60,800 bases of DNA, taken from the NCBI GenBank assembly GCA_919901565.1, contig CAKKPE010000029.1:1-60800 (forward strand). Direction: 5' to 3'. The position numbers and the translations under genes are program-made. Below the pieces are notes generated by a model. That model was not told the DNA's origin. It was given only the letters and a program-made list of their open reading frames with translations, and ran no database searches. The stretch is from a bacterium. Its GTDB lineage: Bacteria; CG2-30-53-67. Shown piece after piece: positions 1 through 60,800 of this stretch (its first letter is position 1; each line of letters starts with the position of its first letter).

Positions 1-35
1 AGACGCTATAAGTCAATAATATTATGCTGCATTAA

Positions 36-1088
36 TTATGACGCTGTGTATAATTCATCAAGATAGCTCTTAAGTCGAGGCCATCCACCTTCTTTTTGAG
101 GCCAGTATATTCGTCCTTCTTTATCGAGTCGATCTATGTCAGCAATGCCGAATTTCCAATGGTTTCCCTTGGACGCTGGATTAAATCCTCGCCATGGTTT
201 GCCAGATTCACCTCTGGTAATTCCAGCCTGCGTTGCATCAATCGTTGCGAATCTTCTTCCATCAGGCTCTTTGTATATATAATATCGATCTATATATGAC
301 TGCTTGTGTTTAACGTAAACTTGATTAAATTGGTATGTATCTCCTTTTGTATAGAAAAGCAAAACATCGTGAATATGATTGAAGGTGTGCGAATCACTTC
401 GCGCCGATGTTCTTTTCCAAACAATTTCGTTGGCAATCCTTTCTGTCCCAAAAAGTTCATCCATCAGGCATCGTAGTTGGTGGCTTTTATGCCAGTCGCA
501 ATGCAGATAAATGCTCCCATCTTCCGCCAGCAGTTCCTTCAACAGCATCAATCGTTCATACATAAACTGAAGATAATTGTCATTCGCCCAGATGTCGGTG
601 TACTGAATCTGTTCACCGAGGGTGTAGGTTTCGCCATCGATCTTGGCAGTTCCTTTTGCCCCGCGCAGCGTGACCTTGCGCACGTAGTCCGCGCCTGAAT
701 CGAAGGGAGGGTCAATGTAGATAAGGTTCACCTTGCAGCGGAAGCCGTTGGCGAGGAGATGGGCGAGGACTTCCTTGTTGTCACCGTGGAACAGGAGGCC
801 GCCTTTGGGGTAGGAGGAGGGCCAGTCAGACCAGATCCCCCCGGCTTCGCTGACCCCCTTTGTCAAAGGGGGTGACGCGGAAGCGGCGGGGGATTTTTCC
901 GGAGAGAATGTTTCGACATGCTGGGCCGGAAAGGCGATCACGTGAGACAAGGGCCGTTTGCCCACCCAGGTGAGCATGGGACGCCCTTTGGCTGCGGTGA
1001 TCTTTATTTCCGTCTTCTTTGCCGGTGCCGCCTCAACCGCCTGTTTCGGCGCCTTTGACGTTTTCACTTTCTTCTTCGCTTTGCTCAC
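36..1088 (-). pseudogene. Site-specific DNA-methyltransferase (Mod type), C-terminally truncated
   Basis: This is the N-terminal part of an adenine-type DNA methyltransferase of the type III Mod/beta-class family. The catalytic motif DPPF is seen at about residue 127 in LIYIDPPFDSG, followed by the conserved block up to KSYLDEL near residue 345. The frame then reads four unrelated residues (YTAS) and stops at 36-38. In this family the target-recognition region and the FxGxT AdoMet-binding motif follow DPPF, and both are missing, so the product cannot be a complete enzyme. The start is GTG with a GAGGAG ribosome site upstream. A 20-codon palindromic insert occupies about residues 65-84. Fic and Res-like genes lie upstream in the same direction, as in type III-like restriction loci. 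The break could come from an insertion lying to the left of the window. Confidence 0.75.
835..894. repeat. 60-bp palindromic element inserted in frame in the methyltransferase
   Basis: An imperfect inverted repeat with GC-rich arms (ATCCCCCCGGCTTC at one end, GAAGCGGCGGGGGAT at the other) surrounds the centre CCCCCTTTGTCAAAGGGGG. Its 60 bases equal 20 codons, so the host frame is kept. It encodes a proline/serine/alanine-rich stretch between the conserved blocks ending HVETF and starting WSDWP. The appearance is that of a dispersed REP-like intergenic palindrome that landed in coding sequence. Confidence 0.6.
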
Positions 1089-1206
1089 AGCGCGCTCCTC
1101 TTTGAAGATAATGAATTCCCCCCGGCTTTCATCGTACCGGGACAGGCGGGAATGACGAAATCAAGCACTTTGAAGTTACCCTCTCTTTTACCCTCTTTTA
1201 AGGGTA

Positions 1207-2250
1207 TTACCTCTTTTTCCTCCAGGCCGCTCCGGGACCCCGTCCAAGACATTCCACGGTTCCTTTTTTCTGCAAGTCCCGGAGCACTCGCCGGACCATA
1301 TCGCGGCTCACGCCCGGGCAGGCCCGTTCCAAATCAGCAAGCGTGAAGTCCCTGGAAAAAGCCTTGACTGCCGACTCAACGAGTTCCGTCTTTGTTCCCC
1401 GAGCTGTTTTGACCTGCCCCACCCGCTCCTCGAATTCCTGGTATACTGTCTTGAGCGTGTAGAGGACATAGTTGACGTAAGGCCAGGGATCGTGTTTTCC
1501 TTGGTGCCAGCCGAGGGAGCTCTGTTCAAGCGTTTCGTAGTAGCGGTCTTTGCTCTGCTCGATAATGCGCTCGATGCTGATGTAACGGCCGATTTCAAAT
1601 CCCAGATGGTAGCACTGAAGAAGAAGGAGCAGCCGCGACACCCGGCCGTTTCCGTCCCGGAACGGGTGGATGCACAGGAAGTCCAGATTGAAGGCTGCCA
1701 TGGCAATAAGCGGGTGCACCTGTCGTTCGCTCAGACACTCCTCCCAGAGGACGATCAGTTCTTTGATAACAGCGGGCGTTCGGGCCGCCGTCACCGTCTT
1801 GAAGCGGACCCGCTCGCGCCCGTCCGGATATTTCTCAATGATGTCTCCGTCCTTTGCCTTATATCTCCCGGCGTCCCCTATCTTGCCGCGGGTCAGCTTG
1901 TGAAGTTGCTTAATTGTATCCTCGGACACGGAAAGTTTGTTCCCCTGTTCATGGATCAGCTTGAGTGCGTTTCGATAACCGCGCACTTCCTCCTCGTCGC
2001 GATCACGGAGATGTGCTCGACCGATGACGACGGCCCTGATCCTGTCCTGATCGACCTCCACGCCCTCGATCCTGTTCGAAGAGACCGCGCTTTCGATGAC
2101 GGCATGTTCTCTGAGCGCTTTAAGGCGCTGCGGCGCCTGGCGGGTGAACAGTTCTTGCTTGCCGCGCGCTTCACCCAGATCGGAGAGATACCACGAGGCG
2201 GCGGCCGGGATTGTTTCTATCTTCTGAGAGAATTGTTTAAGGGTCATCAT
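1207..2250 (-). CDS. Fic family protein with N-terminal inhibitory helix
   Basis: This is a Fic/DOC-fold protein of about 347 residues, the family that transfers AMP (or another nucleotide moiety) to hydroxyl side chains of target proteins. The full active-site motif HPFRDGNGRVSRL is at about residues 196-208, with the catalytic His, the phosphate-gripping Asn and the Arg intact. An S-x-x-x-E-G inhibitory motif (SNRIEG) is near residue 60, as in class II Fic proteins whose N-terminal helix blocks ATP. The C-terminus looks like a winged helix (SRDFTLADLERACPGVSRDM). A TTG at 2265 is also in frame; the ATG pair at 2245-2250 is preferred. It lies between the methyltransferase and helicase-nuclease genes, 60 bp after the latter's upstream partner. 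A regulatory or toxin role in the restriction locus is inferred, not shown. Confidence 0.88.
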   Translation of the reverse strand: MMTLKQFSQKIETIPAAASWYLSDLGEARGKQELFTRQAPQRLKALREHAVIESAVSSNRIEGVEVDQDRIRAVVIGRAHLRDRDEEEVRGYRNALKLIHEQGNKLSVSEDTIKQLHKLTRGKIGDAGRYKAKDGDIIEKYPDGRERVRFKTVTAARTPAVIKELIVLWEECLSERQVHPLIAMAAFNLDFLCIHPFRDGNGRVSRLLLLLQCYHLGFEIGRYISIERIIEQSKDRYYETLEQSSLGWHQGKHDPWPYVNYVLYTLKTVYQEFEERVGQVKTARGTKTELVESAVKAFSRDFTLADLERACPGVSRDMVRRVLRDLQKKGTVECLGRGPGAAWRKKR

Positions 2251-2309
2251 AGTTTGACATTCCAATTGGGAATCTCAATCATTCCGCTTTACTCAAGACT
2301 TTCCTGATA

Positions 2310-4958
2310 TCATGTTTCCTGGTCCTCCATGAGCCGCTTCACTTCCTGCACCTGATCGGCGCTCACGGTTTGCGTACCCGTGAAGATCATCTGATATTTG
2401 AGCTGGTCGGGGTTCAGTTGTTCCCACTTGCGGAGGGCCATGGCCTTCCGGCCTTTCTCGCCGTCTATTGGATGAGCACGGTCATGTTCGCTCTTGATCT
2501 CCACGATATAAATCTTTCCCGAACCGGGTTTGGCGCCCTTCCCGGGCTTCTTGCGCACGATGAAATCAGGCGTGTAGCGCCGCATCTTACCCTTGTCATC
2601 TTTGTACTCTACATAGAACTCGGTCTTTGCGGGATCGGTAATTGCTCCCGTAAAATAGATGTCCTCCACTTCTCCGGGTTTCAGGTTCAAATCAATGAGC
2701 GTCTGTTCAAAAAAGCTCATCTCCGGGTTGGAGTCAAAATTGTACGGCACATAGTGGAATCCCAAATCGCGGGGGTTCTTGTTTTTCATGGCTTCCCATG
2801 AGAGCAGGAGTTTCTCCCGGTCCTTGGGGTAGACGATCTCGGCGGTATAGATTTCATCGCCTGATGGATCAATCTCTTTCTGGAAACCCTCGGGCTTCAC
2901 CAAGGCAAGGGCGACGTCAAATTTCTCTTCTTTGACTTCATAGAACCGCGTCTGCGCCTCGATCTGCCGGCAGAGGTCTCCAAGATGGCTGCTTGGAATA
3001 TCATCGGTCCCGTAGAGTCGCTTCAGTTCATCATAGACCTGCCAGAGATCCATCCGGTAGAGGCCGGAGAGTTCAACAGCCGCGGCATAGCTGTCGAACC
3101 CATCGTGTTCCGTCTCGACGGTTACGGATTCGCCCACCTGCCGAAGAACGCTGTAGGTGGATTGCTGCTCGGCGATAGTGAAGATCTTTTTCAGGAGCCG
3201 GTCCGATGAGCCGTTGAGCGGGCGTTCCAGGCAAAGCGGCTTTGCCACCCCCTCTTTTTTCGTAACGGTTCGTACGATCTGCGTCACAACGAGCGGAGGA
3301 AGATCGAGCTTGCGGAGGACGATCCGTGCACGTCGCGTTTCCTGTCCGGCGTGATTCAGGTCGGCAATGGTCTCACCGTAGGTCTCCTGAAGCTGCCTGT
3401 CGAGGACATTATGGTTGTCCGACGACAGATAGACACGGGCCTTGGCACTATTGCCGGGTACCTGCCGTAAACACCGGGTGGATGCCTGCAGGACGAAATT
3501 ATTCGATGTTTTGAGTTTCCGCGCGAGCGCACAGGCGAAGAGACTCGGGCAGTTCCACCCTTCCGTGCCTTTGTTCACAAGAAGAATCACCCGGTGAGGC
3601 GCCGCAGGGTCGTTGAGCCGATTGAATGCGTCAATATCCGCCTTCTTCGTGAGCGTTTCATCGGACGTGTTCACGAGGCAGATCGTTGGGCTCTGCCCGG
3701 TTTTAACGAGCGCTCGATCTATGGACGGTTTCAACTCCTTCAGATCATCGGTTTGCGGGAAATAGATGGCCAACTTCGCCGGAGCGCCGTTCGGCAATTG
3801 CACATGGCCATAATCTTTGAAGAAGTCTTCAACGACATGGGCGACGTATTTTTTTGGATCGCCGTCAAACTCATAGGCCTGGATGTTTCCCGCAAGATCC
3901 TTGAGGATTCCGTCTGTGATGCCTTGGGAAAGGCCGTACCAGATGACCACGTCCTTGAGCGGCTGTTTTCGGAAATAGGGCGTCCCGGTCGTGTTGATGA
4001 CACAGATAAGATTTGTGTTTGTTGAAAGATAGTCCACGGTCTTGCGGACTTTTTTAAGTTCCTTATCCAGTGACTGTCCGTAGGTGTGATGCGCCTCGTC
4101 CGAGAAGACAGCAAGATGCGGCAGACTTGCGATTGTTTGAAGTCTGAGATTTGCTACTTCGGCCCGCGCCTCGTCCTCGCGCTCAGGATTGAACAGACTG
4201 CCGATATCACCTTTTCTTATGGCTTCTTTTTGGATGCGTATCTTCTCCGTGTTGGTCACAACCACGTTGAAGGATGAGCCGCGAATGACGGGAACATTCT
4301 TTTCGCCGTCTCGCGTAAAGGTAAGCTTGACCGAGGCAGCGAATGCCTTGTGGAGGCGCGGAGGCAGAATTTTCCCATAAGGAACATCAGACAATTCACG
4401 GAGCGATTCAATAATCGTTTTACCCGGTGCGAAAACTAAAGCATTCTGCACAAAAGGGCCGTTAGGATACTCGAACGCCATGGCAAACTCGGTGGCAATA
4501 ATCGCTCCGATAAGGATTGTCTTCCCCGCTCCCATAGCGAGGGCGAGGATGTAGCTGGGGTAGGGAAGCGTCAAAGTTTCACGCAGGGATTCGAGTTTAA
4601 AGTCTTTTACGAAGGCATCGTCATTCTTGATGCGTTGCCATAGGGCATCAAGTCCTTCATCCAGCACAAATGCCTTTATGTCGGTGTGATCGAGACCGAG
4701 AGCGGCCAATAGTTCAGATTGTCTGGAATAGAGTTTTCGATAAAGATCAAAGACGTGCGGCGTGTTTTCAACGAGCCTCAGATACCAATAGGTTTCGAGC
4801 GCCCGGAACTGGGGCCGGCGCAAAAAGCGCAGGTTGCCGGTTTCCGTCTCCATCGACCAATCAAGAATTTCGGCAATAGCAGGAAACATTTCGGAAGGGT
4901 ATGCATGGTTTCGCCACTGGTCCACGCGGGCGGCAATCTGTTGATAAAGATGGCTCAT
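2310..4958 (-). CDS. Type III restriction Res-like DEAD/DEAH helicase-nuclease
   Basis: This large (about 882 residue) SF2 helicase-nuclease resembles type III restriction R subunits. Walker A GAGKT is near residue 140 (ALAMGAGKT) and the Walker B/DEAH box SDEAHH near 286. Later helicase motifs include STRCLRQVPG. A C-terminal PD-(D/E)xK nuclease is visible as YTPDFIV near 796 followed by IVEIKSEHD near 818. Its expected role is ATP-driven translocation and cleavage of foreign DNA together with a Mod subunit. A longer reading from 4997 is open, but the ATG at 4958 with CGGAAAT upstream gives the usual N-terminus (MSHLYQQIAARVDQW). All catalytic motifs look intact, in contrast to the broken methyltransferase downstream. 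Confidence 0.88.
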   Translation of the reverse strand: MSHLYQQIAARVDQWRNHAYPSEMFPAIAEILDWSMETETGNLRFLRRPQFRALETYWYLRLVENTPHVFDLYRKLYSRQSELLAALGLDHTDIKAFVLDEGLDALWQRIKNDDAFVKDFKLESLRETLTLPYPSYILALAMGAGKTILIGAIIATEFAMAFEYPNGPFVQNALVFAPGKTIIESLRELSDVPYGKILPPRLHKAFAASVKLTFTRDGEKNVPVIRGSSFNVVVTNTEKIRIQKEAIRKGDIGSLFNPEREDEARAEVANLRLQTIASLPHLAVFSDEAHHTYGQSLDKELKKVRKTVDYLSTNTNLICVINTTGTPYFRKQPLKDVVIWYGLSQGITDGILKDLAGNIQAYEFDGDPKKYVAHVVEDFFKDYGHVQLPNGAPAKLAIYFPQTDDLKELKPSIDRALVKTGQSPTICLVNTSDETLTKKADIDAFNRLNDPAAPHRVILLVNKGTEGWNCPSLFACALARKLKTSNNFVLQASTRCLRQVPGNSAKARVYLSSDNHNVLDRQLQETYGETIADLNHAGQETRRARIVLRKLDLPPLVVTQIVRTVTKKEGVAKPLCLERPLNGSSDRLLKKIFTIAEQQSTYSVLRQVGESVTVETEHDGFDSYAAAVELSGLYRMDLWQVYDELKRLYGTDDIPSSHLGDLCRQIEAQTRFYEVKEEKFDVALALVKPEGFQKEIDPSGDEIYTAEIVYPKDREKLLLSWEAMKNKNPRDLGFHYVPYNFDSNPEMSFFEQTLIDLNLKPGEVEDIYFTGAITDPAKTEFYVEYKDDKGKMRRYTPDFIVRKKPGKGAKPGSGKIYIVEIKSEHDRAHPIDGEKGRKAMALRKWEQLNPDQLKYQMIFTGTQTVSADQVQEVKRLMEDQET

Positions 4959-5141
4959 CGCAATTTCCGAAATTAGAACACTATTATAACGTATCAAAAT
5001 CTGATCTTACCGATTGGGGAGCAGGCCGCAAATTGTCTTCTCTTCGCTGCATGAGTAACGCATAGATTAGCACAGATCAACGCTCTTTTGCAGTATTTTT
5101 GCCTTAGCCCGGAAATACGCGACGCAGAACTTGCTCAACCA

Positions 5142-5873
5142 TTAAATAAATACTTCACTCGGTCTCGATACCGGCATATCATCCCACATCCTTCCTTCCA
5201 ACATCCTCCCCGCCGCTTTCTTCTTCACCCCGCCCCACTGCTTGAAGAAAAACGGCACACCGGCCCTATTGCATTGATTGCGGATGTCAGCAACCCATTC
5301 AGGCTGCATAGGCCGTGCACCGGGGCCGGACTCTCCGCCCACAATCACCCAGTCGATTCCTACCAAATCAAGATTCGGTATCGGACCCAAGAGCGGCTCT
5401 ATGGAAAGGAACTTAACATAGGCTCCTGTCTGACGTAGCCGATCGATCCGAAAGGTGCAATCGCTATTCTCAACCGTCACGCCCATCCAGATATTCGGCA
5501 TCCATGGCAGTTCAGCACTCAGCGTATGAAGCCGGTCCGCCCTCTTGGTAAGGATCTGAAACGTATGCCGGTGTGCTTTTCTCATCACATCGAAAACCTT
5601 CTTTATGAATTCTGCGGGCACATCTTTCAGAAACAGATCACTCATGGAATTGACGAAAATGGTCTGCGGCCTTTTCCACTGAAGCGGAAGATCCAATGCA
5701 TGTTCATGCCAGGCGGGCTTGAATCCGCTGGCATAGTTGGGCTGCCCCATCGCCTGAAGCCGTTTCGCCATCCGCTCTGCATAGCAATGCATGCAGCCGG
5801 GGCTTATCTTCACGCATCCGGTGACGGGGTTCCAGGTGGAGCCGGTCCATTCTATTGTTGAGTTATGCGCCAT
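5142..5873 (-). CDS. Phage Gp37/Gp68 (DUF5131) family protein
   Basis: The 243-residue protein matches the Gp37/Gp68 family. It opens with [16 protein letters not shown] and a C-x6-C-x2-C cysteine cluster ([11 protein letters not shown]) near residues 21-31, followed by YAERMAKRL. Later blocks include [28 protein letters not shown] and [13 protein letters not shown], and it ends FFFKQWGG. The cysteines suggest an iron-sulfur, radical-SAM-like protein; the biochemical function is unknown. The family occurs in phages and in genomic islands with defence genes, which fits this neighbourhood. No TcmP-type (three-Cys-motif partner) gene is next to it here. The start has no clear ribosome site. Confidence 0.9.
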
Positions 5874-5891
5874 TATTTATTCAAATTTCAT

Positions 5892-5919
5892 TTGACTTAT
5901 TAATTTTCTGAGTTATGAT
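5892..5919 (+). promoter_or_regulatory. Sigma-70-like promoter of a tiny transcription unit
   Basis: TTGACT at 5892-5897 and TATGAT at 5914-5919 are separated by 16 bp in an AT-rich stretch. Transcription would start near 5926. The promoter points away from the DUF5131 gene and no plus-strand protein gene follows; a terminator is reached within about 60 bases. Confidence 0.5.
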
Positions 5920-5925
5920 AATATC

Positions 5926-5983
5926 AATCCGGAATACCGGAGGTGGATGGCGCAAGCCATCGGGCCCGTCAAGGGCCTTTTTT
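5926..5983 (+). ncRNA. Candidate 58-nt structured small RNA
   Basis: Immediately after the predicted promoter come three hairpins: CCGG-AATA-CCGG (5929-5940), GATGGC-GCAA-GCCATC (5946-5961, a GNRA tetraloop) and GGCCC-GTCAA-GGGCC (5963-5977). A run of six T (5978-5983) follows, so the last hairpin reads as an intrinsic terminator. The RNA would end six bases short of the 3' end of the convergent remnant gene. It matches no small RNA or riboswitch class I recognise. A 15-codon leader from the ATG at 5947 (MAQAIGPVKGLFYCL) with GGAGGT just upstream is also possible, though the spacing is too tight. Confidence 0.4.
5963..5983 (+). terminator. Rho-independent terminator of the tiny transcription unit
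   Basis: A five-pair all-GC stem GGCCC/GGGCC with a five-base loop is followed by TTTTTT. The T tract is on the plus strand only, so it terminates rightward transcription. The convergent minus-strand gene gets no T tract from it. Confidence 0.6.
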
Positions 5984-5988
5984 ATTGC

Positions 5989-6465
5989 CTATAGAAATTT
6001 CTTGCCGAACATCTTCCCATCATGCTGGTAATATTTCTTTTGCAAAACTTCTACAACCTTTTGCGCAAAGAAACCTAAATCTTTCCCGAGCAAACCTTGT
6101 TCCTGCAGAATCTCATTACGACTAAGATGTGCAAGGAGATCGGCTAATTGTAATCCGGATATGTTGTTGGTTTTAAGTTTAATCTTAAGCTGCTTACTGG
6201 TCAACGCTTTTTGAAATTGTTCCTGATCTACATAATCCGTACCCTCTTCCCAAAGCTCGGTAAAGGGGCTTTCGCCACCTTGAGAAAGGATAGCCTTGGT
6301 CAGCTTGCCTGCGCCGTTTCTCTCCCTGAGTTTAAAGGCATGAAAATTGGTAATGAGAATCCTGGCCTTTGCTTCCCTGAGCTTGTTTTCTATCCAGGCA
6401 TCACCGTATTTGTTTGCCACCTCGGTTAGGTAGATGACAGGGTTTTCGATAATGACCTGTTTCAC
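5989..6465 (-). pseudogene. Chimeric remnant: restriction Res fragment joined to DUF3800 C-terminus
   Basis: This 158-residue reading frame looks like two unrelated fragments. The first 60 or so residues (TEVANKYGDAWIENKL, ITNFHAFKLRER) resemble the segment of type III-like restriction subunits that precedes the DEAH box. From about residue 70 (FTELWEEGTDYVDQEQF, QKALTSKQLKIK, ISGLQLADLLAH) and in the final K-KYYQHDGKMFGKKFL stretch it resembles the C-terminus of DUF3800 proteins. Neither fragment is complete: no Walker motifs and no N-terminal DUF3800 acidic residues are present. It is probably a deletion scar in the defence island. A GTG start with GGGAG eight bases upstream means the fusion could still be translated. 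Confidence 0.5.
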
Positions 6466-6520
6466 TTGGCATCTCCCAGAAAACTTTTTAATGGCCGGTC
6501 AGTATCCACAGAGTCAACGT

Positions 6521-6692
6521 ATCAAGAATGGCGGCTTCGTAAAAAGTCCATCTGCGGCGTTGCGCTGCGTCCTTCGTCATTGCAGCGTACGTCTGAGTAC
6601 GCCTCATTCCTCAGGACTTGCGCGCCTTGCATCTGGGCCTTTTTTCTTTGCCGTCACATTTGAGGAATTCTAACAAGTCCATCAAGAATGGC
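6521..6692. mobile_element. MITE-like element, copy 1, with 12-bp flanking direct repeat
   Basis: A non-coding element of about 150 bp with imperfect terminal inverted repeats (GGCTTCGTAAAAAGTCC at the left, a diverged TTCTAACAAGTCC at the right). It is flanked by ATCAAGAATGGC at 6521-6532 and again at 6681-6692. The interior has a GCGTAC...GTACGC hairpin followed by CTCATTCCTCAGGA. A second copy lies at 36021-36189 with the same ends and its own flanking repeat. There is no transposase, so it would need one in trans. It accounts for most of the gene-free stretch 6466-6827; the remainder shows no clear signal. Confidence 0.7.
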
Positions 6693-6827
6693 TACTCTTA
6701 TTTATTACGGGGAAAACTACCAAAAAATGAGATGAAACGCAAGGTCTTTGAGAGATAGCGGAGAATTTTCTTTGAGTTCTTTGCAGCGTTCATCTATGCT
6801 GATGAAAACTGAAAAAAGGGACTTGAT

Positions 6828-6968
6828 GTGAATCTTCAGGGGCTGTTCGATACCGTGATCTTCGGGATCACCGCTCGAACCATTCTTAGGGTGATAGTCT
6901 TCGGCGGGATTGCGGCGATCCTTATCCGGAAGCTGGTTCGAAAAATCAAAGCGAGGCGGAATCTGTGA
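6828..6968 (+). CDS. Small single-span membrane protein (46 aa), unknown
   Basis: A GTG-started frame has AAGGGA six bases upstream. The product begins MNLQGLFDTVIFGITAR and continues into a hydrophobic segment (TILRVIVFGGIAAILI, about residues 18-33). It ends in a strongly basic tail (RKLVRKIKARRNL). That pattern, a short amphipathic head, one membrane span and a positive cytoplasmic tail, is typical of small bacterial membrane proteins. It ends eight bases before the 3' end of the convergent HEAT-repeat gene. I do not recognise a family. The good ribosome site and lack of competing features support it, but it is short. Confidence 0.5.
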   Translation: MNLQGLFDTVIFGITARTILRVIVFGGIAAILIRKLVRKIKARRNL

Positions 6969-6975
6969 AGTATTG

Positions 6976-9954
6976 CTAAACCGGTTCCTCTTCGAAGTGG
7001 ATAAAAAGGCGGGAGGCCATGGTCTGGACTTCCAGCGACGGGTCCTGGATGGCCTTCTGGATGATCTCTTTTTCCTGGGACATATCTGTAACCGATGAGT
7101 AGATTCTTAGCGCCTTTGCCCGGACCTCGGGGAAAGGATCCTCCAAAATCGCTTTTTTGAGTGCCTTCCTCAGGTTCTTCCTTTTCAGGGTTCCGGCGAT
7201 AATCATGGCCTTCAGCTTTTCGTTGCTGGTCTTTCCGGCGAGGATCTGCTCCTCCAAAAAGAGGTCAAGGCTCTTTAGTGTATAATCCTTGAGTATCCGG
7301 AATTCGAGTTTTTTGGATTCGGGGATCTGGTCCACCAGCAGAGCAATCACGGGGTCGTCTCTGTCGGCAATGATCTTCTTGATGAGATTCCGTGCCTTGA
7401 CCTCTTTAAACTTGTCCAGGAGGCACGTCAGGAACTGGGGCTCTGCGTAATGGAACAGGGCCAGCAGGGCATGGGCACAGATCCTTGTATCCTTTTCATA
7501 GACAGCGTTTCGAAGGTACGGAAGCGCGTCCGGGTCTTTGATGAGACCCAGGGCGAGGATGACCCTCAGCCGGACGACCGGGTCGGGATCATTCCGCATC
7601 TCACTGATGGACGGCGACATATCTGGGTTCTGGGAAAGTGCAATGGCATCCACGGTTGCGGCGCGGATCGCGGCCTCGTTCTCTTTAAGCAAGGAAAGGA
7701 GCAAGGTTTTGTTTACCGATTTATCCAGATCGGCAAGGGCCCGGATGGACTGGTTCCTGATTTCGGGTTCTCCGATTGTTGCCAGGGCATGCAACAGTCC
7801 TGATGAATCAAAGGAACCGGGCTTTTTGAGTTCACGGACAACTCTCAGGTTGATACGGTCTGCGGTTTTGAGTTCTTCAAGCAGAAGGTTCAGTCTTGTA
7901 GAATCGATCTGATAAACCGCCTCCAGGAGGGAGACACGGAGCAGGGATTTGGCGCCCTTGAAACGTTCACAAAGCCTGGTAAGGGATTTTTGACTCTTGA
8001 ACCGGCCCAGGGCCGCGGCAGCTATTGCCGACACCTTCTGTTTCGGGTCATCAAGCAGGGCGATAAGTTCGTCTTCGGCCTCCAGGGCATGCAGTTTCTT
8101 CAAGGCGGCGGCTGCTTCTACGCGGACCCTGGCCTTGGGGTCCCGGAGGAGACGGATCAACTCGGGGATACACGAACGGTCTTCGAGTACCGTGAGAACA
8201 CGAATTGCGCTTGCCCGCGTCCAGGAGCTCGCTTCTCCAAGTGCACTGTGAAGGGTGGGCAAGGTTTCTTTCCTGAGTTTTGAATCGGGCGTGAGAAGTC
8301 TGCTTAGGGCGTCCATGGAGGTCTTTCTGACCCAGAGGTGTTTGTCCTTCAAATGCTCGACCATGACCGGAACAGCCTCGGCGGCATCCAATTCGGCAAG
8401 TGCAGGGATCAGCCTCGATTTCAGCGTCCAGTCCCCAGTGGTTGCCAGAAGGTCTATGAGACCGGGAACGGCCTGCTGGTTTCCGATACGGGCGAGAAGA
8501 CGGACTGTCCGTTTGACGGCCTTGCTCTCTTTGTCTTTCAGGGCGGAAAGGAAGGGCTCAATAGCACCGGCCTTGCCTGCACTGACCAGAAACGCCTGGG
8601 TCTCCTCACAGAATTCTTCCTGATAGCTGCGAAGCTTGTTTTGAATGACCCCCATTCTTTCCATGGCCGAGACCGCGGCCGCCTGGATCCTGGGGTCCGG
8701 ATCCGCTATGGCCAGCCGCAAGACCTCGCTGGAGTCCGGCTGAAGGGCCTCGAGTCCCTGGATGGCCCGGATCCGGGAATAATGCTTGGGGCTCGTATTT
8801 AGCAGATGGGTGAGCTGTTTCAGAACGGCCTCTCTGGGGAGGTCGGCCAGGGAAGGCGAGATGCTGTCACGGACAGACGGAGAAGGGTTCTCGCAGAGCC
8901 CATGAATAAGAGGTTGGACAGCGGTTTCGGTTCCGATCCTGGCTATGGCCTGGGCCGCGGCAATACGTTCTGTTTCAGAGCCCTGATGCAGGAATCTTTC
9001 CAGGTCCGCAATGGCCCTTTCGCCCGCCACCGCTCCCAGTACCCGAAAGATACCGAGGCGTATAGCGTGGCTCTTTTGATGGTCCAGCTCCTTGATAATA
9101 AAGGCCTCACCCTCTTCCCCAAAAGATCTGCAGACTTCAGACAGGACGCCAAAAAGAGAGGCGTCGGCCCATGGAACAGATGTGAGGATATCGTGTAGTA
9201 TTTTTATCCTGCGGATTCCAATCAGTGCGGACAAGGCATCCTTTGTCACGTCAGGTTCTGCCGGGAATCTCCGGATGATATTCAAGATCGGCAGTACGGA
9301 TCGAGGACTTCCTACGGCGCCCAGCACACCAAGGGCAAAACGCGCTTCATCTGCGCAATGAATCGTTGTCAGAAGATCAAGATATTTGTGTAACAAACGC
9401 TTATTCCATTTGCCCTGTTTCTTCAGCTGAAGCGATGGTTTTCGGCGAAGCCGGAGAATGGCCTCAACATGGTCGATATCCTTGAGAAAACCCCAGAGGC
9501 GGATTTTCCTGAAAAAAGGCTCTGACGGCCATCGGGTCACTCGGGGATCGGTCCGGAGCTCTTTCCACGGGATCCGGGCAATAGCAACAGAGAGCCGTAA
9601 TTTCAAATAGAGACTGGTTGCGGCAAGAAGAACAAGGAGAAAGAAAAACAAGGCTGCGGGGTAGGAGATCGGGTGATCCTCTTTCAGTTTCGTGAGATTA
9701 TTCCATGCAGGCTGGAACGTCCTTGCCAAAAAGCCTGATGGACCCTTGTTTTCAGTATTGGAAGACTCGCTCTTGAGTATCTTTTCCTTGAATAAGTGAT
9801 CCAGGTTGTCTAAATCCGAGAGAAAGATCTGGTTTTCTTTTGCTGAATCTATTTGGACAGTTTTATGACCCGTTATGTCCTGGGCCCCTTCGCCAAAAAA
9901 AGGGCTGGAAAGAAAGAAAACCAGCACAGCAACAAGGACAAGAAATCGTTTCAT
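6976..9954 (-). CDS. Membrane-anchored HEAT-repeat protein
   Basis: The 992-residue protein starts with a signal-type hydrophobic segment (MKRFLVLVAVLVFFLSS). It has a second membrane span at about residues 91-117 (AALFFFLLVLLAATSLY), so roughly residues 27-90 lie on one side of the membrane and the large C-terminal part on the other. From about residue 190 to the end it is built of repeated 30-40 residue alpha-helical units with the HEAT/PBS-lyase pattern (AVPGLIDLLATTGDW, SCIPELIRLLRDPKARVR, VRVEAAAALKKL). HEAT arrays are protein-binding scaffolds and no catalytic motif is visible. It lies 168 bp downstream of the DUF4388 gene on the same strand. Partners and role are unknown. Confidence 0.85.
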   Translation of the reverse strand: MKRFLVLVAVLVFFLSSPFFGEGAQDITGHKTVQIDSAKENQIFLSDLDNLDHLFKEKILKSESSNTENKGPSGFLARTFQPAWNNLTKLKEDHPISYPAALFFFLLVLLAATSLYLKLRLSVAIARIPWKELRTDPRVTRWPSEPFFRKIRLWGFLKDIDHVEAILRLRRKPSLQLKKQGKWNKRLLHKYLDLLTTIHCADEARFALGVLGAVGSPRSVLPILNIIRRFPAEPDVTKDALSALIGIRRIKILHDILTSVPWADASLFGVLSEVCRSFGEEGEAFIIKELDHQKSHAIRLGIFRVLGAVAGERAIADLERFLHQGSETERIAAAQAIARIGTETAVQPLIHGLCENPSPSVRDSISPSLADLPREAVLKQLTHLLNTSPKHYSRIRAIQGLEALQPDSSEVLRLAIADPDPRIQAAAVSAMERMGVIQNKLRSYQEEFCEETQAFLVSAGKAGAIEPFLSALKDKESKAVKRTVRLLARIGNQQAVPGLIDLLATTGDWTLKSRLIPALAELDAAEAVPVMVEHLKDKHLWVRKTSMDALSRLLTPDSKLRKETLPTLHSALGEASSWTRASAIRVLTVLEDRSCIPELIRLLRDPKARVRVEAAAALKKLHALEAEDELIALLDDPKQKVSAIAAAALGRFKSQKSLTRLCERFKGAKSLLRVSLLEAVYQIDSTRLNLLLEELKTADRINLRVVRELKKPGSFDSSGLLHALATIGEPEIRNQSIRALADLDKSVNKTLLLSLLKENEAAIRAATVDAIALSQNPDMSPSISEMRNDPDPVVRLRVILALGLIKDPDALPYLRNAVYEKDTRICAHALLALFHYAEPQFLTCLLDKFKEVKARNLIKKIIADRDDPVIALLVDQIPESKKLEFRILKDYTLKSLDLFLEEQILAGKTSNEKLKAMIIAGTLKRKNLRKALKKAILEDPFPEVRAKALRIYSSVTDMSQEKEIIQKAIQDPSLEVQTMASRLFIHFEEEPV

Positions 9955-10122
9955 GGGGTCCGCTTGTTTGTGAATCCAGTTTATGTAACAACTGAAAAAC
10001 TACAATAAATCTTATATTTTTATTGTATAACGAGGTAAAAAGAACTGTCAACGTAGAAAAAGACCTTGATCTAATATTTTGTTAATTATCATCTAAAAAC
10101 GCATAATAACGGTGTTTATTAC

Positions 10123-12117
10123 TCAGTCAATCAGTTTTTTATCGATCCGGCCGATTGAAACCAGCGCCGGTTTTTGTGCCTTGAGGTAGGGTGAGAGATC
10201 CTTCAGTGCCTGTTCGGCCTCGGCACGGTCCTTGTAAATTCCGCAAAGCACCTTGTAGGCCGGTTTGTCATTGTATAGGGTATTCAGAATAAAGACCTTT
10301 TCTCCGTTTGAGGCCTCCTGGATATCCCGGGAGGCAAAATCCGGATAGGAGGTGACCTCGATCTGGATGGTGAAGGAATGCTCCGGGGCAGAGCGGACCA
10401 GGTCGGCCCAGTCCTTGATTGCGTTTTTGAGGTTTCCGTTCTTAAAATTGGCCAATCCCCTCGCGTAGAGATCATTCCATGAAGGTGATGAGGGTACAGG
10501 CATGGATGGCTGCGATGCGGCCTCCTCCTTTGTTGATGGTGCAGCGATCTGTTCCTGGGCCGGCGGCCCCGTGATCTCCCTGGTATCCTGTTTCTCAGGA
10601 GGTGTTTCCCCGGGCGCAGTCTCTTCAGCAGGTTTCACTTCCGTACCAGGGGCCGGGCTTTCGCTGACGGTTGGGGATTCCCCTTTTTCCATGAGCTTCT
10701 GTACGATCTCTTGATTTCTCTCGGATTTGAAATCACGGGTTGTCACCTGCTTTCTGATGCGCTCAACAAAATCGCTGATGTTGAACCCCCTCCCCATGAA
10801 GGCATAGTACAGGGCCGTGCCGCCGATGAGGACCATAACGCCCAGTAACAGCAAAACCCGGATCAGTGAGGCGGGCTTTTTCTTTTCAGTAAACGCTTCA
10901 TCAAGAATGGCCCGCTCCTTTTCCTGTTCCACATCCAGGATCACCTCCCTGGCTTCCTTGTCTCCGGTCTCAAGCGGATGCTCATCGGTCTTGAAAGAAA
11001 CCTCCTCGGCCTCGGACGGAGTTTGCTCATCTTCTACGGGAATTTGCTCAGTCTCTTCCATAGGGGGCGGAGCTTGCTCCTGGTATTCGCTTTCGTACTC
11101 CGCGTTTGCGGGTTGAACCTGATCGGGAAACTCCTGAATCTCTTCTTCGGATACCCCGCCGATCCGTTCCGGGAGACTTTCGTCTTCTTCTTCCACGTCA
11201 TCAGCCATGATCTTTGAGTAATCAACAGATCTAACCTTTTCTTCTTCAAAGACAGGGATCTCTTCAGGCTGATCTTCAGGCAGAACTTCATCCATGAATG
11301 AGGAAAGCGAGGATTCTTTCATGCTCGGAATCTCCTCCTGACTTTCCATATACTCGCGGATGCCCGTCTCTTGTTCCAAGGCTGCGGCCGGGGCTTGTAT
11401 TTCTACGACCCCCAGGCAGCATAGGGCATAGAGGATTCTTTTTGTCATCGAAGATTCCAGATCAGAGGCGTCTATGATTTCCTGAAGGGTCTTGTTTCCG
11501 TCGACCTGGGCGAGGATTGTTTTGTCTTCTCCACTGAAGCTGAGCTCCTCGGAGGGGATGGTTACAGAGGTCTTGTTTGCCAACTGGGCGGTATTCCCCA
11601 GGGCGCTGTCGATGAAGTCGTTATCCCTGATGAGCCTTATCCCCTCGGAAAGAAGCTTGGAAAAACCCACATGGAACTTAGGGAGGTCCCTGGGGATCAG
11701 CGTGGAGGCTTCCTGCTCTTGAAAGGTATAGGACTCGTTCTCTCGGGAGAAAAGGCTGAAGAGAATGGAGACAAACTGGTATTTGCACTCGGCATAGAGG
11801 TCCTTGGGGGTGAGAAATCCTTTTCTGATCAGGATCTGTCCAAAGTTGTCTCCTGTCTTTTTCTGATCATCGAGCACGGCCTCGCCCAGCTGGGTCCTGG
11901 TGATCCGTCCGCGTGCACAGAGGATTTCGCCCAGAAGATCCTTTTGCAGGTTGGAACGAGAGGCAATGGGCTCGCCGTTCTGAAAAAAGATTCGTTTTTC
12001 AACGGTCCCCTTTTTGGCCAGCAGAATGCCGGTCTTGCCGGTACGCTTGATCTCCATCAAAAGCGCGGGAAAGGGCTTTTCCTCAAACCCGTCCATCCAT
12101 GCCAGGTTTTCTGTCAT
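10123..12117 (-). CDS. DUF4388 (PATAN) protein with membrane span and C-terminal SPOR-like domain
   Basis: About 664 residues. The N-terminus (ALLMEIKRTGKTGILL, VEKRIFFQNGEPI, LGEILCARGRITRTQL) is a DUF4388/PATAN domain, found in deltaproteobacterial signalling and gliding proteins. Residues about 185-245 continue as a helical/winged region. A long acidic, low-complexity linker (rich in E, P and Q) leads to one membrane span at about 410-437 (RVLLLLGVMVLIGGTALYY). A Pro/Glu-rich stalk follows, and then a C-terminal region resembling a SPOR domain (KVFILNTLYNDKPAYKVLCG). This places a cytoplasmic sensory head and a periplasmic peptidoglycan-binding-like tail on one chain. The ATG at 12117 has GGAG five bases upstream and is preferred over GTG at 12123. 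A cell-envelope or polarity role is inferred. Confidence 0.75.
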   Translation of the reverse strand: MTENLAWMDGFEEKPFPALLMEIKRTGKTGILLAKKGTVEKRIFFQNGEPIASRSNLQKDLLGEILCARGRITRTQLGEAVLDDQKKTGDNFGQILIRKGFLTPKDLYAECKYQFVSILFSLFSRENESYTFQEQEASTLIPRDLPKFHVGFSKLLSEGIRLIRDNDFIDSALGNTAQLANKTSVTIPSEELSFSGEDKTILAQVDGNKTLQEIIDASDLESSMTKRILYALCCLGVVEIQAPAAALEQETGIREYMESQEEIPSMKESSLSSFMDEVLPEDQPEEIPVFEEEKVRSVDYSKIMADDVEEEDESLPERIGGVSEEEIQEFPDQVQPANAEYESEYQEQAPPPMEETEQIPVEDEQTPSEAEEVSFKTDEHPLETGDKEAREVILDVEQEKERAILDEAFTEKKKPASLIRVLLLLGVMVLIGGTALYYAFMGRGFNISDFVERIRKQVTTRDFKSERNQEIVQKLMEKGESPTVSESPAPGTEVKPAEETAPGETPPEKQDTREITGPPAQEQIAAPSTKEEAASQPSMPVPSSPSWNDLYARGLANFKNGNLKNAIKDWADLVRSAPEHSFTIQIEVTSYPDFASRDIQEASNGEKVFILNTLYNDKPAYKVLCGIYKDRAEAEQALKDLSPYLKAQKPALVSIGRIDKKLID

Positions 12118-12309
12118 GGTCACTCCTGTGTTATATTTTATTTTGTTTATGTTTATAAAAGGTTGGATTAACTATATCGTATGAAAAATCAAAAATCAAG
12201 AAAGAATCATGGGATCAGGGCATAGTCCCCGTCCAGGATTGTCAAGCTCCGAACCAGACACAAAGCAGAAGGGTATTCCCATATTTTGCGGTCCGGCTGG
12301 AAAAACTTC

Positions 12310-12336
12310 TTGACAAAGATTCGAACTTCATATAAT
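12310..12336 (+). promoter_or_regulatory. Possible sigma-70 promoter for the MinD-like gene
   Basis: TTGACA (12310-12315) and TATAAT (12331-12336) are perfect hexamers but only 15 bp apart, shorter than the usual 16-18. The gene starts 47 bases downstream, with AAGGGA before its ATG. The short spacer lowers confidence. Confidence 0.4.
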
Positions 12337-12382
12337 TAAAAGGGAAAATCAGCCTGCGGCAAATTTATAAGGGATTTTTTTT

Positions 12383-13447
12383 ATGACCGGTATGCCGGAA
12401 TGGCAATCCATGTTTAAACGGTGTGTCATAGCCGTTGGCGGTGGAAAAGGAGGAACAGGAAAGAGCCTTCTGGCCGCCAACCTCGGGATCGCCCTCGCCG
12501 AGTTGAAACAGCATGTCATTGTGATTGATCTGGATCTGGGTGGAGCGAATCTCCATACCTGTCTCGGAATACGATACCCCAAAATTACCCTGGGTGACTT
12601 TCTTCAAAGAAAATTGACTTCGATCGATAAAGCCCTCCTACCCTCCCCGATAGAAAACCTGAAACTCATTAACGGATCTAATGATCCTCTTGAAATCACA
12701 AGCCTTCCCTATGCCCAGAAGGCCAGGCTGATTAGTCAATTTAAAAGACTGAACGCGGACTATATCATCCTTGACCTTGGGGCCGGCACATCCCTGAATG
12801 TCCTTGATTTTTTTCTGAGCGCCGATTACGGGATTGTTGTCGCCACGCCGGAACCCACCGCCATAGAGAACGTTTCCCTCTTCATCAAGTGCGTGATGAT
12901 GAGGCACCTGAAGATTCTCTTGAAGCAATTGCCCATAGAGAACCTCAAAAACCGGATCAAAGACCCCAGAAATCTTGAAACCATTCGTACCTTCAGAGAT
13001 CTGTTGCGCCTGATCCGATCTTTTGAAAAAGAGACCGCCGACAAGATAGAAAGCAAGCTGGAGAATTTCAAGCTCGGCCTGGTCATGAACAACATCAGGG
13101 AACAGAGCGAGACCAAAATCGGCGACTCCTATAAAACCATGATTCATAAATGCATGGGGATTCCGTTGGACTACCTGGGCCGGATTTATTATGATGATAA
13201 AATACCCATGGCTGTCAAAAAGATTCGGCCTCTTCTTTTGGAATACCCGAACACCAAAGCCGCCCATGCCATACGGCTGATTGCCAAGAGGATTCTCGGC
13301 ATGGACCATTCTCCGTTCCCTTTGGAACAAGGGAACTCACTTTTCGACTGGAAGAAGAAAGACAAGGACACATCCCCTGCTGTCCAGGAAATGCCCATGG
13401 GAAAGCCGCAAAAGGAATTACCACTGGGTGTCCGTTTCTACATATGA
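12383..13447 (+). CDS. MinD/ParA-family ATPase
   Basis: This 354-residue P-loop ATPase of the MinD/FlhG/ParA class has the deviant Walker A motif GGKGGTGKS near residues 19-27, with the signature Lys. It also carries VIVIDLDLGGANLHTCLG (switch I region) and DYIILDLGAGTSLNVLDFF (Walker B, about residue 130), followed by VVATPEPTAIENV. Such proteins form ATP-dependent dimers that position division sites, flagella or chemoreceptors. The C-terminal third (after about 180) is not typical of MinD. It is followed 36 bp later by a J-like/HTH gene, which suggests they act together. It is the first gene after a divergent intergenic region shared with the DUF4388 gene. Confidence 0.85.
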   Translation: MTGMPEWQSMFKRCVIAVGGGKGGTGKSLLAANLGIALAELKQHVIVIDLDLGGANLHTCLGIRYPKITLGDFLQRKLTSIDKALLPSPIENLKLINGSNDPLEITSLPYAQKARLISQFKRLNADYIILDLGAGTSLNVLDFFLSADYGIVVATPEPTAIENVSLFIKCVMMRHLKILLKQLPIENLKNRIKDPRNLETIRTFRDLLRLIRSFEKETADKIESKLENFKLGLVMNNIREQSETKIGDSYKTMIHKCMGIPLDYLGRIYYDDKIPMAVKKIRPLLLEYPNTKAAHAIRLIAKRILGMDHSPFPLEQGNSLFDWKKKDKDTSPAVQEMPMGKPQKELPLGVRFYI

Positions 13448-13483
13448 ACATGAATCCCCTCGTTTACATGGAGACCGTTCAGA

Positions 13484-14077
13484 ATGAAAAACATGGATGA
13501 ATGCAATTATTACGAACTCTTGGAGGTTTCCGAAGAAACCCCCAAAAGCATCATTCAGGAGGCCTATCACTCATACCGCACCCTGTTCGATAAAGACTCG
13601 ATTGTTTCGTACAATTTTATCTCTGAACATGAGAGGGAAGAGTTGTTGAATCGTATCGAGAATGCCTATGAGACCCTCATGGACGACCAGAAAAGAATCG
13701 ATTATGACAAGAAAGTCTTCAATCGGATCGGCAGATGGTACCATTCCGCTGCAGAGGGCTCCATGCAAGAAAAATACTGCTCAGCCAAAACGCATGGCAA
13801 GGGAACCGAAGAGGTCCGGTGTGAGGACTTTATTGAAGAGAACGGTCGGATATCTCTCAAAAAACTGCGGGAGTCGATGGGGGTCACACTCGAGAAAATT
13901 TCGATGATCACGAAGATCCGGGTTCCCATGCTTCTGGCATTGGAAGAGAGGGATTCTGTCAAACTCCCCTCGGCGGTCTACGTAAAGGGGTATCTTAAAT
14001 CTTATGCCCGGGCCCTCGGGCTCGATCCTGAGAAGTTGATCCAGGCCTACGGCCCTTTAAGTTTACGCCGCTCATAG
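13484..14077 (+). CDS. Degenerate J-domain plus RodZ-type helix-turn-helix protein
   Basis: A 197-residue two-domain protein. Residues about 5-75 follow the J-domain pattern (CNYYELLEVSEETPKSIIQEAYHSYRTL written as its two blocks CNYYELLEV and IIQEAYHSYRTLF, ending YETLMDDQKRIDYDKKV). The HPD tripeptide that stimulates DnaK is absent; the matching position reads LFDKDS. Residues about 120-190 form a HTH_25/RodZ-like DNA-binding domain (LKKLRESMGVTLEKISMITKI, YVKGYLKSYARALGLDPEKL). It cannot be a standard co-chaperone. It may be a regulator or adaptor for the MinD-like ATPase upstream. Its 3' end overlaps the convergent TIGR02757 gene by 31 bp. Confidence 0.75.
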   Translation: MKNMDECNYYELLEVSEETPKSIIQEAYHSYRTLFDKDSIVSYNFISEHEREELLNRIENAYETLMDDQKRIDYDKKVFNRIGRWYHSAAEGSMQEKYCSAKTHGKGTEEVRCEDFIEENGRISLKKLRESMGVTLEKISMITKIRVPMLLALEERDSVKLPSAVYVKGYLKSYARALGLDPEKLIQAYGPLSLRRS

Positions 14078-14931
14078 CTGCATATCCTATGCAGCGGACA
14101 GATCTTGCACTGCTTGATGTCCCTTTGTTTGGTGCACTGCTTGAGGATTCCCAGGCGGGCCAGGGCAAAGTCGTATTTGACCGGATCTGATGGGTCCAGG
14201 AGCTTAAGGTTTCGGGTCACCTCCCTGGCTGTTTCCCAATCTGGTGAACGTCTCCGTGTCAGGCCTAACCTGGATGAAATCCGGAAAAGGTGTGTATCCA
14301 GAGGAATAACCAGCTTCGAGGGCGAGACCTCTCTCCATAACCCAAGATCCAGCCCGTCATCCCGTCGGACCATCCATCTCAGGTACATATTCAGCCTTTT
14401 ACAGGCGCTCCGGTCCCTCGGGGAAGGAAACAGGAAACGAACGCCTGCATCCCTGGGGAGCACCCTTGTTCCCATGATCGGCGAGTAGTCAAGATTCAGG
14501 AAGCTGTCCACAAAGGCGGAAAGGGCTTCCCCGATATCCTCATGCCTTGAGTCATATCCTTTAAGAAACAGCTCTTTTATGGATCCGTATTTTTTCAATA
14601 TTTTTTTTAATCCGAAAATCAGGCAGAGGATGTCGGTTCCATTGTTAAACCTGTGAACGATCCCGCGAAAATACTCAGCGTCTCTGTCCGGCTCAAACCC
14701 TCGGATGAACTTATAAGGTGAGCCTTCCATGCGATCAAGGATGGTTCGGACCGTCTTCTGAATCTGAGCGACTCTGCCATAGGCAAATACAGCGGCAATC
14801 AGGCCGGCTACTTCCTGATCTTCAGGCTGTTTGAAACCGTGAACCAGTACGAGGGGATCTGAGGAGATATGGTGGATGTCGTAGGTATGAAAAAGTCTAT
14901 CCAGGGTTTTTTTGAGATGAACAACCTGCAT
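14047..14931 (-). CDS. TIGR02757 family protein
   Basis: This 294-residue protein matches the uncharacterised TIGR02757 family: DPLVLVHGFKQPEDQEVAGL, AAVFAYGRVAQIQKTV, HRFNNGTDILCL, NMYLRWMVRRDDGLDLGLW and VIPLDTHLFRISSRLGLT. The C-terminus has four cysteines spaced C-x8-C-x2-C-x5-C (QCTKQRDIKQC, KICPLHRIC). This is close to the C-x6-C-x2-C-x5-C iron-sulfur cluster of endonuclease III-type glycosylases, so a [4Fe-4S]-bearing HhH-like DNA-binding protein is plausible. Function is not established. GAAGG precedes the ATG. Enolase lies 27 bp downstream of... the opposite side: its start is separated from the enolase stop by 26 bp, and both genes run leftward. Confidence 0.85.
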   Translation of the reverse strand: MQVVHLKKTLDRLFHTYDIHHISSDPLVLVHGFKQPEDQEVAGLIAAVFAYGRVAQIQKTVRTILDRMEGSPYKFIRGFEPDRDAEYFRGIVHRFNNGTDILCLIFGLKKILKKYGSIKELFLKGYDSRHEDIGEALSAFVDSFLNLDYSPIMGTRVLPRDAGVRFLFPSPRDRSACKRLNMYLRWMVRRDDGLDLGLWREVSPSKLVIPLDTHLFRISSRLGLTRRRSPDWETAREVTRNLKLLDPSDPVKYDFALARLGILKQCTKQRDIKQCKICPLHRICSYERRKLKGP

Positions 14932-14957
14932 AAGAGAAAACCTTCTTTCGGCTGCGA

Positions 14958-16346
<1,389 letters not shown>

Positions 16347-16575
16347 CTATTCATGTCACGTCTTTTTCAATTTATTTTTTTATTAGTTATCAATTATTTA
16401 TATAAAACACTGTTTGCAAATAGTTAATTATAATGGTAATCTTTATCGAATTTTTGATGCTTACCTAAGACTTCTGATTGATGTCTAAAAGAGAAATTTA
16501 ATACTAAACAGTGGATTGCTGAGCTTTCATGGATAAAGCGGGGAGCAGAACCTATGGGATGGTGCTTCAGGGTAT

Positions 16576-16632
16576 GTGAAAAAATTCACCCAATAAGAGA
16601 AAAAGTTTTCCCTTTTTCTGTAAACTTTTACA
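16576..16632. promoter_or_regulatory. Cluster of inverted-repeat sites, candidate enhancer of the sigma-54 promoter
   Basis: Three symmetrical sequences are packed together: GTGAA-AAAA-TTCAC (16576-16589), a GAGAAAAAGTTTTCCC block (about 16597-16612) and CTGTAAACTTTTACA (16618-16632, TGTAAA/TTTACA arms). The last is identical, over 15 bases, to a site at 36339-36353 that also lies upstream of a sigma-54 promoter. At about 150-200 bp from the -24 element this is the normal position for an NtrC-type activator. The remaining intergenic sequence 16296-16575 is AT-rich with no gene that I can see. Confidence 0.6.
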
Positions 16633-16775
16633 CACTTGCAACACAGACTTCATATTAATAATATTTTAAAAAGGCATCGAACTGAAAAAAATTAGACTTC
16701 TAATTGCTTGTTTTATTAGGACTTAAATGGCAATAAAATTTTTAGTCGGCACTTAAAAGGGCATTCAACCACCTT

Positions 16776-16791
16776 TGGCACGGCTTTTGCT
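16776..16791 (+). promoter_or_regulatory. Sigma-54 (RpoN) promoter
   Basis: TGGCACG-GCTT-TTGCT matches the sigma-54 consensus TGGCACR-N4-TTGCW at every defined position, with GG (16777-16778) and GC (16789-16790) exactly ten bases apart. Transcription should start near 16802, leaving a leader of about 85 bases to the downstream gene. Confidence 0.85.
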
Positions 16792-16886
16792 CTATATAAT
16801 GGTTGTTCGTCTACAGGAAATCTTTTCTTGTAAACACAACCTTTGGAAAACGGCGAAAATAGATCTTTATTTTAGGAATGAGGGGA

Positions 16887-19067
16887 ATGTCTGAATCAAG
16901 AAAATATAAAGTGAACGATCAAATAGCAAAGAACTATATCCTTGAGGTCTCCCCTGACATTACCGAAGAATTTGCGTTAAAAAAATTCAGGGAGATTAAC
17001 ATCCTTCTCAAGTCAAATTTGATATCCAACTTGAATATGGAATTCAAGGTCTCCCTTCATGTGCTTTGCGATCTGGTCCGCGAGATGATTCAGTATGACA
17101 AGGCCCTTCTCTACCTTTGGGACAATGATCTTGAGCGCCTGACCCCTTATATCGTCCGTGGTTTTTCTGAGAAGCAGGCCGAACAACCCAGCGATGGGAA
17201 TCTCTTTTCGGAATGGTGCCTGCGTTATGGTAAAACCTTGTTTGTCCCCTTCAGCAGCCATCCGGATGTCACCAGTTCGCTGGAAGAAGTAAACAGCAAA
17301 TCCATGATCTCTGTTCCCATTTATGAAAGCAATAATATCATCGGGACGTTGCAACTCTACAGTCATCAGTTAAATTTTTTCTCGGAAGATGACGCAAAAC
17401 TGCTCTGGCTTCTCATGATACAGTCAGAAACGCTTTTCAGAAACTATGAAAATCTGGAACGGATCAGTATCCTTTCATCTCAGGGCAGAACGACAGGTCA
17501 AACCAATATATCCCAGTTCCACGAACAATTGGAACGGGAGATCGGCCGGGCAGATCGCCGGAAAACCCCCATGTCTCTACTCTTGATTGAAGCTGACCGT
17601 ATGGGAGAATACACCCGGAAATACGGTCACCTCAAAGGAGAGGGGGCCTTGAATGAAATCGGATCCATGATTATGAACCAGATCCGTCAGATCGATACCT
17701 TCTCGCGTTATGGAGAGAACCGTTTTGCATTGCTCCTCACGGAAACAGACCGTAAGGGTGCAGCCATCTTTGCGAATCGTTTAACGGAAAACATCGGCCG
17801 TTCTCTCATTCAGGATGAGAATGGAGAAAAAACCATACGAATGACCATCAGTGCGGGGCTGGTTACCTTTCCTTTTGATGCCAAGGATAAGCTGCCCTTG
17901 ATTCAGGCTGCAGAACAAACCCTGCATAAGGCCAAAGAATCCGGCGGAAACCAGGTATGCCTCTATACGGAATTGGATAGCGCACCCCAGACATCCGAAT
18001 TGTCTGCCAAACATATGGATCTGGACCGGATCACCCAGACCATTGATTCCATATTCAATCTGGACCGCCTTCTCGAATTGGTGGTTCAGATCTGCATGGG
18101 GTCTCTGCAATCGGAAAAGGGCTCTTTTCTCTTGTACGACAAGGAGCACGACTGTTTTATTCTCAGGGTTGCCTGTGGTTTCGGAAAATACGCTGATCTG
18201 ATTAAGAATACCCGGGTTCCTGCGGAAAGAACGATTACCGGCTGGGTGGCGGCCCTGAAAGAACCGGTGGTTTCTACCAACATCGAGGAGATTACTGCCG
18301 TACCCAAAAGCCTTTATAAAGATTATAAAAACAACTCTTTTCTTTCTGTTCCCCTTATATCGGAAGACAAGACCATAGGTGTGGTACATCTTTCCAACAA
18401 AATATCAAATGACGGGATCTTTACTCATGATGATCTTGAACGAATCCTTCCTCTCAGCGAACATCTGACTCATTTCCTCAAGCAAGGTATCAGCTTTGAA
18501 GAAGCGCAGTACAATTTTTCAAAAACGGCTTTATCCTTTCTTGCGTTTATGCTGGAAGCAAAGGATCCTTATAACAGAAACCATTCAGAAAGAGTGGCCG
18601 GTTACGCGGAAAAACTTGCCCGGCGCATGAACTTGAGCCAGAAAGAGATAGAAAAGCTTACCCTTTCGGCCCGGCTTCACGATATCGGCAAGATCGCCAT
18701 CAGTGATGAACTCTTCCACAAACCGGGAAAATTGAATGAAGAAGAGACTGCTGCTGTTCGGCGCCTCCCCTTCTTCAGCTGGAAGATTCTCGACGCCCTT
18801 TCCACCAATGACGAAGTGGTAAAAAATACGGTCCTTAAACTTCATGAAAAACTTGACGGCTCAGGATACCCTTATGGCTTGGTTGGGGAACAAATCTCCC
18901 TTCCATCCCGCATACTCAGTGTAGCCGACACCTTCGTTTCCATGACATCGAACCGCCCCTACCGGCCCCCCTTCAGCCAAAAAGACGCCCTGCAAAACAT
19001 GGCCGCGTTAGCCAATATCCACTATGACCCTGAGGTTTTGCAAAATCTGACGGAAATCATCCAATAA
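16887..19067 (+). CDS. GAF-GGDEF-like-GAF-HD-GYP signalling protein with degenerate active sites
   Basis: About 726 residues with four domains: GAF (about 40-200), GGDEF-like (about 210-365), a second GAF (about 380-540) and HD-GYP (about 545-725). In the GGDEF domain the catalytic loop reads RYGENRFALL instead of RYGGEEF, so cyclic-di-GMP synthesis is unlikely. In the HD-GYP domain LHDIGK and HEKLDGSGYP are present. However, the usual K-x-H-P ligand reads RRLPFF and the His-His pair before E-x-x-D-G is Leu-His, so metal ligands are missing. It therefore looks like a sensor or effector rather than an enzyme. It is driven by a sigma-54 promoter. An ATG at 16878 is nearly as good a start. Confidence 0.85.
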   Translation: MSESRKYKVNDQIAKNYILEVSPDITEEFALKKFREINILLKSNLISNLNMEFKVSLHVLCDLVREMIQYDKALLYLWDNDLERLTPYIVRGFSEKQAEQPSDGNLFSEWCLRYGKTLFVPFSSHPDVTSSLEEVNSKSMISVPIYESNNIIGTLQLYSHQLNFFSEDDAKLLWLLMIQSETLFRNYENLERISILSSQGRTTGQTNISQFHEQLEREIGRADRRKTPMSLLLIEADRMGEYTRKYGHLKGEGALNEIGSMIMNQIRQIDTFSRYGENRFALLLTETDRKGAAIFANRLTENIGRSLIQDENGEKTIRMTISAGLVTFPFDAKDKLPLIQAAEQTLHKAKESGGNQVCLYTELDSAPQTSELSAKHMDLDRITQTIDSIFNLDRLLELVVQICMGSLQSEKGSFLLYDKEHDCFILRVACGFGKYADLIKNTRVPAERTITGWVAALKEPVVSTNIEEITAVPKSLYKDYKNNSFLSVPLISEDKTIGVVHLSNKISNDGIFTHDDLERILPLSEHLTHFLKQGISFEEAQYNFSKTALSFLAFMLEAKDPYNRNHSERVAGYAEKLARRMNLSQKEIEKLTLSARLHDIGKIAISDELFHKPGKLNEEETAAVRRLPFFSWKILDALSTNDEVVKNTVLKLHEKLDGSGYPYGLVGEQISLPSRILSVADTFVSMTSNRPYRPPFSQKDALQNMAALANIHYDPEVLQNLTEIIQ

Positions 19068-19209
19068 TTTATAGCAGGTCGGAACAAGGGATAGAACGTA
19101 AAAGGACATTTTTTCCGGCAAGTCTTTTTATGAGAAGGTGGCGGTCTTACTGGGAATCCTGATCTTTACGGTCTTTGGAACTCCCTGACCGGGAGGAGGG
19201 GCGCTTCAT

Positions 19210-19290
19210 TCACGTTCCACCCTTTAATGACATAAATCCCAGCAAGGCAATAAATCCTGCAGCGATGACAAACACCCATATTTCGTTCAT
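19210..19290 (-). CDS. Possible 26-aa membrane peptide
   Basis: An ATG-started frame encodes MNEIWVFVIAAGFIALLGF followed by MSLKGGT, which is essentially one transmembrane helix with a short polar end. The ribosome site is weak (AGAAAGC). It lies in the gap between the HD-GYP gene and the FmdB gene, with no other candidate there. It is short enough to arise by chance. Confidence 0.3.
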   Translation of the reverse strand: MNEIWVFVIAAGFIALLGFMSLKGGT

Positions 19291-19353
19291 TATTATGCTT
19301 TCTATAATTCTATAATTTCTGTTTCCTGCGACCGCAGGTCTTTTTCAATGTGC

Positions 19354-19560
19354 TCAAGAGAATCCCCCTTGAGATGGGCACCCTCCGGCAACTCCATTTT
19401 TACATGCCCCGCCACCCTGAAGAGTTGAAACGGACATCAGTTTTTCACATGAGTGTTCACCGCATACAGGACAATTCACACCCTGGCTGTCTGCACCGAT
19501 TTTCTGTAAAATCTCAAAAACTTCGCCACAACCGGCACAACGGTATTCGTAATAAGGCAT
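19354..19560 (-). CDS. FmdB-type zinc-ribbon protein
   Basis: A 68-residue protein with the FmdB/CxxC_CxxC_SSSS regulatory zinc ribbon: MPYYEYRCAGCGEVFE, then CPVCG about 22 residues later, giving two C-x2-C pairs that bind one zinc. The tail is glycine- and cysteine-rich (GGGACKNG, GGCPSQGGF). The family is widespread in anaerobes and loosely called a putative regulator; real function is unclear. GGAGGA is upstream with a spacing of about 11. It is transcribed divergently from the LysR gene. Confidence 0.85.
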   Translation of the reverse strand: MPYYEYRCAGCGEVFEILQKIGADSQGVNCPVCGEHSCEKLMSVSTLQGGGACKNGVAGGCPSQGGFS

Positions 19561-19602
19561 AATTTAGCGTTCCTCCAAAATAAATTCCTATAAGAGTTAA
19601 TA

Positions 19603-19632
19603 ATCATATAATAATCAGACTAATATAGTCAA
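19603..19632 (-). promoter_or_regulatory. Sigma-70-like promoter for the FmdB gene
   Basis: Reading leftward, TTGACT (complement of 19627-19632) and TATGAT (complement of 19603-19608) are separated by 18 bp. The predicted start is close to 19596, with a leader of about 35 bases. The region is shared with the divergent LysR gene. Confidence 0.5.
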
Positions 19633-19698
19633 GTTCATTTCCTGTTCACAATATAAAAATTTTATGGTATCTTAAAATACTCTTTATAGGCAGGGCCC

Positions 19699-20610
19699 AT
19701 GATCGATTCCAGGCTGCTCATTTTTTTAAAATCCGCCGACAAATTAAGCTTCTCAGAAGCCGCCAAGGAGCTTTTGCTCACGCAGCCTGCCGTAAGTTTT
19801 CAGATCAAAAAACTCGAGGATTATTTCGGCATTCCCCTGTTCTACCGCGAAAAAAACAGGATTTCCCTGACTGAGGCCGGAGAAATCCTGTTTCGGCAAG
19901 CAAAAAAAATTCTCTCCTGTTACGAAGAGGCGGAAAGGGCCATCGGACAGATCAGCGGGATCGTTCAGGGCCGGATGATGGTTGGAGCCAGCACTACTAT
20001 GGGGGAGTATATCCTTCCGAAGATCCTGGGAGATTTCGAAGGTCGTTATCCTGATGTGAAAACTCTTCTGGAAATAGGGAATTCGGACCGCATCTTAAAC
20101 GGGGTGTTAAGCCGATATCTGGATGTCGGCATTCTGGCTGAAGAGGTGAAAAATCGGGAACTCCATCAGGAAAAAATTATTGAGGATGAGTTGGTCCTGA
20201 TCACATCATCTAAGCATCCCCTTGCCGGGAAAAAGAAGATTAGCCTTCAGGATCTTGAAGGCCAGAGGTTCATTGCCCGGGAGAAAGGATCGGGAACACG
20301 CAAGGAGATTGAATCACATCTGAAAAAGGCCGGGATCGATCCCCAAAAACTTCGAACCACCATGTGGCTCGGCAGCAGCGAGGCCGTCAAAGGGGCAGTG
20401 GAGGGGGGGCTTGGGATCTCAATCCTCTCCCGCTGGGCCATCCAGAAGGAGGTCCGCCTTGGAACCCTTCGTGAAGTACCGATCCAGGGTGTCCGCATGA
20501 TTCGGGACTTTAAGCTGATCTACTATAAAGGAAAAGAGTTTTCCCATGCAATGGGAGTCTTTTTAAAATTTCTCAAGGAATACGATTGGAGCCGTCTTTG
20601 CAGAAAGTAA
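19699..20610 (+). CDS. LysR-family transcriptional regulator
   Basis: A 303-residue LysR regulator. The N-terminal winged HTH is textbook (FLKSADKLSFSEAAKELLLT, QPAVSFQIKKLEDYFGIPLF, LTEAGEILFRQAKKIL). The C-terminal periplasmic-binding-like effector domain runs from about residue 90 (GRMMVGASTTMGEYILPKIL) to the end. The part LGISILSRWAIQKEVRLGTL is typical of the CysB/CbbR-like group. The inducer and targets are not visible. Its stop overlaps the start of the downstream glycosyltransferase, so the two are probably translated together. FmdB is divergent. Confidence 0.9.
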   Translation: MIDSRLLIFLKSADKLSFSEAAKELLLTQPAVSFQIKKLEDYFGIPLFYREKNRISLTEAGEILFRQAKKILSCYEEAERAIGQISGIVQGRMMVGASTTMGEYILPKILGDFEGRYPDVKTLLEIGNSDRILNGVLSRYLDVGILAEEVKNRELHQEKIIEDELVLITSSKHPLAGKKKISLQDLEGQRFIAREKGSGTRKEIESHLKKAGIDPQKLRTTMWLGSSEAVKGAVEGGLGISILSRWAIQKEVRLGTLREVPIQGVRMIRDFKLIYYKGKEFSHAMGVFLKFLKEYDWSRLCRK

Positions 20611-21320
20611 ATTATGCGTCTAAAAACCGGGATAGAATCTCGATTATTGTCCCGGTGCTGAATGAAGCAGAAAGAATATCTTCCATCATCCAGCAAGTTA
20701 TATCTTTAAATCCATTCGAATATTGGATTGTCGACGGGGGTAGTGACGACGGGACCCTGGGTCTCGCCCGGAAACATACAGATCGGGTTCTCCAGGCTTC
20801 AGGCGGGCTTCCTGCACAACTGAACCTTGGAGGAGAGAGGTCAGAAGGAGATGTTCTCTTTTTTGTCCATGCGGACTCCCGGATCCACGAAAAAGCACTC
20901 CAGTCCATCTCCTTGTCCTTGAACGACCCTCGGGTGGCGGGAGGGGGATTTCACCTGCAGATCGATTCAGGCCGCCGGGTGATAAAAATAATCAGCTATC
21001 TGGCCAACCTCCGCGCCCGCTTGCTGGGTACCCCGCTGGGAGACCAGGGCATCTTTGTCCGCAAAGAGGTTTTTTTACGTTTAAAGGGCTTTCGTTCAAG
21101 TGTGTTGCTTGAAGACCTGGATTTTTCCTTGCGCATGAAGAAACATGGGCGTGTGGTTTTACTCAGTGAGCCTATTATCACATCCCCGAGGAAATGGGAG
21201 CGTTACGGTCTGCTTCGAACAACCCTTTCGCATCTTCGCTTTGTCATCGGGCATTTCATCCATACCGATCCGGAAGGACTCAAGAAGAGATACGCGTCCT
21301 TCAAGAACCGGGCCCGGTAA
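20586..21320 (+). CDS. TIGR04283-type family 2 glycosyltransferase
   Basis: A GT2-fold transferase of about 244 residues: ISIIVPVLNEAERISSII, YWIVDGGSDDGTLGLAR, the D-x-D-like GDVLFFVHADSRI, GGGFHLQID and LLEDLDFSLRMKKHGRVVLL. The RARLLGTPLGDQGIFVRK block is characteristic of the TIGR04283 group, which has been tied to arsenosugar biosynthesis in some genomes. No arsenic gene is seen here. Two TTG starts are possible (20586 with AAGGA upstream, 20598 with GGAG upstream). The gene overlaps the LysR stop by up to 25 bp. Confidence 0.85.
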   Translation: MEPSLQKVNYASKNRDRISIIVPVLNEAERISSIIQQVISLNPFEYWIVDGGSDDGTLGLARKHTDRVLQASGGLPAQLNLGGERSEGDVLFFVHADSRIHEKALQSISLSLNDPRVAGGGFHLQIDSGRRVIKIISYLANLRARLLGTPLGDQGIFVRKEVFLRLKGFRSSVLLEDLDFSLRMKKHGRVVLLSEPIITSPRKWERYGLLRTTLSHLRFVIGHFIHTDPEGLKKRYASFKNRAR

Positions 21321-21379
21321 GGATAGACCCCTTGTTCCAAAAAGACCCCATGGTTTTTTCTGAACAAAGATGTGCGGAT

Positions 21380-23812
21380 CTATTTTTTCTTTGCTGCCGG
21401 TTTCCTTTTTTTAGGTCCGGTTTTTCCGGATTTAGTCTTTCCCTTGGGCAGCAGAGCGATCTTCAGGACGTCGTCCATCCTTTCCACCGGGATGAATTCA
21501 AGATTCTTTTTGACCTTTGGAGGGAGTTCCAGAAGGTCTTTCTCATTCTTTTTTGGAATGATTACCTGCTTGATTCCCGCCCGCATTGCAGCCAGGGCCT
21601 TTTCCCTCAGTCCCCCGATGGGAAGCACCCGTCCACGCAAGGTCACCTCTCCGGTCATGGCCAGATTCTTTTTGATCGCCCGATCGGTAAAGATAGAGGC
21701 GAGGGATGTCGCCATGGTGATACCCGCTGAGGGCCCATCCTTGGGAATGGCTCCGGCCGGTATGTGCACGTGTATATCATGCTGTGAGAAGATGTTCTCG
21801 TTGATTCCCAGTAAATGGGCCCTGGACCGGATGAAACTCATCGCAGCATGAGCTGATTCCTTCATCACCTCCCCCAGGTGGCCGGTAAGGACAAGACTCC
21901 CCTTTCCCTTCATCTTGGTCGCCTCGATAAAGATAATCTCTCCTCCGCTCTGGGTCCAGGCAAGTCCCGTGGCGACACCGATCTGGTCTTCTCCCACTTC
22001 CACTTCAGGAAGATATCTGGGAGCCCCCAGAAACTTATGGAGGTTGTTCGCACTGATCAGGTGTTTTTTCTCTTTGCCTTCAGCCACATGTTTTGCAATC
22101 TTCCGGCACAGGCTTGCCATCTCCCGTTCCAGATTCCGAAGACCAGCCTCCTGTGTATAGTAGGTAATCATATTCAATATGGCAGAATCCGATATCGCCA
22201 GGTTTTTCTCGCTGATCCCATGCTCCTCCAACTGCCTTGGAACCAGATAGCGGCGGGCGATCATGAGTTTTTCTTCATGAGTATATCCGGAAAGATAGAT
22301 CACCTCCATCCTGTCTCTCAAGGCCGAAGGGATAGGATCCAAGAGATTGGCCGTGGTAATGAACATGACATTGGAAAGATCAAAAGGCACATTCAGATAA
22401 TGGTCTGAGAAGGAATTGTTCTGCTCCGGATCCAGGACCTCCAGCAGCGCCGACGAGGGATCGCCCCGAAAATCCGAGCCGAGCTTATCGATTTCGTCCA
22501 TCATGAACACCGGGTTATTGGAGCCGGCCTGCTTGATCCCCTGGATCACCCGCCCCGGAAGGGCCCCGACATAGGTTCTTCGGTGCCCGCGAATTTCGGC
22601 CTCATCCCGTACTCCGCCCAGGGAAATCCGGACAAACTGCCTTCCCAGTGCGCGCGCAATGGACCGTCCAAGAGAGGTTTTTCCTACCCCTGGCGGCCCA
22701 ACAAAACAAAGGATCGGACCTTTCATCTTCTTTTTGAGCTTCCTCACGCTGAGGTATTCCAGGATACGCTCTTTGATCTTCTCCAGGTCATAATGGTCTT
22801 CATCGAGTACGGTTTTTGCCTTTTTAATATCGAGGGAATCCTTGCTGCTTTTTTTCCACGGCATATCAATAAGCCATTCCAGGTAGGTTCGCACGGTGGT
22901 TGCCTCAGCAGAATCAGGATGCATCTTCTCAAGCCTCTTAACCTGCTTTTCGGCTTCCTGGTCCACCTTCTTCGGCATCTGGGACTTCCGGATTTTTTCC
23001 CGGAGCTCATTGACCTCTTCGGCCCGTTCATCCACCTCTCCAAGCTCTTTCTGGATGGCCTTGAGCTGCTCTCTTAAAAAATATTCACGCTGTATCTTGT
23101 CCATTTCACCTTTGGCTTCAGCCTGAATCTTCTGCTGCACGGAAAGGAGCTCTATTTCCTTGTTCAGATATTCACTAACCTTCTGAAGCCTCTTTACAGA
23201 ATTGCCCAGTTCAAGAATCTCCTGGGCCTGATCCACCTTCAAGCCGATATTGGACGTGATCAGGTCCGCCAGCCTGCCGGGATCTTCGATGTTTTCCGCA
23301 ATAATCAGAATATCCGGAAGGATCATCTTGCCCAGGGAAACCATATGTTCCAGCTGCTCCTTCACGTTCCGCATCATGGCTTCCACTTCCACGGTTACCT
23401 GGGTGGCTACCTCGTCGGGTATTTTTTCAATAGCAACCTTGAAAAACGGGCGGGTCGAGATGAACTGTTTGATCCTGGCTTTGGCAAGCCCCTGGACCAG
23501 AATCTTTATCCTGCCGTCAGGAAGCTTCAGCATCCGCATGATGGTAGCCACCGTCCCTATAGAGTTGACCCCTTCAGCCGTGGGCTCCTCATCCTCAATC
23601 TTTTTCTGAGTGCAAAGAAGAATCAGACGATCCTGTGCAAGGGCCTCGTCAATGGCACGGATAGAAACCTCCCGGCCAACAAAGAGGGGAAGGATCATAT
23701 AGGGGAAGACAACCACGTCGCGGACTGGTAGAAGCGGAATCTCTTCGGGAATCTTTATCTCTTCTTCCTTTTGAGCCTTGCTCTCTTCATCCTGTTTTTT
23801 TTCTTCGGCCAT
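21380..23812 (-). CDS. lon: ATP-dependent Lon protease
   Basis: LonA-type protease of 810 residues, which degrades misfolded and regulatory proteins in the cytosol. The N-terminal substrate-binding domain begins PLLPVRDVVVFPYMILPLFV. The AAA+ module has Walker A GPPGVGKTS near residue 371, the DEIDK Walker B region and DPEQNNSFSDHYLNVPFDLS. The C-terminal protease domain has the catalytic Ser in KDGPSAGITMATSLAS (about 693), with the partner Lys about 40 residues later in GLREKALAAMRAG. A Lys-rich tail (KKRKPAAKKK) ends the chain. GGAGGA precedes the ATG. It lies 38 bp downstream of galU on the same strand. Confidence 0.97.
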   Translation of the reverse strand: MAEEKKQDEESKAQKEEEIKIPEEIPLLPVRDVVVFPYMILPLFVGREVSIRAIDEALAQDRLILLCTQKKIEDEEPTAEGVNSIGTVATIMRMLKLPDGRIKILVQGLAKARIKQFISTRPFFKVAIEKIPDEVATQVTVEVEAMMRNVKEQLEHMVSLGKMILPDILIIAENIEDPGRLADLITSNIGLKVDQAQEILELGNSVKRLQKVSEYLNKEIELLSVQQKIQAEAKGEMDKIQREYFLREQLKAIQKELGEVDERAEEVNELREKIRKSQMPKKVDQEAEKQVKRLEKMHPDSAEATTVRTYLEWLIDMPWKKSSKDSLDIKKAKTVLDEDHYDLEKIKERILEYLSVRKLKKKMKGPILCFVGPPGVGKTSLGRSIARALGRQFVRISLGGVRDEAEIRGHRRTYVGALPGRVIQGIKQAGSNNPVFMMDEIDKLGSDFRGDPSSALLEVLDPEQNNSFSDHYLNVPFDLSNVMFITTANLLDPIPSALRDRMEVIYLSGYTHEEKLMIARRYLVPRQLEEHGISEKNLAISDSAILNMITYYTQEAGLRNLEREMASLCRKIAKHVAEGKEKKHLISANNLHKFLGAPRYLPEVEVGEDQIGVATGLAWTQSGGEIIFIEATKMKGKGSLVLTGHLGEVMKESAHAAMSFIRSRAHLLGINENIFSQHDIHVHIPAGAIPKDGPSAGITMATSLASIFTDRAIKKNLAMTGEVTLRGRVLPIGGLREKALAAMRAGIKQVIIPKKNEKDLLELPPKVKKNLEFIPVERMDDVLKIALLPKGKTKSGKTGPKKRKPAAKKK

Positions 23813-23850
23813 TCCATTCCTCCAAAATATATTCGAATCAGATCTGCATG

Positions 23851-24735
23851 CTAAAATGCATCGAGGTCCAGTCCTTTTAGATAGGACTTGAAGGCCGGCC
23901 CCAATTCAGAGTTCTTAAGCCCGAATTCCACGGTGGCCTCGAGAAACCCAATCTTGCTCCCTGCATCATAGCGTTTTCCATGAAGAATGTACCCGTAAAC
24001 AGGCTCTACCTCCGCCAGACGCTGAAGGGCATTGGTCAGCTGGATCTCGCCCCCGACCCCTTTCTCCTGTTTTTCCAGAAACCCAAAGATTCTTGGGGTC
24101 AGGATGTAGCGTCCGATGATCGCGAGATTGGATGGCGCATCTTCTTTCCTGGGTTTTTCCACCATGCGCTGGACCTTATAGATCCCTTCTCCCAGTGATT
24201 CTCCCTGAATCACACCATACAGGTGGATCTGGTCTTTCGGGACCTCCTGAAGGGCCAGGACCGAATAGTGGTACCGATCGAATATCTGAAGCATCTGCTT
24301 GAGAGCGGGCACTTCGGACGCTATAATATCATCGCCCAGGAGGATGGCAAAAGGCTCGTTCCCGACAATATCCTTTGCGCACAAGACCGCATGTCCAAGC
24401 CCCAGAGGTTCTTTTTGGCGGACATAGACAAAGTTCACCATGTTTGAAATCTCTTCAATGTCTCGAAGGGCACTGGTCTTTCCTTTGGCCTCAAGATAAA
24501 ATTCCAATTCCACATTCCTGTCAAAATGGTCTTCGATCGCCCGTTTGCCCCGGCCCGTGATCATGATGATATGTTCCATTCCGGAGTCTACCGCCTCTTC
24601 CACCACATACTGAATCATAGGCTTGTCCACAAGTGGGAGCATCTCCTTGGGAGATGCCTTGGTGGCGGGAAGAAACCGGGTACCCAATCCTGCGGCAGGA
24701 AAAACCGCTTTACGGACCATCTTATTCGAATACAT
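23851..24735 (-). CDS. galU: UTP-glucose-1-phosphate uridylyltransferase
   Basis: A nucleotidyltransferase that makes UDP-glucose from UTP and glucose-1-phosphate. The 294-residue chain carries FPAAGLGTRFLPATKASPKEM at the nucleotide site, then VDKPMIQYVVEEAVDSG, FVYVRQKEPLGLGHAVLCA, FAILLGDDII and GEIQLTNALQRL, the last being the signature separating GalU from other sugar nucleotidyltransferases. UDP-glucose feeds glycans, and through UDP-glucuronate also aminoarabinose, whose genes lie further right. It is followed by lon and preceded by tRNA-Leu at 41 bp. A second in-frame ATG (residue 6) is possible. Confidence 0.95.
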   Translation of the reverse strand: MYSNKMVRKAVFPAAGLGTRFLPATKASPKEMLPLVDKPMIQYVVEEAVDSGMEHIIMITGRGKRAIEDHFDRNVELEFYLEAKGKTSALRDIEEISNMVNFVYVRQKEPLGLGHAVLCAKDIVGNEPFAILLGDDIIASEVPALKQMLQIFDRYHYSVLALQEVPKDQIHLYGVIQGESLGEGIYKVQRMVEKPRKEDAPSNLAIIGRYILTPRIFGFLEKQEKGVGGEIQLTNALQRLAEVEPVYGYILHGKRYDAGSKIGFLEATVEFGLKNSELGPAFKSYLKGLDLDAF

Positions 24736-24776
24736 CCTGATCCCTTCTATAGATTATTCATGCATTTGACTTTAAA

Positions 24777-24863
24777 TGGTGCCGAAGGGGGGAGTCGAAC
24801 CCCCACGAGATTGCTCTCACTGGTCTCTGAAACCAGCGCGTCTACCAATTCCACCACTTCGGC
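24777..24863 (-). tRNA. tRNA-Leu (anticodon CAG)
   Basis: On the minus strand the 87-nt sequence folds as a class II tRNA. The acceptor stem is GCCGAAG/CTTCGGC, the D arm contains GGTAGACGC, the anticodon stem CTGGT/ACCAG encloses loop TTCAGAG (anticodon CAG), a long variable arm follows, and the T arm is GGGGGTTCGACTCCCCC. The 3' CCA is encoded. The anticodon reads the leucine codon CUG. Confidence 0.95.
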
Positions 24864-24906
24864 ACAAAGGTGACGACAGAACGGACCGGATTTCTCAGTG
24901 GGGCAA

Positions 24907-24936
24907 ATCTTACTGAACAAGCCTTGGCCTTGTCAA
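24907..24936 (-). promoter_or_regulatory. Sigma-70 promoter for tRNA-Leu
   Basis: Reading leftward, TTGACA (complement of 24931-24936) and TAAGAT (complement of 24907-24912) are separated by 18 bp. Transcription would start about 37 bases before the tRNA. No terminator is seen between the tRNA and galU, so the same transcript may continue into galU and lon. Confidence 0.55.
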
Positions 24937-24998
24937 GATAAAACCATATCGCAGAACAGGGAGTATTTCTCTGTGTACTCTGTGGTTAGGTTTTGGTA

Positions 24999-25550
24999 TC
25001 ACTCCCCGAAGACCTCGGCAGTAAAGACCCAGAACCGTGCCCCTTTCTTCCAGGCATCCGTGGGGAGCCCTGCCTTGATGCAAAGGTGGCGGAAGGTTTC
25101 CTCCCGGTTCCATCCCTGCTCTGCTGCCACCTGGGGAAGAAAGACCGCCCGCTTTCCCTGCTTTTCGATGATGACCCCCTGTTTTCCGGGAATGAACTCT
25201 CCGGACTTTTTGATCTCCTGTTTCGGCGTCAGGACGGAGACTTCGATCTCGATCCGGTCCAGTTCCGAGGCCTCCACAGCCGGGAAACGATAGTCTCTGG
25301 AGCAAGCGGAAACGGTTATCTCCATGACCGACTTGTAAAGAGGGGTGACCGGTTCGATATAGCCTATGCATCCCCGCAGCTCTTTATTCTTCTCCAGGGT
25401 GACAAAGACGCCGGCCGGTTCTTTGATGCGGTCGGTCAGCTCAATTCCGTCAGGAACGGATGCCAGCTCTTTTTTCTCACTAACAAACGAGTCCAGAGAC
25501 GCCCTCGCAAGACGGAGCAGGGCCTTTTTCTCTTCGGGTGTCAGATACAT
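24999..25550 (-). CDS. amrA: AMMECR1-domain protein (AmmeMemoRadiSam system protein A)
   Basis: The 183-residue protein is a complete AMMECR1 domain, with PAGVFVTLEKNKELRGCIGY (the conserved LRGCIG motif, about residues 58-63), TVSACSRDYRFPAVEASELD, IEIEVSVLTPKQEI and QGVIIEKQGKRAVFLPQVA. In many bacteria and archaea the family is found with a Memo-like protein and a radical SAM protein (the AmmeMemoRadiSam system). Neither partner is adjacent here. The molecular function is not known; the conserved Cys and charged pocket suggest an enzyme. GGAGGGG precedes the ATG. Confidence 0.9.
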   Translation of the reverse strand: MYLTPEEKKALLRLARASLDSFVSEKKELASVPDGIELTDRIKEPAGVFVTLEKNKELRGCIGYIEPVTPLYKSVMEITVSACSRDYRFPAVEASELDRIEIEVSVLTPKQEIKKSGEFIPGKQGVIIEKQGKRAVFLPQVAAEQGWNREETFRHLCIKAGLPTDAWKKGARFWVFTAEVFGE

Positions 25551-25639
25551 GGTTTGGGCCCCTCCTGTTGAGATAGAGCAGTAAATAAATTCTTATACAT
25601 GAAAAAAGAACAAGCTTGTCCCGGCAATTTATAAGCGGG

Positions 25640-25744
25640 GAGCAGACCCGGCGCTCGACAAAGTCGGGGAATACGGCGTACGGATAGTACGCCGCATCGG
25701 CGGCACCAAGGGCTTCAGACAGACTGGATCACCTGAAACGAGTT
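25640..25744. repeat. GC-rich hairpin segment resembling the MITE core
   Basis: The segment contains GGCGTAC-GGATA-GTACGCC (7-bp stem) followed by GCAT. This is the same architecture as the GCGTAC...GTACGCCTCAT centre of the two MITE-like copies. A second hairpin CCTGAAAC-GA-GTTTCAGG spans its right end and reaches the stop codon of the next gene. No T tract follows on either strand, so it is not a classical terminator. It is probably a decayed member of the same repeat family. Confidence 0.4.
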
Positions 25745-26236
25745 TCAGGTAGAATCCTTCATGTTCTTGAAGAAATCCTCGGGGCGGAGATCCTGAATCT
25801 CCGCCTTGAACTTTTCCACTTCATCATCGGAGATGGGTTTTCGGATCACCGGGCATTTGTCCAGAACGGTCTGGCTGATATAAAGGGGAGAGTTCATACG
25901 GACTGCAAGGGCAATGGCATCGCTCGGACGTGAATCGATGGTGTAGGCCTTCTTTTCATTCCGCACCTCGATTTCTGCATAGTAGGTATTGTTCCTGAGA
26001 TCGGAGACGGTAATCTTCTCAATCCGCATGTCCGTAATCCGGAGGATATCGGCCATGAGGTCATGGGTCATGGGCCTCGGCAGTTTTTCATCCTGGAGTT
26101 TGTACACGATAGCATTCCCCTCGTTTACCCCGATCCATATCGGGATCAGTCGGGTCCCACCCACCTCTTCCAGATAGATGACGTACTGCGCCGGCATGGG
26201 GATCAGCATTAAGGAGAAGATCTTAAATTCTTTCAC
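25745..26236 (-). CDS. Bifunctional nuclease (BFN/DUF151) family protein
   Basis: A 163-residue BFN-domain protein: PAQYVIYLEEVGGTRLIPIW, IGVNEGNAIVYKLQDEKLPR, THDLMADILRITDMRIEKI, YYAEIEV and IDSRPSDAIALAVRMNSPLY are all family hallmarks. Plant and Thermotoga members have been assigned nuclease activity, but the bacterial role is not settled. The frame is open to an ATG at 26269 with no ribosome site. GTG at 26236 with AGAGG upstream gives the usual N-terminus (KEFKIFSLMLIPMPAQ) and is preferred. Confidence 0.85.
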   Translation of the reverse strand: MKEFKIFSLMLIPMPAQYVIYLEEVGGTRLIPIWIGVNEGNAIVYKLQDEKLPRPMTHDLMADILRITDMRIEKITVSDLRNNTYYAEIEVRNEKKAYTIDSRPSDAIALAVRMNSPLYISQTVLDKCPVIRKPISDDEVEKFKAEIQDLRPEDFFKNMKDST

Positions 26237-26399
26237 GGGATCCGCCTCTTGCAATCGGGAGCTCTCCATTTTTTTTAAATCGTTTGGGAAAATGGATCCG
26301 TAAGTGCTCTAACTATGGTTCTTGTTTGATTTTTTATCATATCAGACACATCGGGGAAAGGCAAGGGCGACTTTTGCTCCAGGCCGCCCTTTTGCCTTG

Positions 26400-26428
26400 T
26401 TGACAATACAGCGTGCATGTGATAAAAA
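26400..26428 (+). promoter_or_regulatory. Sigma-70 promoter of the PilZ/radical SAM operon
   Basis: TTGACA (26400-26405) and TAAAAA (26423-26428) are separated by 17 bp, with GTG-N-TAAAAA giving a partly extended -10. The start would be near 26435. That lies inside the longest open frame (from GTG at 26413) and argues for the downstream ATG at 26485. Confidence 0.4.
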
Positions 26429-26484
26429 ATGCACAACACACAACAAAAATTCATACTAAAAACGCAGATGCTTCTTTCCTCAAG

Positions 26485-28953
26485 ATGAGGAGGGTCTTGG
26501 TGACCGCGTTACAAAGGCCCCTTTTCCAGGATGGATATTCAGGGATTGTTGACTCATGTAGAATCCAATCCATTCTGCAGGAACTCACCCGCCATATGAT
26601 CTGTGCCCGGGTCTCGGTATCAGGAGACCCGGTCCTTTATGAAACGCACATCATCGGTCTTGAGACAAACGATAAGCGTGACTCGCTCATCCTGGAGTGG
26701 AAAGAAAGGGAGATCTCACAAAAATCCTGTCCCTCTGTGATCATTTCTTTTGTCTGCAGAGACCAGACCTACTTTTTCGAAGCTCAGAAGATGGTTTTTG
26801 GGGCCGGTTATTTCAGCGTTCCGTTCCCTGGATTATTGCAATCCTATCCGCAACGCAATCTTCCGCGGTTGCAGTATCCTCTTGCGGTTCCAATTTCGAT
26901 AGAGTTTCTGGATCCCTGGACACAAAGAGAGATACTGGTACGGGAACTGGATGATATCGGTTATTGCGGTTTGAGCTATCGTACATCCCCGGAGGATCGC
27001 CCCCCTATTCCCGGGGCACAAATACCCAGGATCGATCTTTGCCATTTTGAACGCTGCTGTTATTCCACATCGGCGAGAGTTGTATATGTCAGACCTTGCT
27101 CTGATTTTGAAGGGAGGCGGTTTCATCGTGTTGGTATGGTATTTGAGGATCGAAGCGGGCTGCTCGCGGAGGAAAATAGTTTTTTAAAAGAAAATGAATG
27201 CGAGGAGATAGTCGATTCCTCCATGATCCATAAATGCCTGAGGCGTATGATAGAATACAAGGCACCTGCCTATCTTCAGGATGCAGCCCGAAAGCGGCCG
27301 CTGGTTTGTGCAGTTCCCGAATCACCGGAGAGCCAGAACCTGTCACTGCTCTCCTTGAGGATAAAGAAATGCCTCTCATGCCGCGGTCCGTTTGCCATGG
27401 GGCACCTGATTCATGTCCGGTACGTCATTCATGATACCCTGTTCTTTTTTTTGTCTTCTGTATGCCGATCTGACAAGAATAGGATCATTTTAAAAATTCC
27501 GGAGCGGATTACCCGAATACACAGACGAAAAACCCTTCGGTGCATCACACCGATCAGCAAAAGAATACGCATTCATTTTAAGAACCCTCTTTTAGATAAG
27601 GAAATTGTGCGGCCTGTTCTGGATCTGTCCGAAACCGGGCTTTCCATCTCTTTGGACGTCAAACGGCATTTTCTTTTTGCCGGAATGAAAATCGATGGCG
27701 CCGTGCTGGATCTGAATGGGCGGAAATACCTCCTGTCCCGTATTCATATTCAGTGTGTGAAGACCGTCCGGTCTCATACTGGAAGGCCTCACAGCCGGAT
27801 CGGTATTTATTTTGAGTTTCTCGCAGGTGATACACGGCAGGCGGTTCTTGAGATCCTCAAGCACGAACACCATCCTTTGCAGATTGAATCCGGTGAGCAT
27901 ATGATTCCAGGGCTTTGGTCTCTCCATTACCAATCCGGCTTCATTTATCCTGAGAAGCACGGTTCCATCCAGAAAATGAAAAAGGAGATCGACAGGACAT
28001 GGAAACGGCTTTACTCTCAACGGGCGCCCTTTTTCATCAACCTGGCCCTGGTCCATGATGAAAAAGTCTTAGGCTCCGGATCCATCGTTCAGGTTTATGA
28101 AGAGACCTGGCTCCTTCAGCACCTTTCTGCTCTCAGGCACGCCATTGTGAATGCCAGCAAGGAGGTTAATCTCGGCCTGGCCGAGGAACTGCTCCGGAAC
28201 CAGAATGTACACTACATCAAGACCTATTTCCGGCCGGATAACCCGTGGCCCAATAAAAACTTCCGTGCCTTTGCTGAAGGGCACCTTAAACCCAAGGCGT
28301 ATGATCTGACCCGGTACCGCATGTACCAGAGGCATGCCGGCCCCATACCCGTGGCAGGCCGTCTTCCCGCAGGGATAGAGATCGGGATCCTGCAGAGCCG
28401 GGAACAGGAGATGATCAGGAATTATTTTATCATGTCCGGCAAGGTTCTGTACGCCCGATCCGAGTCTCTCTTCGGCCATGGCTGGGATCTGTCTGAGACG
28501 TCGAGGTTGTATCGCATAGCGGGCCTCAGGAGGAATCGGAAGATCCTGGTGGCAAGGAGAGGGGAAGAAGTTCTTTGTTTCTCGGTGGCAGAGGATACCT
28601 CGGCGGGGGTGAATCTTTCGGGTCTCCTGAATCACTTCAGGATCTATATTGTGAATAAGGACAGGAAGGTTGTTGATCAGGTTCTTCCTTTTTTATTTAA
28701 TCAGGTTCTTGATTTTTATAGTTATCTCGGATATCCGAAGGTCACGCTGATGACCTTTGAGCCTGTCGAGGCCCTTTTGGACGCATGGGGCTTTTCCTGG
28801 ATCCGGGACTATTACTGCCTGACTTATTGCAGACAGAGCATTGTCCAGTATCAGCATTACGTCAGAGAGAAATACGGAAAACTGGAATGCAGAATGTTAA
28901 AAATAGTGAAGGATCCCTATGAAAGTATTGCTCATCAAGCCACCGATCAATAA
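26485..28953 (+). CDS. Double YcgR/PilZ plus tandem GNAT-like protein
   Basis: About 822 residues, with no close family recognised. Two copies of a YcgR-type flagellar-brake N-domain plus PilZ module are visible. In copy 1, RNLPR (about residue 124) is followed by DIGYCGLS, where the S of D-x-S-x-x-G is Gly. In copy 2, RRKTLR (about 348) and DLSETGLSI (about 379) match the cyclic-di-GMP-binding RxxxR and D/N-x-S-x-x-G motifs exactly. From about 470 on the chain looks like tandem acetyltransferase (GNAT) folds (FFINLALVHDEKVLGSGSIV; later KILVARRGEEVLCFSVAED and FEPVEALLDAWGFSWIRDYY). A cyclic-di-GMP-controlled acyltransferase is the working inference. It is the first gene of a five-gene overlapping operon. 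GTG at 26413 is an alternative start. Confidence 0.65.
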   Translation: MRRVLVTALQRPLFQDGYSGIVDSCRIQSILQELTRHMICARVSVSGDPVLYETHIIGLETNDKRDSLILEWKEREISQKSCPSVIISFVCRDQTYFFEAQKMVFGAGYFSVPFPGLLQSYPQRNLPRLQYPLAVPISIEFLDPWTQREILVRELDDIGYCGLSYRTSPEDRPPIPGAQIPRIDLCHFERCCYSTSARVVYVRPCSDFEGRRFHRVGMVFEDRSGLLAEENSFLKENECEEIVDSSMIHKCLRRMIEYKAPAYLQDAARKRPLVCAVPESPESQNLSLLSLRIKKCLSCRGPFAMGHLIHVRYVIHDTLFFFLSSVCRSDKNRIILKIPERITRIHRRKTLRCITPISKRIRIHFKNPLLDKEIVRPVLDLSETGLSISLDVKRHFLFAGMKIDGAVLDLNGRKYLLSRIHIQCVKTVRSHTGRPHSRIGIYFEFLAGDTRQAVLEILKHEHHPLQIESGEHMIPGLWSLHYQSGFIYPEKHGSIQKMKKEIDRTWKRLYSQRAPFFINLALVHDEKVLGSGSIVQVYEETWLLQHLSALRHAIVNASKEVNLGLAEELLRNQNVHYIKTYFRPDNPWPNKNFRAFAEGHLKPKAYDLTRYRMYQRHAGPIPVAGRLPAGIEIGILQSREQEMIRNYFIMSGKVLYARSESLFGHGWDLSETSRLYRIAGLRRNRKILVARRGEEVLCFSVAEDTSAGVNLSGLLNHFRIYIVNKDRKVVDQVLPFLFNQVLDFYSYLGYPKVTLMTFEPVEALLDAWGFSWIRDYYCLTYCRQSIVQYQHYVREKYGKLECRMLKIVKDPYESIAHQATDQ

Positions 28954-30334
28954 GATCTCAATCCTCGGTGACTCTTTGATCGAGCCCCTGGAGTTGGAGA
29001 TTCTGGCCGCGACGATTCCCGGACACAATTGCAGGATCCTCGATATGCGGATCGATACTGATCTTAAGAGTACCCTTGAGGAATTCAAGCCCGACCTCGT
29101 GGGGCTGACATCGTACACCACGGAGGTGCCTGCAGTCCGGTCACTGCTGCATGGCATAAAGAGCTCTATGCCGGAGAGTTTTACTGTGGTGGGAGGGTGT
29201 CACGCATCGGCGAGGCCCGAGGATTTTCATCTGCCCGGCGTGGATGCGGTGGCGGTGGGCAACGGTGAGAGGATATTTCCGGCGCTTGTCGGCAAGCTTT
29301 CCAAAGGAGAAGATCCTTTGGAAGTCCGGGGCCTCTGGGGGAGGAAGGGCGATGGTTTTGTTTTTACCGGGGAAGCCGACCCCATAAAAGATCTCAACGG
29401 TTTTCCTGCACCGAACCGGCATCTGACACAGGGTTATCGTCACCTCTACTATTTCGGTTCAAATCGTCCGGCCGCGGCCGTCATGACCTCCCGGGGATGC
29501 CCATTCCGTTGCAGTTTCTGCTCGATCTGGAGGATCATGCAGGGAAGATACCTGCTCAGGGACCCGGGGAAGGTGGCGCAGGAGTTATCCGGGGTCCGAG
29601 AAAAACATGTCTTCATTGCGGACGACAACACCTTGTCTCATGCCCGGCATGCAGAGGCCCTTTTTTCGGTGATCCGGGACTCGGGCATCCGGAAGAGCTA
29701 TAAGATGTACGGCAGGGCCGATGCGATCGTTGCAAGGCCGGACCTCATTGAGAAATGGCGCAGCATCGGTCTCACGACCGTGATCATGGGCCTGGAATCT
29801 TTTCAGGATAAGAGGCTTGCCATGTTCAATAAGAAGAGCACGGTCGCAATCCAGAATCAGGCGATCCGGATTCTCAAGGAACATGATGTGAGGATACGGG
29901 CTTATTTTATCGTGGATCCCGACTTTTCAAGGCAGGACTTTGAAGATCTCATGGCCTATGTTCATAAAGAGGGAATCAATGAGCCCATGTTCTCGATTTT
30001 AACCCCGTTTCCAGGCACGGATTTCTATGATGAGGTTCAGGAAAAGCTGGTTTCGAACCGGTACGAATTTTTTGATCTGCTCCATGCCCTGCTTCCGACC
30101 AAACTCCGGCGCAAGGAATTCTATCGGCGGTTCAGCAGTCTTTACAGGAGGAGTTATCCCTTAAGAAAGATTCTTTCGGCTCAGACGGTTCCTGTTCGAG
30201 CAGGGACTTTCCTCAAATGCTGTGCCTCTTATGTTAAGTTCCGGTCTGTCACACTCAGGATGAAGAATGCATATAAAATGGAGGAAAAGATTCATGCCGA
30301 GACTCGTGCTCATCAACCCGGTATCCGACCCTAA
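28919..30334 (+). CDS. Cobalamin-binding-type radical SAM protein
   Basis: A 471-residue protein. Residues 1-140 have the B12-binding fold pattern of class B radical SAM enzymes (MKVLLIKPPINKISILGDS, EEFKPDLVGLTSYTTEV, VVGGCHASARPEDF, VDAVAVGNGERIFPALV). Then comes the radical SAM barrel with the C-x3-C-x2-C cluster CPFRCSFC near residue 194 and the ADDNTLSHARHAEALF, IMGLESFQD and ILTPFPGTDFYDEV blocks. Such enzymes perform methylations or other difficult radical chemistry on lipids, peptides and antibiotics; the substrate here is unknown. AAGGA precedes the ATG. It overlaps the PilZ gene by 35 bp and the next gene by 41 bp. Confidence 0.88.
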   Translation: MKVLLIKPPINKISILGDSLIEPLELEILAATIPGHNCRILDMRIDTDLKSTLEEFKPDLVGLTSYTTEVPAVRSLLHGIKSSMPESFTVVGGCHASARPEDFHLPGVDAVAVGNGERIFPALVGKLSKGEDPLEVRGLWGRKGDGFVFTGEADPIKDLNGFPAPNRHLTQGYRHLYYFGSNRPAAAVMTSRGCPFRCSFCSIWRIMQGRYLLRDPGKVAQELSGVREKHVFIADDNTLSHARHAEALFSVIRDSGIRKSYKMYGRADAIVARPDLIEKWRSIGLTTVIMGLESFQDKRLAMFNKKSTVAIQNQAIRILKEHDVRIRAYFIVDPDFSRQDFEDLMAYVHKEGINEPMFSILTPFPGTDFYDEVQEKLVSNRYEFFDLLHALLPTKLRRKEFYRRFSSLYRRSYPLRKILSAQTVPVRAGTFLKCCASYVKFRSVTLRMKNAYKMEEKIHAETRAHQPGIRP

Positions 30335-31700
30335 AAGAGGAATCCAGAGTAGAAAAATAACCCGTTTTCCTCCCCTGGGGCTGGCCAGTATTGCAGCGAT
30401 GACACCGTCAGCGTGGGACATCAGGCTCCTGGATGAGAATGTCCGTATTTCGCCGTTTCCTGAAGCGGACCTCGTGGGGATTACCTCGTTTACTTCCACC
30501 ATCAACCGGGCATATGAGATTGCATCTTCGTACCGTCAGAGAAATATACCGGTCGTTATGGGAGGCATCCATCCGACCATGATGCCGGAAGAGGCCCTGT
30601 GCCATGCAGACTGTGTGGTCGTGGGTGAAGGGGAATGGGTCTGGCCGAAAGTCCTGAAGGACCTGGAAAGCGGATCTCTCAGGAAAATCTATAAAGCAGA
30701 TCCCGAAGAGCTCATTTCTCTTCCATTCCCGAGAAGAGATCTTTTCGATTCCGGCTATTCGTGGGGGACGATTCAGACCTCCAGGGGATGCCCCATGGAC
30801 TGCCATTTCTGTTCGGTGACGGCCTTCAACGGCCGCCGTTTCCGGCAGAGACCTCTTGAGCATGTCTGGGACGAACTGAAAACCATTCCACAAAGGAATA
30901 TTTTCTTTGTCGACGACAACATCCTGGGGTACGGCAAAGACGCCGAGGATCGGGCCATACGTTTTTTCCGGGGGATGGTGGAAAGAGGGATGAGAAAACG
31001 TTTTGTTTGTCAGACCTCCCTCAATTTTGCACAAAATACGGAGGTGCTGAAATGGGCTGAAAAAGCGGGTTGTAAAATGATCTTCGTTGGTTTAGAATCC
31101 ATATCTGAGCACTCTTTGAAACATTTTGGAAAAGCCTACAATCTGAAAAGGGGCACCGGATCGTATGCCGAATCTATACGAAGATGTCACGATTTCGGGA
31201 TCGGTGTTATTGGCGCGCTGATGTTCGGGAGCGATGGTGAAGATCCCGGGATTTTTCAGAAGACGCTGAACTTTATCCAGGAGAGCGGATTGGACGTGAT
31301 CCAGATTACCTTTGCCACACCTTTGCCGGGGACGAGATTCTTTGAAAAGCTGCTTCATGAAGCCAGGCTTACACACACGGATTTTCCCATGGACTGGAGG
31401 GCCTACAGTTTTTCAAAAATTCTCTTCAGGACCAAAGGCATGTCTGCAGAGGACCTCTACCGGGGCATGGCATCTGTAAAGGATGGTCTCTACTCTTTTG
31501 CTGTTTTTACCAGACGGGTCTTCAGAACGCTCAAGGAGACCCGGAATTTTACAACCGCTTTCTTGTCTTATAAACTCAACAAGGGCTACCGGAAAGGGTA
31601 CATGGAGACCTCTTATTTCAAGCCGTACTCATCCCTGCATCGGAATATTTCAAAAAGATGCCTCTCCCGCGATAGCCGACCCGGTCTTCCTTCTGCGTGA
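30294..31700 (+). CDS. Second cobalamin-binding-type radical SAM protein
   Basis: About 468 residues with the same architecture as the gene before it, but not a recent duplicate. The B12-type N-terminus (RLVLINPVSDPKRGIQSRK, FPPLGLASIAAMTP, ADLVGITSFTSTINRAYEIA, VVMGGIHPTMMPEEAL) is followed by the cluster CPMDCHFC near residue 166. The strand and loop blocks FFVDDNILG, MIFVGLESISEHSLKHFGK and ITFATPLPGTRFFEKL come next. GGAGG nine bases before ATG 30294 decides the start over 30267. Its C-terminal 100 residues are basic and aromatic and not assigned. Co-translation with the first radical SAM protein suggests consecutive steps on one substrate. Confidence 0.88.
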   Translation: MPRLVLINPVSDPKRGIQSRKITRFPPLGLASIAAMTPSAWDIRLLDENVRISPFPEADLVGITSFTSTINRAYEIASSYRQRNIPVVMGGIHPTMMPEEALCHADCVVVGEGEWVWPKVLKDLESGSLRKIYKADPEELISLPFPRRDLFDSGYSWGTIQTSRGCPMDCHFCSVTAFNGRRFRQRPLEHVWDELKTIPQRNIFFVDDNILGYGKDAEDRAIRFFRGMVERGMRKRFVCQTSLNFAQNTEVLKWAEKAGCKMIFVGLESISEHSLKHFGKAYNLKRGTGSYAESIRRCHDFGIGVIGALMFGSDGEDPGIFQKTLNFIQESGLDVIQITFATPLPGTRFFEKLLHEARLTHTDFPMDWRAYSFSKILFRTKGMSAEDLYRGMASVKDGLYSFAVFTRRVFRTLKETRNFTTAFLSYKLNKGYRKGYMETSYFKPYSSLHRNISKRCLSRDSRPGLPSA

Positions 31701-31706
31701 AAAACC

Positions 31707-33986
31707 ATGGCTTTCGGAAATCATGAATCTTTGACCATCGATGAGTCCCGGACCAGGCCGGAGGTCAATTGCAGGGCCTTTAACTGCATACTGGTCTATG
31801 TTGAAGAGACCTACGGGAGGAAAGCGCTCGAAGAGTTTATTTTAAGAACCGGGCTGAGCCTGGATTATCTGCAGGATCAGAACCACTGGGTTTCCTGGTC
31901 GTATTATTGTGACCTGTTGGAAACCCTGGTGGCATGGACGGGAGATCCTTCTATTCCTTATAAGGCGGGTACATATTCCGGGCACAAAAAATCCTGGGGT
32001 TACCTTTATTATGTTTTTTATGCCTTTGGAAACGTGGGAAGTATCCTGAAAAAAGCCGTGGAGATCGTACCCCGCTTCAACAAGGCTGCGGAATGGGAGC
32101 TGATCAGCCTTCAAAAAAACAAGTGCACCTTTCGTATCCGCATGAAGCAAGGATACCAGGCAAAACGGGTCTGTTGTGAAAGCCGCATGGGACAGGCTGA
32201 AGGCCTCCCCAGGGCATTTGGCATGCCCATGGGAAAGGCCCGGGAGACTCAATGTCAGGCCCTGGGTGCGGATTCTTGTGTTTGTGAAGTTTCCTGGCTG
32301 AACAGACCGCAGAGGTTGTTCGCTTTCATAGGGGTTTTGCTTGGTTTTTTTCCGATCTTTATTTTGGCCAGGGGATCCTCCGGTGGTTTAATCGGATATC
32401 CGGAGGCGTTTTTCATTCTCCTTACCGGCTACCTCGCCGGAAGGCTGCTCGATTACAGATCTACAGAAAAGGAGAATGCCCGGATCAATCAAGAGCAGAC
32501 CGATGCACTGGAGGAGTCGGTCAAGATCATTGAGTCCAAGTATCTGGAGTTGAAAAAAGCCCATGACGGCCTTTTTGCCCAGCACGAGATCAGCCAGAGC
32601 GTGACCTCTATACTCAGGGTTGATGAAATCCTGAATATATTGTTACGCATGGTCGTGGAGCGCCTGGGTTTTGACCGGAGCATTGTCCTCATCGCGGATG
32701 AAAAAACAGGTGTCCTTGGCCAGGGCCATATCTATGGGGATGATTCACTGAATGATTTTATTGCCACCATAAAAGTTCCCCTCGATCTTAATTCTCCTAT
32801 GGCCGAAAAGGTGCTTAAGAAAAAACAAGGGCAGGTCGTAACCCTGGATTTTATTGAGGGCGAGGAGGCCACAGAACTTGAGAAACGGATCTTTGAAATC
32901 ACAAAAACCAAGGAATACGTGATCGTCCCTCTTGTTAGCAAAGGCCGCCTTCTCGGTATCCTATCCGCGGACAAGCTCCGGTCCGGCAGGAAGATTACAG
33001 AAGAGGAAAAGGTCTTGATGGTCAGTCTGGCCAACCAGGTGGCCATGGCCATTGAAAACGCCCGTTCCTTTAAGACCATTGAGGAGCTGAATGTCAACCT
33101 GGAAAAAAAGGTGGAGGAAAGAACGCATGAACTGCAGAGCTCGCTTCAGGAACTCAAGGAAGCCCAGGAGCAGCTCATTCATTCGGAAAAAATGTCTTCG
33201 CTGGGTCATCTCTTCTCCGGGCTGGCCCATGAGATCAACAATCCCGTGAATTTTGCCTACAATGGGATTGCCGCTCTTCGGAATTCCATACAGAAGATCT
33301 ATGATCTTTCCCGGCAATGTGTCGAATCGGCCAATGAGCCTTCGGAAGAAAAGACCAGGGCCGTGCAGGGGAGGCTTCTGGAAGCGATCCAGGAGGCGGG
33401 GCGTTTGATGGAAATCATTGGTACAGGGTTGAACAGAACCAGGAGCCTGGTCTCCGACCTCAAGCATTTTGCCCGAAAGGATCAAAGAGACCCGGAGTTT
33501 CTGCTGATCCAGTCGCCGATTCAATCAGCGCTGACCATCCTGAACCATGAAATCACCGGGAGGATCGCCGTACATAAAGAGATCAACTTTACGGACCGAA
33601 TCCAGGGGCATCCGGACCAGCTCAATCAGGTTTTTATGAATATCCTGCACAATGCCATCCAGGCTATTCCGGAGAAGGGGAATATCTGGATTTATGTGGA
33701 GCCTGCCGGACAGGGGGAGGTCAGGGTCCGTATTCGTGATGACGGGATCGGAATCCGCCCGGGGGATCTTTCAAAGGTTTTCGAACCGTTTTTCACGACC
33801 AAGAAGCGGGGCCAGGGAACAGGGCTCGGGATGAGCATCTGCCAGAGGATTATTGAGAACCATGGCGGGCGGATCGAGTTGACGAGTGAGGCAGGCCGGG
33901 GGACAGAGGTGACCATGACGCTTCCTGTTCGGCTGAATCGCCCCCTAAGCAGCGCCTCAGAAGGGAGAACGGTTGGAAAAGATTGA
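31707..33986 (+). CDS. Membrane sensor histidine kinase with V4R-like and GAF domains
   Basis: 759 residues. The N-terminal 195 residues resemble a V4R/4-vinyl-reductase-like ligand domain ending in conserved cysteines (VCCESRMGQAEGLPR, CQALGADSCVCEVSW). Two membrane spans follow (about 203-221 and 232-248), then a coiled coil and a GAF domain (about 290-455). The kinase core has H-box HSEKMSSLGHLFSGLAHEINN (phospho-His near 507), N-box NQVFMNILHNAIQAI, G1 DDGIGI, F-box FEPFFTTK and G2 GTGLGMSICQ. It starts six bases after the second radical SAM gene and overlaps the next gene by 14 bp. It probably senses a small molecule and passes phosphate to the receiver of the following protein. Confidence 0.9.
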   Translation: MAFGNHESLTIDESRTRPEVNCRAFNCILVYVEETYGRKALEEFILRTGLSLDYLQDQNHWVSWSYYCDLLETLVAWTGDPSIPYKAGTYSGHKKSWGYLYYVFYAFGNVGSILKKAVEIVPRFNKAAEWELISLQKNKCTFRIRMKQGYQAKRVCCESRMGQAEGLPRAFGMPMGKARETQCQALGADSCVCEVSWLNRPQRLFAFIGVLLGFFPIFILARGSSGGLIGYPEAFFILLTGYLAGRLLDYRSTEKENARINQEQTDALEESVKIIESKYLELKKAHDGLFAQHEISQSVTSILRVDEILNILLRMVVERLGFDRSIVLIADEKTGVLGQGHIYGDDSLNDFIATIKVPLDLNSPMAEKVLKKKQGQVVTLDFIEGEEATELEKRIFEITKTKEYVIVPLVSKGRLLGILSADKLRSGRKITEEEKVLMVSLANQVAMAIENARSFKTIEELNVNLEKKVEERTHELQSSLQELKEAQEQLIHSEKMSSLGHLFSGLAHEINNPVNFAYNGIAALRNSIQKIYDLSRQCVESANEPSEEKTRAVQGRLLEAIQEAGRLMEIIGTGLNRTRSLVSDLKHFARKDQRDPEFLLIQSPIQSALTILNHEITGRIAVHKEINFTDRIQGHPDQLNQVFMNILHNAIQAIPEKGNIWIYVEPAGQGEVRVRIRDDGIGIRPGDLSKVFEPFFTTKKRGQGTGLGMSICQRIIENHGGRIELTSEAGRGTEVTMTLPVRLNRPLSSASEGRTVGKD

Positions 33987-35154
33987 TTACAGAAAATACC
34001 CGATTTTGTTCGTGGATGATGAAGAGGAGAACCTGGATATCTTTTCCATCCACTTCAGGGATACCTTCACCATCCATACCGCAAACAGCGGCCCTCAGGG
34101 ACTTGAACTTCTCGACCGGGAGTTTGTGGCGCTGGTCATCTCCGACCAGCGCATGGCGGGGATGACAGGTATGGAATTCCTGCAGGAGGTGAAAAAGAGG
34201 CATCCGGAAATCGTGACCATGCTTGTTACCGCCTATTCAGACCTGGATGTGCTTGTAGATGGTGTGAACGCAGGGACCCTTTATTCGTATATCCTCAAAC
34301 CCTGGGAGGCTAAAGACCTGAAGATTGCGCTGAGCCGTGGGATTGAGCACTACTATCTGGTTTCTGAACGGGACCGGCTCCACCAGGAGCAGATCGAAAC
34401 CTTAAAAAAGATGGCCCGGGCCAACCGGCTCTCGGCTGTGGGGACCCTCGCTGCCGGTATCGCCCACGAGATTAGAAACCCTCTGGTCTCTATCCAGACC
34501 TTCCTGGAAATGGTTCCTCAGAAGCTTTCTGAACTTCTGTTGTCCGGTTCCGGCCGGCCGGACAAAGAGTTCTGGGAGAAGTTTTATTCCCTGAGCTTTA
34601 AGGAAATACAGCGGATCAGGACACTGATCTCGGAACTGGTCAACTTTTCTCGGCCCACGCCTCCGGACTTAACCAGAGAAAATATCTCATGGGTAATCGA
34701 ACCCATGGTCGACCTGACTCGAAAAGAGGCTGAGAAAAAGGGGATTGATATCAGCTATCATGCAGACCCGGATCTTCCGCTGGTCCGGATGGATGTGTCC
34801 AAGGTCAAGCAGGTCCTCTTGAACCTGATCCTCAATGCCTTCCAAGCCATGCCCGATGGTGGAAAGATCAAGATTCTTGCACGGTCCGTGCATTACAGGG
34901 GACAGCCAAGGAGCGTGCAGGTTGTTGTGCAGGACAATGGCAAGGGGATTCCGGAAGAGATCAAGGAGCAGCTCTTTGATCCTTTTTTTACGACCAAGGA
35001 TCCGGGAGAGGGGGTCGGGCTTGGACTGACCATATGCCACCAGATTATGGAAGAACATGGCGGAGAGATCGAGATCAAAAGCCAGCAAGGCCGGGGGGCA
35101 GAGGTTGTCCTCACCTTTTCAGGAGATGATAAAAAGGGGAAAGGGAAAAGTTGA
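33973..35154 (+). CDS. Receiver-histidine kinase (REC-HisKA-HATPase)
   Basis: 393 residues. An N-terminal CheY-like receiver (PILFVDDEEENLDIF, acceptor Asp near 57 in VISDQRMAGMTGMEF, Thr/Lys switch in VTAYSD and ILKPWE) is fused to a soluble kinase. The kinase has H-box AAGIAHEIRNPLVS (His near 164), N-box KQVLLNLILNAFQAM, DNGKGIPEE, FDPFFTTKDPG and GVGLGLTICHQIMEEHGG. There is no membrane span and no output domain, so it sits inside a phosphorelay rather than at its end. The start is TTG, inside the previous gene, an arrangement that implies translational coupling. It is the last gene of the operon. Confidence 0.9.
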   Translation: MEKIDYRKYPILFVDDEEENLDIFSIHFRDTFTIHTANSGPQGLELLDREFVALVISDQRMAGMTGMEFLQEVKKRHPEIVTMLVTAYSDLDVLVDGVNAGTLYSYILKPWEAKDLKIALSRGIEHYYLVSERDRLHQEQIETLKKMARANRLSAVGTLAAGIAHEIRNPLVSIQTFLEMVPQKLSELLLSGSGRPDKEFWEKFYSLSFKEIQRIRTLISELVNFSRPTPPDLTRENISWVIEPMVDLTRKEAEKKGIDISYHADPDLPLVRMDVSKVKQVLLNLILNAFQAMPDGGKIKILARSVHYRGQPRSVQVVVQDNGKGIPEEIKEQLFDPFFTTKDPGEGVGLGLTICHQIMEEHGGEIEIKSQQGRGAEVVLTFSGDDKKGKGKS

Positions 35155-35239
35155 GAAGAAATAGCTTGCGTGATGAATTTTATTGAAGAAAACCCGTCTT
35201 ATTATGTAGAAAGGTCAAGGAAACATCTTTTTTCGTTAC

Positions 35240-35269
35240 TTGACGCGTTAACTGTTACGGGAGTATAGT
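35240..35269 (+). promoter_or_regulatory. Sigma-70 promoter for the OmpA lipoprotein gene
   Basis: TTGACG (35240-35245) and TATAGT (35264-35269) are separated by 18 bp. Transcription would begin near 35276, about 45 bases before the ATG at 35321, which has a strong GGAAGGAG ribosome site. Confidence 0.6.
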
Positions 35270-35320
35270 CTCTGCAACAATCATGATAATGTGAATATCA
35301 TCATTAGGAAGGAGAAAGAT

Positions 35321-36028
35321 ATGAAAAGTTCCAGATTATGGGTCATCAGTGTTGTTCTTGTATCCTTTGTCTTTACACTCATGGGGTGCGCCCAGTGGGA
35401 GCAGTCAACCAAGACCACCAAGGGTGCAATCGCCGGTGGACTGGTGGGAGCGGCGGCCGGGACCTTGCTCAAGCAGAATGATCCTTCTCAACGGGCCAAG
35501 GCGGCCCTGATCGGAGCGGCTATTGGGGCCACGGCCGGCGGTTTGGCCGGGAATTACATGGATAAGCAGGCCCAGGAACTCCAATCCATCCAGAATGCCC
35601 AGGTCCGACAGGAGCAGGACAAGGTCTTTTTGACTTTCGGCAGCGGGATCCTTTTTGATGTGAACTCTCCCACTTTGAAGCCTGGTGCCGTCACCAACCT
35701 TCGCCAGGTCTCCGATGTCATGAACAAATATCCACAGACCAACATCACGATCTCCGGCCATACGGACAGCACCGGCTCGGCCCAGCACAACCAGCAGCTC
35801 TCCGAGGACAGGGCAAGGTCTGTGGGCAGTTACCTTCAGTCCCAGGGGGTAAGCCCCTCCCGCATATCTGCTGTTGGCTACGGGGCCTCCTTGCCAGTGG
35901 CCGGTAATGATACACCCTCAGGCCGGCAGGCCAACCGGCGGGTAGAGATCGAGATCAAGGCCGGTCAGGCCCTCTATGAACAGCAGCAGCAGGCCCCGGC
36001 GGGAGCGTACGATCAGCCTTATCAATAG
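35321..36028 (+). CDS. OmpA-family lipoprotein with glycine zipper
   Basis: 235 residues. A lipoprotein signal with lipobox LMGC puts the acylated Cys at residue 23. Residues about 32-80 are a glycine-zipper segment (GAIAGGLVGAAAGTLL, ALIGAAIGATAGGLAGNYMD) able to insert in or cross a membrane. Residues about 100-215 form an OmpA C-terminal peptidoglycan-binding domain (ILFDVNSPTLKPGAVTNL, ISGHTDSTGSAQHNQQLSED, RISAVGYG, NRRVEIEI). The protein should tether the outer membrane to the cell wall. Reading is open to 35291, but the ribosome site and signal peptide fix the start. The stop codon is part of the direct repeat flanking the MITE copy. Confidence 0.92.
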   Translation: MKSSRLWVISVVLVSFVFTLMGCAQWEQSTKTTKGAIAGGLVGAAAGTLLKQNDPSQRAKAALIGAAIGATAGGLAGNYMDKQAQELQSIQNAQVRQEQDKVFLTFGSGILFDVNSPTLKPGAVTNLRQVSDVMNKYPQTNITISGHTDSTGSAQHNQQLSEDRARSVGSYLQSQGVSPSRISAVGYGASLPVAGNDTPSGRQANRRVEIEIKAGQALYEQQQQAPAGAYDQPYQ

Positions 36029-36189
36029 ATGACGGCTTCGTAAAAAGTCCGTCTGCGGCGTTGCGCTTCATCCTTCGTCATTGCAGCGTACCTATCAGTA
36101 CGCCTCATTCCTCAGGATTCGCGCGCCTTGCATCCGGAGCTTTTTACTGTGCCGTCCCTTTTGAGGAATTTTTACGAGTCCATCAATAG
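36021..36189. mobile_element. MITE-like element, copy 2, inserted at the end of the OmpA gene
   Basis: The same 150-bp element as at 6521-6692. The left end is GACGGCTTCGTAAAAAGTCC and the right end AATTTTTACGAGTCCATC, an imperfect terminal inverted repeat (GGCTTCGTAAAAA against GGACTCGTAAAAA). It is flanked by ATCAATAG at 36021-36028 and 36182-36189. The left repeat contains the OmpA stop codon, so the duplicated sequence is most simply explained as a target-site duplication. The internal hairpin GCGTAC...GTACGC is kept. Confidence 0.75.
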
Positions 36190-36338
36190 GTCGTAGGCAT
36201 GTTGTTTTAGAGAACTTCGTGAAGCGGCCCTGAAGTAATCATGGCCGCTCGCTTTTTATCCCCTGACAATCCTTCACAAAAACTAAACCTTGCGCCCACT
36301 TTTTAATTTAATTTTTGAATATATTTAAATCCGAATAA

Positions 36339-36398
36339 CTGTAAACTTTTACATAAAAGTGGAAAGTTTTTACATAAAAGGGGAAAAACTTTTCACAC
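36339..36398. promoter_or_regulatory. Cluster of repeated inverted-repeat sites, candidate sigma-54 enhancer
   Basis: CTGTAAACTTTTACA (36339-36353) is identical to the site at 16618-16632. Two related sequences follow at once: GTGGAAAGTTTTTACATAAAAG (read as GTGGAAAG then TTTTTACA, 36359-36374) and GGGGAAAAACTTTTCAC (36379-36395). They lie about 120-175 bp upstream of the sigma-54 promoter. The rest of the gene-free stretch 36190-36624 is AT-rich, with a short remnant of lower AT between 36415 and 36445 and no gene that I can see. Confidence 0.6.
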
Positions 36399-36513
36399 TC
36401 ATTTTAAAGCTGTTCTTGATGCCGAGGATGAAGGGTCGGAGCAAATCAAATTTTTTTGAAATAAAACAGCGAGTTAAAAAAATAAAGAACATTTCCTTTG
36501 TTAAGGAGTGAAT

Positions 36514-36529
36514 TGGTACAATTATTGCT
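36514..36529 (+). promoter_or_regulatory. Sigma-54 (RpoN) promoter for the PEP-CTERM gene
   Basis: TGGTACA-ATTA-TTGCT fits TGGCACR-N4-TTGCW with one mismatch, and GG (36515-36516) and GC (36527-36528) have the exact ten-base spacing. Transcription would start near 36540, 85 bases before the ATG, the same leader length as in the other sigma-54 unit. Confidence 0.75.
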
Positions 36530-36624
36530 ATATAAGATGAATGGAAAATAAGTGCCTAAAAAAGGTGCAAATAAAATTATGCCTGTTTTTACATAATTTT
36601 TTTAGAAAGCAAGGGGGATTGTTT

Positions 36625-37359
36625 ATGAAAAGGGGAAAACTCAGCCGGGGCTTAATGGGTTTATTGATGTGCATTCTATTGATCGTCTGTTTTGTCACCA
36701 GCGCCCATGCAATCAGCTTAACAGTTGACGGCAACCTGAGCGACATACAGGCCGCCGTGGACTCGGATCCGTTGAGAGGGTACACGGTCTCGGATCCGTT
36801 AAACGACGCGGGCAGCAGGGGGTTCGATATTACCAATGTATATTCGTATTACGATGATCCCTCCGATACCCTTTACTTCGGCATCCAGGTACAGGGCACG
36901 GTGGGCAGAGCGTGCGACGCTTTTAACAACCCAACGGGATGTCTGGAATTACTTACCTACCAGAACTTTGACTCAAACGAGAATTACCGCTTCCTTCTCG
37001 ACATTGACTCCAACGGCGGCCCGGATGACGCAACGCTTGCCATTAGAGGAAACGGGAACGGTTCTGCAACCAACGGACCGGGGACAGACGTGATTCTCAG
37101 TTCATTGATACCCAGCGGAGCCTCGTACGCTTATGCCGTGAGCGAGGGTTATAACGGTGTTGAGTTCAGCATCACGGGCTTAGGCATCCTGGGGAAGTAC
37201 TATACGGTGAATTTAGGCGCCGGAAGTGCAAAGGATGGAGCGCCAGAGGAACTCGTCGCCCTGAGTGGGATTGCCGTACCTGAACCCGCTTCCCTGGTCC
37301 TGATCGGTTCGGGGCTTCTCGCCATGGTAGGGCTGTCCCGCAGGCGGAACCGGCGATAA
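36625..37359 (+). CDS. PEP-CTERM sorting-domain surface protein
   Basis: 244 residues. The signal peptide ends AHA at residue 29. The C-terminal tail is a full PEP-CTERM signal: VPEPASLVLIGSG, hydrophobic segment, then RRRNRR. Exosortase cleaves such tails and the protein is then placed at the cell surface, usually together with exopolysaccharide. The body (about 30-215) is a beta-rich domain with Asp/Asn/Gly-rich loops (YYDDPSDTLYFGIQV, FLLDIDSNGGPDDATLAI) and no catalytic motif. An upstream ATG at 36541 is one base from the predicted sigma-54 start site and has no room for a ribosome site; ATG 36625 has GGGGG. No exosortase is in the window. The next gene may share the transcript. Confidence 0.9.
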   Translation: MKRGKLSRGLMGLLMCILLIVCFVTSAHAISLTVDGNLSDIQAAVDSDPLRGYTVSDPLNDAGSRGFDITNVYSYYDDPSDTLYFGIQVQGTVGRACDAFNNPTGCLELLTYQNFDSNENYRFLLDIDSNGGPDDATLAIRGNGNGSATNGPGTDVILSSLIPSGASYAYAVSEGYNGVEFSITGLGILGKYYTVNLGAGSAKDGAPEELVALSGIAVPEPASLVLIGSGLLAMVGLSRRRNRR

Positions 37360-37448
37360 ACATAAGTCTTGTAGGTATTTTAGGTATATATAGATTTCCA
37401 CGAATTGAATTTCCAAAATATTATATAGACAAAGGGAGGACAGAACTC

Positions 37449-40238
37449 ATGAAAACCAGATCCATCTTCACCGCCATTGCTCTGGCCGTATTCTTCTGCT
37501 TTATGATCATCACTCCGGCGTCAGCCGACAATGTGCAGGTCCTGAGCGATCCGCAGGAGATCGCCAGCTTTCTGAGCGGCTATGACATCCAGACCGTCAC
37601 CTTTACTCTGGATTCGAATGACACCATGACCATTGATATCAAGCCCTATGGTGTGCCGGGCGATGCAGACGGGGACGGATTCCCCGACACATCGAGCAAT
37701 CAGACCATTTTGGACGAGCCCGGAGTCGGATACTCCGAAGATATATCGACACTCATATCCTTTCACGATACTGCCTACTGCTCCCCTGACGTCTACATAG
37801 ATTATACCGATAATACGCTGAGCATTTATAACCTTTTCGGCCCCGATCCCATTATCGGACCGACCATGACCGTGACGGCCACGAGCTATGTCCTGACCAT
37901 CCCGAACTACAGCGCGTTCAGGGCCTTGCTGGGGGGGAACCCAGGGGATTTCGGCGCATTTGGTGTTGCCGGCAGCTCGACCGACCAGCAAACTGATGAT
38001 ATGGTCCCCGATTCCGGCTGCGGAATCATTAGCATTACACCGGTTGTCGCCAATGTGAGCCTCGGCGATTTCGTCTGGGGAGACTCGAACGGCAATGGTC
38101 TTCAGGATGCAGGGGAGCCCGGGCTCGATAACGTGACGGTCAACCTTCTGGATTGCAACAATAACATGGCGCTTGTGGACACCACGACCACCGTTTCCGG
38201 CGGCTCCTACACCTTTGCCAATGAGGCCCCGGGCATCTACTCGGTTGAATTTACCGCCCCCGCCGGCTATGTCTTTACGACCAAGGATGTGGGTGGAGAT
38301 GACACCCTCGACAGCGATGCCGACCAGTCTACGGGCCGCACCGCATGTACGGAAATGATCCCAGGGGACACGAACCTGACACTGGATGCGGGCCTGTTCC
38401 AAACCGCTTCCATCGGAAATCTGGTCTGGCATGACTTGAACCGGAACGGGATCCAGGACTCAGGCGAGCCCGGTCTTGACGGGGTAACCGTCAATCTCTA
38501 CGACAATAATGGGAACCTGCTCCAGACGATCACCACGGCCGGAGGCGGGATCTATCAGTTCAGCGGCATGAACCCGGGTAGCTATGTGGTAGAGGTCGTG
38601 CCGCCGTCCGGTTACGTCTTCAGCGATCAGTATGTAGGAACGGACGCTGCTGTCGACAGCAACGTGAGTGTCGGAACGGGCAAGAGCGATGCCGTCGTGC
38701 TGACCTCGGGACAAGCCGACGCCTCCGTGGATGCCGGGCTGAACCAGCTCCCCGCATCCATCGGCAATTATGTCTGGAATGACCTCAACGCGAACGGACT
38801 CCAGGACGGTCTGGAGCCGGGAATCCAAGGTGTTGCCGTTAATTTATATGATAGCTCCAATGTGCTTGTCACATCGACTACCACAGACGTCAACGGTATC
38901 TATGCCTTCAGCAATCTGGATCCCGGCACGTATGTCGTCGAGTTTGTTTATCCTTCCGGTTTCGTCTTCAGCCCAAAGGACGCCGGGACCAATGATGCGA
39001 TTGACAGTGACGCCGATACAACCACCGGCCGGACGGCGACAATCACGCTGGCCCCGAACGAAAGTAATCTGGATGCGGATGCCGGCCTCTATCAGAAGGC
39101 ATCGATCGGTGATTTGGTCTGGGACGATACGGACATGAACGGCATTCAGAATACGGGGGAGCCCGGTATTTCGAATGCAACGGTCAATCTGTACCGATGT
39201 TCCGATAACATCATAGTGGCTGCCGCGACCACGAACGGAAGCGGCAATTATCTGTTCCCCGGCCAGGAACCAGGCAGTTACTACATCGGGTTCGTGGCGC
39301 CGTCGGGTTACGTCTTCACCCTGAAAGATCAGGGAGGGGACGATACCATCGACAGTGATGCTGATCCGGTTACCGGTCAGACGGTGTGTGTCACCCTGAA
39401 TTCGGGGGATAACAATACCAGTGTGGATGCGGGACTCTTTGTCCCTGCAGTTCCGGAAATTACCATGAAGAAGTTTACCAATAATCAGGATGCGGATCAG
39501 CCGACCGGTCCAAACATTGCGGTGGGATCCGTGGTTACCTGGGAGTACGTGGTCACCAACTCGGGTAACGTCGCTTTGACGAATGTCGGGGTCACCGACG
39601 ACAAAGGTGTGGTTGTGACCTGCCCCGGCAGCATTCTGGCCCCGACAGCTACAATGACCTGCACGGCGACCGGTACGGCCGTTGCGGGCCAGTATTCGAA
39701 TATCGGCACGGCCAGCGGCACGGCCCCGTCGGGTGTTGTGGTCACGGCCACGGATCCGAGCCATTACTTTGGCATCGCCGTCCAGGCCGGTGGACAGGGA
39801 TGTTCGGATGGTTTCTGGAAGAACCACACCAACAAGTGGCCGTCCCCGTATACGCCGAGCACGATGTTCTCGGCCGTGTTTGAGAACGCGTTTCCGGGCA
39901 AGACACTCCTTCAGGTCATCTCGCAGGGAGGCGGGGGGCTGACCGCCCTGGGGCGCCAAACCGTAGGAGCGCTGCTGAACGCGGCTGCTACAGGGGTGAG
40001 CTACGACCTGACTCCAGCGCAAGTCATCAGTCAGTTCAATGCGGTTTTCCCGGGAAGCTGCTCTTCCTATGAGCCCTTGAAAAACTCGTTCGAGCAGTTA
40101 AATGAACAGGGATGCCCGATCAGCGGAGGTCGTACCTGTGAGGGAGAAGGTAAGTACGAGGGTAAAGAGTTCCATGAGAAGAAATGGAATGATAAAGATT
40201 CAAAAGATGATAAGAACAAGTGGGGGAGGGACGACTAG
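37449..40238 (+). CDS. Large secreted SdrD-repeat protein with WKNH C-terminal domain
   Basis: 929 residues. The signal peptide cleaves after ASA (residue 26). After a 175-residue unassigned domain come four SdrD/Cna-B type repeats of about 115 residues (starting near 204, 320, 436 and 551). Each has the pattern S-I-G-D-x-V-W-x-D, GNGLQDAGEPG and GGDDTLDSDAD. A DUF11-like beta domain (about 667-775) follows, then a region starting GCSDGFWKNHTNKWP, a motif common in bacterial surface proteins of unknown function. The tail is highly charged (KKWNDKDSKDDKNKW). There is no sortase, PEP-CTERM or membrane anchor, so it is released or held non-covalently. No terminator separates it from the PEP-CTERM gene 89 bp upstream. 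Confidence 0.88.
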   Translation: MKTRSIFTAIALAVFFCFMIITPASADNVQVLSDPQEIASFLSGYDIQTVTFTLDSNDTMTIDIKPYGVPGDADGDGFPDTSSNQTILDEPGVGYSEDISTLISFHDTAYCSPDVYIDYTDNTLSIYNLFGPDPIIGPTMTVTATSYVLTIPNYSAFRALLGGNPGDFGAFGVAGSSTDQQTDDMVPDSGCGIISITPVVANVSLGDFVWGDSNGNGLQDAGEPGLDNVTVNLLDCNNNMALVDTTTTVSGGSYTFANEAPGIYSVEFTAPAGYVFTTKDVGGDDTLDSDADQSTGRTACTEMIPGDTNLTLDAGLFQTASIGNLVWHDLNRNGIQDSGEPGLDGVTVNLYDNNGNLLQTITTAGGGIYQFSGMNPGSYVVEVVPPSGYVFSDQYVGTDAAVDSNVSVGTGKSDAVVLTSGQADASVDAGLNQLPASIGNYVWNDLNANGLQDGLEPGIQGVAVNLYDSSNVLVTSTTTDVNGIYAFSNLDPGTYVVEFVYPSGFVFSPKDAGTNDAIDSDADTTTGRTATITLAPNESNLDADAGLYQKASIGDLVWDDTDMNGIQNTGEPGISNATVNLYRCSDNIIVAAATTNGSGNYLFPGQEPGSYYIGFVAPSGYVFTLKDQGGDDTIDSDADPVTGQTVCVTLNSGDNNTSVDAGLFVPAVPEITMKKFTNNQDADQPTGPNIAVGSVVTWEYVVTNSGNVALTNVGVTDDKGVVVTCPGSILAPTATMTCTATGTAVAGQYSNIGTASGTAPSGVVVTATDPSHYFGIAVQAGGQGCSDGFWKNHTNKWPSPYTPSTMFSAVFENAFPGKTLLQVISQGGGGLTALGRQTVGALLNAAATGVSYDLTPAQVISQFNAVFPGSCSSYEPLKNSFEQLNEQGCPISGGRTCEGEGKYEGKEFHEKKWNDKDSKDDKNKWGRDD
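38058..39440 (+). repeat. Four tandem SdrD-domain coding repeats
   Basis: Repeat units lie at about 38058-38405, 38406-38753, 38754-39098 and 39099-39440, 342-348 bp each. The units are clearly homologous as protein but diverged as DNA, so duplication is not recent. Units 1 and 4 share cysteine pairs (DCNNN/TAC and RCSD/TVC) that units 2 and 3 lack. Confidence 0.8.
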
Positions 40239-40292
40239 ACTTTTTTTGGAAGCCCCACCCTATAAGTTGAGGTATTGAGTTAATTTTATGAA

Positions 40293-40336
40293 ACAGAAGA
40301 CCCGCTCGCAGGTGAGCGGGTCTTCTGTGTTTTTTA
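40293..40336 (+). terminator. Strong rho-independent terminator
   Basis: A perfect 15-bp stem (ACAGAAGACCCGCTC / GAGCGGGTCTTCTGT) with a six-base loop is followed by GTTTTTT. It closes the PEP-CTERM/SdrD unit 55 bp after the stop codon and is the clearest terminator in the window. Confidence 0.92.
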
Positions 40337-40385
40337 CCTACTATTACGACATGAACGCTTTCAGAAGGCCTCCGGATGCTGTAAT

Positions 40386-41138
40386 ATGATGATAGAGCCA
40401 GGGCCGCATGAGACCCTTGACACGCTTTCTACAGCCGGGATCCGCATGCTTCAGTTCCGCAGAGGGTATCGTTATTCCCTGGACGCCCTGATCCTTGCAT
40501 TTTTTATCCATCTCAAAAAAAACAGCTCCGTGGTGGAACTGGGCGCCGGCTCAGGGGTGATCTCTATGATCCTGGCAAAACGGCATCCTAACTGTGATGT
40601 TGCGGGCGTGGAGATCCAGAAGAGGCTCTACGGCCTTCTGGAGAAAAACCTGGTCATCAATGGACTTCAGGGCCGGGTACAGGCTGTCCACGGAGACATC
40701 CGCAGGATAGAAGAATATTTCGATCCTGAGAAAACAGACGCTGTCTGCTCCAATCCTCCCTTTCGCAAAGTCCTTTCAGGCAGGACGAATCCGGACCCGG
40801 AAAAAGCCATTGCAAGACATGAGATCAAGCTTACCCTTGAGGATCTGATCCATGCAGCGGCTTATCTTCTGAAGAGACATGGAAGATTTTCCATGATCTA
40901 TCTTCCTGAGCGCCTGACGGACCTGATCATCCAGCTCAGACAGAATCGTCTCGAACCGCGCAGGATGCAGACCATTCATTCCTTTCCGGGGACCCCTCCG
41001 GTCCTCGTGATGGTCGAGGCGGTCAAGGGGGCCAGGGCGGGGATGAAGATGGAGGCGCCTTTTATCATTTACCGGGATAAAACCGGGGCCTACTCCGGAG
41101 AGATGGAGTCTATCTATGGATTCCAGGCCGGGACCTGA
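40386..41138 (+). CDS. TrmN6-like tRNA1(Val) adenine-N6 methyltransferase
   Basis: A 250-residue class I SAM methyltransferase. After FRRGYRYSLDALILAFFI comes motif I VVELGAGSGVISMILA (about residues 44-59). The acidic ribose binder is in VAGVEIQ, and the amino-methylation motif NPPF is near residue 123 (DAVCSNPPFRKV). This matches the TrmN6/YfiC group that modifies A37 of tRNA1(Val). A different N6-adenine or guanine target cannot be excluded. It follows the strong terminator, so it needs its own promoter, which I could not identify. Two adjacent ATGs compete as start. Confidence 0.85.
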   Translation: MMIEPGPHETLDTLSTAGIRMLQFRRGYRYSLDALILAFFIHLKKNSSVVELGAGSGVISMILAKRHPNCDVAGVEIQKRLYGLLEKNLVINGLQGRVQAVHGDIRRIEEYFDPEKTDAVCSNPPFRKVLSGRTNPDPEKAIARHEIKLTLEDLIHAAAYLLKRHGRFSMIYLPERLTDLIIQLRQNRLEPRRMQTIHSFPGTPPVLVMVEAVKGARAGMKMEAPFIIYRDKTGAYSGEMESIYGFQAGT

Positions 41139-41221
41139 ATGCCGGATCTGCTGCAGGATACGGTTGCTGCTTTGGTGAAGTCGGTGATGCAGAACGTGTT
41201 TTTGAGGCCGTGAAGGGAGAT

Positions 41222-42820
41222 TTAGTGAAGAGACTGGCTTTCTGCCAGCCGTACCAGGATCCGGGCCATATCCGGATCAAACTGCCTTCCTGATTCCTCG
41301 TTGATCTGCGAACAGGCGCTTTTCTGAGTAAGCTTCCTTTTATAGCTCCTGCCGGAGGTCATGGCATCGAAGGCGTCGCACAGGGCAAGGATACGCGCTC
41401 CCCGGCATATCTCCCGCCCTTTTCTCCCGGTTGGGTATCCCTTGCCGTCAAAACGCTCATGGTGCTGCAGAATAATCTGCAGTTCCTTGTCCAGAAAGTT
41501 CAGCGGCTCAATCATTTTTGCGCTGAACAGGGGGTGGAGCTTCATGATCCTGAACTCCTTGGGATTATAGGTTCCTTTTTTATAAAGAATCTTTGGGTCG
41601 ATCCCTGCCTTGCCGATGTCGTGGAGCATGCCGGCAAGGCGGATCGTGTTGGTCTCCGGATCTGAAAGGTGCAGGGCCTTGGCGAGGGCCACCGAATAGC
41701 AGGTTACATTGGGGGAATGCTGCGCCGTTCTCCGGTCTTTCTTCTCGATCTCTTTCACCAGGGTTTTGCTGTACTCTATGAATTTATCGAGGACCTCCTG
41801 CGTAAAACCCATAAAATGATTCTGATAATGCTCGATCTTCTCCTGGTACTCGTTGTTTAATAACTCATCCAGGGATTGTTTTTCCTTCCAGTGACAGACG
41901 TTGTTTTTGCCGCGATGTTTGGCTTCGTAAAGGGCCTCGTCCGCATGGCGGATCAGGACCAAAGGATCCGTCACGCTTGGGTCAGCATTGGAGGCGACCC
42001 CGATGCTTACGGTCATGCGTATCGAGTTCTCCCCATCCTGGAATAGCTGCCTGGAGAAATTATCGCGAATTCTTTCGCAGAGGGTGAGGACCCCGTCTTT
42101 TTTGATGTGTGAGCAGACCATGACGAATTCCTCGCCTCCGTAGCGGGCCAGCAGATCAACGTCTCTCATCTGTCTGCGAAGGATCTCAGCGCTTTTTTTC
42201 AGGACGGAATCACCGAAGATGTGGCCGTAGGAATCATTGACGGATTTAAATTCATCAAGGTCCAGCATGATACAATGTAGCGGATAGTCATAGCGAAGTG
42301 CCTGGCGGAAATCCTTTTCCAACAGGTGTTGAAAATATCGGCGGTTATAAAGACCGGTCAGGTCGTCCTGTGCGGCCTGCTCCTTGATCCGTTCTCCTTT
42401 CTGCCGGTTTTTTTCTTCTATGCGTTTCTGTATGATTGCGTTCCTGATGGCAGAACTCAGGGTAGAGGCGTTTAAGTCTTTTTTGGAGATATAGTCGTAA
42501 GCACCCCGCTTCATGGCCTCCACAGCAGTCCGTTCACTCCCCTGAGAAGCAATCATGATCATGGCCGTATCAATCTTCTTTTTACGGATATCCTCCATCA
42601 TGCTGAGGCCGTCAAACTTGGGAGCATGATGGCCGACAAGAACCAGGTCTACCGGATGCTGGCTGAGGTGGTGAAGGGCAGACTCGCCGTTCTGGACAAA
42701 GGTAAAGGAGGCGCCCCTGAGGTCCTTTTTCAGGATCCCCTCGGCGGTTTTGGCGAAACTTTTATTCTTGTCGATGCAGAGGATAGAGATTCGAGTATTG
42801 GACACAAGATCCTCCCACAT
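41222..42820 (-). CDS. REC(degenerate)-GGDEF-HD-GYP cyclic-di-GMP protein
   Basis: About 532 residues. The receiver-like domain (about 9-130) begins ISILCIDKNKS, but at the phospho-acceptor position reads LVLVGHHAPKFDG, with Gly in place of Asp, so phosphorylation is unlikely. The GGDEF domain has an intact RYGGEEF loop (about 226). The HD-GYP domain is complete, with MLHDIGKAGI (about 398), KLHPLFS and HHERFDGKGYP (about 453). The protein therefore carries both synthesis- and hydrolysis-competent domains for cyclic-di-GMP, unlike the degenerate protein at 16887-19067. The ATG at 42820 is preferred to TTG at 42880 because the receiver fold starts right after it. Confidence 0.9.
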   Translation of the reverse strand: MWEDLVSNTRISILCIDKNKSFAKTAEGILKKDLRGASFTFVQNGESALHHLSQHPVDLVLVGHHAPKFDGLSMMEDIRKKKIDTAMIMIASQGSERTAVEAMKRGAYDYISKKDLNASTLSSAIRNAIIQKRIEEKNRQKGERIKEQAAQDDLTGLYNRRYFQHLLEKDFRQALRYDYPLHCIMLDLDEFKSVNDSYGHIFGDSVLKKSAEILRRQMRDVDLLARYGGEEFVMVCSHIKKDGVLTLCERIRDNFSRQLFQDGENSIRMTVSIGVASNADPSVTDPLVLIRHADEALYEAKHRGKNNVCHWKEKQSLDELLNNEYQEKIEHYQNHFMGFTQEVLDKFIEYSKTLVKEIEKKDRRTAQHSPNVTCYSVALAKALHLSDPETNTIRLAGMLHDIGKAGIDPKILYKKGTYNPKEFRIMKLHPLFSAKMIEPLNFLDKELQIILQHHERFDGKGYPTGRKGREICRGARILALCDAFDAMTSGRSYKRKLTQKSACSQINEESGRQFDPDMARILVRLAESQSLH

Positions 42821-42880
42821 GCTTTTTTCTGCCGTTTCGGACAGTTTTGGTATCTTAGCAGGGAATGGACCGAGAATCAA

Positions 42881-42932
42881 GCATTAAGTTTTTGATTGCA
42901 TTAAGTTTTTGATTAAGTTTTTGAAGTTTTTG
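42881..42932. repeat. Short AT-rich tandem repeat
   Basis: A 17-bp unit (GCATTAAGTTTTTGATT) occurs twice in a row at 42881-42914, then two shorter AAGTTTTTGA units follow. The array covers the 3' end of the acyltransferase gene, where it encodes the final SKTSKT residues, and is probably a product of replication slippage. Confidence 0.7.
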
Positions 42933-43830
42933 AACGCCGGCTCATCCAGCGCCTGTGCATCCAGAGCCATTGGTCCGGGTGCAGGCGGATGAAATTCTCA
43001 AGGGCCTTCATATAGTGTTCAGTTATATGGAGGACGCTCTTTTCGGCATCCTGACCCATGTCAAATGTCAGTGGGCCGCCGATGGTGAGCGTGTGAGTCT
43101 GATCCGGATTCCGGTATCCGAAGCTGGTCAATACGACAGCGCCCGATTTCAGGATGATCCTGGCCATGGCCGGGCTGGTGGGGGCGGGTTGGCCGAAGAA
43201 GTCGATCATGAGTCCCCGGCTCGTGCTTCCCCTCTGGTCGCACATCACGCCGATGGCCTTGCCTTCCTGCAGGATCTTGAGGATTCTTCTCATGGCGTTG
43301 GTGCGGAGAATCACCCGGTTCCCATGGCATTCCCGGATGCGGACCATGTAGTTATTCAAGAGATTGACATTAGCCTTCCGGCCGATGACATGGACTGGAA
43401 ACCCATGGAGGGCGCCCCCCTGGGCATAGAGCTCCCAGTTGCCCATATGTGCTCCGAGAATGATAACCCCCCGGCCGGTCTTCATCGCAGCATCAATCTT
43501 GTCCAGGCCTTCAAACCGGACCAGTGAATCTATCCTTTCCCTGCTCAGCCTGTGGATCGCAGCAAACTCCAGCAGGGAGCTTCCCATATGCCGGTATACG
43601 GACCTCAGGATCTGCCGGATCTCTTTTTCTGATTGGTTTTTTCCCATGGTGAGGCGGAGGTTGTCCAGCCCTATCTTCTTCCTTTTTAAATCGATGGGGT
43701 AATATAAGCCCCCCAGCCAGGACCCTAAGGCAGTTAGTATACGGAAAGGGACCAGAGAGAGAATAGAGAGAGCGCCGACGGCAATAATGGAAAGCATGAA
43801 AATCAGAGCGCCTCTTCCCTGCTTTGGCAT
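42913..43830 (-). CDS. LpxL/HtrB-family lipid A acyltransferase
   Basis: 305 residues with an N-terminal membrane anchor (ALIFMLSIIAVGALSIL). The catalytic H-x4-E motif is in GAHMGNWELYAQGG near residue 128. Later family blocks are GVMCDQRG, GLMIDFFGQPAPTSPAMARI and a C-terminal HPDQWLWMHRRW. These enzymes add secondary acyl chains to Kdo-lipid A at the inner membrane. AGGA lies six bases before the ATG. It is the last gene of the lipid A modification cluster, 40 bp after a GT39 gene, which supports a role in lipid A rather than other lipids. The chain specificity (lauroyl, myristoyl) cannot be read from sequence. Confidence 0.92.
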   Translation of the reverse strand: MPKQGRGALIFMLSIIAVGALSILSLVPFRILTALGSWLGGLYYPIDLKRKKIGLDNLRLTMGKNQSEKEIRQILRSVYRHMGSSLLEFAAIHRLSRERIDSLVRFEGLDKIDAAMKTGRGVIILGAHMGNWELYAQGGALHGFPVHVIGRKANVNLLNNYMVRIRECHGNRVILRTNAMRRILKILQEGKAIGVMCDQRGSTSRGLMIDFFGQPAPTSPAMARIILKSGAVVLTSFGYRNPDQTHTLTIGGPLTFDMGQDAEKSVLHITEHYMKALENFIRLHPDQWLWMHRRWMSRRSKTSKT

Positions 43831-43870
43831 GGTCTATCCTGTTGAAGGTTCAAGAATCCTTGTTCGAAAT

Positions 43871-45466
43871 TTACTGTATCAGGAACACAAGGTAGCAGAG
43901 TCCCTTGATCGGGAACTGCCCGATTTCAATCAGGGGACGTTGCAGAGCCTCTCTAAGCAGAGGAACATCTTCCTGGTCCGCAACCAGGAAGGCCCCCTTT
44001 TTCTCCATAAACGTCCTCAGTGACTCATAGGAGTTTAATTTATCATAAGGGGTTTTAAGATAAAATGTCAAATAACGGAGGTCCACCTTGTATCCTGCCA
44101 CTTGCGGATGGTCCTTGTGGATGCTGAGGATCTGCCGGGCCATGGGTTTCAGGCTCAGATAGGGGTTGATTCTGGGCAAAAGCCACAGGGTCATGGAACC
44201 GACCATGAAAACAGAGATCAGACCGATGGTCGTGAAGCTCTGTAGAACATGCATCCGGCGGGCATGATAGGACAAAATGACCCCGCCCGGAATCAATACC
44301 AGAAACAGGGGAACAAGGTCACGCCAATCTTTGAGAAAAGGGACTTTCCCGGCAGCGGCATAGATGCCGAAGGCCCCGACGATATAGATTCCTGCAAGCA
44401 GATAGGCGGGCAGTTTAAAGAGCATGGGCCTTTGCAGCACTCCAGGGTCCTTGAGGATCGGGTGGAATATTCTTGCAATCAGGAGCGCCAGGGCCGGTGC
44501 GATGGGCAGGAGGTAGATGAGGATCTTGCCGCTGATCAGTGAAAAGAAGATCAGCGCGCCGAGTACCCAGCAGATAAGGAAAAGGTTGCCGTCGCGGTCA
44601 ACCGAAAGATCCTTGCGGATTCCGGGATCGAAGAAGAGCACAAGAAAGAACGACCAGGGGACAAAGAGGAGAGGGAAATAGAGAAAATAATAATACAAGG
44701 GTTTTGCATGCGAGAACGACTCGATGACCCTTCCGGTACTCTGTTTCAGGAGGATTTCCCTGAGATAGGCCCCTCCGCCCTGCAGAGAGGCAAGCCCCAG
44801 CCATACGAGAGGAATCCCCAGCATGAGCAAAAGGCCCATGAAGGTATAGAGGGACTTGATCCGTTTCGGCTCCTTTCTGAGAAGCAGATATGAAAGTATA
44901 GTGACCAGAGGAAGGATCAGTCCCACGGGTCCCTTGGTGATCAGCGCAGTACCGATGCAGAGGTATCCGGCAAGAAGCGTGCGCCGTGAACGGCCTCTTT
45001 GCATAAACCCCTTGTAGAAAAAGTAGTGGGATGCGGTGACCAGTGCGGTCATGGTCATGTCCATGCGGACGACCTGAGACATCATGAGAAAGAGAAAAAA
45101 AGAGCCGAGGATCCATGCCCCATACAGGCCCGCCTCATGATGGAAGATCTCCTTGCCCAGAAGATAAGTCATGAACAGGGTAAGGATTGCAGAGAGCATG
45201 GATGGGAGGAGGGCCGCCCGGGTATTTTCGCCCAATAGCTTCATGGACGAGGCAAGGGCCCAGAAAAAAACCGGGGGCTTGTCCGGATATACGGCATAAT
45301 TGAATTTTGGAAGGATCCAGTTCCCGCTTTCCAGCATTTCCCTGGCAACCTCCGCGTATCGGAGTTCATCCGGAAAGGTCAGATCTCTATGTATGGAGCC
45401 CGCGTAAATCAGAAGCAGGAGCAGACCAAGCATCAGGATCAAATTCACAGGTTTACCGAACGGCAT
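43871..45466 (-). CDS. GT39 (ArnT/PMT-like) polyprenyl-phosphate glycosyltransferase
   Basis: 531 residues, polytopic, GT-C fold. The first periplasmic loop carries the acidic motif FPDELRYAEVAREMLESGNW, and the second part YPDKPPVFFWALASSMKL. The block VVRMDMTMTALVTA follows, and then many membrane spans. It transfers a sugar from undecaprenyl phosphate to lipid A or another acceptor on the periplasmic side. It overlaps the small LAB_N gene by 14 bp and sits with the GT2 at 45762-46499. That pair could make and use a sugar other than Ara4N. It is the downstream-most of three GT39 paralogues. Confidence 0.85.
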   Translation of the reverse strand: MPFGKPVNLILMLGLLLLLIYAGSIHRDLTFPDELRYAEVAREMLESGNWILPKFNYAVYPDKPPVFFWALASSMKLLGENTRAALLPSMLSAILTLFMTYLLGKEIFHHEAGLYGAWILGSFFLFLMMSQVVRMDMTMTALVTASHYFFYKGFMQRGRSRRTLLAGYLCIGTALITKGPVGLILPLVTILSYLLLRKEPKRIKSLYTFMGLLLMLGIPLVWLGLASLQGGGAYLREILLKQSTGRVIESFSHAKPLYYYFLYFPLLFVPWSFFLVLFFDPGIRKDLSVDRDGNLFLICWVLGALIFFSLISGKILIYLLPIAPALALLIARIFHPILKDPGVLQRPMLFKLPAYLLAGIYIVGAFGIYAAAGKVPFLKDWRDLVPLFLVLIPGGVILSYHARRMHVLQSFTTIGLISVFMVGSMTLWLLPRINPYLSLKPMARQILSIHKDHPQVAGYKVDLRYLTFYLKTPYDKLNSYESLRTFMEKKGAFLVADQEDVPLLREALQRPLIEIGQFPIKGLCYLVFLIQ

Positions 45467-45728
45467 TCGGGATCTCTTTTCTTTTTCTGTAGATCAGGAC
45501 GAGGTTTCGGATATAGATCACGCTTCCCGTGGACTGGCCGATGATGAAGACCGGATCCTTGCGCTGTATGGCGTAGATCAGCAGGATCAGTCCGCCAATG
45601 ATGCTGAAGAACCAGAACGAAACCGGGATCACACTCTGCTTCTTACGTTCTGAAGCGATCCACTGGATGAGAAAGCGGAGAAAGAACATGGTCTGCCCAA
45701 CCAGGCCGAAGACGATCCATAAACTCAT
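45453..45728 (-). CDS. LAB_N (lipid A biosynthesis N-terminal domain) membrane protein
   Basis: 91 residues, three membrane spans, matching the LAB_N family: WIVFGLVGQTMFFLRFLIQW, IASERKKQSVIPVSFWFFS, then IIGGLILLIYAIQRKDPVFI and GQSTGSVIYIRNLVLI. Stand-alone LAB_N proteins accompany GT2 and GT39 genes in lipid-linked sugar clusters. A role as a small membrane partner or flippase-like factor is inferred. It lies between the GT2 (33 bp upstream) and GT39 (overlapping) genes. Confidence 0.9.
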   Translation of the reverse strand: MSLWIVFGLVGQTMFFLRFLIQWIASERKKQSVIPVSFWFFSIIGGLILLIYAIQRKDPVFIIGQSTGSVIYIRNLVLIYRKRKEIPNAVR

Positions 45729-45761
45729 AATTACTCCTTGTTCATATATGAATGGTTTTAC

Positions 45762-46499
45762 TCACTCGCCCTTGTCCGAGAGGTCTTCCCGTACCCGATA
45801 GTTCAGCTGTCTCTTTTTCATCCACCGGACCGCAAGAAGGTCCACGAAGGACCGGAAAACCCGGTTCCGGATGTTGTACTTGGCCGTTCCGTGCCTCCTG
45901 GGAAAGTGCCCCACACGGACCTCCACGGCGCGGAACCCTTCCATTTTGAAGAGTGTGGGAAGAAACCGGTGCATGCCGTTATAGAGCTTGACCTTCTGAA
46001 AGCATTCCCGCTTATAGGCCTTGAGTGAACATGCAATATCCTTGATCTCCTCATGGCTCAGGGCATTGCGCACGGAATTGGCGATTCGTGATGAGATCCT
46101 TCGAATCCACGGGTCGTTCCTCTCGGCCCGCCAGCCGCAGACAATATCGTATTCCGGTATCTTTTCCAAAAGCAGGGGGATGTCCCTGGGGCTGTTCTGC
46201 AAATCCGCATCCAGGGTTACGATCACATCGCCTCGGGCGGAACGGAAACCCGCATCCATGGCAGCGGTCTGCCCCGCATTCGCCTCGAAACTGATGGCGC
46301 GTACCCTCGGGTTTTTCCGCCCTGCCTCACGGATCCTTTCAAGGCTTCTGTCCCGGCTTCCATCATCCACCATGATGATTTCGTATTCCTTTCCCAGGGG
46401 ATTCAGGGCCTCTTCGAGTTCACGGACCAGGATGGGGATATTCTCTTCTTCGTTATAGACCGGGATGACCACAGAGAGTTCAGGCGGTTGTATTTCCAT
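45762..46499 (-). CDS. DPM1/ArnC-like family 2 glycosyltransferase
   Basis: About 245 residues. GT2 blocks are LSVVIPVYNEEENIPILVRE, IIMVDDGSRDRS, NAGQTAAMDAGFRSARGD, VTLDADLQNSPRDIP (the D-x-D) and CSLKAYKRECFQ, ending with HFPRRHGTAKYNIRNRVF. It lacks the two C-terminal membrane spans of ArnC, so it resembles the soluble polyprenyl-phosphate sugar synthases of the DPM1 group. The start at 46499 has AAAAGGA upstream and lies inside arnD (20-bp overlap). It probably loads a second sugar on undecaprenyl phosphate for one of the GT39 enzymes. Confidence 0.88.
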   Translation of the reverse strand: MEIQPPELSVVIPVYNEEENIPILVRELEEALNPLGKEYEIIMVDDGSRDRSLERIREAGRKNPRVRAISFEANAGQTAAMDAGFRSARGDVIVTLDADLQNSPRDIPLLLEKIPEYDIVCGWRAERNDPWIRRISSRIANSVRNALSHEEIKDIACSLKAYKRECFQKVKLYNGMHRFLPTLFKMEGFRAVEVRVGHFPRRHGTAKYNIRNRVFRSFVDLLAVRWMKKRQLNYRVREDLSDKGE

Positions 46500-47424
46500 G
46501 GATCCTTTTCCCTTGTATGGAGAGTTCACCGGCCCGTCCGGGGACGAGGCCGTACAAAACCTCACAGAGCGGCACGTTCTCTAACTGTTCAAGGCAGATC
46601 CTGGCGACTTCGGATAAGACAAGAACCGGGAGTTTCCCTTGAGCCCCCTCGATGATCCTTCGGAACGCTTCTTTTTTGCCGATGCCTTCGGTTTCTGCAT
46701 GTACGGTCATGACGTGGAGCCTGCCCGGTTTCAGACGGGAAAGATAATAGTCTGCAATTTCGTTGTCGCTTTCCGCCCCCCTTCCCATGATTTCATCCAT
46801 GGTTGGGAGGGTGGTTGGAATCTGAAGGGTGCTGAATCGTCTCCCGTCAACCACAGGAAAAAATGGGGACTCTCCCCGCATGTCGCTGCAGTAGGCAAGG
46901 CCCGCATCATCCTGGATGGAGAGGCTCTTTGCATTGGAGATCCAGCCCGGTGCTGCGCAGCTGGCCGCGTCTCTGTTTAAAGCCTCCCGGAAGGCCGACC
47001 GGGCGAGGTTGAACTCCGTTCGGATCTGATCAAGGCTCATCCGGTCCAGCTTATCCTGCCATTTAACATGGTCCCAGCAGTGGATTCCGATCTCGTGCCC
47101 TGCCTCGGGAATGGAGCGGATGATGTGCGGTAGTGAGGCCGCTATTTTAGGGGCCGGCAGCAGGGTTCCGTACAAGAGGGTGGAAAAACCGTACATGCTT
47201 GCGGCACGGGTCCTGATCATTTTCTTCAAAAACCCTTTTTTTGTGAAGACCCGGAAGACGGCTCTTCCAGACCGGTCAGGTCCCATGGCTGTAAAAAAAG
47301 AGGCCCGGATCCCCGTTTCCCTGAAAAGGTCCAGGAGCGCAGGCACGCCCTCTTTGAGCCCCCGGTATGTGTCTACATCCACTTTGAAGACCAGGCCGTT
47401 CAGATTGAGAGGAGACGGCTTCAT
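46480..47424 (-). CDS. arnD: 4-deoxy-4-formamido-L-arabinose-phosphoundecaprenol deformylase
   Basis: ArnD removes the formyl group from undecaprenyl-phosphate-linked L-Ara4FN at the inner membrane. The 314-residue chain follows the E. coli protein closely in plan: FKVDVDTYRGLKEGVPALL, ASFFTAMGPDRSGR, RAASMYGFSTLLYGTLLP, EIGIHCWDHVKWQDKL (metal His and Asp of the NodB fold), CAAPGWISNAKSL, LQIPTTLPTMDEIMGRG and VMTVHAETEG. A C-terminal extension of about 30 residues is unassigned. It overlaps the upstream arnT-like gene by 4 bp and the downstream GT2 by 20 bp. Confidence 0.93.
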   Translation of the reverse strand: MKPSPLNLNGLVFKVDVDTYRGLKEGVPALLDLFRETGIRASFFTAMGPDRSGRAVFRVFTKKGFLKKMIRTRAASMYGFSTLLYGTLLPAPKIAASLPHIIRSIPEAGHEIGIHCWDHVKWQDKLDRMSLDQIRTEFNLARSAFREALNRDAASCAAPGWISNAKSLSIQDDAGLAYCSDMRGESPFFPVVDGRRFSTLQIPTTLPTMDEIMGRGAESDNEIADYYLSRLKPGRLHVMTVHAETEGIGKKEAFRRIIEGAQGKLPVLVLSEVARICLEQLENVPLCEVLYGLVPGRAGELSIQGKRIHGNTTA

Positions 47425-49088
47425 GCAGACCTCCCTCGAATCAGCGAGAACCTTTCCGCGTCATCTTTTTTGAATGGGGATGAGGTCTCCTGCAGGAAAA
47501 TCTGGTCCGGACCGAGCCCGGGGATCTCCTTCTTGTGCTTCTCTTCTATGAGAAGGTAATTTTCAGGATTCTGAAGAAAACGCCTGGCCTCTTCGGGATC
47601 ATCGATTCTCCGGACAGGAATCTGGTCCAGGTAAAAATAGAGGTTTCCCTCCCTCCATTGGTGTAGAACTGCAAGGTGATCCTGAGAGATATGCATCCTG
47701 TTCACCTTGCTGCAAAAGCCCCGAAGTCCCCGAAAGGATTCCGCCGCAGGTAAAAGAACAAAAAAGCAATAGAGGTTTACGGAGAAGACTACCGCCACAA
47801 CAAGGGCGACAAAGTGTTTGACCTTTGATCCTGCATAAAACCGGAGAGAAAGGATCAGCCCCGCGGTTGCGATGGCCGCTCCCCACGCATGCCGGCCTGG
47901 ATTGAACGCTTCATACGGCTTGAGAAAAGAAGGCTGTAAAAAAAGAAGTATCGAGGCCGCGCCCATGATCAGAGTGAGCAGACCCGCCGGGATCAGTACC
48001 TGTGCCAGGGAGGCCCATCCCCGGACAGGATGGTTCATCAGTTCGGACCAGCTCCTGCCAATGATTAAAGAGGCTGCGGGAAAGAGCGGGAGGAGATAAT
48101 AGCTCCGCCGGGAACCTGAGAGGGTGAAAAATACAAAGAGGGCGCAGAAATAGAGGATTGCAAACCATGTGGGATCGTTTAGCGGCCTCTGCTTTCTGAG
48201 ATGATGGATCAGGGCGCCCGGGAGAAACAGTGCCCATGGAACAAAAATAGCGAAGATCTCGTAAAAATAGAAATAGACAGGCTGCTTATGATCAAAGGGA
48301 TCGAAGAAGCGGAGGATGTTCTCCTTGAAGACCAGGTAGATGGAGTCGGTGGAACCGCTCCGCGTGAAATCGAGGAAGAAGGGAATGAGGTAGACCAGAG
48401 CGGCGAGCAGCCATGCGGGCAGGGTATGCCGGTTCAACAGCCAGCCCCATTGTTTCCGGACCCATGCATAGGGGAACAGGACCACCATGGGAAGGGCGAA
48501 CCCCAGAAGGCCCTTGGTCAGCGAATTCAAGGCCATGGAGAGGTAGAAGAGGTAGAGCCAGCCCCGGGATGGGGCCGCCTCAAAACGGACAAAGATCCAG
48601 AGGGAGAGCAGGACGCCGGTCATGTTGATGATATCCGCAGATGCGGTCCTTCCCCAGAAGACGAAATAGAACGAGGTTCCCAGGATCAGGGCCGAGAGGA
48701 AGCCGGTTTCTCTGTCGTAGAGTTTCTTTCCCATTCCGTAGAGGAGCAGAAGGGCCGCCATGGCCGAAACCGCGGAAGGGAGTCTTGCCGAAAGCTCGGT
48801 TACCTTCCCTCCGGTAAACGGGGTGAAGGCCAGGATCATATCATATGAAAGACAGGGTTTGTCCAGATAGGGTGTTCCGTTGATCACCGGAGTCAAATAA
48901 TCCGAAGAGGCGAGCATCTCACGCGCAGCCTCGGCCCATCTCCCTTCAGACCCCCAGAGTGAACGATCACCCAAACGGTAGAGTAATAGGGTAGACGAAA
49001 AAAAAACGAGGAGAAGGATGATGATGAAATCCTTGCGGAATGAGTTCTCATCTCCCCGTATTTCCGGAGCTCTTTTTTCCATGGTCAT
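47421..49088 (-). CDS. GT39 transferase in the arnT position
   Basis: 555 residues, polytopic GT-C glycosyltransferase lying between the ArnA dehydrogenase and arnD genes, where arnT would be expected. ArnT moves L-Ara4N from undecaprenyl phosphate to lipid A phosphates. The first periplasmic loop reads LWGSEGRWAEAAREMLASSD: the usual P-D-E of ArnT and its two paralogues here is G-S-E, so one conserved acidic residue is lost. The second block TPYLDKPCLSYDMI and WGRTASADIINMTG are kept. It may still be active, or specialised. Its ATGA start overlaps the stop of the preceding gene by 4 bp. Confidence 0.85.
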   Translation of the reverse strand: MTMEKRAPEIRGDENSFRKDFIIILLLVFFSSTLLLYRLGDRSLWGSEGRWAEAAREMLASSDYLTPVINGTPYLDKPCLSYDMILAFTPFTGGKVTELSARLPSAVSAMAALLLLYGMGKKLYDRETGFLSALILGTSFYFVFWGRTASADIINMTGVLLSLWIFVRFEAAPSRGWLYLFYLSMALNSLTKGLLGFALPMVVLFPYAWVRKQWGWLLNRHTLPAWLLAALVYLIPFFLDFTRSGSTDSIYLVFKENILRFFDPFDHKQPVYFYFYEIFAIFVPWALFLPGALIHHLRKQRPLNDPTWFAILYFCALFVFFTLSGSRRSYYLLPLFPAASLIIGRSWSELMNHPVRGWASLAQVLIPAGLLTLIMGAASILLFLQPSFLKPYEAFNPGRHAWGAAIATAGLILSLRFYAGSKVKHFVALVVAVVFSVNLYCFFVLLPAAESFRGLRGFCSKVNRMHISQDHLAVLHQWREGNLYFYLDQIPVRRIDDPEEARRFLQNPENYLLIEEKHKKEIPGLGPDQIFLQETSSPFKKDDAERFSLIRGRSA

Positions 49089-50116
49089 AAAAGCGCTTCT
49101 TTACGGTCTTCGGTGAGATAGTAGTCCAGGGTTTTCTTCAACGCGGTCTTGAGGTCCGCTTCCGGCTTCCACCCGAGAAGCTCCCGGGCCTTCCTGATCG
49201 ACGGGACCCTGGTCATGATATCCTGATATCCCTTGCCGTAGTAGTTTTCCGAGGAGACCTCGATGATTTGCGTGGCCTCGGCCTTTTTGCGGTATTTCGG
49301 ATAGGCCATGACCATCTCCCGGAGGGTATGGGCCAGATCACGGATCGAAATGTTATTGTCCGGATTCCCGATATTGAAGATCTCTCCCTGGCAGACATTG
49401 TCTTTGTTTTCCATGATCTTCATAAGGCAGCTGATCCCGTCGTCGATATAGGTAAAGCTCCGGCTCTGCGTGCCTCCGTCCACGAGCTTGATCGGCTCAC
49501 CGATCATGATGTTCCCCAGGAATTGGGTCAGCACCCTGGAACTTCCCTCCTTGCCCACAGTAATCCGGTCCAGCTTAGGCCCGATCCAGTTGAACGGGCG
49601 GATCAGGGAGAACTGCAGGCCCTGCCTTCCGTAGGCCCATATCACCCGATCCATCAGCTGTTTGGAGCAGCTGTAGATCCACCGCTCTTTATGGATCGGT
49701 CCGAGCACCAGGTTGCTGGTCTCAGGTTCGAACTCCGGATCCGAGCACATGCCATAGACCTCTGAGGTGGAAGGGAAGATGACCCGTTTTTTGTATTTGA
49801 CACACTGCCGGACAATTCGGAGGTTTTCTTCAAAGTCAAGTTCGAATACGGCGAGCGGGTCCTGAACGTAGCTGGCCGGGGTGGCAATGGCCACAAGGGG
49901 CAGAACCAGATCGGATTTCTTGATGTGGTACTCGATCCATTCCTTGTTGATGGAGATGTCTCCTTCTACAAAATGGAATCTCGGGTTGTTGATGGAGTGC
50001 TCCAGCTTGTCGCACGCCATATCCATGCCGTAGACTTCCCAGTCTGTGGTTGTCATGATCCTGTAGGTTAGACTGTTCCCGATAAAGCCATTCACGCCCA
50101 GAATTAAAACCTTCAT
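49085..50116 (-). CDS. ArnA dehydrogenase domain (UDP-glucuronate 4-oxidative decarboxylase), separate gene
   Basis: 343 residues, equal to the C-terminal half of enterobacterial ArnA. It is an extended SDR enzyme with NAD-binding MKVLILGVNGFIGNSLTYRI and catalytic YSCSKQLMDRVIWAYGRQ (Y-x3-K). Family blocks are PLVAIATPASYVQDPLAVFE, FPSTSEVYGMC, RPFNWIGPKLDRI and GRQG, followed by SRVLTQFLGNIMIGEPIKLV. It oxidises and decarboxylates UDP-glucuronate to UDP-4-keto-arabinose. GGAGGA lies six bases before ATG 50116. The formyltransferase half is a separate gene 425 bp upstream, so the two activities are on different chains here. Confidence 0.93.
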   Translation of the reverse strand: MKVLILGVNGFIGNSLTYRIMTTTDWEVYGMDMACDKLEHSINNPRFHFVEGDISINKEWIEYHIKKSDLVLPLVAIATPASYVQDPLAVFELDFEENLRIVRQCVKYKKRVIFPSTSEVYGMCSDPEFEPETSNLVLGPIHKERWIYSCSKQLMDRVIWAYGRQGLQFSLIRPFNWIGPKLDRITVGKEGSSRVLTQFLGNIMIGEPIKLVDGGTQSRSFTYIDDGISCLMKIMENKDNVCQGEIFNIGNPDNNISIRDLAHTLREMVMAYPKYRKKAEATQIIEVSSENYYGKGYQDIMTRVPSIRKARELLGWKPEADLKTALKKTLDYYLTEDRKEALL

Positions 50117-50214
50117 TGCAGACTCCTCCAAAAACTAAACTCCAGGTTAAAAAATAAATAGGTCGGGTACTCAAAATATTGCTCTTTTTCGTTTTTTAGT
50201 TGAACCGCTCAGAA

Positions 50215-50480
50215 ATTGAAAATCAAAGGTTTTCCTGCACGCCTTAAGAATCAAAAATCAAAGATAATAAATCAAGATGACAAATCAAAATATAAAAATG
50301 GCGGAGCCTCTTTCGTGCCGGAGTATCCGCTAACGAATGAATCGAGAGGTCTTTGCATTCTATCGCAAGTCAATAAGCTCGAATCTTTAAAGATCCAATC
50401 CCAGTTCCCCGTTTTGATTTTCATTTTTTATTTTTCCTCTGTCATTTTGATCTTTGATTCTTGATTTTTTATCTTTAACT
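50215..50480. repeat. AT-rich inverted-repeat element between the two ArnA halves
   Basis: The left arm (about 50215-50300) is a string of AATCAAAGATAATAAATC-type words (AATCAAAAATCAAAG, GATGACAAATCAAAATATA). The right arm (about 50400-50480) is its approximate reverse complement (TGTCATTTTGATCTTTGATT, CTTGATTTTTTATC). The less AT-rich centre includes TTTCGTGCCGGAGTATCCGC. No open frame of note is present. Elements of this look recur between genes of environmental bacteria. This one fills the 425-bp gap 50117-50541 and could fold into a long stem in RNA. Confidence 0.6.
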
Positions 50481-50541
50481 TCTATAGCCGTTCAACTTTA
50501 TTACGAAAGAACCAAATATTGTTAATCTGTTTTCATTCCGC

Positions 50542-51483
50542 TTATTCTTTAAGAACCGCTCCGGATTTGACGACATACTTCTCTGCGAATATCTCTCCGT
50601 CCATTTCTTCATCCCCTTGTTTTTGTACGCGGCCAAGCTGGAGCACGCCCTTTCCTGTTGCCACCTTTAAAGGGGTGATCGAAACAACCTGTCCCGGTGT
50701 TTTGTCTGAGGGGTCATCGAGAGGGATTGCATTCCAGATCAGCACCTTGCTGCCATGAAAATAGGTAAAGGCCCCTGGGTATGGGTGTGTGACTGCACGA
50801 ATCAGGTTATGGATTTCTCTTGCGCTCAAGCCCCAGTCGATCCTTCCATCTTCGGGACGTCGGCCGCCAAAATAAGTCGAATCTTCTTCGCTCTGTTTTA
50901 TGCGGGGAGCGCGGCCTTCACGGATTAGCGGCAGGAGTTCAGTCAGCAACTGCGCCGCGGCCTCGGTGATCTTGTCAAAGAGATCCCGTGCGGTCTCCTC
51001 AGGGCCGATGGGAATCTTCTTCTGTCCCACCATGTCGCCGGCATCGGGCTTAGGAACCATGTCATGCAAGGTTACGCCGGTTTCGTTCTCGCCATGGATC
51101 AGCACCCAGTTGACCGGGCATCGGCCGCGGTACTTTGGAAGATAGGAGCCGTGCATGTTCATGGACCCGAGGCGGGGGATCTTCAGGATCTCAGCAGGGA
51201 GCATATTTCGATAGTAAAAGGAAAAGATCACGTCCGGCTCCAGTGATTCGACCCATCGGATAAATTCTGTGGTCCGCACATTAGTCGGGGTATGGACCGG
51301 GATGCGGTTCCTGAGGGCGAGGCCTGCTACCGACTGGAACCAGACGTCTTCCTTTGGATCATCCTCGTGGGTGACTACAGAGATCACATCGACCCCCTGA
51401 TCGATCAGGACCTTCAGGCATGCGTGGCCCACGTTATGATAAGCAAAGACCAGGGCGCGCACGGGGTTATTTATTATGGCCAT
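50542..51483 (-). CDS. ArnA formyltransferase domain (UDP-L-Ara4N formyltransferase), separate gene
   Basis: 313 residues, equal to the N-terminal half of enterobacterial ArnA. It transfers formyl from 10-formyl-tetrahydrofolate to UDP-L-Ara4N. Visible blocks are RALVFAYHNVGHACLKVLI, HEDDPKEDVWFQSVAGLA, the catalytic Asn/His region GSMNMHGSYLPKYRGRCPVN, TGVTLHDMVPKPDAGDMVGQ (catalytic Asp) and a C-terminal formyl-transferase C domain (IHNLIRAVTHPYPGAFTYF). It overlaps arnC by 17 bp. A GTG at 51462 would avoid the overlap but has no ribosome site. Confidence 0.92.
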   Translation of the reverse strand: MAIINNPVRALVFAYHNVGHACLKVLIDQGVDVISVVTHEDDPKEDVWFQSVAGLALRNRIPVHTPTNVRTTEFIRWVESLEPDVIFSFYYRNMLPAEILKIPRLGSMNMHGSYLPKYRGRCPVNWVLIHGENETGVTLHDMVPKPDAGDMVGQKKIPIGPEETARDLFDKITEAAAQLLTELLPLIREGRAPRIKQSEEDSTYFGGRRPEDGRIDWGLSAREIHNLIRAVTHPYPGAFTYFHGSKVLIWNAIPLDDPSDKTPGQVVSITPLKVATGKGVLQLGRVQKQGDEEMDGEIFAEKYVVKSGAVLKE

Positions 51484-52468
51484 ATATTTTCCGTATAATA
51501 TATCTCGGTCTCTTTCGCACCTCCTGATAGATCCGGCCCACGTATTCCCCCATGATTCCGACGCCGAACATCATGATGCCGATCAGGAAGAAGAGGATAT
51601 CGAAAAGGGTGAAGAGCCCTTCAGCCTCCGGGCCGACGATAATTCTCCGGATAGCCAGGAAAATACCAAAGGCCACGCTGAGCATGGCAATGACAAAACC
51701 GAGAAAGGTAAAGATCTGCAGTGGCACGACCGAGAATCCGGTCATCAGGTCAAAGTTCAGGCGGATGAGTTTGTAGAGCGTGTACTTGGATTCTCCGGTG
51801 ATCCGCTCCTCATGCCCCACTTCGACTTCCGTGGGATTGGAGGCAAAGGAATGCGCAAGGGCCGGAATGAATGTGGTCGTCTCATGACACTTGTTGATGT
51901 TGTCGATGATCCGCCTGTGATAGGCCCGGAGCATGCACCCATAATCCCTGAGTTCAATGCCGGTGATCCGGCTCGTAATCTTGTTGACGGCCCAGGAAGG
52001 AATCTTCCTGAAAAGGGAATCCTGGCGGATCTTCCGGTATCCTCCTACTGCATCAAAGCCTGCCTCCATGGTCCTGACCAGTTTGGGAATCTCTTCCGGA
52101 GGGTTCTGTAGATCGGCATCAATAGTCACCACGATCTCCCCTCTGGATCTCTCAAATGCGGCCATGATGGCCATATGCTGGCCGAAGTTCCCGTTGAACT
52201 CGATGATGACGACCTCTCCGGGGCAGCGGTTCAGGAAATCCTTGAGAAGGTCCATGGAACGGTCCCTGCTTCCGTCGTCCACAAAGATAATCTCAAAGGG
52301 TTTTCCGATCCCCTTGAGGGCAGGATATAGGCGGCCGAAGAGCCTCTCCAGGGTCGCCTCCTCGTTGTAGACCGGCACAACCACAGAGATGTACGGGGGG
52401 GCGGGCTTATTCATTCCGGCAGGTTCCGGATGCACCTTGTGCTCGGGGGTCTGAATATCCATGGTCAT
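51467..52468 (-). CDS. arnC: Undecaprenyl-phosphate 4-deoxy-4-formamido-L-arabinose transferase
   Basis: 333 residues. A cytoplasmic GT2 domain (ISVVVPVYNEEATLERLFGR, IIFVDDGSRDRSMDLL, FGQHMAIMAAFERSRGE, TIDADLQNPPEEIPKLV, RDYGCMLRAYHRRII) is followed by two C-terminal membrane spans (FLGFVIAMLSVAFGIFLAI and FDILFFLIGIMMFGVGIMG) and a basic tail, the ArnC layout. It attaches L-Ara4FN to undecaprenyl phosphate. The start overlaps the arnB stop (ATGA). An N-terminal extension of about 20 residues (to MNKPAPP) is unusual; a start there is possible. Confidence 0.93.
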   Translation of the reverse strand: MTMDIQTPEHKVHPEPAGMNKPAPPYISVVVPVYNEEATLERLFGRLYPALKGIGKPFEIIFVDDGSRDRSMDLLKDFLNRCPGEVVIIEFNGNFGQHMAIMAAFERSRGEIVVTIDADLQNPPEEIPKLVRTMEAGFDAVGGYRKIRQDSLFRKIPSWAVNKITSRITGIELRDYGCMLRAYHRRIIDNINKCHETTTFIPALAHSFASNPTEVEVGHEERITGESKYTLYKLIRLNFDLMTGFSVVPLQIFTFLGFVIAMLSVAFGIFLAIRRIIVGPEAEGLFTLFDILFFLIGIMMFGVGIMGEYVGRIYQEVRKRPRYIIRKIYGHNK

Positions 52469-53664
52469 GCTCTCCTCCTGTGTTGTCGGCAGACCCTTGT
52501 GACGGCTGCGATCACATCCTCCTGGTCCTTGTCCGTCATCCCGGGGTAAAGAGGCAAAGAGAGGATCCGGTCCGAGACATACTCGGCATGCGGCAGGTCT
52601 CCCCTGCGGTAGGGGGAATGTTTCCGGTAATAGTCGTGAAGGTGGACTGCGAGGAAATGGATCCCGGTGCCGATTTTTTCCGCCTTGAGCGCTTCCATGA
52701 AGCCGTCCCGGTCGATGGTCAGTTTTTCGGGCCGGACAAGGATGACATAGAGATGCCAGGCATGAAGGTGTGGATAAGAGACCTCCTGGGGCAGTTCGAT
52801 CTCATCCAGACCGGCGAAGGCCTGGTTGTATCGTTCCGCCATCTCCTTGCGCCGCCGGTTGAATGCCTCGATCCTTTTCAGCTGGTGGATACCCAATGCG
52901 GCCTGTATGTCCATGAGGTTGTATTTGAAACCGGGGGCGATGACATCGTAATGCGGCGTCCCCTTTTCATCGTAGCGTTTCCAGGCGTCTTTGGATATTC
53001 CGTGGAACTTGAGCATGCGGATAGTCTCGGCCAGGTCTTCACGGTTGGTGGTCACCATCCCTCCCTCGCCGGTGGTGATATTCTTGATCGGATGAAAAGA
53101 GAAGACGCTGAGGGGGCTCAAAGCGCCGATCCGCCGCCCTCGGTATTCGGTCCCTGCCGCATGTGCGGCATCCTCGACCACGTGAAGATGATGGGTCCCG
53201 GCAATCTCGTGAATCCTGTCCATATCGCAGGGCTGTCCTGCAAAATGGACAGGAATGACGGCCTTGGTCCTGTCCGTTACCTTCTTTTTTATTTCTTCGG
53301 GGTCGATCTGCAGGGTCCGGGGGTCTATGTCTGCAAAGACCGGTGTGGCCCTGTTGGCTACGATCATGTTAACGGTGGCTACGAAGGTCATCGGGGTCGT
53401 GATCACCTCGTCTCCGGGGCCGATGCCGAGGGCCATCAGGGAAAGATGCAGTCCGGCTGTGGCCGAAGACAGGCCCACGGCATATTTGGACCCCACATAT
53501 TCTGCGAAGTCCTTTTCAAACTGATGGGCCTTGGGCCCGGTGGTGATCCATCCGGACCGGAGCGAATCCACAACCTCGGCAATCTCCTCCTCGCCGATGG
53601 AGGGGAGAGAAAATGGAAGAAAAGTGAGCCGTTTCAATGTCTCTTTTTTGATCTTTTCCGTCAT
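52465..53664 (-). CDS. arnB: UDP-4-amino-4-deoxy-L-arabinose aminotransferase
   Basis: About 399 residues, DegT/DnrJ/EryC1-type PLP enzyme that aminates UDP-4-keto-arabinose with glutamate. Visible are LPFSLPSIGEEEIAEVVDSL, GWITTGPKAHQFEKDFAEYV, SSATAGLHLSLMALGIGPGD, PMTFVATVNMIV, VEDAAHAAGTEY and the Schiff-base Lys in FSFHPIKNITTGEGGMVTT. Position as first gene of the B-C-A-A-T-D series supports ArnB among related aminotransferases. The frame is open to 53721, but AAGGT before ATG 53664 and the conserved start favour the shorter form. Confidence 0.93.
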   Translation of the reverse strand: MTEKIKKETLKRLTFLPFSLPSIGEEEIAEVVDSLRSGWITTGPKAHQFEKDFAEYVGSKYAVGLSSATAGLHLSLMALGIGPGDEVITTPMTFVATVNMIVANRATPVFADIDPRTLQIDPEEIKKKVTDRTKAVIPVHFAGQPCDMDRIHEIAGTHHLHVVEDAAHAAGTEYRGRRIGALSPLSVFSFHPIKNITTGEGGMVTTNREDLAETIRMLKFHGISKDAWKRYDEKGTPHYDVIAPGFKYNLMDIQAALGIHQLKRIEAFNRRRKEMAERYNQAFAGLDEIELPQEVSYPHLHAWHLYVILVRPEKLTIDRDGFMEALKAEKIGTGIHFLAVHLHDYYRKHSPYRRGDLPHAEYVSDRILSLPLYPGMTDKDQEDVIAAVTRVCRQHRRRA

Positions 53665-53767
53665 GAACGCACCTTGAAAAAAAGGGAATATATTATGCAT
53701 CTTTTTAAAACATAAAATCAAATATAAAATCGGGAATGGGATCAGGATGCCTTTATTCGGCCCATGG

Positions 53768-55435
53768 TCATAATTTGAGCATCTGTTCCCCTTCGTAATG
53801 GTTGGCTAAAAAAACCAGATCCCACTTCCACCCCTTGAGAGGGAGATTCGGGATATAAAGCTGTACACAGATTTTATCCAGCCGGTCTTTTTCTCGCTCA
53901 TAGACGGATCGGTCCATCAGACAGTAAACGGTCTTATCCTGCTTGAGAAATGAGATTCCGTCCTCTATCCGGTGTTCGAAATCCTTGAGGGGCCGGTTCC
54001 GCTCCCGGTTGATGTAAAAAATGGCGCTTGGGGGGTGGAATCCCACGCAGCCGAGATCGCTGTCACCGACTTTTTGCGCCACCATCCGGCAGAGTTTCTT
54101 GGATGAACGGCTTCTTGCATCCAATTCCGGATAGACCACCCCGGCAGAGAAGAGCTCAATCGAGAAGGCGAGGACAAAAAAGGCCGCAAGCATTTTTGTT
54201 GCCTCCGGACGCTTGATGAACCGGAACATAAAGGCCGACCATGCCATGATGAAAAGAAGCATGGCGAGTGTCTGCAACATGAGACCGGAGAGCTTTACCA
54301 GGACGAAAGCCGTACCTGCCGTACCGGCCAGGATCAGGAGGACAATCATAAAAATCCCGCCGCCCCTCACCCATCGCATCAGCGTAATAAAATTTTTCTC
54401 ATAGAAAATCTGATGAAGCGCCTCTCCCACAAGGAGCGAAAGGGCCGGGTAAAGAGGAAGAATATAGATGGAACGTTTGCTTTGCGAGAGGCTGAAAAAG
54501 ATCAGTGTCGAAAGAAACCAGATCATGAGAAAGACCCTCCCCGGATTTTTCTCTTTGCCTTTCTGAAACCAGTAGGCCATGGTGGCCGGCAGTAAAATAG
54601 TCCAGGGCATGAAATGCAGGGGAAGTTTCACCAGGTAGTAATAGAAAGGCTGCCGGTGATCAAAGGCGTGTAAAAATCTTTCGATATTCTGGCGGTAAAA
54701 GAATTCGGCTCCAAAGGCCTTTCCCTCCAGAATAAACCATGGGGATGCGACCAGCAGGACCAGGAGCATGCCCGAGAGCGGCTTCAAGCGCAAGATGGCC
54801 TTTATATCCCTCTGGGAAATAAGATAGAGGCCGGCTACCATCACGGGAACCATGACTCCGAGAGGGCCTTTGGCCAGAACGGCCAGTCCCATGGCCAGAT
54901 AGGCGGAAAGGATGGTTCTTTGAGGAAGGATGCCGTGATAGCACGAATAAAAAACAAACAGGGAGAAGGTCAGCAGAAGGCAAAGGGTCATATCGATCTC
55001 CGCTGACCGTGCCTGTTCAAAGATCATATGATTGCTGATGAAGATCAGGGTACCCAGAAATGCGGTCCTGTGCCCAAAGATCACCCTTCCCAGAAAGAAG
55101 ACCAGCAAGGCCGTTCCGATCCCCGCCATGGCTGAGGGGGCCCGTGCCGAGAACTCATCTACCTTCCCCTGAAAGGCGGAAAAGGCGGCGATGCTCCAGT
55201 AATAAAGGGGCGGCTTGACCAGGGCGGCTTTGTTGGTGATCGGCTCGCCATTGTAGCTGAGATGGATCCAGTCCCTGCTGTTCAGCATCTCATAGGCGAT
55301 GACCGCTCCCCTAGGTTCGTCCGGGTCCCAGAGAGAAATCTTTCCGAGGTTGTAAAAAAAAACAGCCCCTGAGAGGACAAGAATGAGGATGACGGATATC
55401 CAATATTTAATCAGCCATTTGTCCGATGACATCAA
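53768..55435 (-). CDS. GT39 (ArnT-like) glycosyltransferase
   Basis: 555 residues with 10 or more membrane spans. The first periplasmic loop has the complete acidic motif LWDPDEPRGAVIAYEMLNSR, then NKAALVKPPLYYWSIAAF and EQARSAEIDMTLCLLL. The soluble C-terminal part (from about 420) contains LDARSRSSKKLCRMVAQKVG. It lies upstream of arnB on the same strand (103-bp gap), and because its acidic motif is intact it is as good an ArnT candidate as the gene inside the cluster. Which of the three GT39 enzymes uses Ara4N cannot be decided from sequence. Confidence 0.85.
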   Translation of the reverse strand: MMSSDKWLIKYWISVILILVLSGAVFFYNLGKISLWDPDEPRGAVIAYEMLNSRDWIHLSYNGEPITNKAALVKPPLYYWSIAAFSAFQGKVDEFSARAPSAMAGIGTALLVFFLGRVIFGHRTAFLGTLIFISNHMIFEQARSAEIDMTLCLLLTFSLFVFYSCYHGILPQRTILSAYLAMGLAVLAKGPLGVMVPVMVAGLYLISQRDIKAILRLKPLSGMLLVLLVASPWFILEGKAFGAEFFYRQNIERFLHAFDHRQPFYYYLVKLPLHFMPWTILLPATMAYWFQKGKEKNPGRVFLMIWFLSTLIFFSLSQSKRSIYILPLYPALSLLVGEALHQIFYEKNFITLMRWVRGGGIFMIVLLILAGTAGTAFVLVKLSGLMLQTLAMLLFIMAWSAFMFRFIKRPEATKMLAAFFVLAFSIELFSAGVVYPELDARSRSSKKLCRMVAQKVGDSDLGCVGFHPPSAIFYINRERNRPLKDFEHRIEDGISFLKQDKTVYCLMDRSVYEREKDRLDKICVQLYIPNLPLKGWKWDLVFLANHYEGEQMLKL

Positions 55436-55586
55436 TTTCTTCCTTAAATTCTTCTCTCCTCTCGTGGGGGGAAAGGGTTAGGCTTCGCGTGCACCGCTTT
55501 TCTCTATCTTTATTGTGGAGAGGATTAAAAAAAAATAAAATTAACATAAAACCCTTCATTCTGCAAGGTTTTTCATGCTCAAGGCA

Positions 55587-55616
55587 TTGACAGAAAGCCA
55601 CTCCTTCAGATAGAAT
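55587..55616 (+). promoter_or_regulatory. Sigma-70 promoter for the GH13 gene
   Basis: TTGACA (55587-55592) and TAGAAT (55611-55616) are separated by 18 bp. The start would be near 55623; AAGGGA and then ATG 55642 follow. The region is divergent from the GT39 gene. Confidence 0.55.
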
Positions 55617-55641
55617 TCCATGATTTTAGAAAGGGATCAGC

Positions 55642-56952
55642 ATGCAGAAAAAAACACCTTTTAAGCAAGGGGCAAGGATCTACAATCTTTTCCCGTTGCT
55701 TGCCGGTACCATGGACCAATGGCCCGCCCATATGCGCCGGGCCAGGGATATGGAGTTCAACGAAGTCTTTGTCAATCCGTTCCATGATCCGGGTTTTTCA
55801 GGGAGCCTCTATTCCATCAGGGATTATTACGAAATCAATCCCCTGTTTATTTCAAAGGTGTCGCCAAAGCGGCCCATGGATCAATTAAGGGAGGCTGTGC
55901 AGGAGGCAAACAACCTGGGTTTGCGCATGATCATGGATCTGGTGATCAACCATACGGCCGTGGATTCGCCTGTGATCCGGACGCACCCGGCATGGTATCT
56001 CCGGAACCCTGATGACGGTACGGTGGTCAACCCGTCGGCATGGGAAGGTGACCGGTGTGTTGCGGTCTGGGGTGACCTTGCCGAAATCGACAACGGGGAC
56101 TCTCCGGACCGGGAAAACCTTTGGAGATACTGGGAGGAACTGGCGCTCTTTTACTGCGGGATCGGGTTCCAGGGGTTTAGATGCGATGCGGCCTACCAGG
56201 TTACGGACGCTCTCTGGAAACGGCTGATCGGGGTGGTCAGGAACGCCTATCCCGGCACCCTTTTCTTCGCCGAAACACTCGGCTGCGAGATCCAGGACGT
56301 GGTGAAGCTGGGAAAGGCCGGATTCGATTACACCTTTAACAGCTCCAAGTACTGGGATTTCGAAGAGGCCTGGTGCCTGAGTCAGTATTGCGAAAATTCA
56401 GTCTGGGCGCCGTCCGTGAGTTTTGCAGAATCCCACGACACCATGCGTCTTGCTGAGGAACTGCAGGGGGATGAACAGGGGATCAAGCAGCGTTATCTCT
56501 TTTCGGCGCTCTTCTCAACGGGTGTGATGATGCCCATGGGTTTTGAGTACGGGTTCCGAGAAAGGCTGCATGTAGTGAAGACCAGGCCCGAGGACTGGGA
56601 AGAGGCCCATATGGATCTGACCGGTTTCATCCGCGAGGTCAATCGCATGAAAAAGAGCCATGCCGTTTTCAATAAAGACGGCCCCATGGAGACCGTTGAC
56701 GCGGAGAACCCCATGGTCCTCTGTTTGAAAAAGAAGACCTTTGAAGGGAATGAATGCGCCCTGATACTCCTGAACAAGGATCAAAAGGCGCCTCAGGCTT
56801 TTCGCATCTCCTCTCTTGGTTTCCTCCTGGGGGGGGTGGGCCGGGCGAGGGATCTGACCCCGGAACATTCCGGGCCTGTTCTTTCGGATGGTCTCTGGGA
56901 AGAACTCCCACCCTCCGGTTACCGGGTCATCCATGCCGGGGCTTCTTTCTGA
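55642..56952 (+). CDS. GH13 alpha-amylase-family enzyme
   Basis: 436 residues. GH13 conserved regions are MIMDLVINHTA (region I), FRCDAAY with nucleophile Asp near 181 (region II), FFAETLG with the acid Glu near 210 (region III) and FAESHDTMRLAEEL (region IV). The order and spacing suggest a GlgE or amylo-type enzyme acting on alpha-1,4-glucan or maltose derivatives, but the chain lacks the large N-domain of GlgE, so a precise name is not justified. The C-terminus is a small beta-domain (ECALILLNKDQKAPQAFRI). A glycogen-debranching type enzyme is encoded 1.5 kb away on the other strand, which suggests shared alpha-glucan metabolism. Confidence 0.82.
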   Translation: MQKKTPFKQGARIYNLFPLLAGTMDQWPAHMRRARDMEFNEVFVNPFHDPGFSGSLYSIRDYYEINPLFISKVSPKRPMDQLREAVQEANNLGLRMIMDLVINHTAVDSPVIRTHPAWYLRNPDDGTVVNPSAWEGDRCVAVWGDLAEIDNGDSPDRENLWRYWEELALFYCGIGFQGFRCDAAYQVTDALWKRLIGVVRNAYPGTLFFAETLGCEIQDVVKLGKAGFDYTFNSSKYWDFEEAWCLSQYCENSVWAPSVSFAESHDTMRLAEELQGDEQGIKQRYLFSALFSTGVMMPMGFEYGFRERLHVVKTRPEDWEEAHMDLTGFIREVNRMKKSHAVFNKDGPMETVDAENPMVLCLKKKTFEGNECALILLNKDQKAPQAFRISSLGFLLGGVGRARDLTPEHSGPVLSDGLWEELPPSGYRVIHAGASF

Positions 56953-56988
56953 TTTGCATACTAACCTTGTCATTCATCCGAAGAGAAA

Positions 56989-57615
56989 TCAGGAGATGGT
57001 GCTGGACAGCTTCTGGAAGAGATACTCTCGAAGCCTGTTTTTGTGGTAATAGGATTTCACGACTTCAAACTGGCCGAATAGCTGTATGATCTCCCGGTTC
57101 TTGTAATGGCGGGCCGCGGACGGGATCTCCCGGATGGGTTCATGGATGAACATTTCCTGCTCGATGATCTTGTGGCGCATCACATATTTTGCATGAGGTT
57201 CTTCCCGGGCATCAAAGAGGGCGATGATGAACCCCCCGTCTTTGAGGAGAGCAAAAAGCCTTTGAATCAGGATCTTTGCATCCTCCGGCTCCATGGCTTC
57301 CAGAACGTCCCAGCAGAGGATGCCGTCAAAGGACGAGAGAGGGTAGTTCAGGAGAAACCCGGAACGGCATGGCGGACCATTTCCGGAATCCAGATAATCG
57401 TTCAGGAAGTCCTCCACGTAGATTTTAAACCCCTGTTGTCCGAAAAAACGGATATTGGAATTACAGGCCGATCCCATATCCAGAAGGGCCGGACGCGTAA
57501 GATGGGAGGTGTTTTCAAAGAAAAAGTCCAATGTCCGTAGCGGGCTTTTGGTGACGGACTCGGATTCCGGGAGGTGGATCTGGCTTTCAGGCCTGGCACT
57601 CCATATCATAGGCAT
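56989..57615 (-). CDS. Class I SAM-dependent methyltransferase
   Basis: 208 residues with a plain Rossmann methyltransferase fold: motif I PALLDMGSACNSNIRFFGQQ (about 42-60, where the usual G-x-G reads G-S-A-C-N), motif II-like FKIYVED, motif post-II FDGILCWDVLEAM and motif III LFALLKDGGFIIALFDA. The last 50 residues (EIPSAARHYKNREIIQLFGQ) are typical of small-molecule methyltransferases. The substrate is unknown. The gene is convergent with the GH13 gene, with a 36-bp gap. A second Met at residue 3 is possible. Confidence 0.75.
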   Translation of the reverse strand: MPMIWSARPESQIHLPESESVTKSPLRTLDFFFENTSHLTRPALLDMGSACNSNIRFFGQQGFKIYVEDFLNDYLDSGNGPPCRSGFLLNYPLSSFDGILCWDVLEAMEPEDAKILIQRLFALLKDGGFIIALFDAREEPHAKYVMRHKIIEQEMFIHEPIREIPSAARHYKNREIIQLFGQFEVVKSYYHKNRLREYLFQKLSSTIS

Positions 57616-57707
57616 TCTTTCGGATAATTATCGGCTTACCGCCGGTTAGGCAGGTTCATAACGGATGCGCTATCTACAATGATCTTGATCCCGGATCGTA
57701 TAAATGG

Positions 57708-58211
57708 TCATGAATGGGCGACTGCTTTTTCACCCATTATGGGAATGGGCTCCCCGAGCACCTTGCCGATTTTGCCCTTGGATTCTGTGCTCATGGGCTT
57801 TTTTTCGCTTTCCATCTCTATGCTTCCCTTGAATCTGGCGCCGTCTTCAATGACCACGCGCGGAGCCACGATGTTCCCTCTGAGGGAACCGGTTTTTGTG
57901 ATCTCTACCTTGTCTTCAGCATAGACATTTCCATGGACGTCGCCCATGATGGTGATATTCTTTGCAAAAACTTCGGCTTCGATCCTTCCGTTCCCGCCGA
58001 TGGTCAGATTGTGGTCCTTGAGTTCAATGTTGCCCTCAACCTTCCCCTCAACAGTCAGGTCTTCATTCCCGGTCAGTTCTCCCTTGATGTGGATGGATTG
58101 CCCGATAAAGACACTTTTATTTGACAGGTTCTGATCGGGCGATGGGGTAGAAAACTGGTGCGGCGGTTCGGGGGCCGTTCTCTTGAATATCGGTTCTTTT
58201 TTTTCGAACAT
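57708..58211 (-). CDS. Bactofilin
   Basis: 167 residues. The central bactofilin (DUF583) domain, about residues 35-135, is a run of beta-strand repeats: SVFIGQSIHIKGELTGNEDL, TVEGKVEGNIEL, HNLTIGGNGRIEAEVFAKN, ITIMGDVHGNVYAED and KVEITKTGSLRGNIVAPRVV, ending IEDGARFKGSIEM. It is flanked by short unstructured Pro- and Lys-rich tails. Bactofilins polymerise without nucleotide into cytoskeletal filaments involved in cell shape, stalks, polarity or chromosome organisation. AGGAGGA lies seven bases before ATG 58211, which rules out the longer reading from 58256. Confidence 0.95.
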   Translation of the reverse strand: MFEKKEPIFKRTAPEPPHQFSTPSPDQNLSNKSVFIGQSIHIKGELTGNEDLTVEGKVEGNIELKDHNLTIGGNGRIEAEVFAKNITIMGDVHGNVYAEDKVEITKTGSLRGNIVAPRVVIEDGARFKGSIEMESEKKPMSTESKGKIGKVLGEPIPIMGEKAVAHS

Positions 58212-58419
58212 TGGGGATTCCTCCTGACATGAATAGAAAAAAAGAGCGGGACCCAATCCTTTATTGAGATCCCGATTATATGTTTATTTTAATTCAATAT
58301 ATCCAGGGGTGCAACCGCTCATTATTATAGGATCTCTGGTGTGACGGGATGATTAGGGATGAAGGCCATGATTCTTTGTTGAAAACGGATGAATTGAAGT
58401 TATTCTAAGAAAAACAAAG

Positions 58420-60444
58420 TCATGTCAAGGAATTCTTCTTTTTATTTACTTTCAGGTGGTTTCTCAGGGCGAGGTAGCCCCGCAGGACTTCTGCAACGCT
58501 CCAAGCCTGTGCAGGGCACCCCCCGGATTTATGGGGCGGGTCCCCATCGAAGATTTCTCCAATGGTCCCTATGCCGTATACCTTGAGCTGTTCGATCAGG
58601 GGCTCCAGGATCCGGATATCAACCTGATCAGGCAAGACCTTGATGCATGCATCGATGTAAGGACCGATCAGCCAGGCCCAGACCGTTCCCTGATGGTATG
58701 CGCTGTCTCTTTCCCATGGACCTCCTTCATAGCGTTTTCTGTAGGCGGGATGATCCGGATTGAGACTTCGCAGTCCAAATGGGGTAAGAAGCTTCCGGCG
58801 GACCAGTTCCATGACCCGAACAGCCCGCTCCCTGCTGATGAGGGGAGAGTCCAGGGAAACGGCCAGGATCTGGTTTGGCCGGAGCGATGGGTCGGGGCCA
58901 TGGTCGGTGTCGATTACATCGTACAGGAACCCTCCTTCTGAATACCAGAACCGTCTGTTGAAATAGTCTCGGACTTTTTCCGCGAGACTCGTATAATCCC
59001 TTTTTATTCCCAGGGATTCCGCCCAGGACGCCATCCGCCGCAGGGCATGGTGCCACAGGGCATTCACCTCCACGGGTTTGCCCATTCTCGGGGTGACGAC
59101 CCAGTTTCCTACCTTCGCATCCATCCATGTCAACTGCAGGCCCGGTTCCCCGGCATAGATGAGTTTGTCCTGCGGGTCCATCCCGATCCGGAAACGGGTC
59201 CCTCCCCGGTATTTCTGTATGACGGCCTCCATCAAGGGGAAGAGAGACTTTAAAAGATCGGTATCCCCGGTTTTTTTGAGATAGCGGTCCACCGCGTTCA
59301 GATAGAGAAGGGATCCGTCCACGGTGTTATATTCGCAGCCTCCGGTCCCCTCGACGATCCGGTTCGGGATCAATCCGTAGAGGATCAGCCTCGCATAGGA
59401 GGCGAGTATTTCTTTGGCCTCGTCATGGCGGCCTGTGCAGAGCAGCAGCCCGTCCAGGCTGATCATGGTATCCCGTCCCCAATCCGTGAACCAGGGGTAC
59501 CCGGCAAGGATGGCGGCCCTTCCGGTCTTTTCCCTGATGATGAACTGGTCGGCGGCAAGGGCAAGGGATTCGGTGATGGTGTTTCGGACTTCAAGAGAAG
59601 AAAGGATCTGCTCTCTTCTCTTGACCTCGCGGTCTCGTATCCTTTGCGGCGGGTCGGGATCCCTCTCGCCGGAGGTGACCACCAGGGCCACGGGGTGATC
59701 GCTACTTAAGGTGAGGATGCATTCTCCGGGGCTGAAGAGGTCCTCGACCTCCTCCAATCCCCGTTCTCTTTCCCGGCAATACAGGAAATCCCGGTACCAG
59801 TATGGAGGGCCGGTGAAGGAACCGTCATGGAGATGAAAGATCAGGGTCGGCATGCCGGGATACGGATGCAGAGAGATCTTGCCTTTTTCCGCCATGACCG
59901 TGGGGTCGAGCGCCGGATTCTCACGGGTCAGGGAATGATAGTCCCGGCATGCAATCAGCGGCCTGATGTGCAGCTTGCCTTGTCCCGGGGTGAGGAGGGT
60001 ATATAGGATGACCGTGGTTTCCTCACCATAGGGCATAAAGATCTCTTTTTTGAGCCGGATATGATCAAACTCATAATAAAAGGTAGGAAACGGATATCGG
60101 TCAAAGCCGGCAAGAAGGAGATGCCCTCCCGGGTGAATGGTCTCCCTGTACTGGTTGCAGCTCAGGTCATACCGCATGCCGCGAAAGATCAGGAATTCCT
60201 CAAGTCTGGAAAGTAGGACGAAGCGGTTTAATCCCTGCCCGGATGATACGAGGATGCCGTGATAACGGCGGGTGTTTGCGCAGACCACGGTGGAAGAGGC
60301 GTAGCCGCCGAGGCCATTGGTTTCGATCCATTCGAGTTCAATGGCTTGAGAAAAATCATTCAGGATATTTCGGTCGATATGGATGCTCGGTTGCATTTGT
60401 TCCTTGAGCATGCCGGCCTTTTCATTTTGATTCATGAAGGTCAT
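58420..60444 (-). CDS. Glycogen-debranching type amylo-alpha-1,6-glucosidase (GH133)
   Basis: 674 residues. The N-terminal domain (about 30-280) has LEWIETNGLGGYASSTVVCA and NTRRYHGILVSSGQGLNRFV. The catalytic (alpha/alpha)6 domain has AGYPWFTDWGRDTMISLDGL (acid Asp), EYNTVDGSLLYLNAVDRYL, TWMDAKVGNWVVTPRMGKPV and RDSAYHQGTVWAWLIGPYID. These are the family blocks of bacterial and archaeal GDE C-terminal-type enzymes that cleave alpha-1,6 branches. It overlaps the upstream DUF547 gene by 23 bp. With the GH13 enzyme it forms an alpha-glucan set, although glycogen synthase and phosphorylase are not in view. Starts at 60444 and 60435 both lack a clear ribosome site. Confidence 0.92.
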   Translation of the reverse strand: MTFMNQNEKAGMLKEQMQPSIHIDRNILNDFSQAIELEWIETNGLGGYASSTVVCANTRRYHGILVSSGQGLNRFVLLSRLEEFLIFRGMRYDLSCNQYRETIHPGGHLLLAGFDRYPFPTFYYEFDHIRLKKEIFMPYGEETTVILYTLLTPGQGKLHIRPLIACRDYHSLTRENPALDPTVMAEKGKISLHPYPGMPTLIFHLHDGSFTGPPYWYRDFLYCRERERGLEEVEDLFSPGECILTLSSDHPVALVVTSGERDPDPPQRIRDREVKRREQILSSLEVRNTITESLALAADQFIIREKTGRAAILAGYPWFTDWGRDTMISLDGLLLCTGRHDEAKEILASYARLILYGLIPNRIVEGTGGCEYNTVDGSLLYLNAVDRYLKKTGDTDLLKSLFPLMEAVIQKYRGGTRFRIGMDPQDKLIYAGEPGLQLTWMDAKVGNWVVTPRMGKPVEVNALWHHALRRMASWAESLGIKRDYTSLAEKVRDYFNRRFWYSEGGFLYDVIDTDHGPDPSLRPNQILAVSLDSPLISRERAVRVMELVRRKLLTPFGLRSLNPDHPAYRKRYEGGPWERDSAYHQGTVWAWLIGPYIDACIKVLPDQVDIRILEPLIEQLKVYGIGTIGEIFDGDPPHKSGGCPAQAWSVAEVLRGYLALRNHLKVNKKKNSLT

Positions 60445-60800
60445 TCAAAGACCAGTCATACGTCATGTATTCGATCCGGAACTCCCCTTCTGTCAATGAC
60501 TGCTTAAGTTCGTCCGGAATATATTCCCAGATGAAGTTCAAGGCATAACTCTTTTTCTGGGGAAGATCCTGAAAGAGTTTGTGAACGGTAAAATAGTAAA
60601 AAAAATCCTTGCCGAACCAGGAAAAGATCTGCGAGAGATAAAGGGTCCGGTGTTCTGCGTCCCAGCGCAGGCCATGTTCCGGGTCCGAGAGGTAGATCCG
60701 TGCCTGCTGGTCCAGCATCTGTTTCAGGGTTGCGCCTTCATAGGGCGTGGAGGAGAGGGGCGGGCACCCGAGGGATGCGCATACCATGGCGAAATGGGCC
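60422..60800 (-). CDS. DUF547 domain protein, C-terminal part (cut by window edge)
   Basis: The open frame runs off the right end, so the start is unseen. Reading in from the edge gives AHFAMVCASLGCPPLSSTPY, LDQQARIYLSDPEHGLRWDA, LYLSQIFSWFGKDF and a terminal YMTYDWSLND. This is the C-terminal half of DUF547, including its conserved Cys pair (C-x4-C in VCASLGC). The family is of unknown function and often secreted. The internal ATG at 60785-60787 is unlikely to be the real start because conserved residues precede it. Its stop overlaps the GH133 start by 23 bp. Confidence 0.85.
   Translation of the reverse strand, partial: AHFAMVCASLGCPPLSSTPYEGATLKQMLDQQARIYLSDPEHGLRWDAEHRTLYLSQIFSWFGKDFFYYFTVHKLFQDLPQKKSYALNFIWEYIPDELKQSLTEGEFRIEYMTYDWSLNDLHESK

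Follow-up and report, generated by a model that had tools for sequence, protein, structure and literature searches.

Haft et al. (2006; PMC1569441) described the PEP-CTERM box and predicted PrsR and PrsK; the motif was confined to Proteobacteria, with a few sites lying upstream of other genes too. The regulator DVUA0057 of Desulfovibrio, taken from this prediction, binds upstream of PEP-CTERM genes in DAP-chip experiments (PMC3333781, PMC4641369). In Aquincola tertiaricarbonis, pepA is reported to have a mapped sigma-54 promoter, to be RpoN dependent, to carry a predicted upstream enhancer, and to play a role in floc formation (PMC9850573). Finally, EpsI/Nla24 of Myxococcus xanthus is an NtrC-like protein encoded in an exopolysaccharide locus, is needed for exopolysaccharide (EPS), and binds c-di-GMP with a KD of 0.53 uM (PMC4877007).

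Here, we analyze a 60,800-nucleotide stretch (contig CAKKPE010000029.1, hereafter the window) from a genome of the uncultured CG2-30-53-67 lineage. Like the PEP-CTERM box with PrsK/PrsR and like DVUA0057, the system described here involves an NtrC-type regulator linked to exosortase and EPS genes, sigma-54 promoters of PEP-CTERM genes, and an upstream motif. However, the candidate regulator differs from PrsR, scoring below the TIGR02915 cut-off and carrying another recognition helix, and no PrsK passes its cut-off in this genome. In contrast to the PEP-CTERM box, the motif is GGGAAAA-N2-TTTTCCC in arrays phased by 21 bp, it lies farther from the promoter, and its host is not a proteobacterium. 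The pepA gene shares a sigma-54 promoter and a predicted upstream enhancer with the PEP-CTERM gene of the window but belongs to a proteobacterium, and the sections of its report considered here cite the predicted PrsK-PrsR and describe no phased array (PMC9850573). EpsI/Nla24 may be regarded as a functional analogue of our candidate, both being NtrC-like response regulators encoded in an exopolysaccharide locus; c-di-GMP is a ligand of EpsI/Nla24 itself, whereas here the link is a GGDEF/HD-GYP gene with an array. In the open-access literature, most subscription papers being outside the scope of the search, no account of phased GGAAAA arrays accompanying exosortase operons came to light.

Phased palindrome arrays upstream of sigma-54 promoters

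The 15-mer CTGTAAACTTTTACA has exactly two copies in the 2.96-Mb genome (160 contigs, 97% complete), both in the window and each upstream of a good sigma-54 promoter. A sequence-only reading of the window had located both copies and both promoters correctly (Table 1). It had also considered that the 15-mer might be common throughout the genome with no link to sigma-54 promoters, and we find it rare, with no copies beyond these two. At up to two mismatches, no further copy occurs in the window (0.02 expected), and three more places in the genome match, without a link to these promoters. The GGGAAAA...CTTTTC sites noted beside each copy are indeed present; they keep a strict 21-bp period and are more regular than first described. 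The same arrangement of array and sigma-54 promoter is seen at the PEP-CTERM and GGDEF/HD-GYP genes, in agreement with the earlier proposal that the two are controlled alike. No terminator-like site was found in a scan of the junction between the PEP-CTERM and SdrD-repeat genes (37300 to 37560), and we infer that the latter is probably co-transcribed with the former. We attribute a single site at 20530 (GGAAAAGAGTTTTCCC, near 20587) to chance, as it is not accompanied by a proper promoter.

Table 1. Positions of array units, promoters, and genes (window numbering unless a locus is named)
Feature	Position	Strand	Remarks
Array unit 1, PEP-CTERM promoter	36339..36354	+	CTGTAAACTTTTACAT, includes 15-mer; 175 bp upstream of -24 element
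Array unit 2, PEP-CTERM promoter	36360..36375	+	TGGAAAGTTTTTACAT; 21 bp after unit 1
Array unit 3, PEP-CTERM promoter	36381..36396	+	GGGAAAAACTTTTCAC; 21 bp after unit 2; top score in array
Sigma-54 -24/-12 promoter of PEP-CTERM gene	36514..36529	+	TGGTACAATTATTGCT; one mismatch to TGGCACRN4TTGCW
PEP-CTERM protein, 244 aa	36625..37359	+	PF07589 25.2 bits (cut-off 20.7); TIGR02595 22.2 bits (cut-off 16)
SdrD B-like repeat protein, 929 aa	37449..40238	+	PF17210, four repeats; 89 bp downstream of PEP-CTERM gene
Array unit 1, GGDEF/HD-GYP promoter	16576..16591	+	GTGAAAAAATTCACCC
Array unit 2, GGDEF/HD-GYP promoter	16597..16612	+	GAGAAAAAGTTTTCCC; 21 bp after unit 1; kept in orthologs
Array unit 3, GGDEF/HD-GYP promoter	16618..16633	+	CTGTAAACTTTTACAC, second 15-mer copy; 158 bp upstream of -24 element
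Sigma-54 -24/-12 promoter of GGDEF/HD-GYP gene	16776..16791	+	TGGCACGGCTTTTGCT, perfect; sigma-54 site kept there in G001 to G004
GAF-GGDEF-GAF-HD-GYP c-di-GMP signalling protein, 729 aa	16878..19067	+	Pfam domains
NtrC-type response regulator, contig C158	L085 4218-5693		Receiver Asp in LVILDVVMPDMDG; GAFTGA ELFGYERGAFTGA; C-terminal Fis-type helix-turn-helix

Across the genome, the general unit is a 16-bp palindrome, GGGAAAA-N2-TTTTCCC, grouped two or three to an array with 21-bp spacing. The consensus of 46 units has G3 and C14 in 45 of 46, nearly fixed A and T tracts, and a free center. What the promoters of this genome have in common is the unit family and not the 15-mer itself; the latter, a version of the unit with TGTAAA/TTTACA, is interchangeable with other units and not the defining site. 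Palindromes of this type, spaced by 20 to 22 bp, lie upstream of several of the 30 sigma-54-like sites inspected, out of 48 listed genome-wide. There are 16 array-bearing promoters, whose 3'-most unit starts 112 to 213 bp upstream of the -24 element, and a 17th, that of a PEP-CTERM gene of contig C17, has a single unit at -134. The resulting count of at least 17 sigma-54 promoters with one or more units is a minimum, as it comes from pattern searches and limited stretches of DNA.

Evidence for enrichment comes from a search for paired units (GAAAANNTTTTC-N9-GAAAANNTTTTC) that was blind to both the position weight matrix (PWM) and the promoters and gave 34 matches in the genome versus 2 in the backward control. 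Among the matches listed, which cover all but about 8 of the paired units, 17 clusters have two mismatches at most. In 15 of these 17, a strict sigma-54 site follows 112 to 213 bp after the point where the 3'-most unit begins; the background is 0.05 such sites per kb per strand, measured in DNA stretches that are already rich in them. These 15 blind clusters thus show inverted repeats 80 to 250 bp upstream of -24/-12 promoters, as is characteristic of NtrC-type activation, and the initial interpretation of the 15-mer site as an upstream activating site for an NtrC-type sigma-54 activator appears correct, the site being a predicted enhancer. The two clusters without a strict site are the promoter of the candidate regulator (contig C158) and an array on contig C24. 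The latter (L044 3857-3912) has three units and lies approximately 180 bp before a gene with a TetR-type-like start. All 16 listed array promoters fit the strict sigma-54 pattern, having been chosen for both features. A PWM scan of the window gives 3 phased pairs versus 0 in 60 first-order Markov shuffles; since the PWM was built from the sites it scores, these units included, our enrichment claims rest on the paired-pattern search. Single units (GGAAAANNTTTTCC, two mismatches) show no overall enrichment (414 versus 407 in the control), and the signal therefore sits in phased pairs and near-perfect units. Taken together, the pair counts, the shuffles, and the 15-mer expectation rule out chance in AT-rich DNA as the source of the arrays.

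Target genes and their conservation in related genomes

Array promoters precede four PEP-CTERM genes (in the window and on contigs C2, C37, and C17); among eight PEP-CTERM tails found by similarity, four have such a promoter and the other four do not. On contig C35, an array promoter leads into genes for an initiating sugar transferase and a polysaccharide export protein. Further targets, matrix-like proteins among them, are a subtilase with TSP3 repeats, a dockerin/TSP3 protein, and a MopE-repeat protein, and we also observe arrays before genes for an LVIVD-cyclophilin protein, a DUF6531 protein, and two proteins of no known family, one with a beta-helix protein encoded after it and the other with an amidase gene farther downstream. 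In addition, arrays precede the genes for an extracytoplasmic function (ECF) sigma factor, a DUF5658 protein followed by a PilZ protein, and the GGDEF/HD-GYP protein. Judged from these arrangements, the predicted sigma-54 matrix regulon of this genome is real. At the end of contig C35 (L052 5372-5720), one three-unit array lies between divergent sigma-54 promoters, one facing the EPS genes and the other leading off the contig.

The GGDEF/HD-GYP gene has one full-length ortholog in each of five other genomes of the family (56 to 80% identity), and the array upstream of it is kept in all five genomes with upstream sequence available, this one and G001 to G004. Across these five, the DNA between array and promoter is mostly changed while the distance from the last unit to the promoter stays constant, at 158 bp here and in G001 and G003 and 157 bp in G002 and G004. 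G001 and G003 retain CTGTAAACTTTTACAC exactly, and GGAAAA units occupy the place of the 15-mer in G002 (TGGAAAACTTTTGCCC) and G004 (TGGAAAAGTTTTTCTC), which rules out the 15-mer as an independent motif. An array with a strict sigma-54 site also precedes the ECF sigma factor gene in G001, G002, and G004, the gene for a 213-aa protein in G001 and G002, and DUF5658, glycosyltransferase, and PEP-CTERM genes in G001, these genes having been matched to those of our genome by reading protein ends and not by alignment. Of the 19 clusters in relatives, only 11 lie no more than 260 bp from a strict sigma-54 site.

Small repeat elements were also seen. One at 36029-36188 of the window, with inverted ends TGACGGCTTCGTAAAAAGTC ... 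TTTTTACGAGTCCATCA, resembles a miniature transposable element. A similar one (TCGTAAAAA...TTTTTACGA) is apparently inserted in the leader of the GGDEF/HD-GYP gene in G003 (L213); it lies between the sigma-54 promoter and the gene start, and the distance from array to promoter there is still 158 bp. Pairs of TCGTAAAAAGTC with copies 128 bp apart occur at three loci (L048, L061, and L265).

A candidate activator in the exosortase locus

The single exosortase of the genome is encoded on contig C158 within an XrtA-type EPS locus, together with a histidine kinase, an NtrC-type response regulator, an export protein, a chain-length determinant, a tyrosine kinase, an ATPase, and EpsI; the kinase and regulator genes are neighbors and head the operon. 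The response regulator matches the AtoC and NtrC models over its full length and has the domains of the NtrC type (receiver, AAA+ with GAFTGA, and helix-turn-helix). Units lie at 3980, 4001, 4022, and 4053 of L085, between the kinase and regulator genes, and all five orthologs (76 to 89% identity) likewise have an upstream array, which is thus found in six of six family genomes. In this region (L085 3980-4068) and in orthologous ones (L086, L087, L090, and L091), the fourth unit follows the third by 30 to 32 bp, or approximately three helical turns. G001 has a sigma-54 promoter at this array; in our genome the array is without a clear one, and autoregulation may therefore work otherwise. Paired arrays occur in all six genomes with the regulator (34, 20, 13, 23, 13, and 18; controls, 0 to 2), and G006 and G007, of the same class, have neither ortholog nor paired arrays, in a sample of eight closely related genomes of which six belong to one family. 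The recognition helix of the regulator (SYKALLYKIKE; NWNRKRTAEILQVSYKALLYKIKENKI) is almost invariant in the family.

The best explanation, to which we assign a probability of roughly 0.74, is that the C158 regulator is the activator that reads the arrays and the switch of the matrix regulon, because its gene has an upstream array in six of six genomes and an EPS-operon setting, it co-occurs with the arrays, and its recognition helix is conserved. Each 16-bp inverted repeat would be the site of one activator dimer and, as the 21-bp spacing corresponds to two helical turns, neighboring dimers would line up along the same face of the double helix. The phosphorylated regulator is predicted to assemble on the array and to contact RNA polymerase-sigma-54 by looping. 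It would thereby switch on PEP-CTERM proteins, polysaccharide priming and export, and large repeat-bearing secreted proteins, as well as the ECF sigma factor, the DUF5658-PilZ pair, and the GGDEF/HD-GYP enzyme, and may also act on the array that precedes its own gene.

The sequence-only reading had favored an activator of the PrsK/PrsR type, a view that is not supported: no PrsR is found in this genome or in its sister G001, and the arrays track another response regulator. Against the PrsR model (TIGR02915; cut-off, 502.6 bits), the best protein of the genome scores 435.3 bits and the C158 regulator 389.7 bits, with a best alignment that ends at position 400 of 445; against the PrsK model (TIGR02916; cut-off, 300 bits), the best protein reaches 111 bits. 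The TIGR02915 cut-off is exceeded in 13 of 241 genomes, including G002 to G007; at E 1e-140, neither our genome (G000) nor G001 has a match. G002 to G005 encode both PrsR and the C158 regulator, G000 and G001 have arrays but no PrsR, and no arrays are found in G006 and G007, each of which has PrsR and a pair of exosortases. We therefore reject PrsR as the activator, given its absence from our genome and its dissociation from the arrays across relatives. It is likewise very improbable that the arrays are the classic PEP-CTERM box read by PrsR. The logic is the same, a 17-nt motif ending in TTTACA and sometimes repeated upstream of PEP-CTERM sigma-54 promoters (PMC1569441); TTTACA ends both 15-mer copies, and the genome combines the sigma-54 motif, PEP-CTERM genes, and an exosortase. 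However, compared on end and spacing the arrays depart from that box, since the ending is TTTTCC or TTTTCA in most units and the end of the last unit lies approximately 96 to 197 bp from the -24 element, versus 32 to 92 nt between the last copy and motif 2, and the PrsR recognition helix (GNISKAARELGISRVTLHDMLKKY, of the SRVTLHDMLKKY type) differs from that of the C158 regulator.

Another of the approximately 18 NtrC-type activators could read the arrays, with the C158 regulator merely a target, as an array before a regulator gene may equally mean control by another factor. The candidate would be a protein encoded on contig C14, whose recognition helix (DWNKTRAAEQLRVSYKTLLTKIKDYEL) is similar to NWNRKRTAEILQVSYKALLYKIKENKI. 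We consider this unlikely, since the sigma-54 site adjoining the C14 gene (L025) is preceded, at a distance of 85 bp, by another palindrome, TGTAACGCGTTACA, the exosortase-operon setting of the C158 regulator suits the regulated genes, and array presence goes with C158 orthologs over eight genomes, a comparison made for C158 only. The C14 palindrome (L025, approximately 1501-1615) is possibly a separate enhancer code. Least plausible of all is that an architectural protein or a repressor, with no part in sigma-54 activation, occupies the arrays, and that these are near sigma-54 sites merely because both fall in long AT-rich intergenic regions: the units are AT rich and the C24 and C158 arrays are without a strict sigma-54 site, but such a site is at enhancer distance in the other blind clusters and the array-promoter distance is constant to 1 bp over five orthologs.

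Relatives of the regulator in other phyla

Nitrospirae-labelled CG2-30-53-67 MAGs are the closest relatives that carry a name, and the lineage is therefore not proteobacterial. Homologs of the C158 regulator with approximately 45 to 57% identity are found in Nitrospiria, Deltaproteobacteria, Myxococcota, and Acidobacteria, often adjoining EPS and exosortase genes, and 12 sampled homologs have their best E-values against the AtoC and NtrC models, ahead of PrsR. Upstream of the homolog genes, the GGAA-N6-TTCC repeat has a best spacing of 20 bp in Myxococcota and Deltaproteobacteria (mean three-unit score, 18.0 versus ~13.5) and of 21 bp in Nitrospiria (14.0 versus ~12.2), with a weak peak at 19 in Acidobacteria. 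This suggests that distant homologs, too, have periodic units of 19 to 21 bp before their own genes, the periodicity being only suggestive because the sequences within each group are related. Four Nitrospiria homologs (L137, L138, L140, and L141) have a sigma-54-like site (e.g., TGGCATAGAGATTGCG) just before their own start codon, which suggests that the Nitrospiria regulators may activate themselves.

We tentatively propose, at slightly less than even odds, that another family of sigma-54 activators serves exosortase/EPS matrices independently of PrsR in Nitrospirota, Myxococcota, and perhaps Acidobacteriota. Its members would be encoded in XrtA-type EPS operons, read helically phased GGAA-N6-TTCC arrays and, in the CG2-30-53-67 lineage at least, connect matrix proteins with both an ECF sigma factor and c-di-GMP turnover.

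For biofilm-matrix production in an uncultured lineage of Nitrospirae type, these results supply a binding code, point to a probable regulator, and list no fewer than 17 target promoters. Presence and absence across related genomes set the circuit apart from PrsR, at present the regulator associated with PEP-CTERM genes, and one type of enhancer is placed before the genes for both a c-di-GMP enzyme and the ECF sigma factor. One regulator probably raises surface proteins, polysaccharide export, and c-di-GMP signalling jointly and without PrsR, which makes a testable prediction for other phyla whose exosortase operons hold the same type of regulator.
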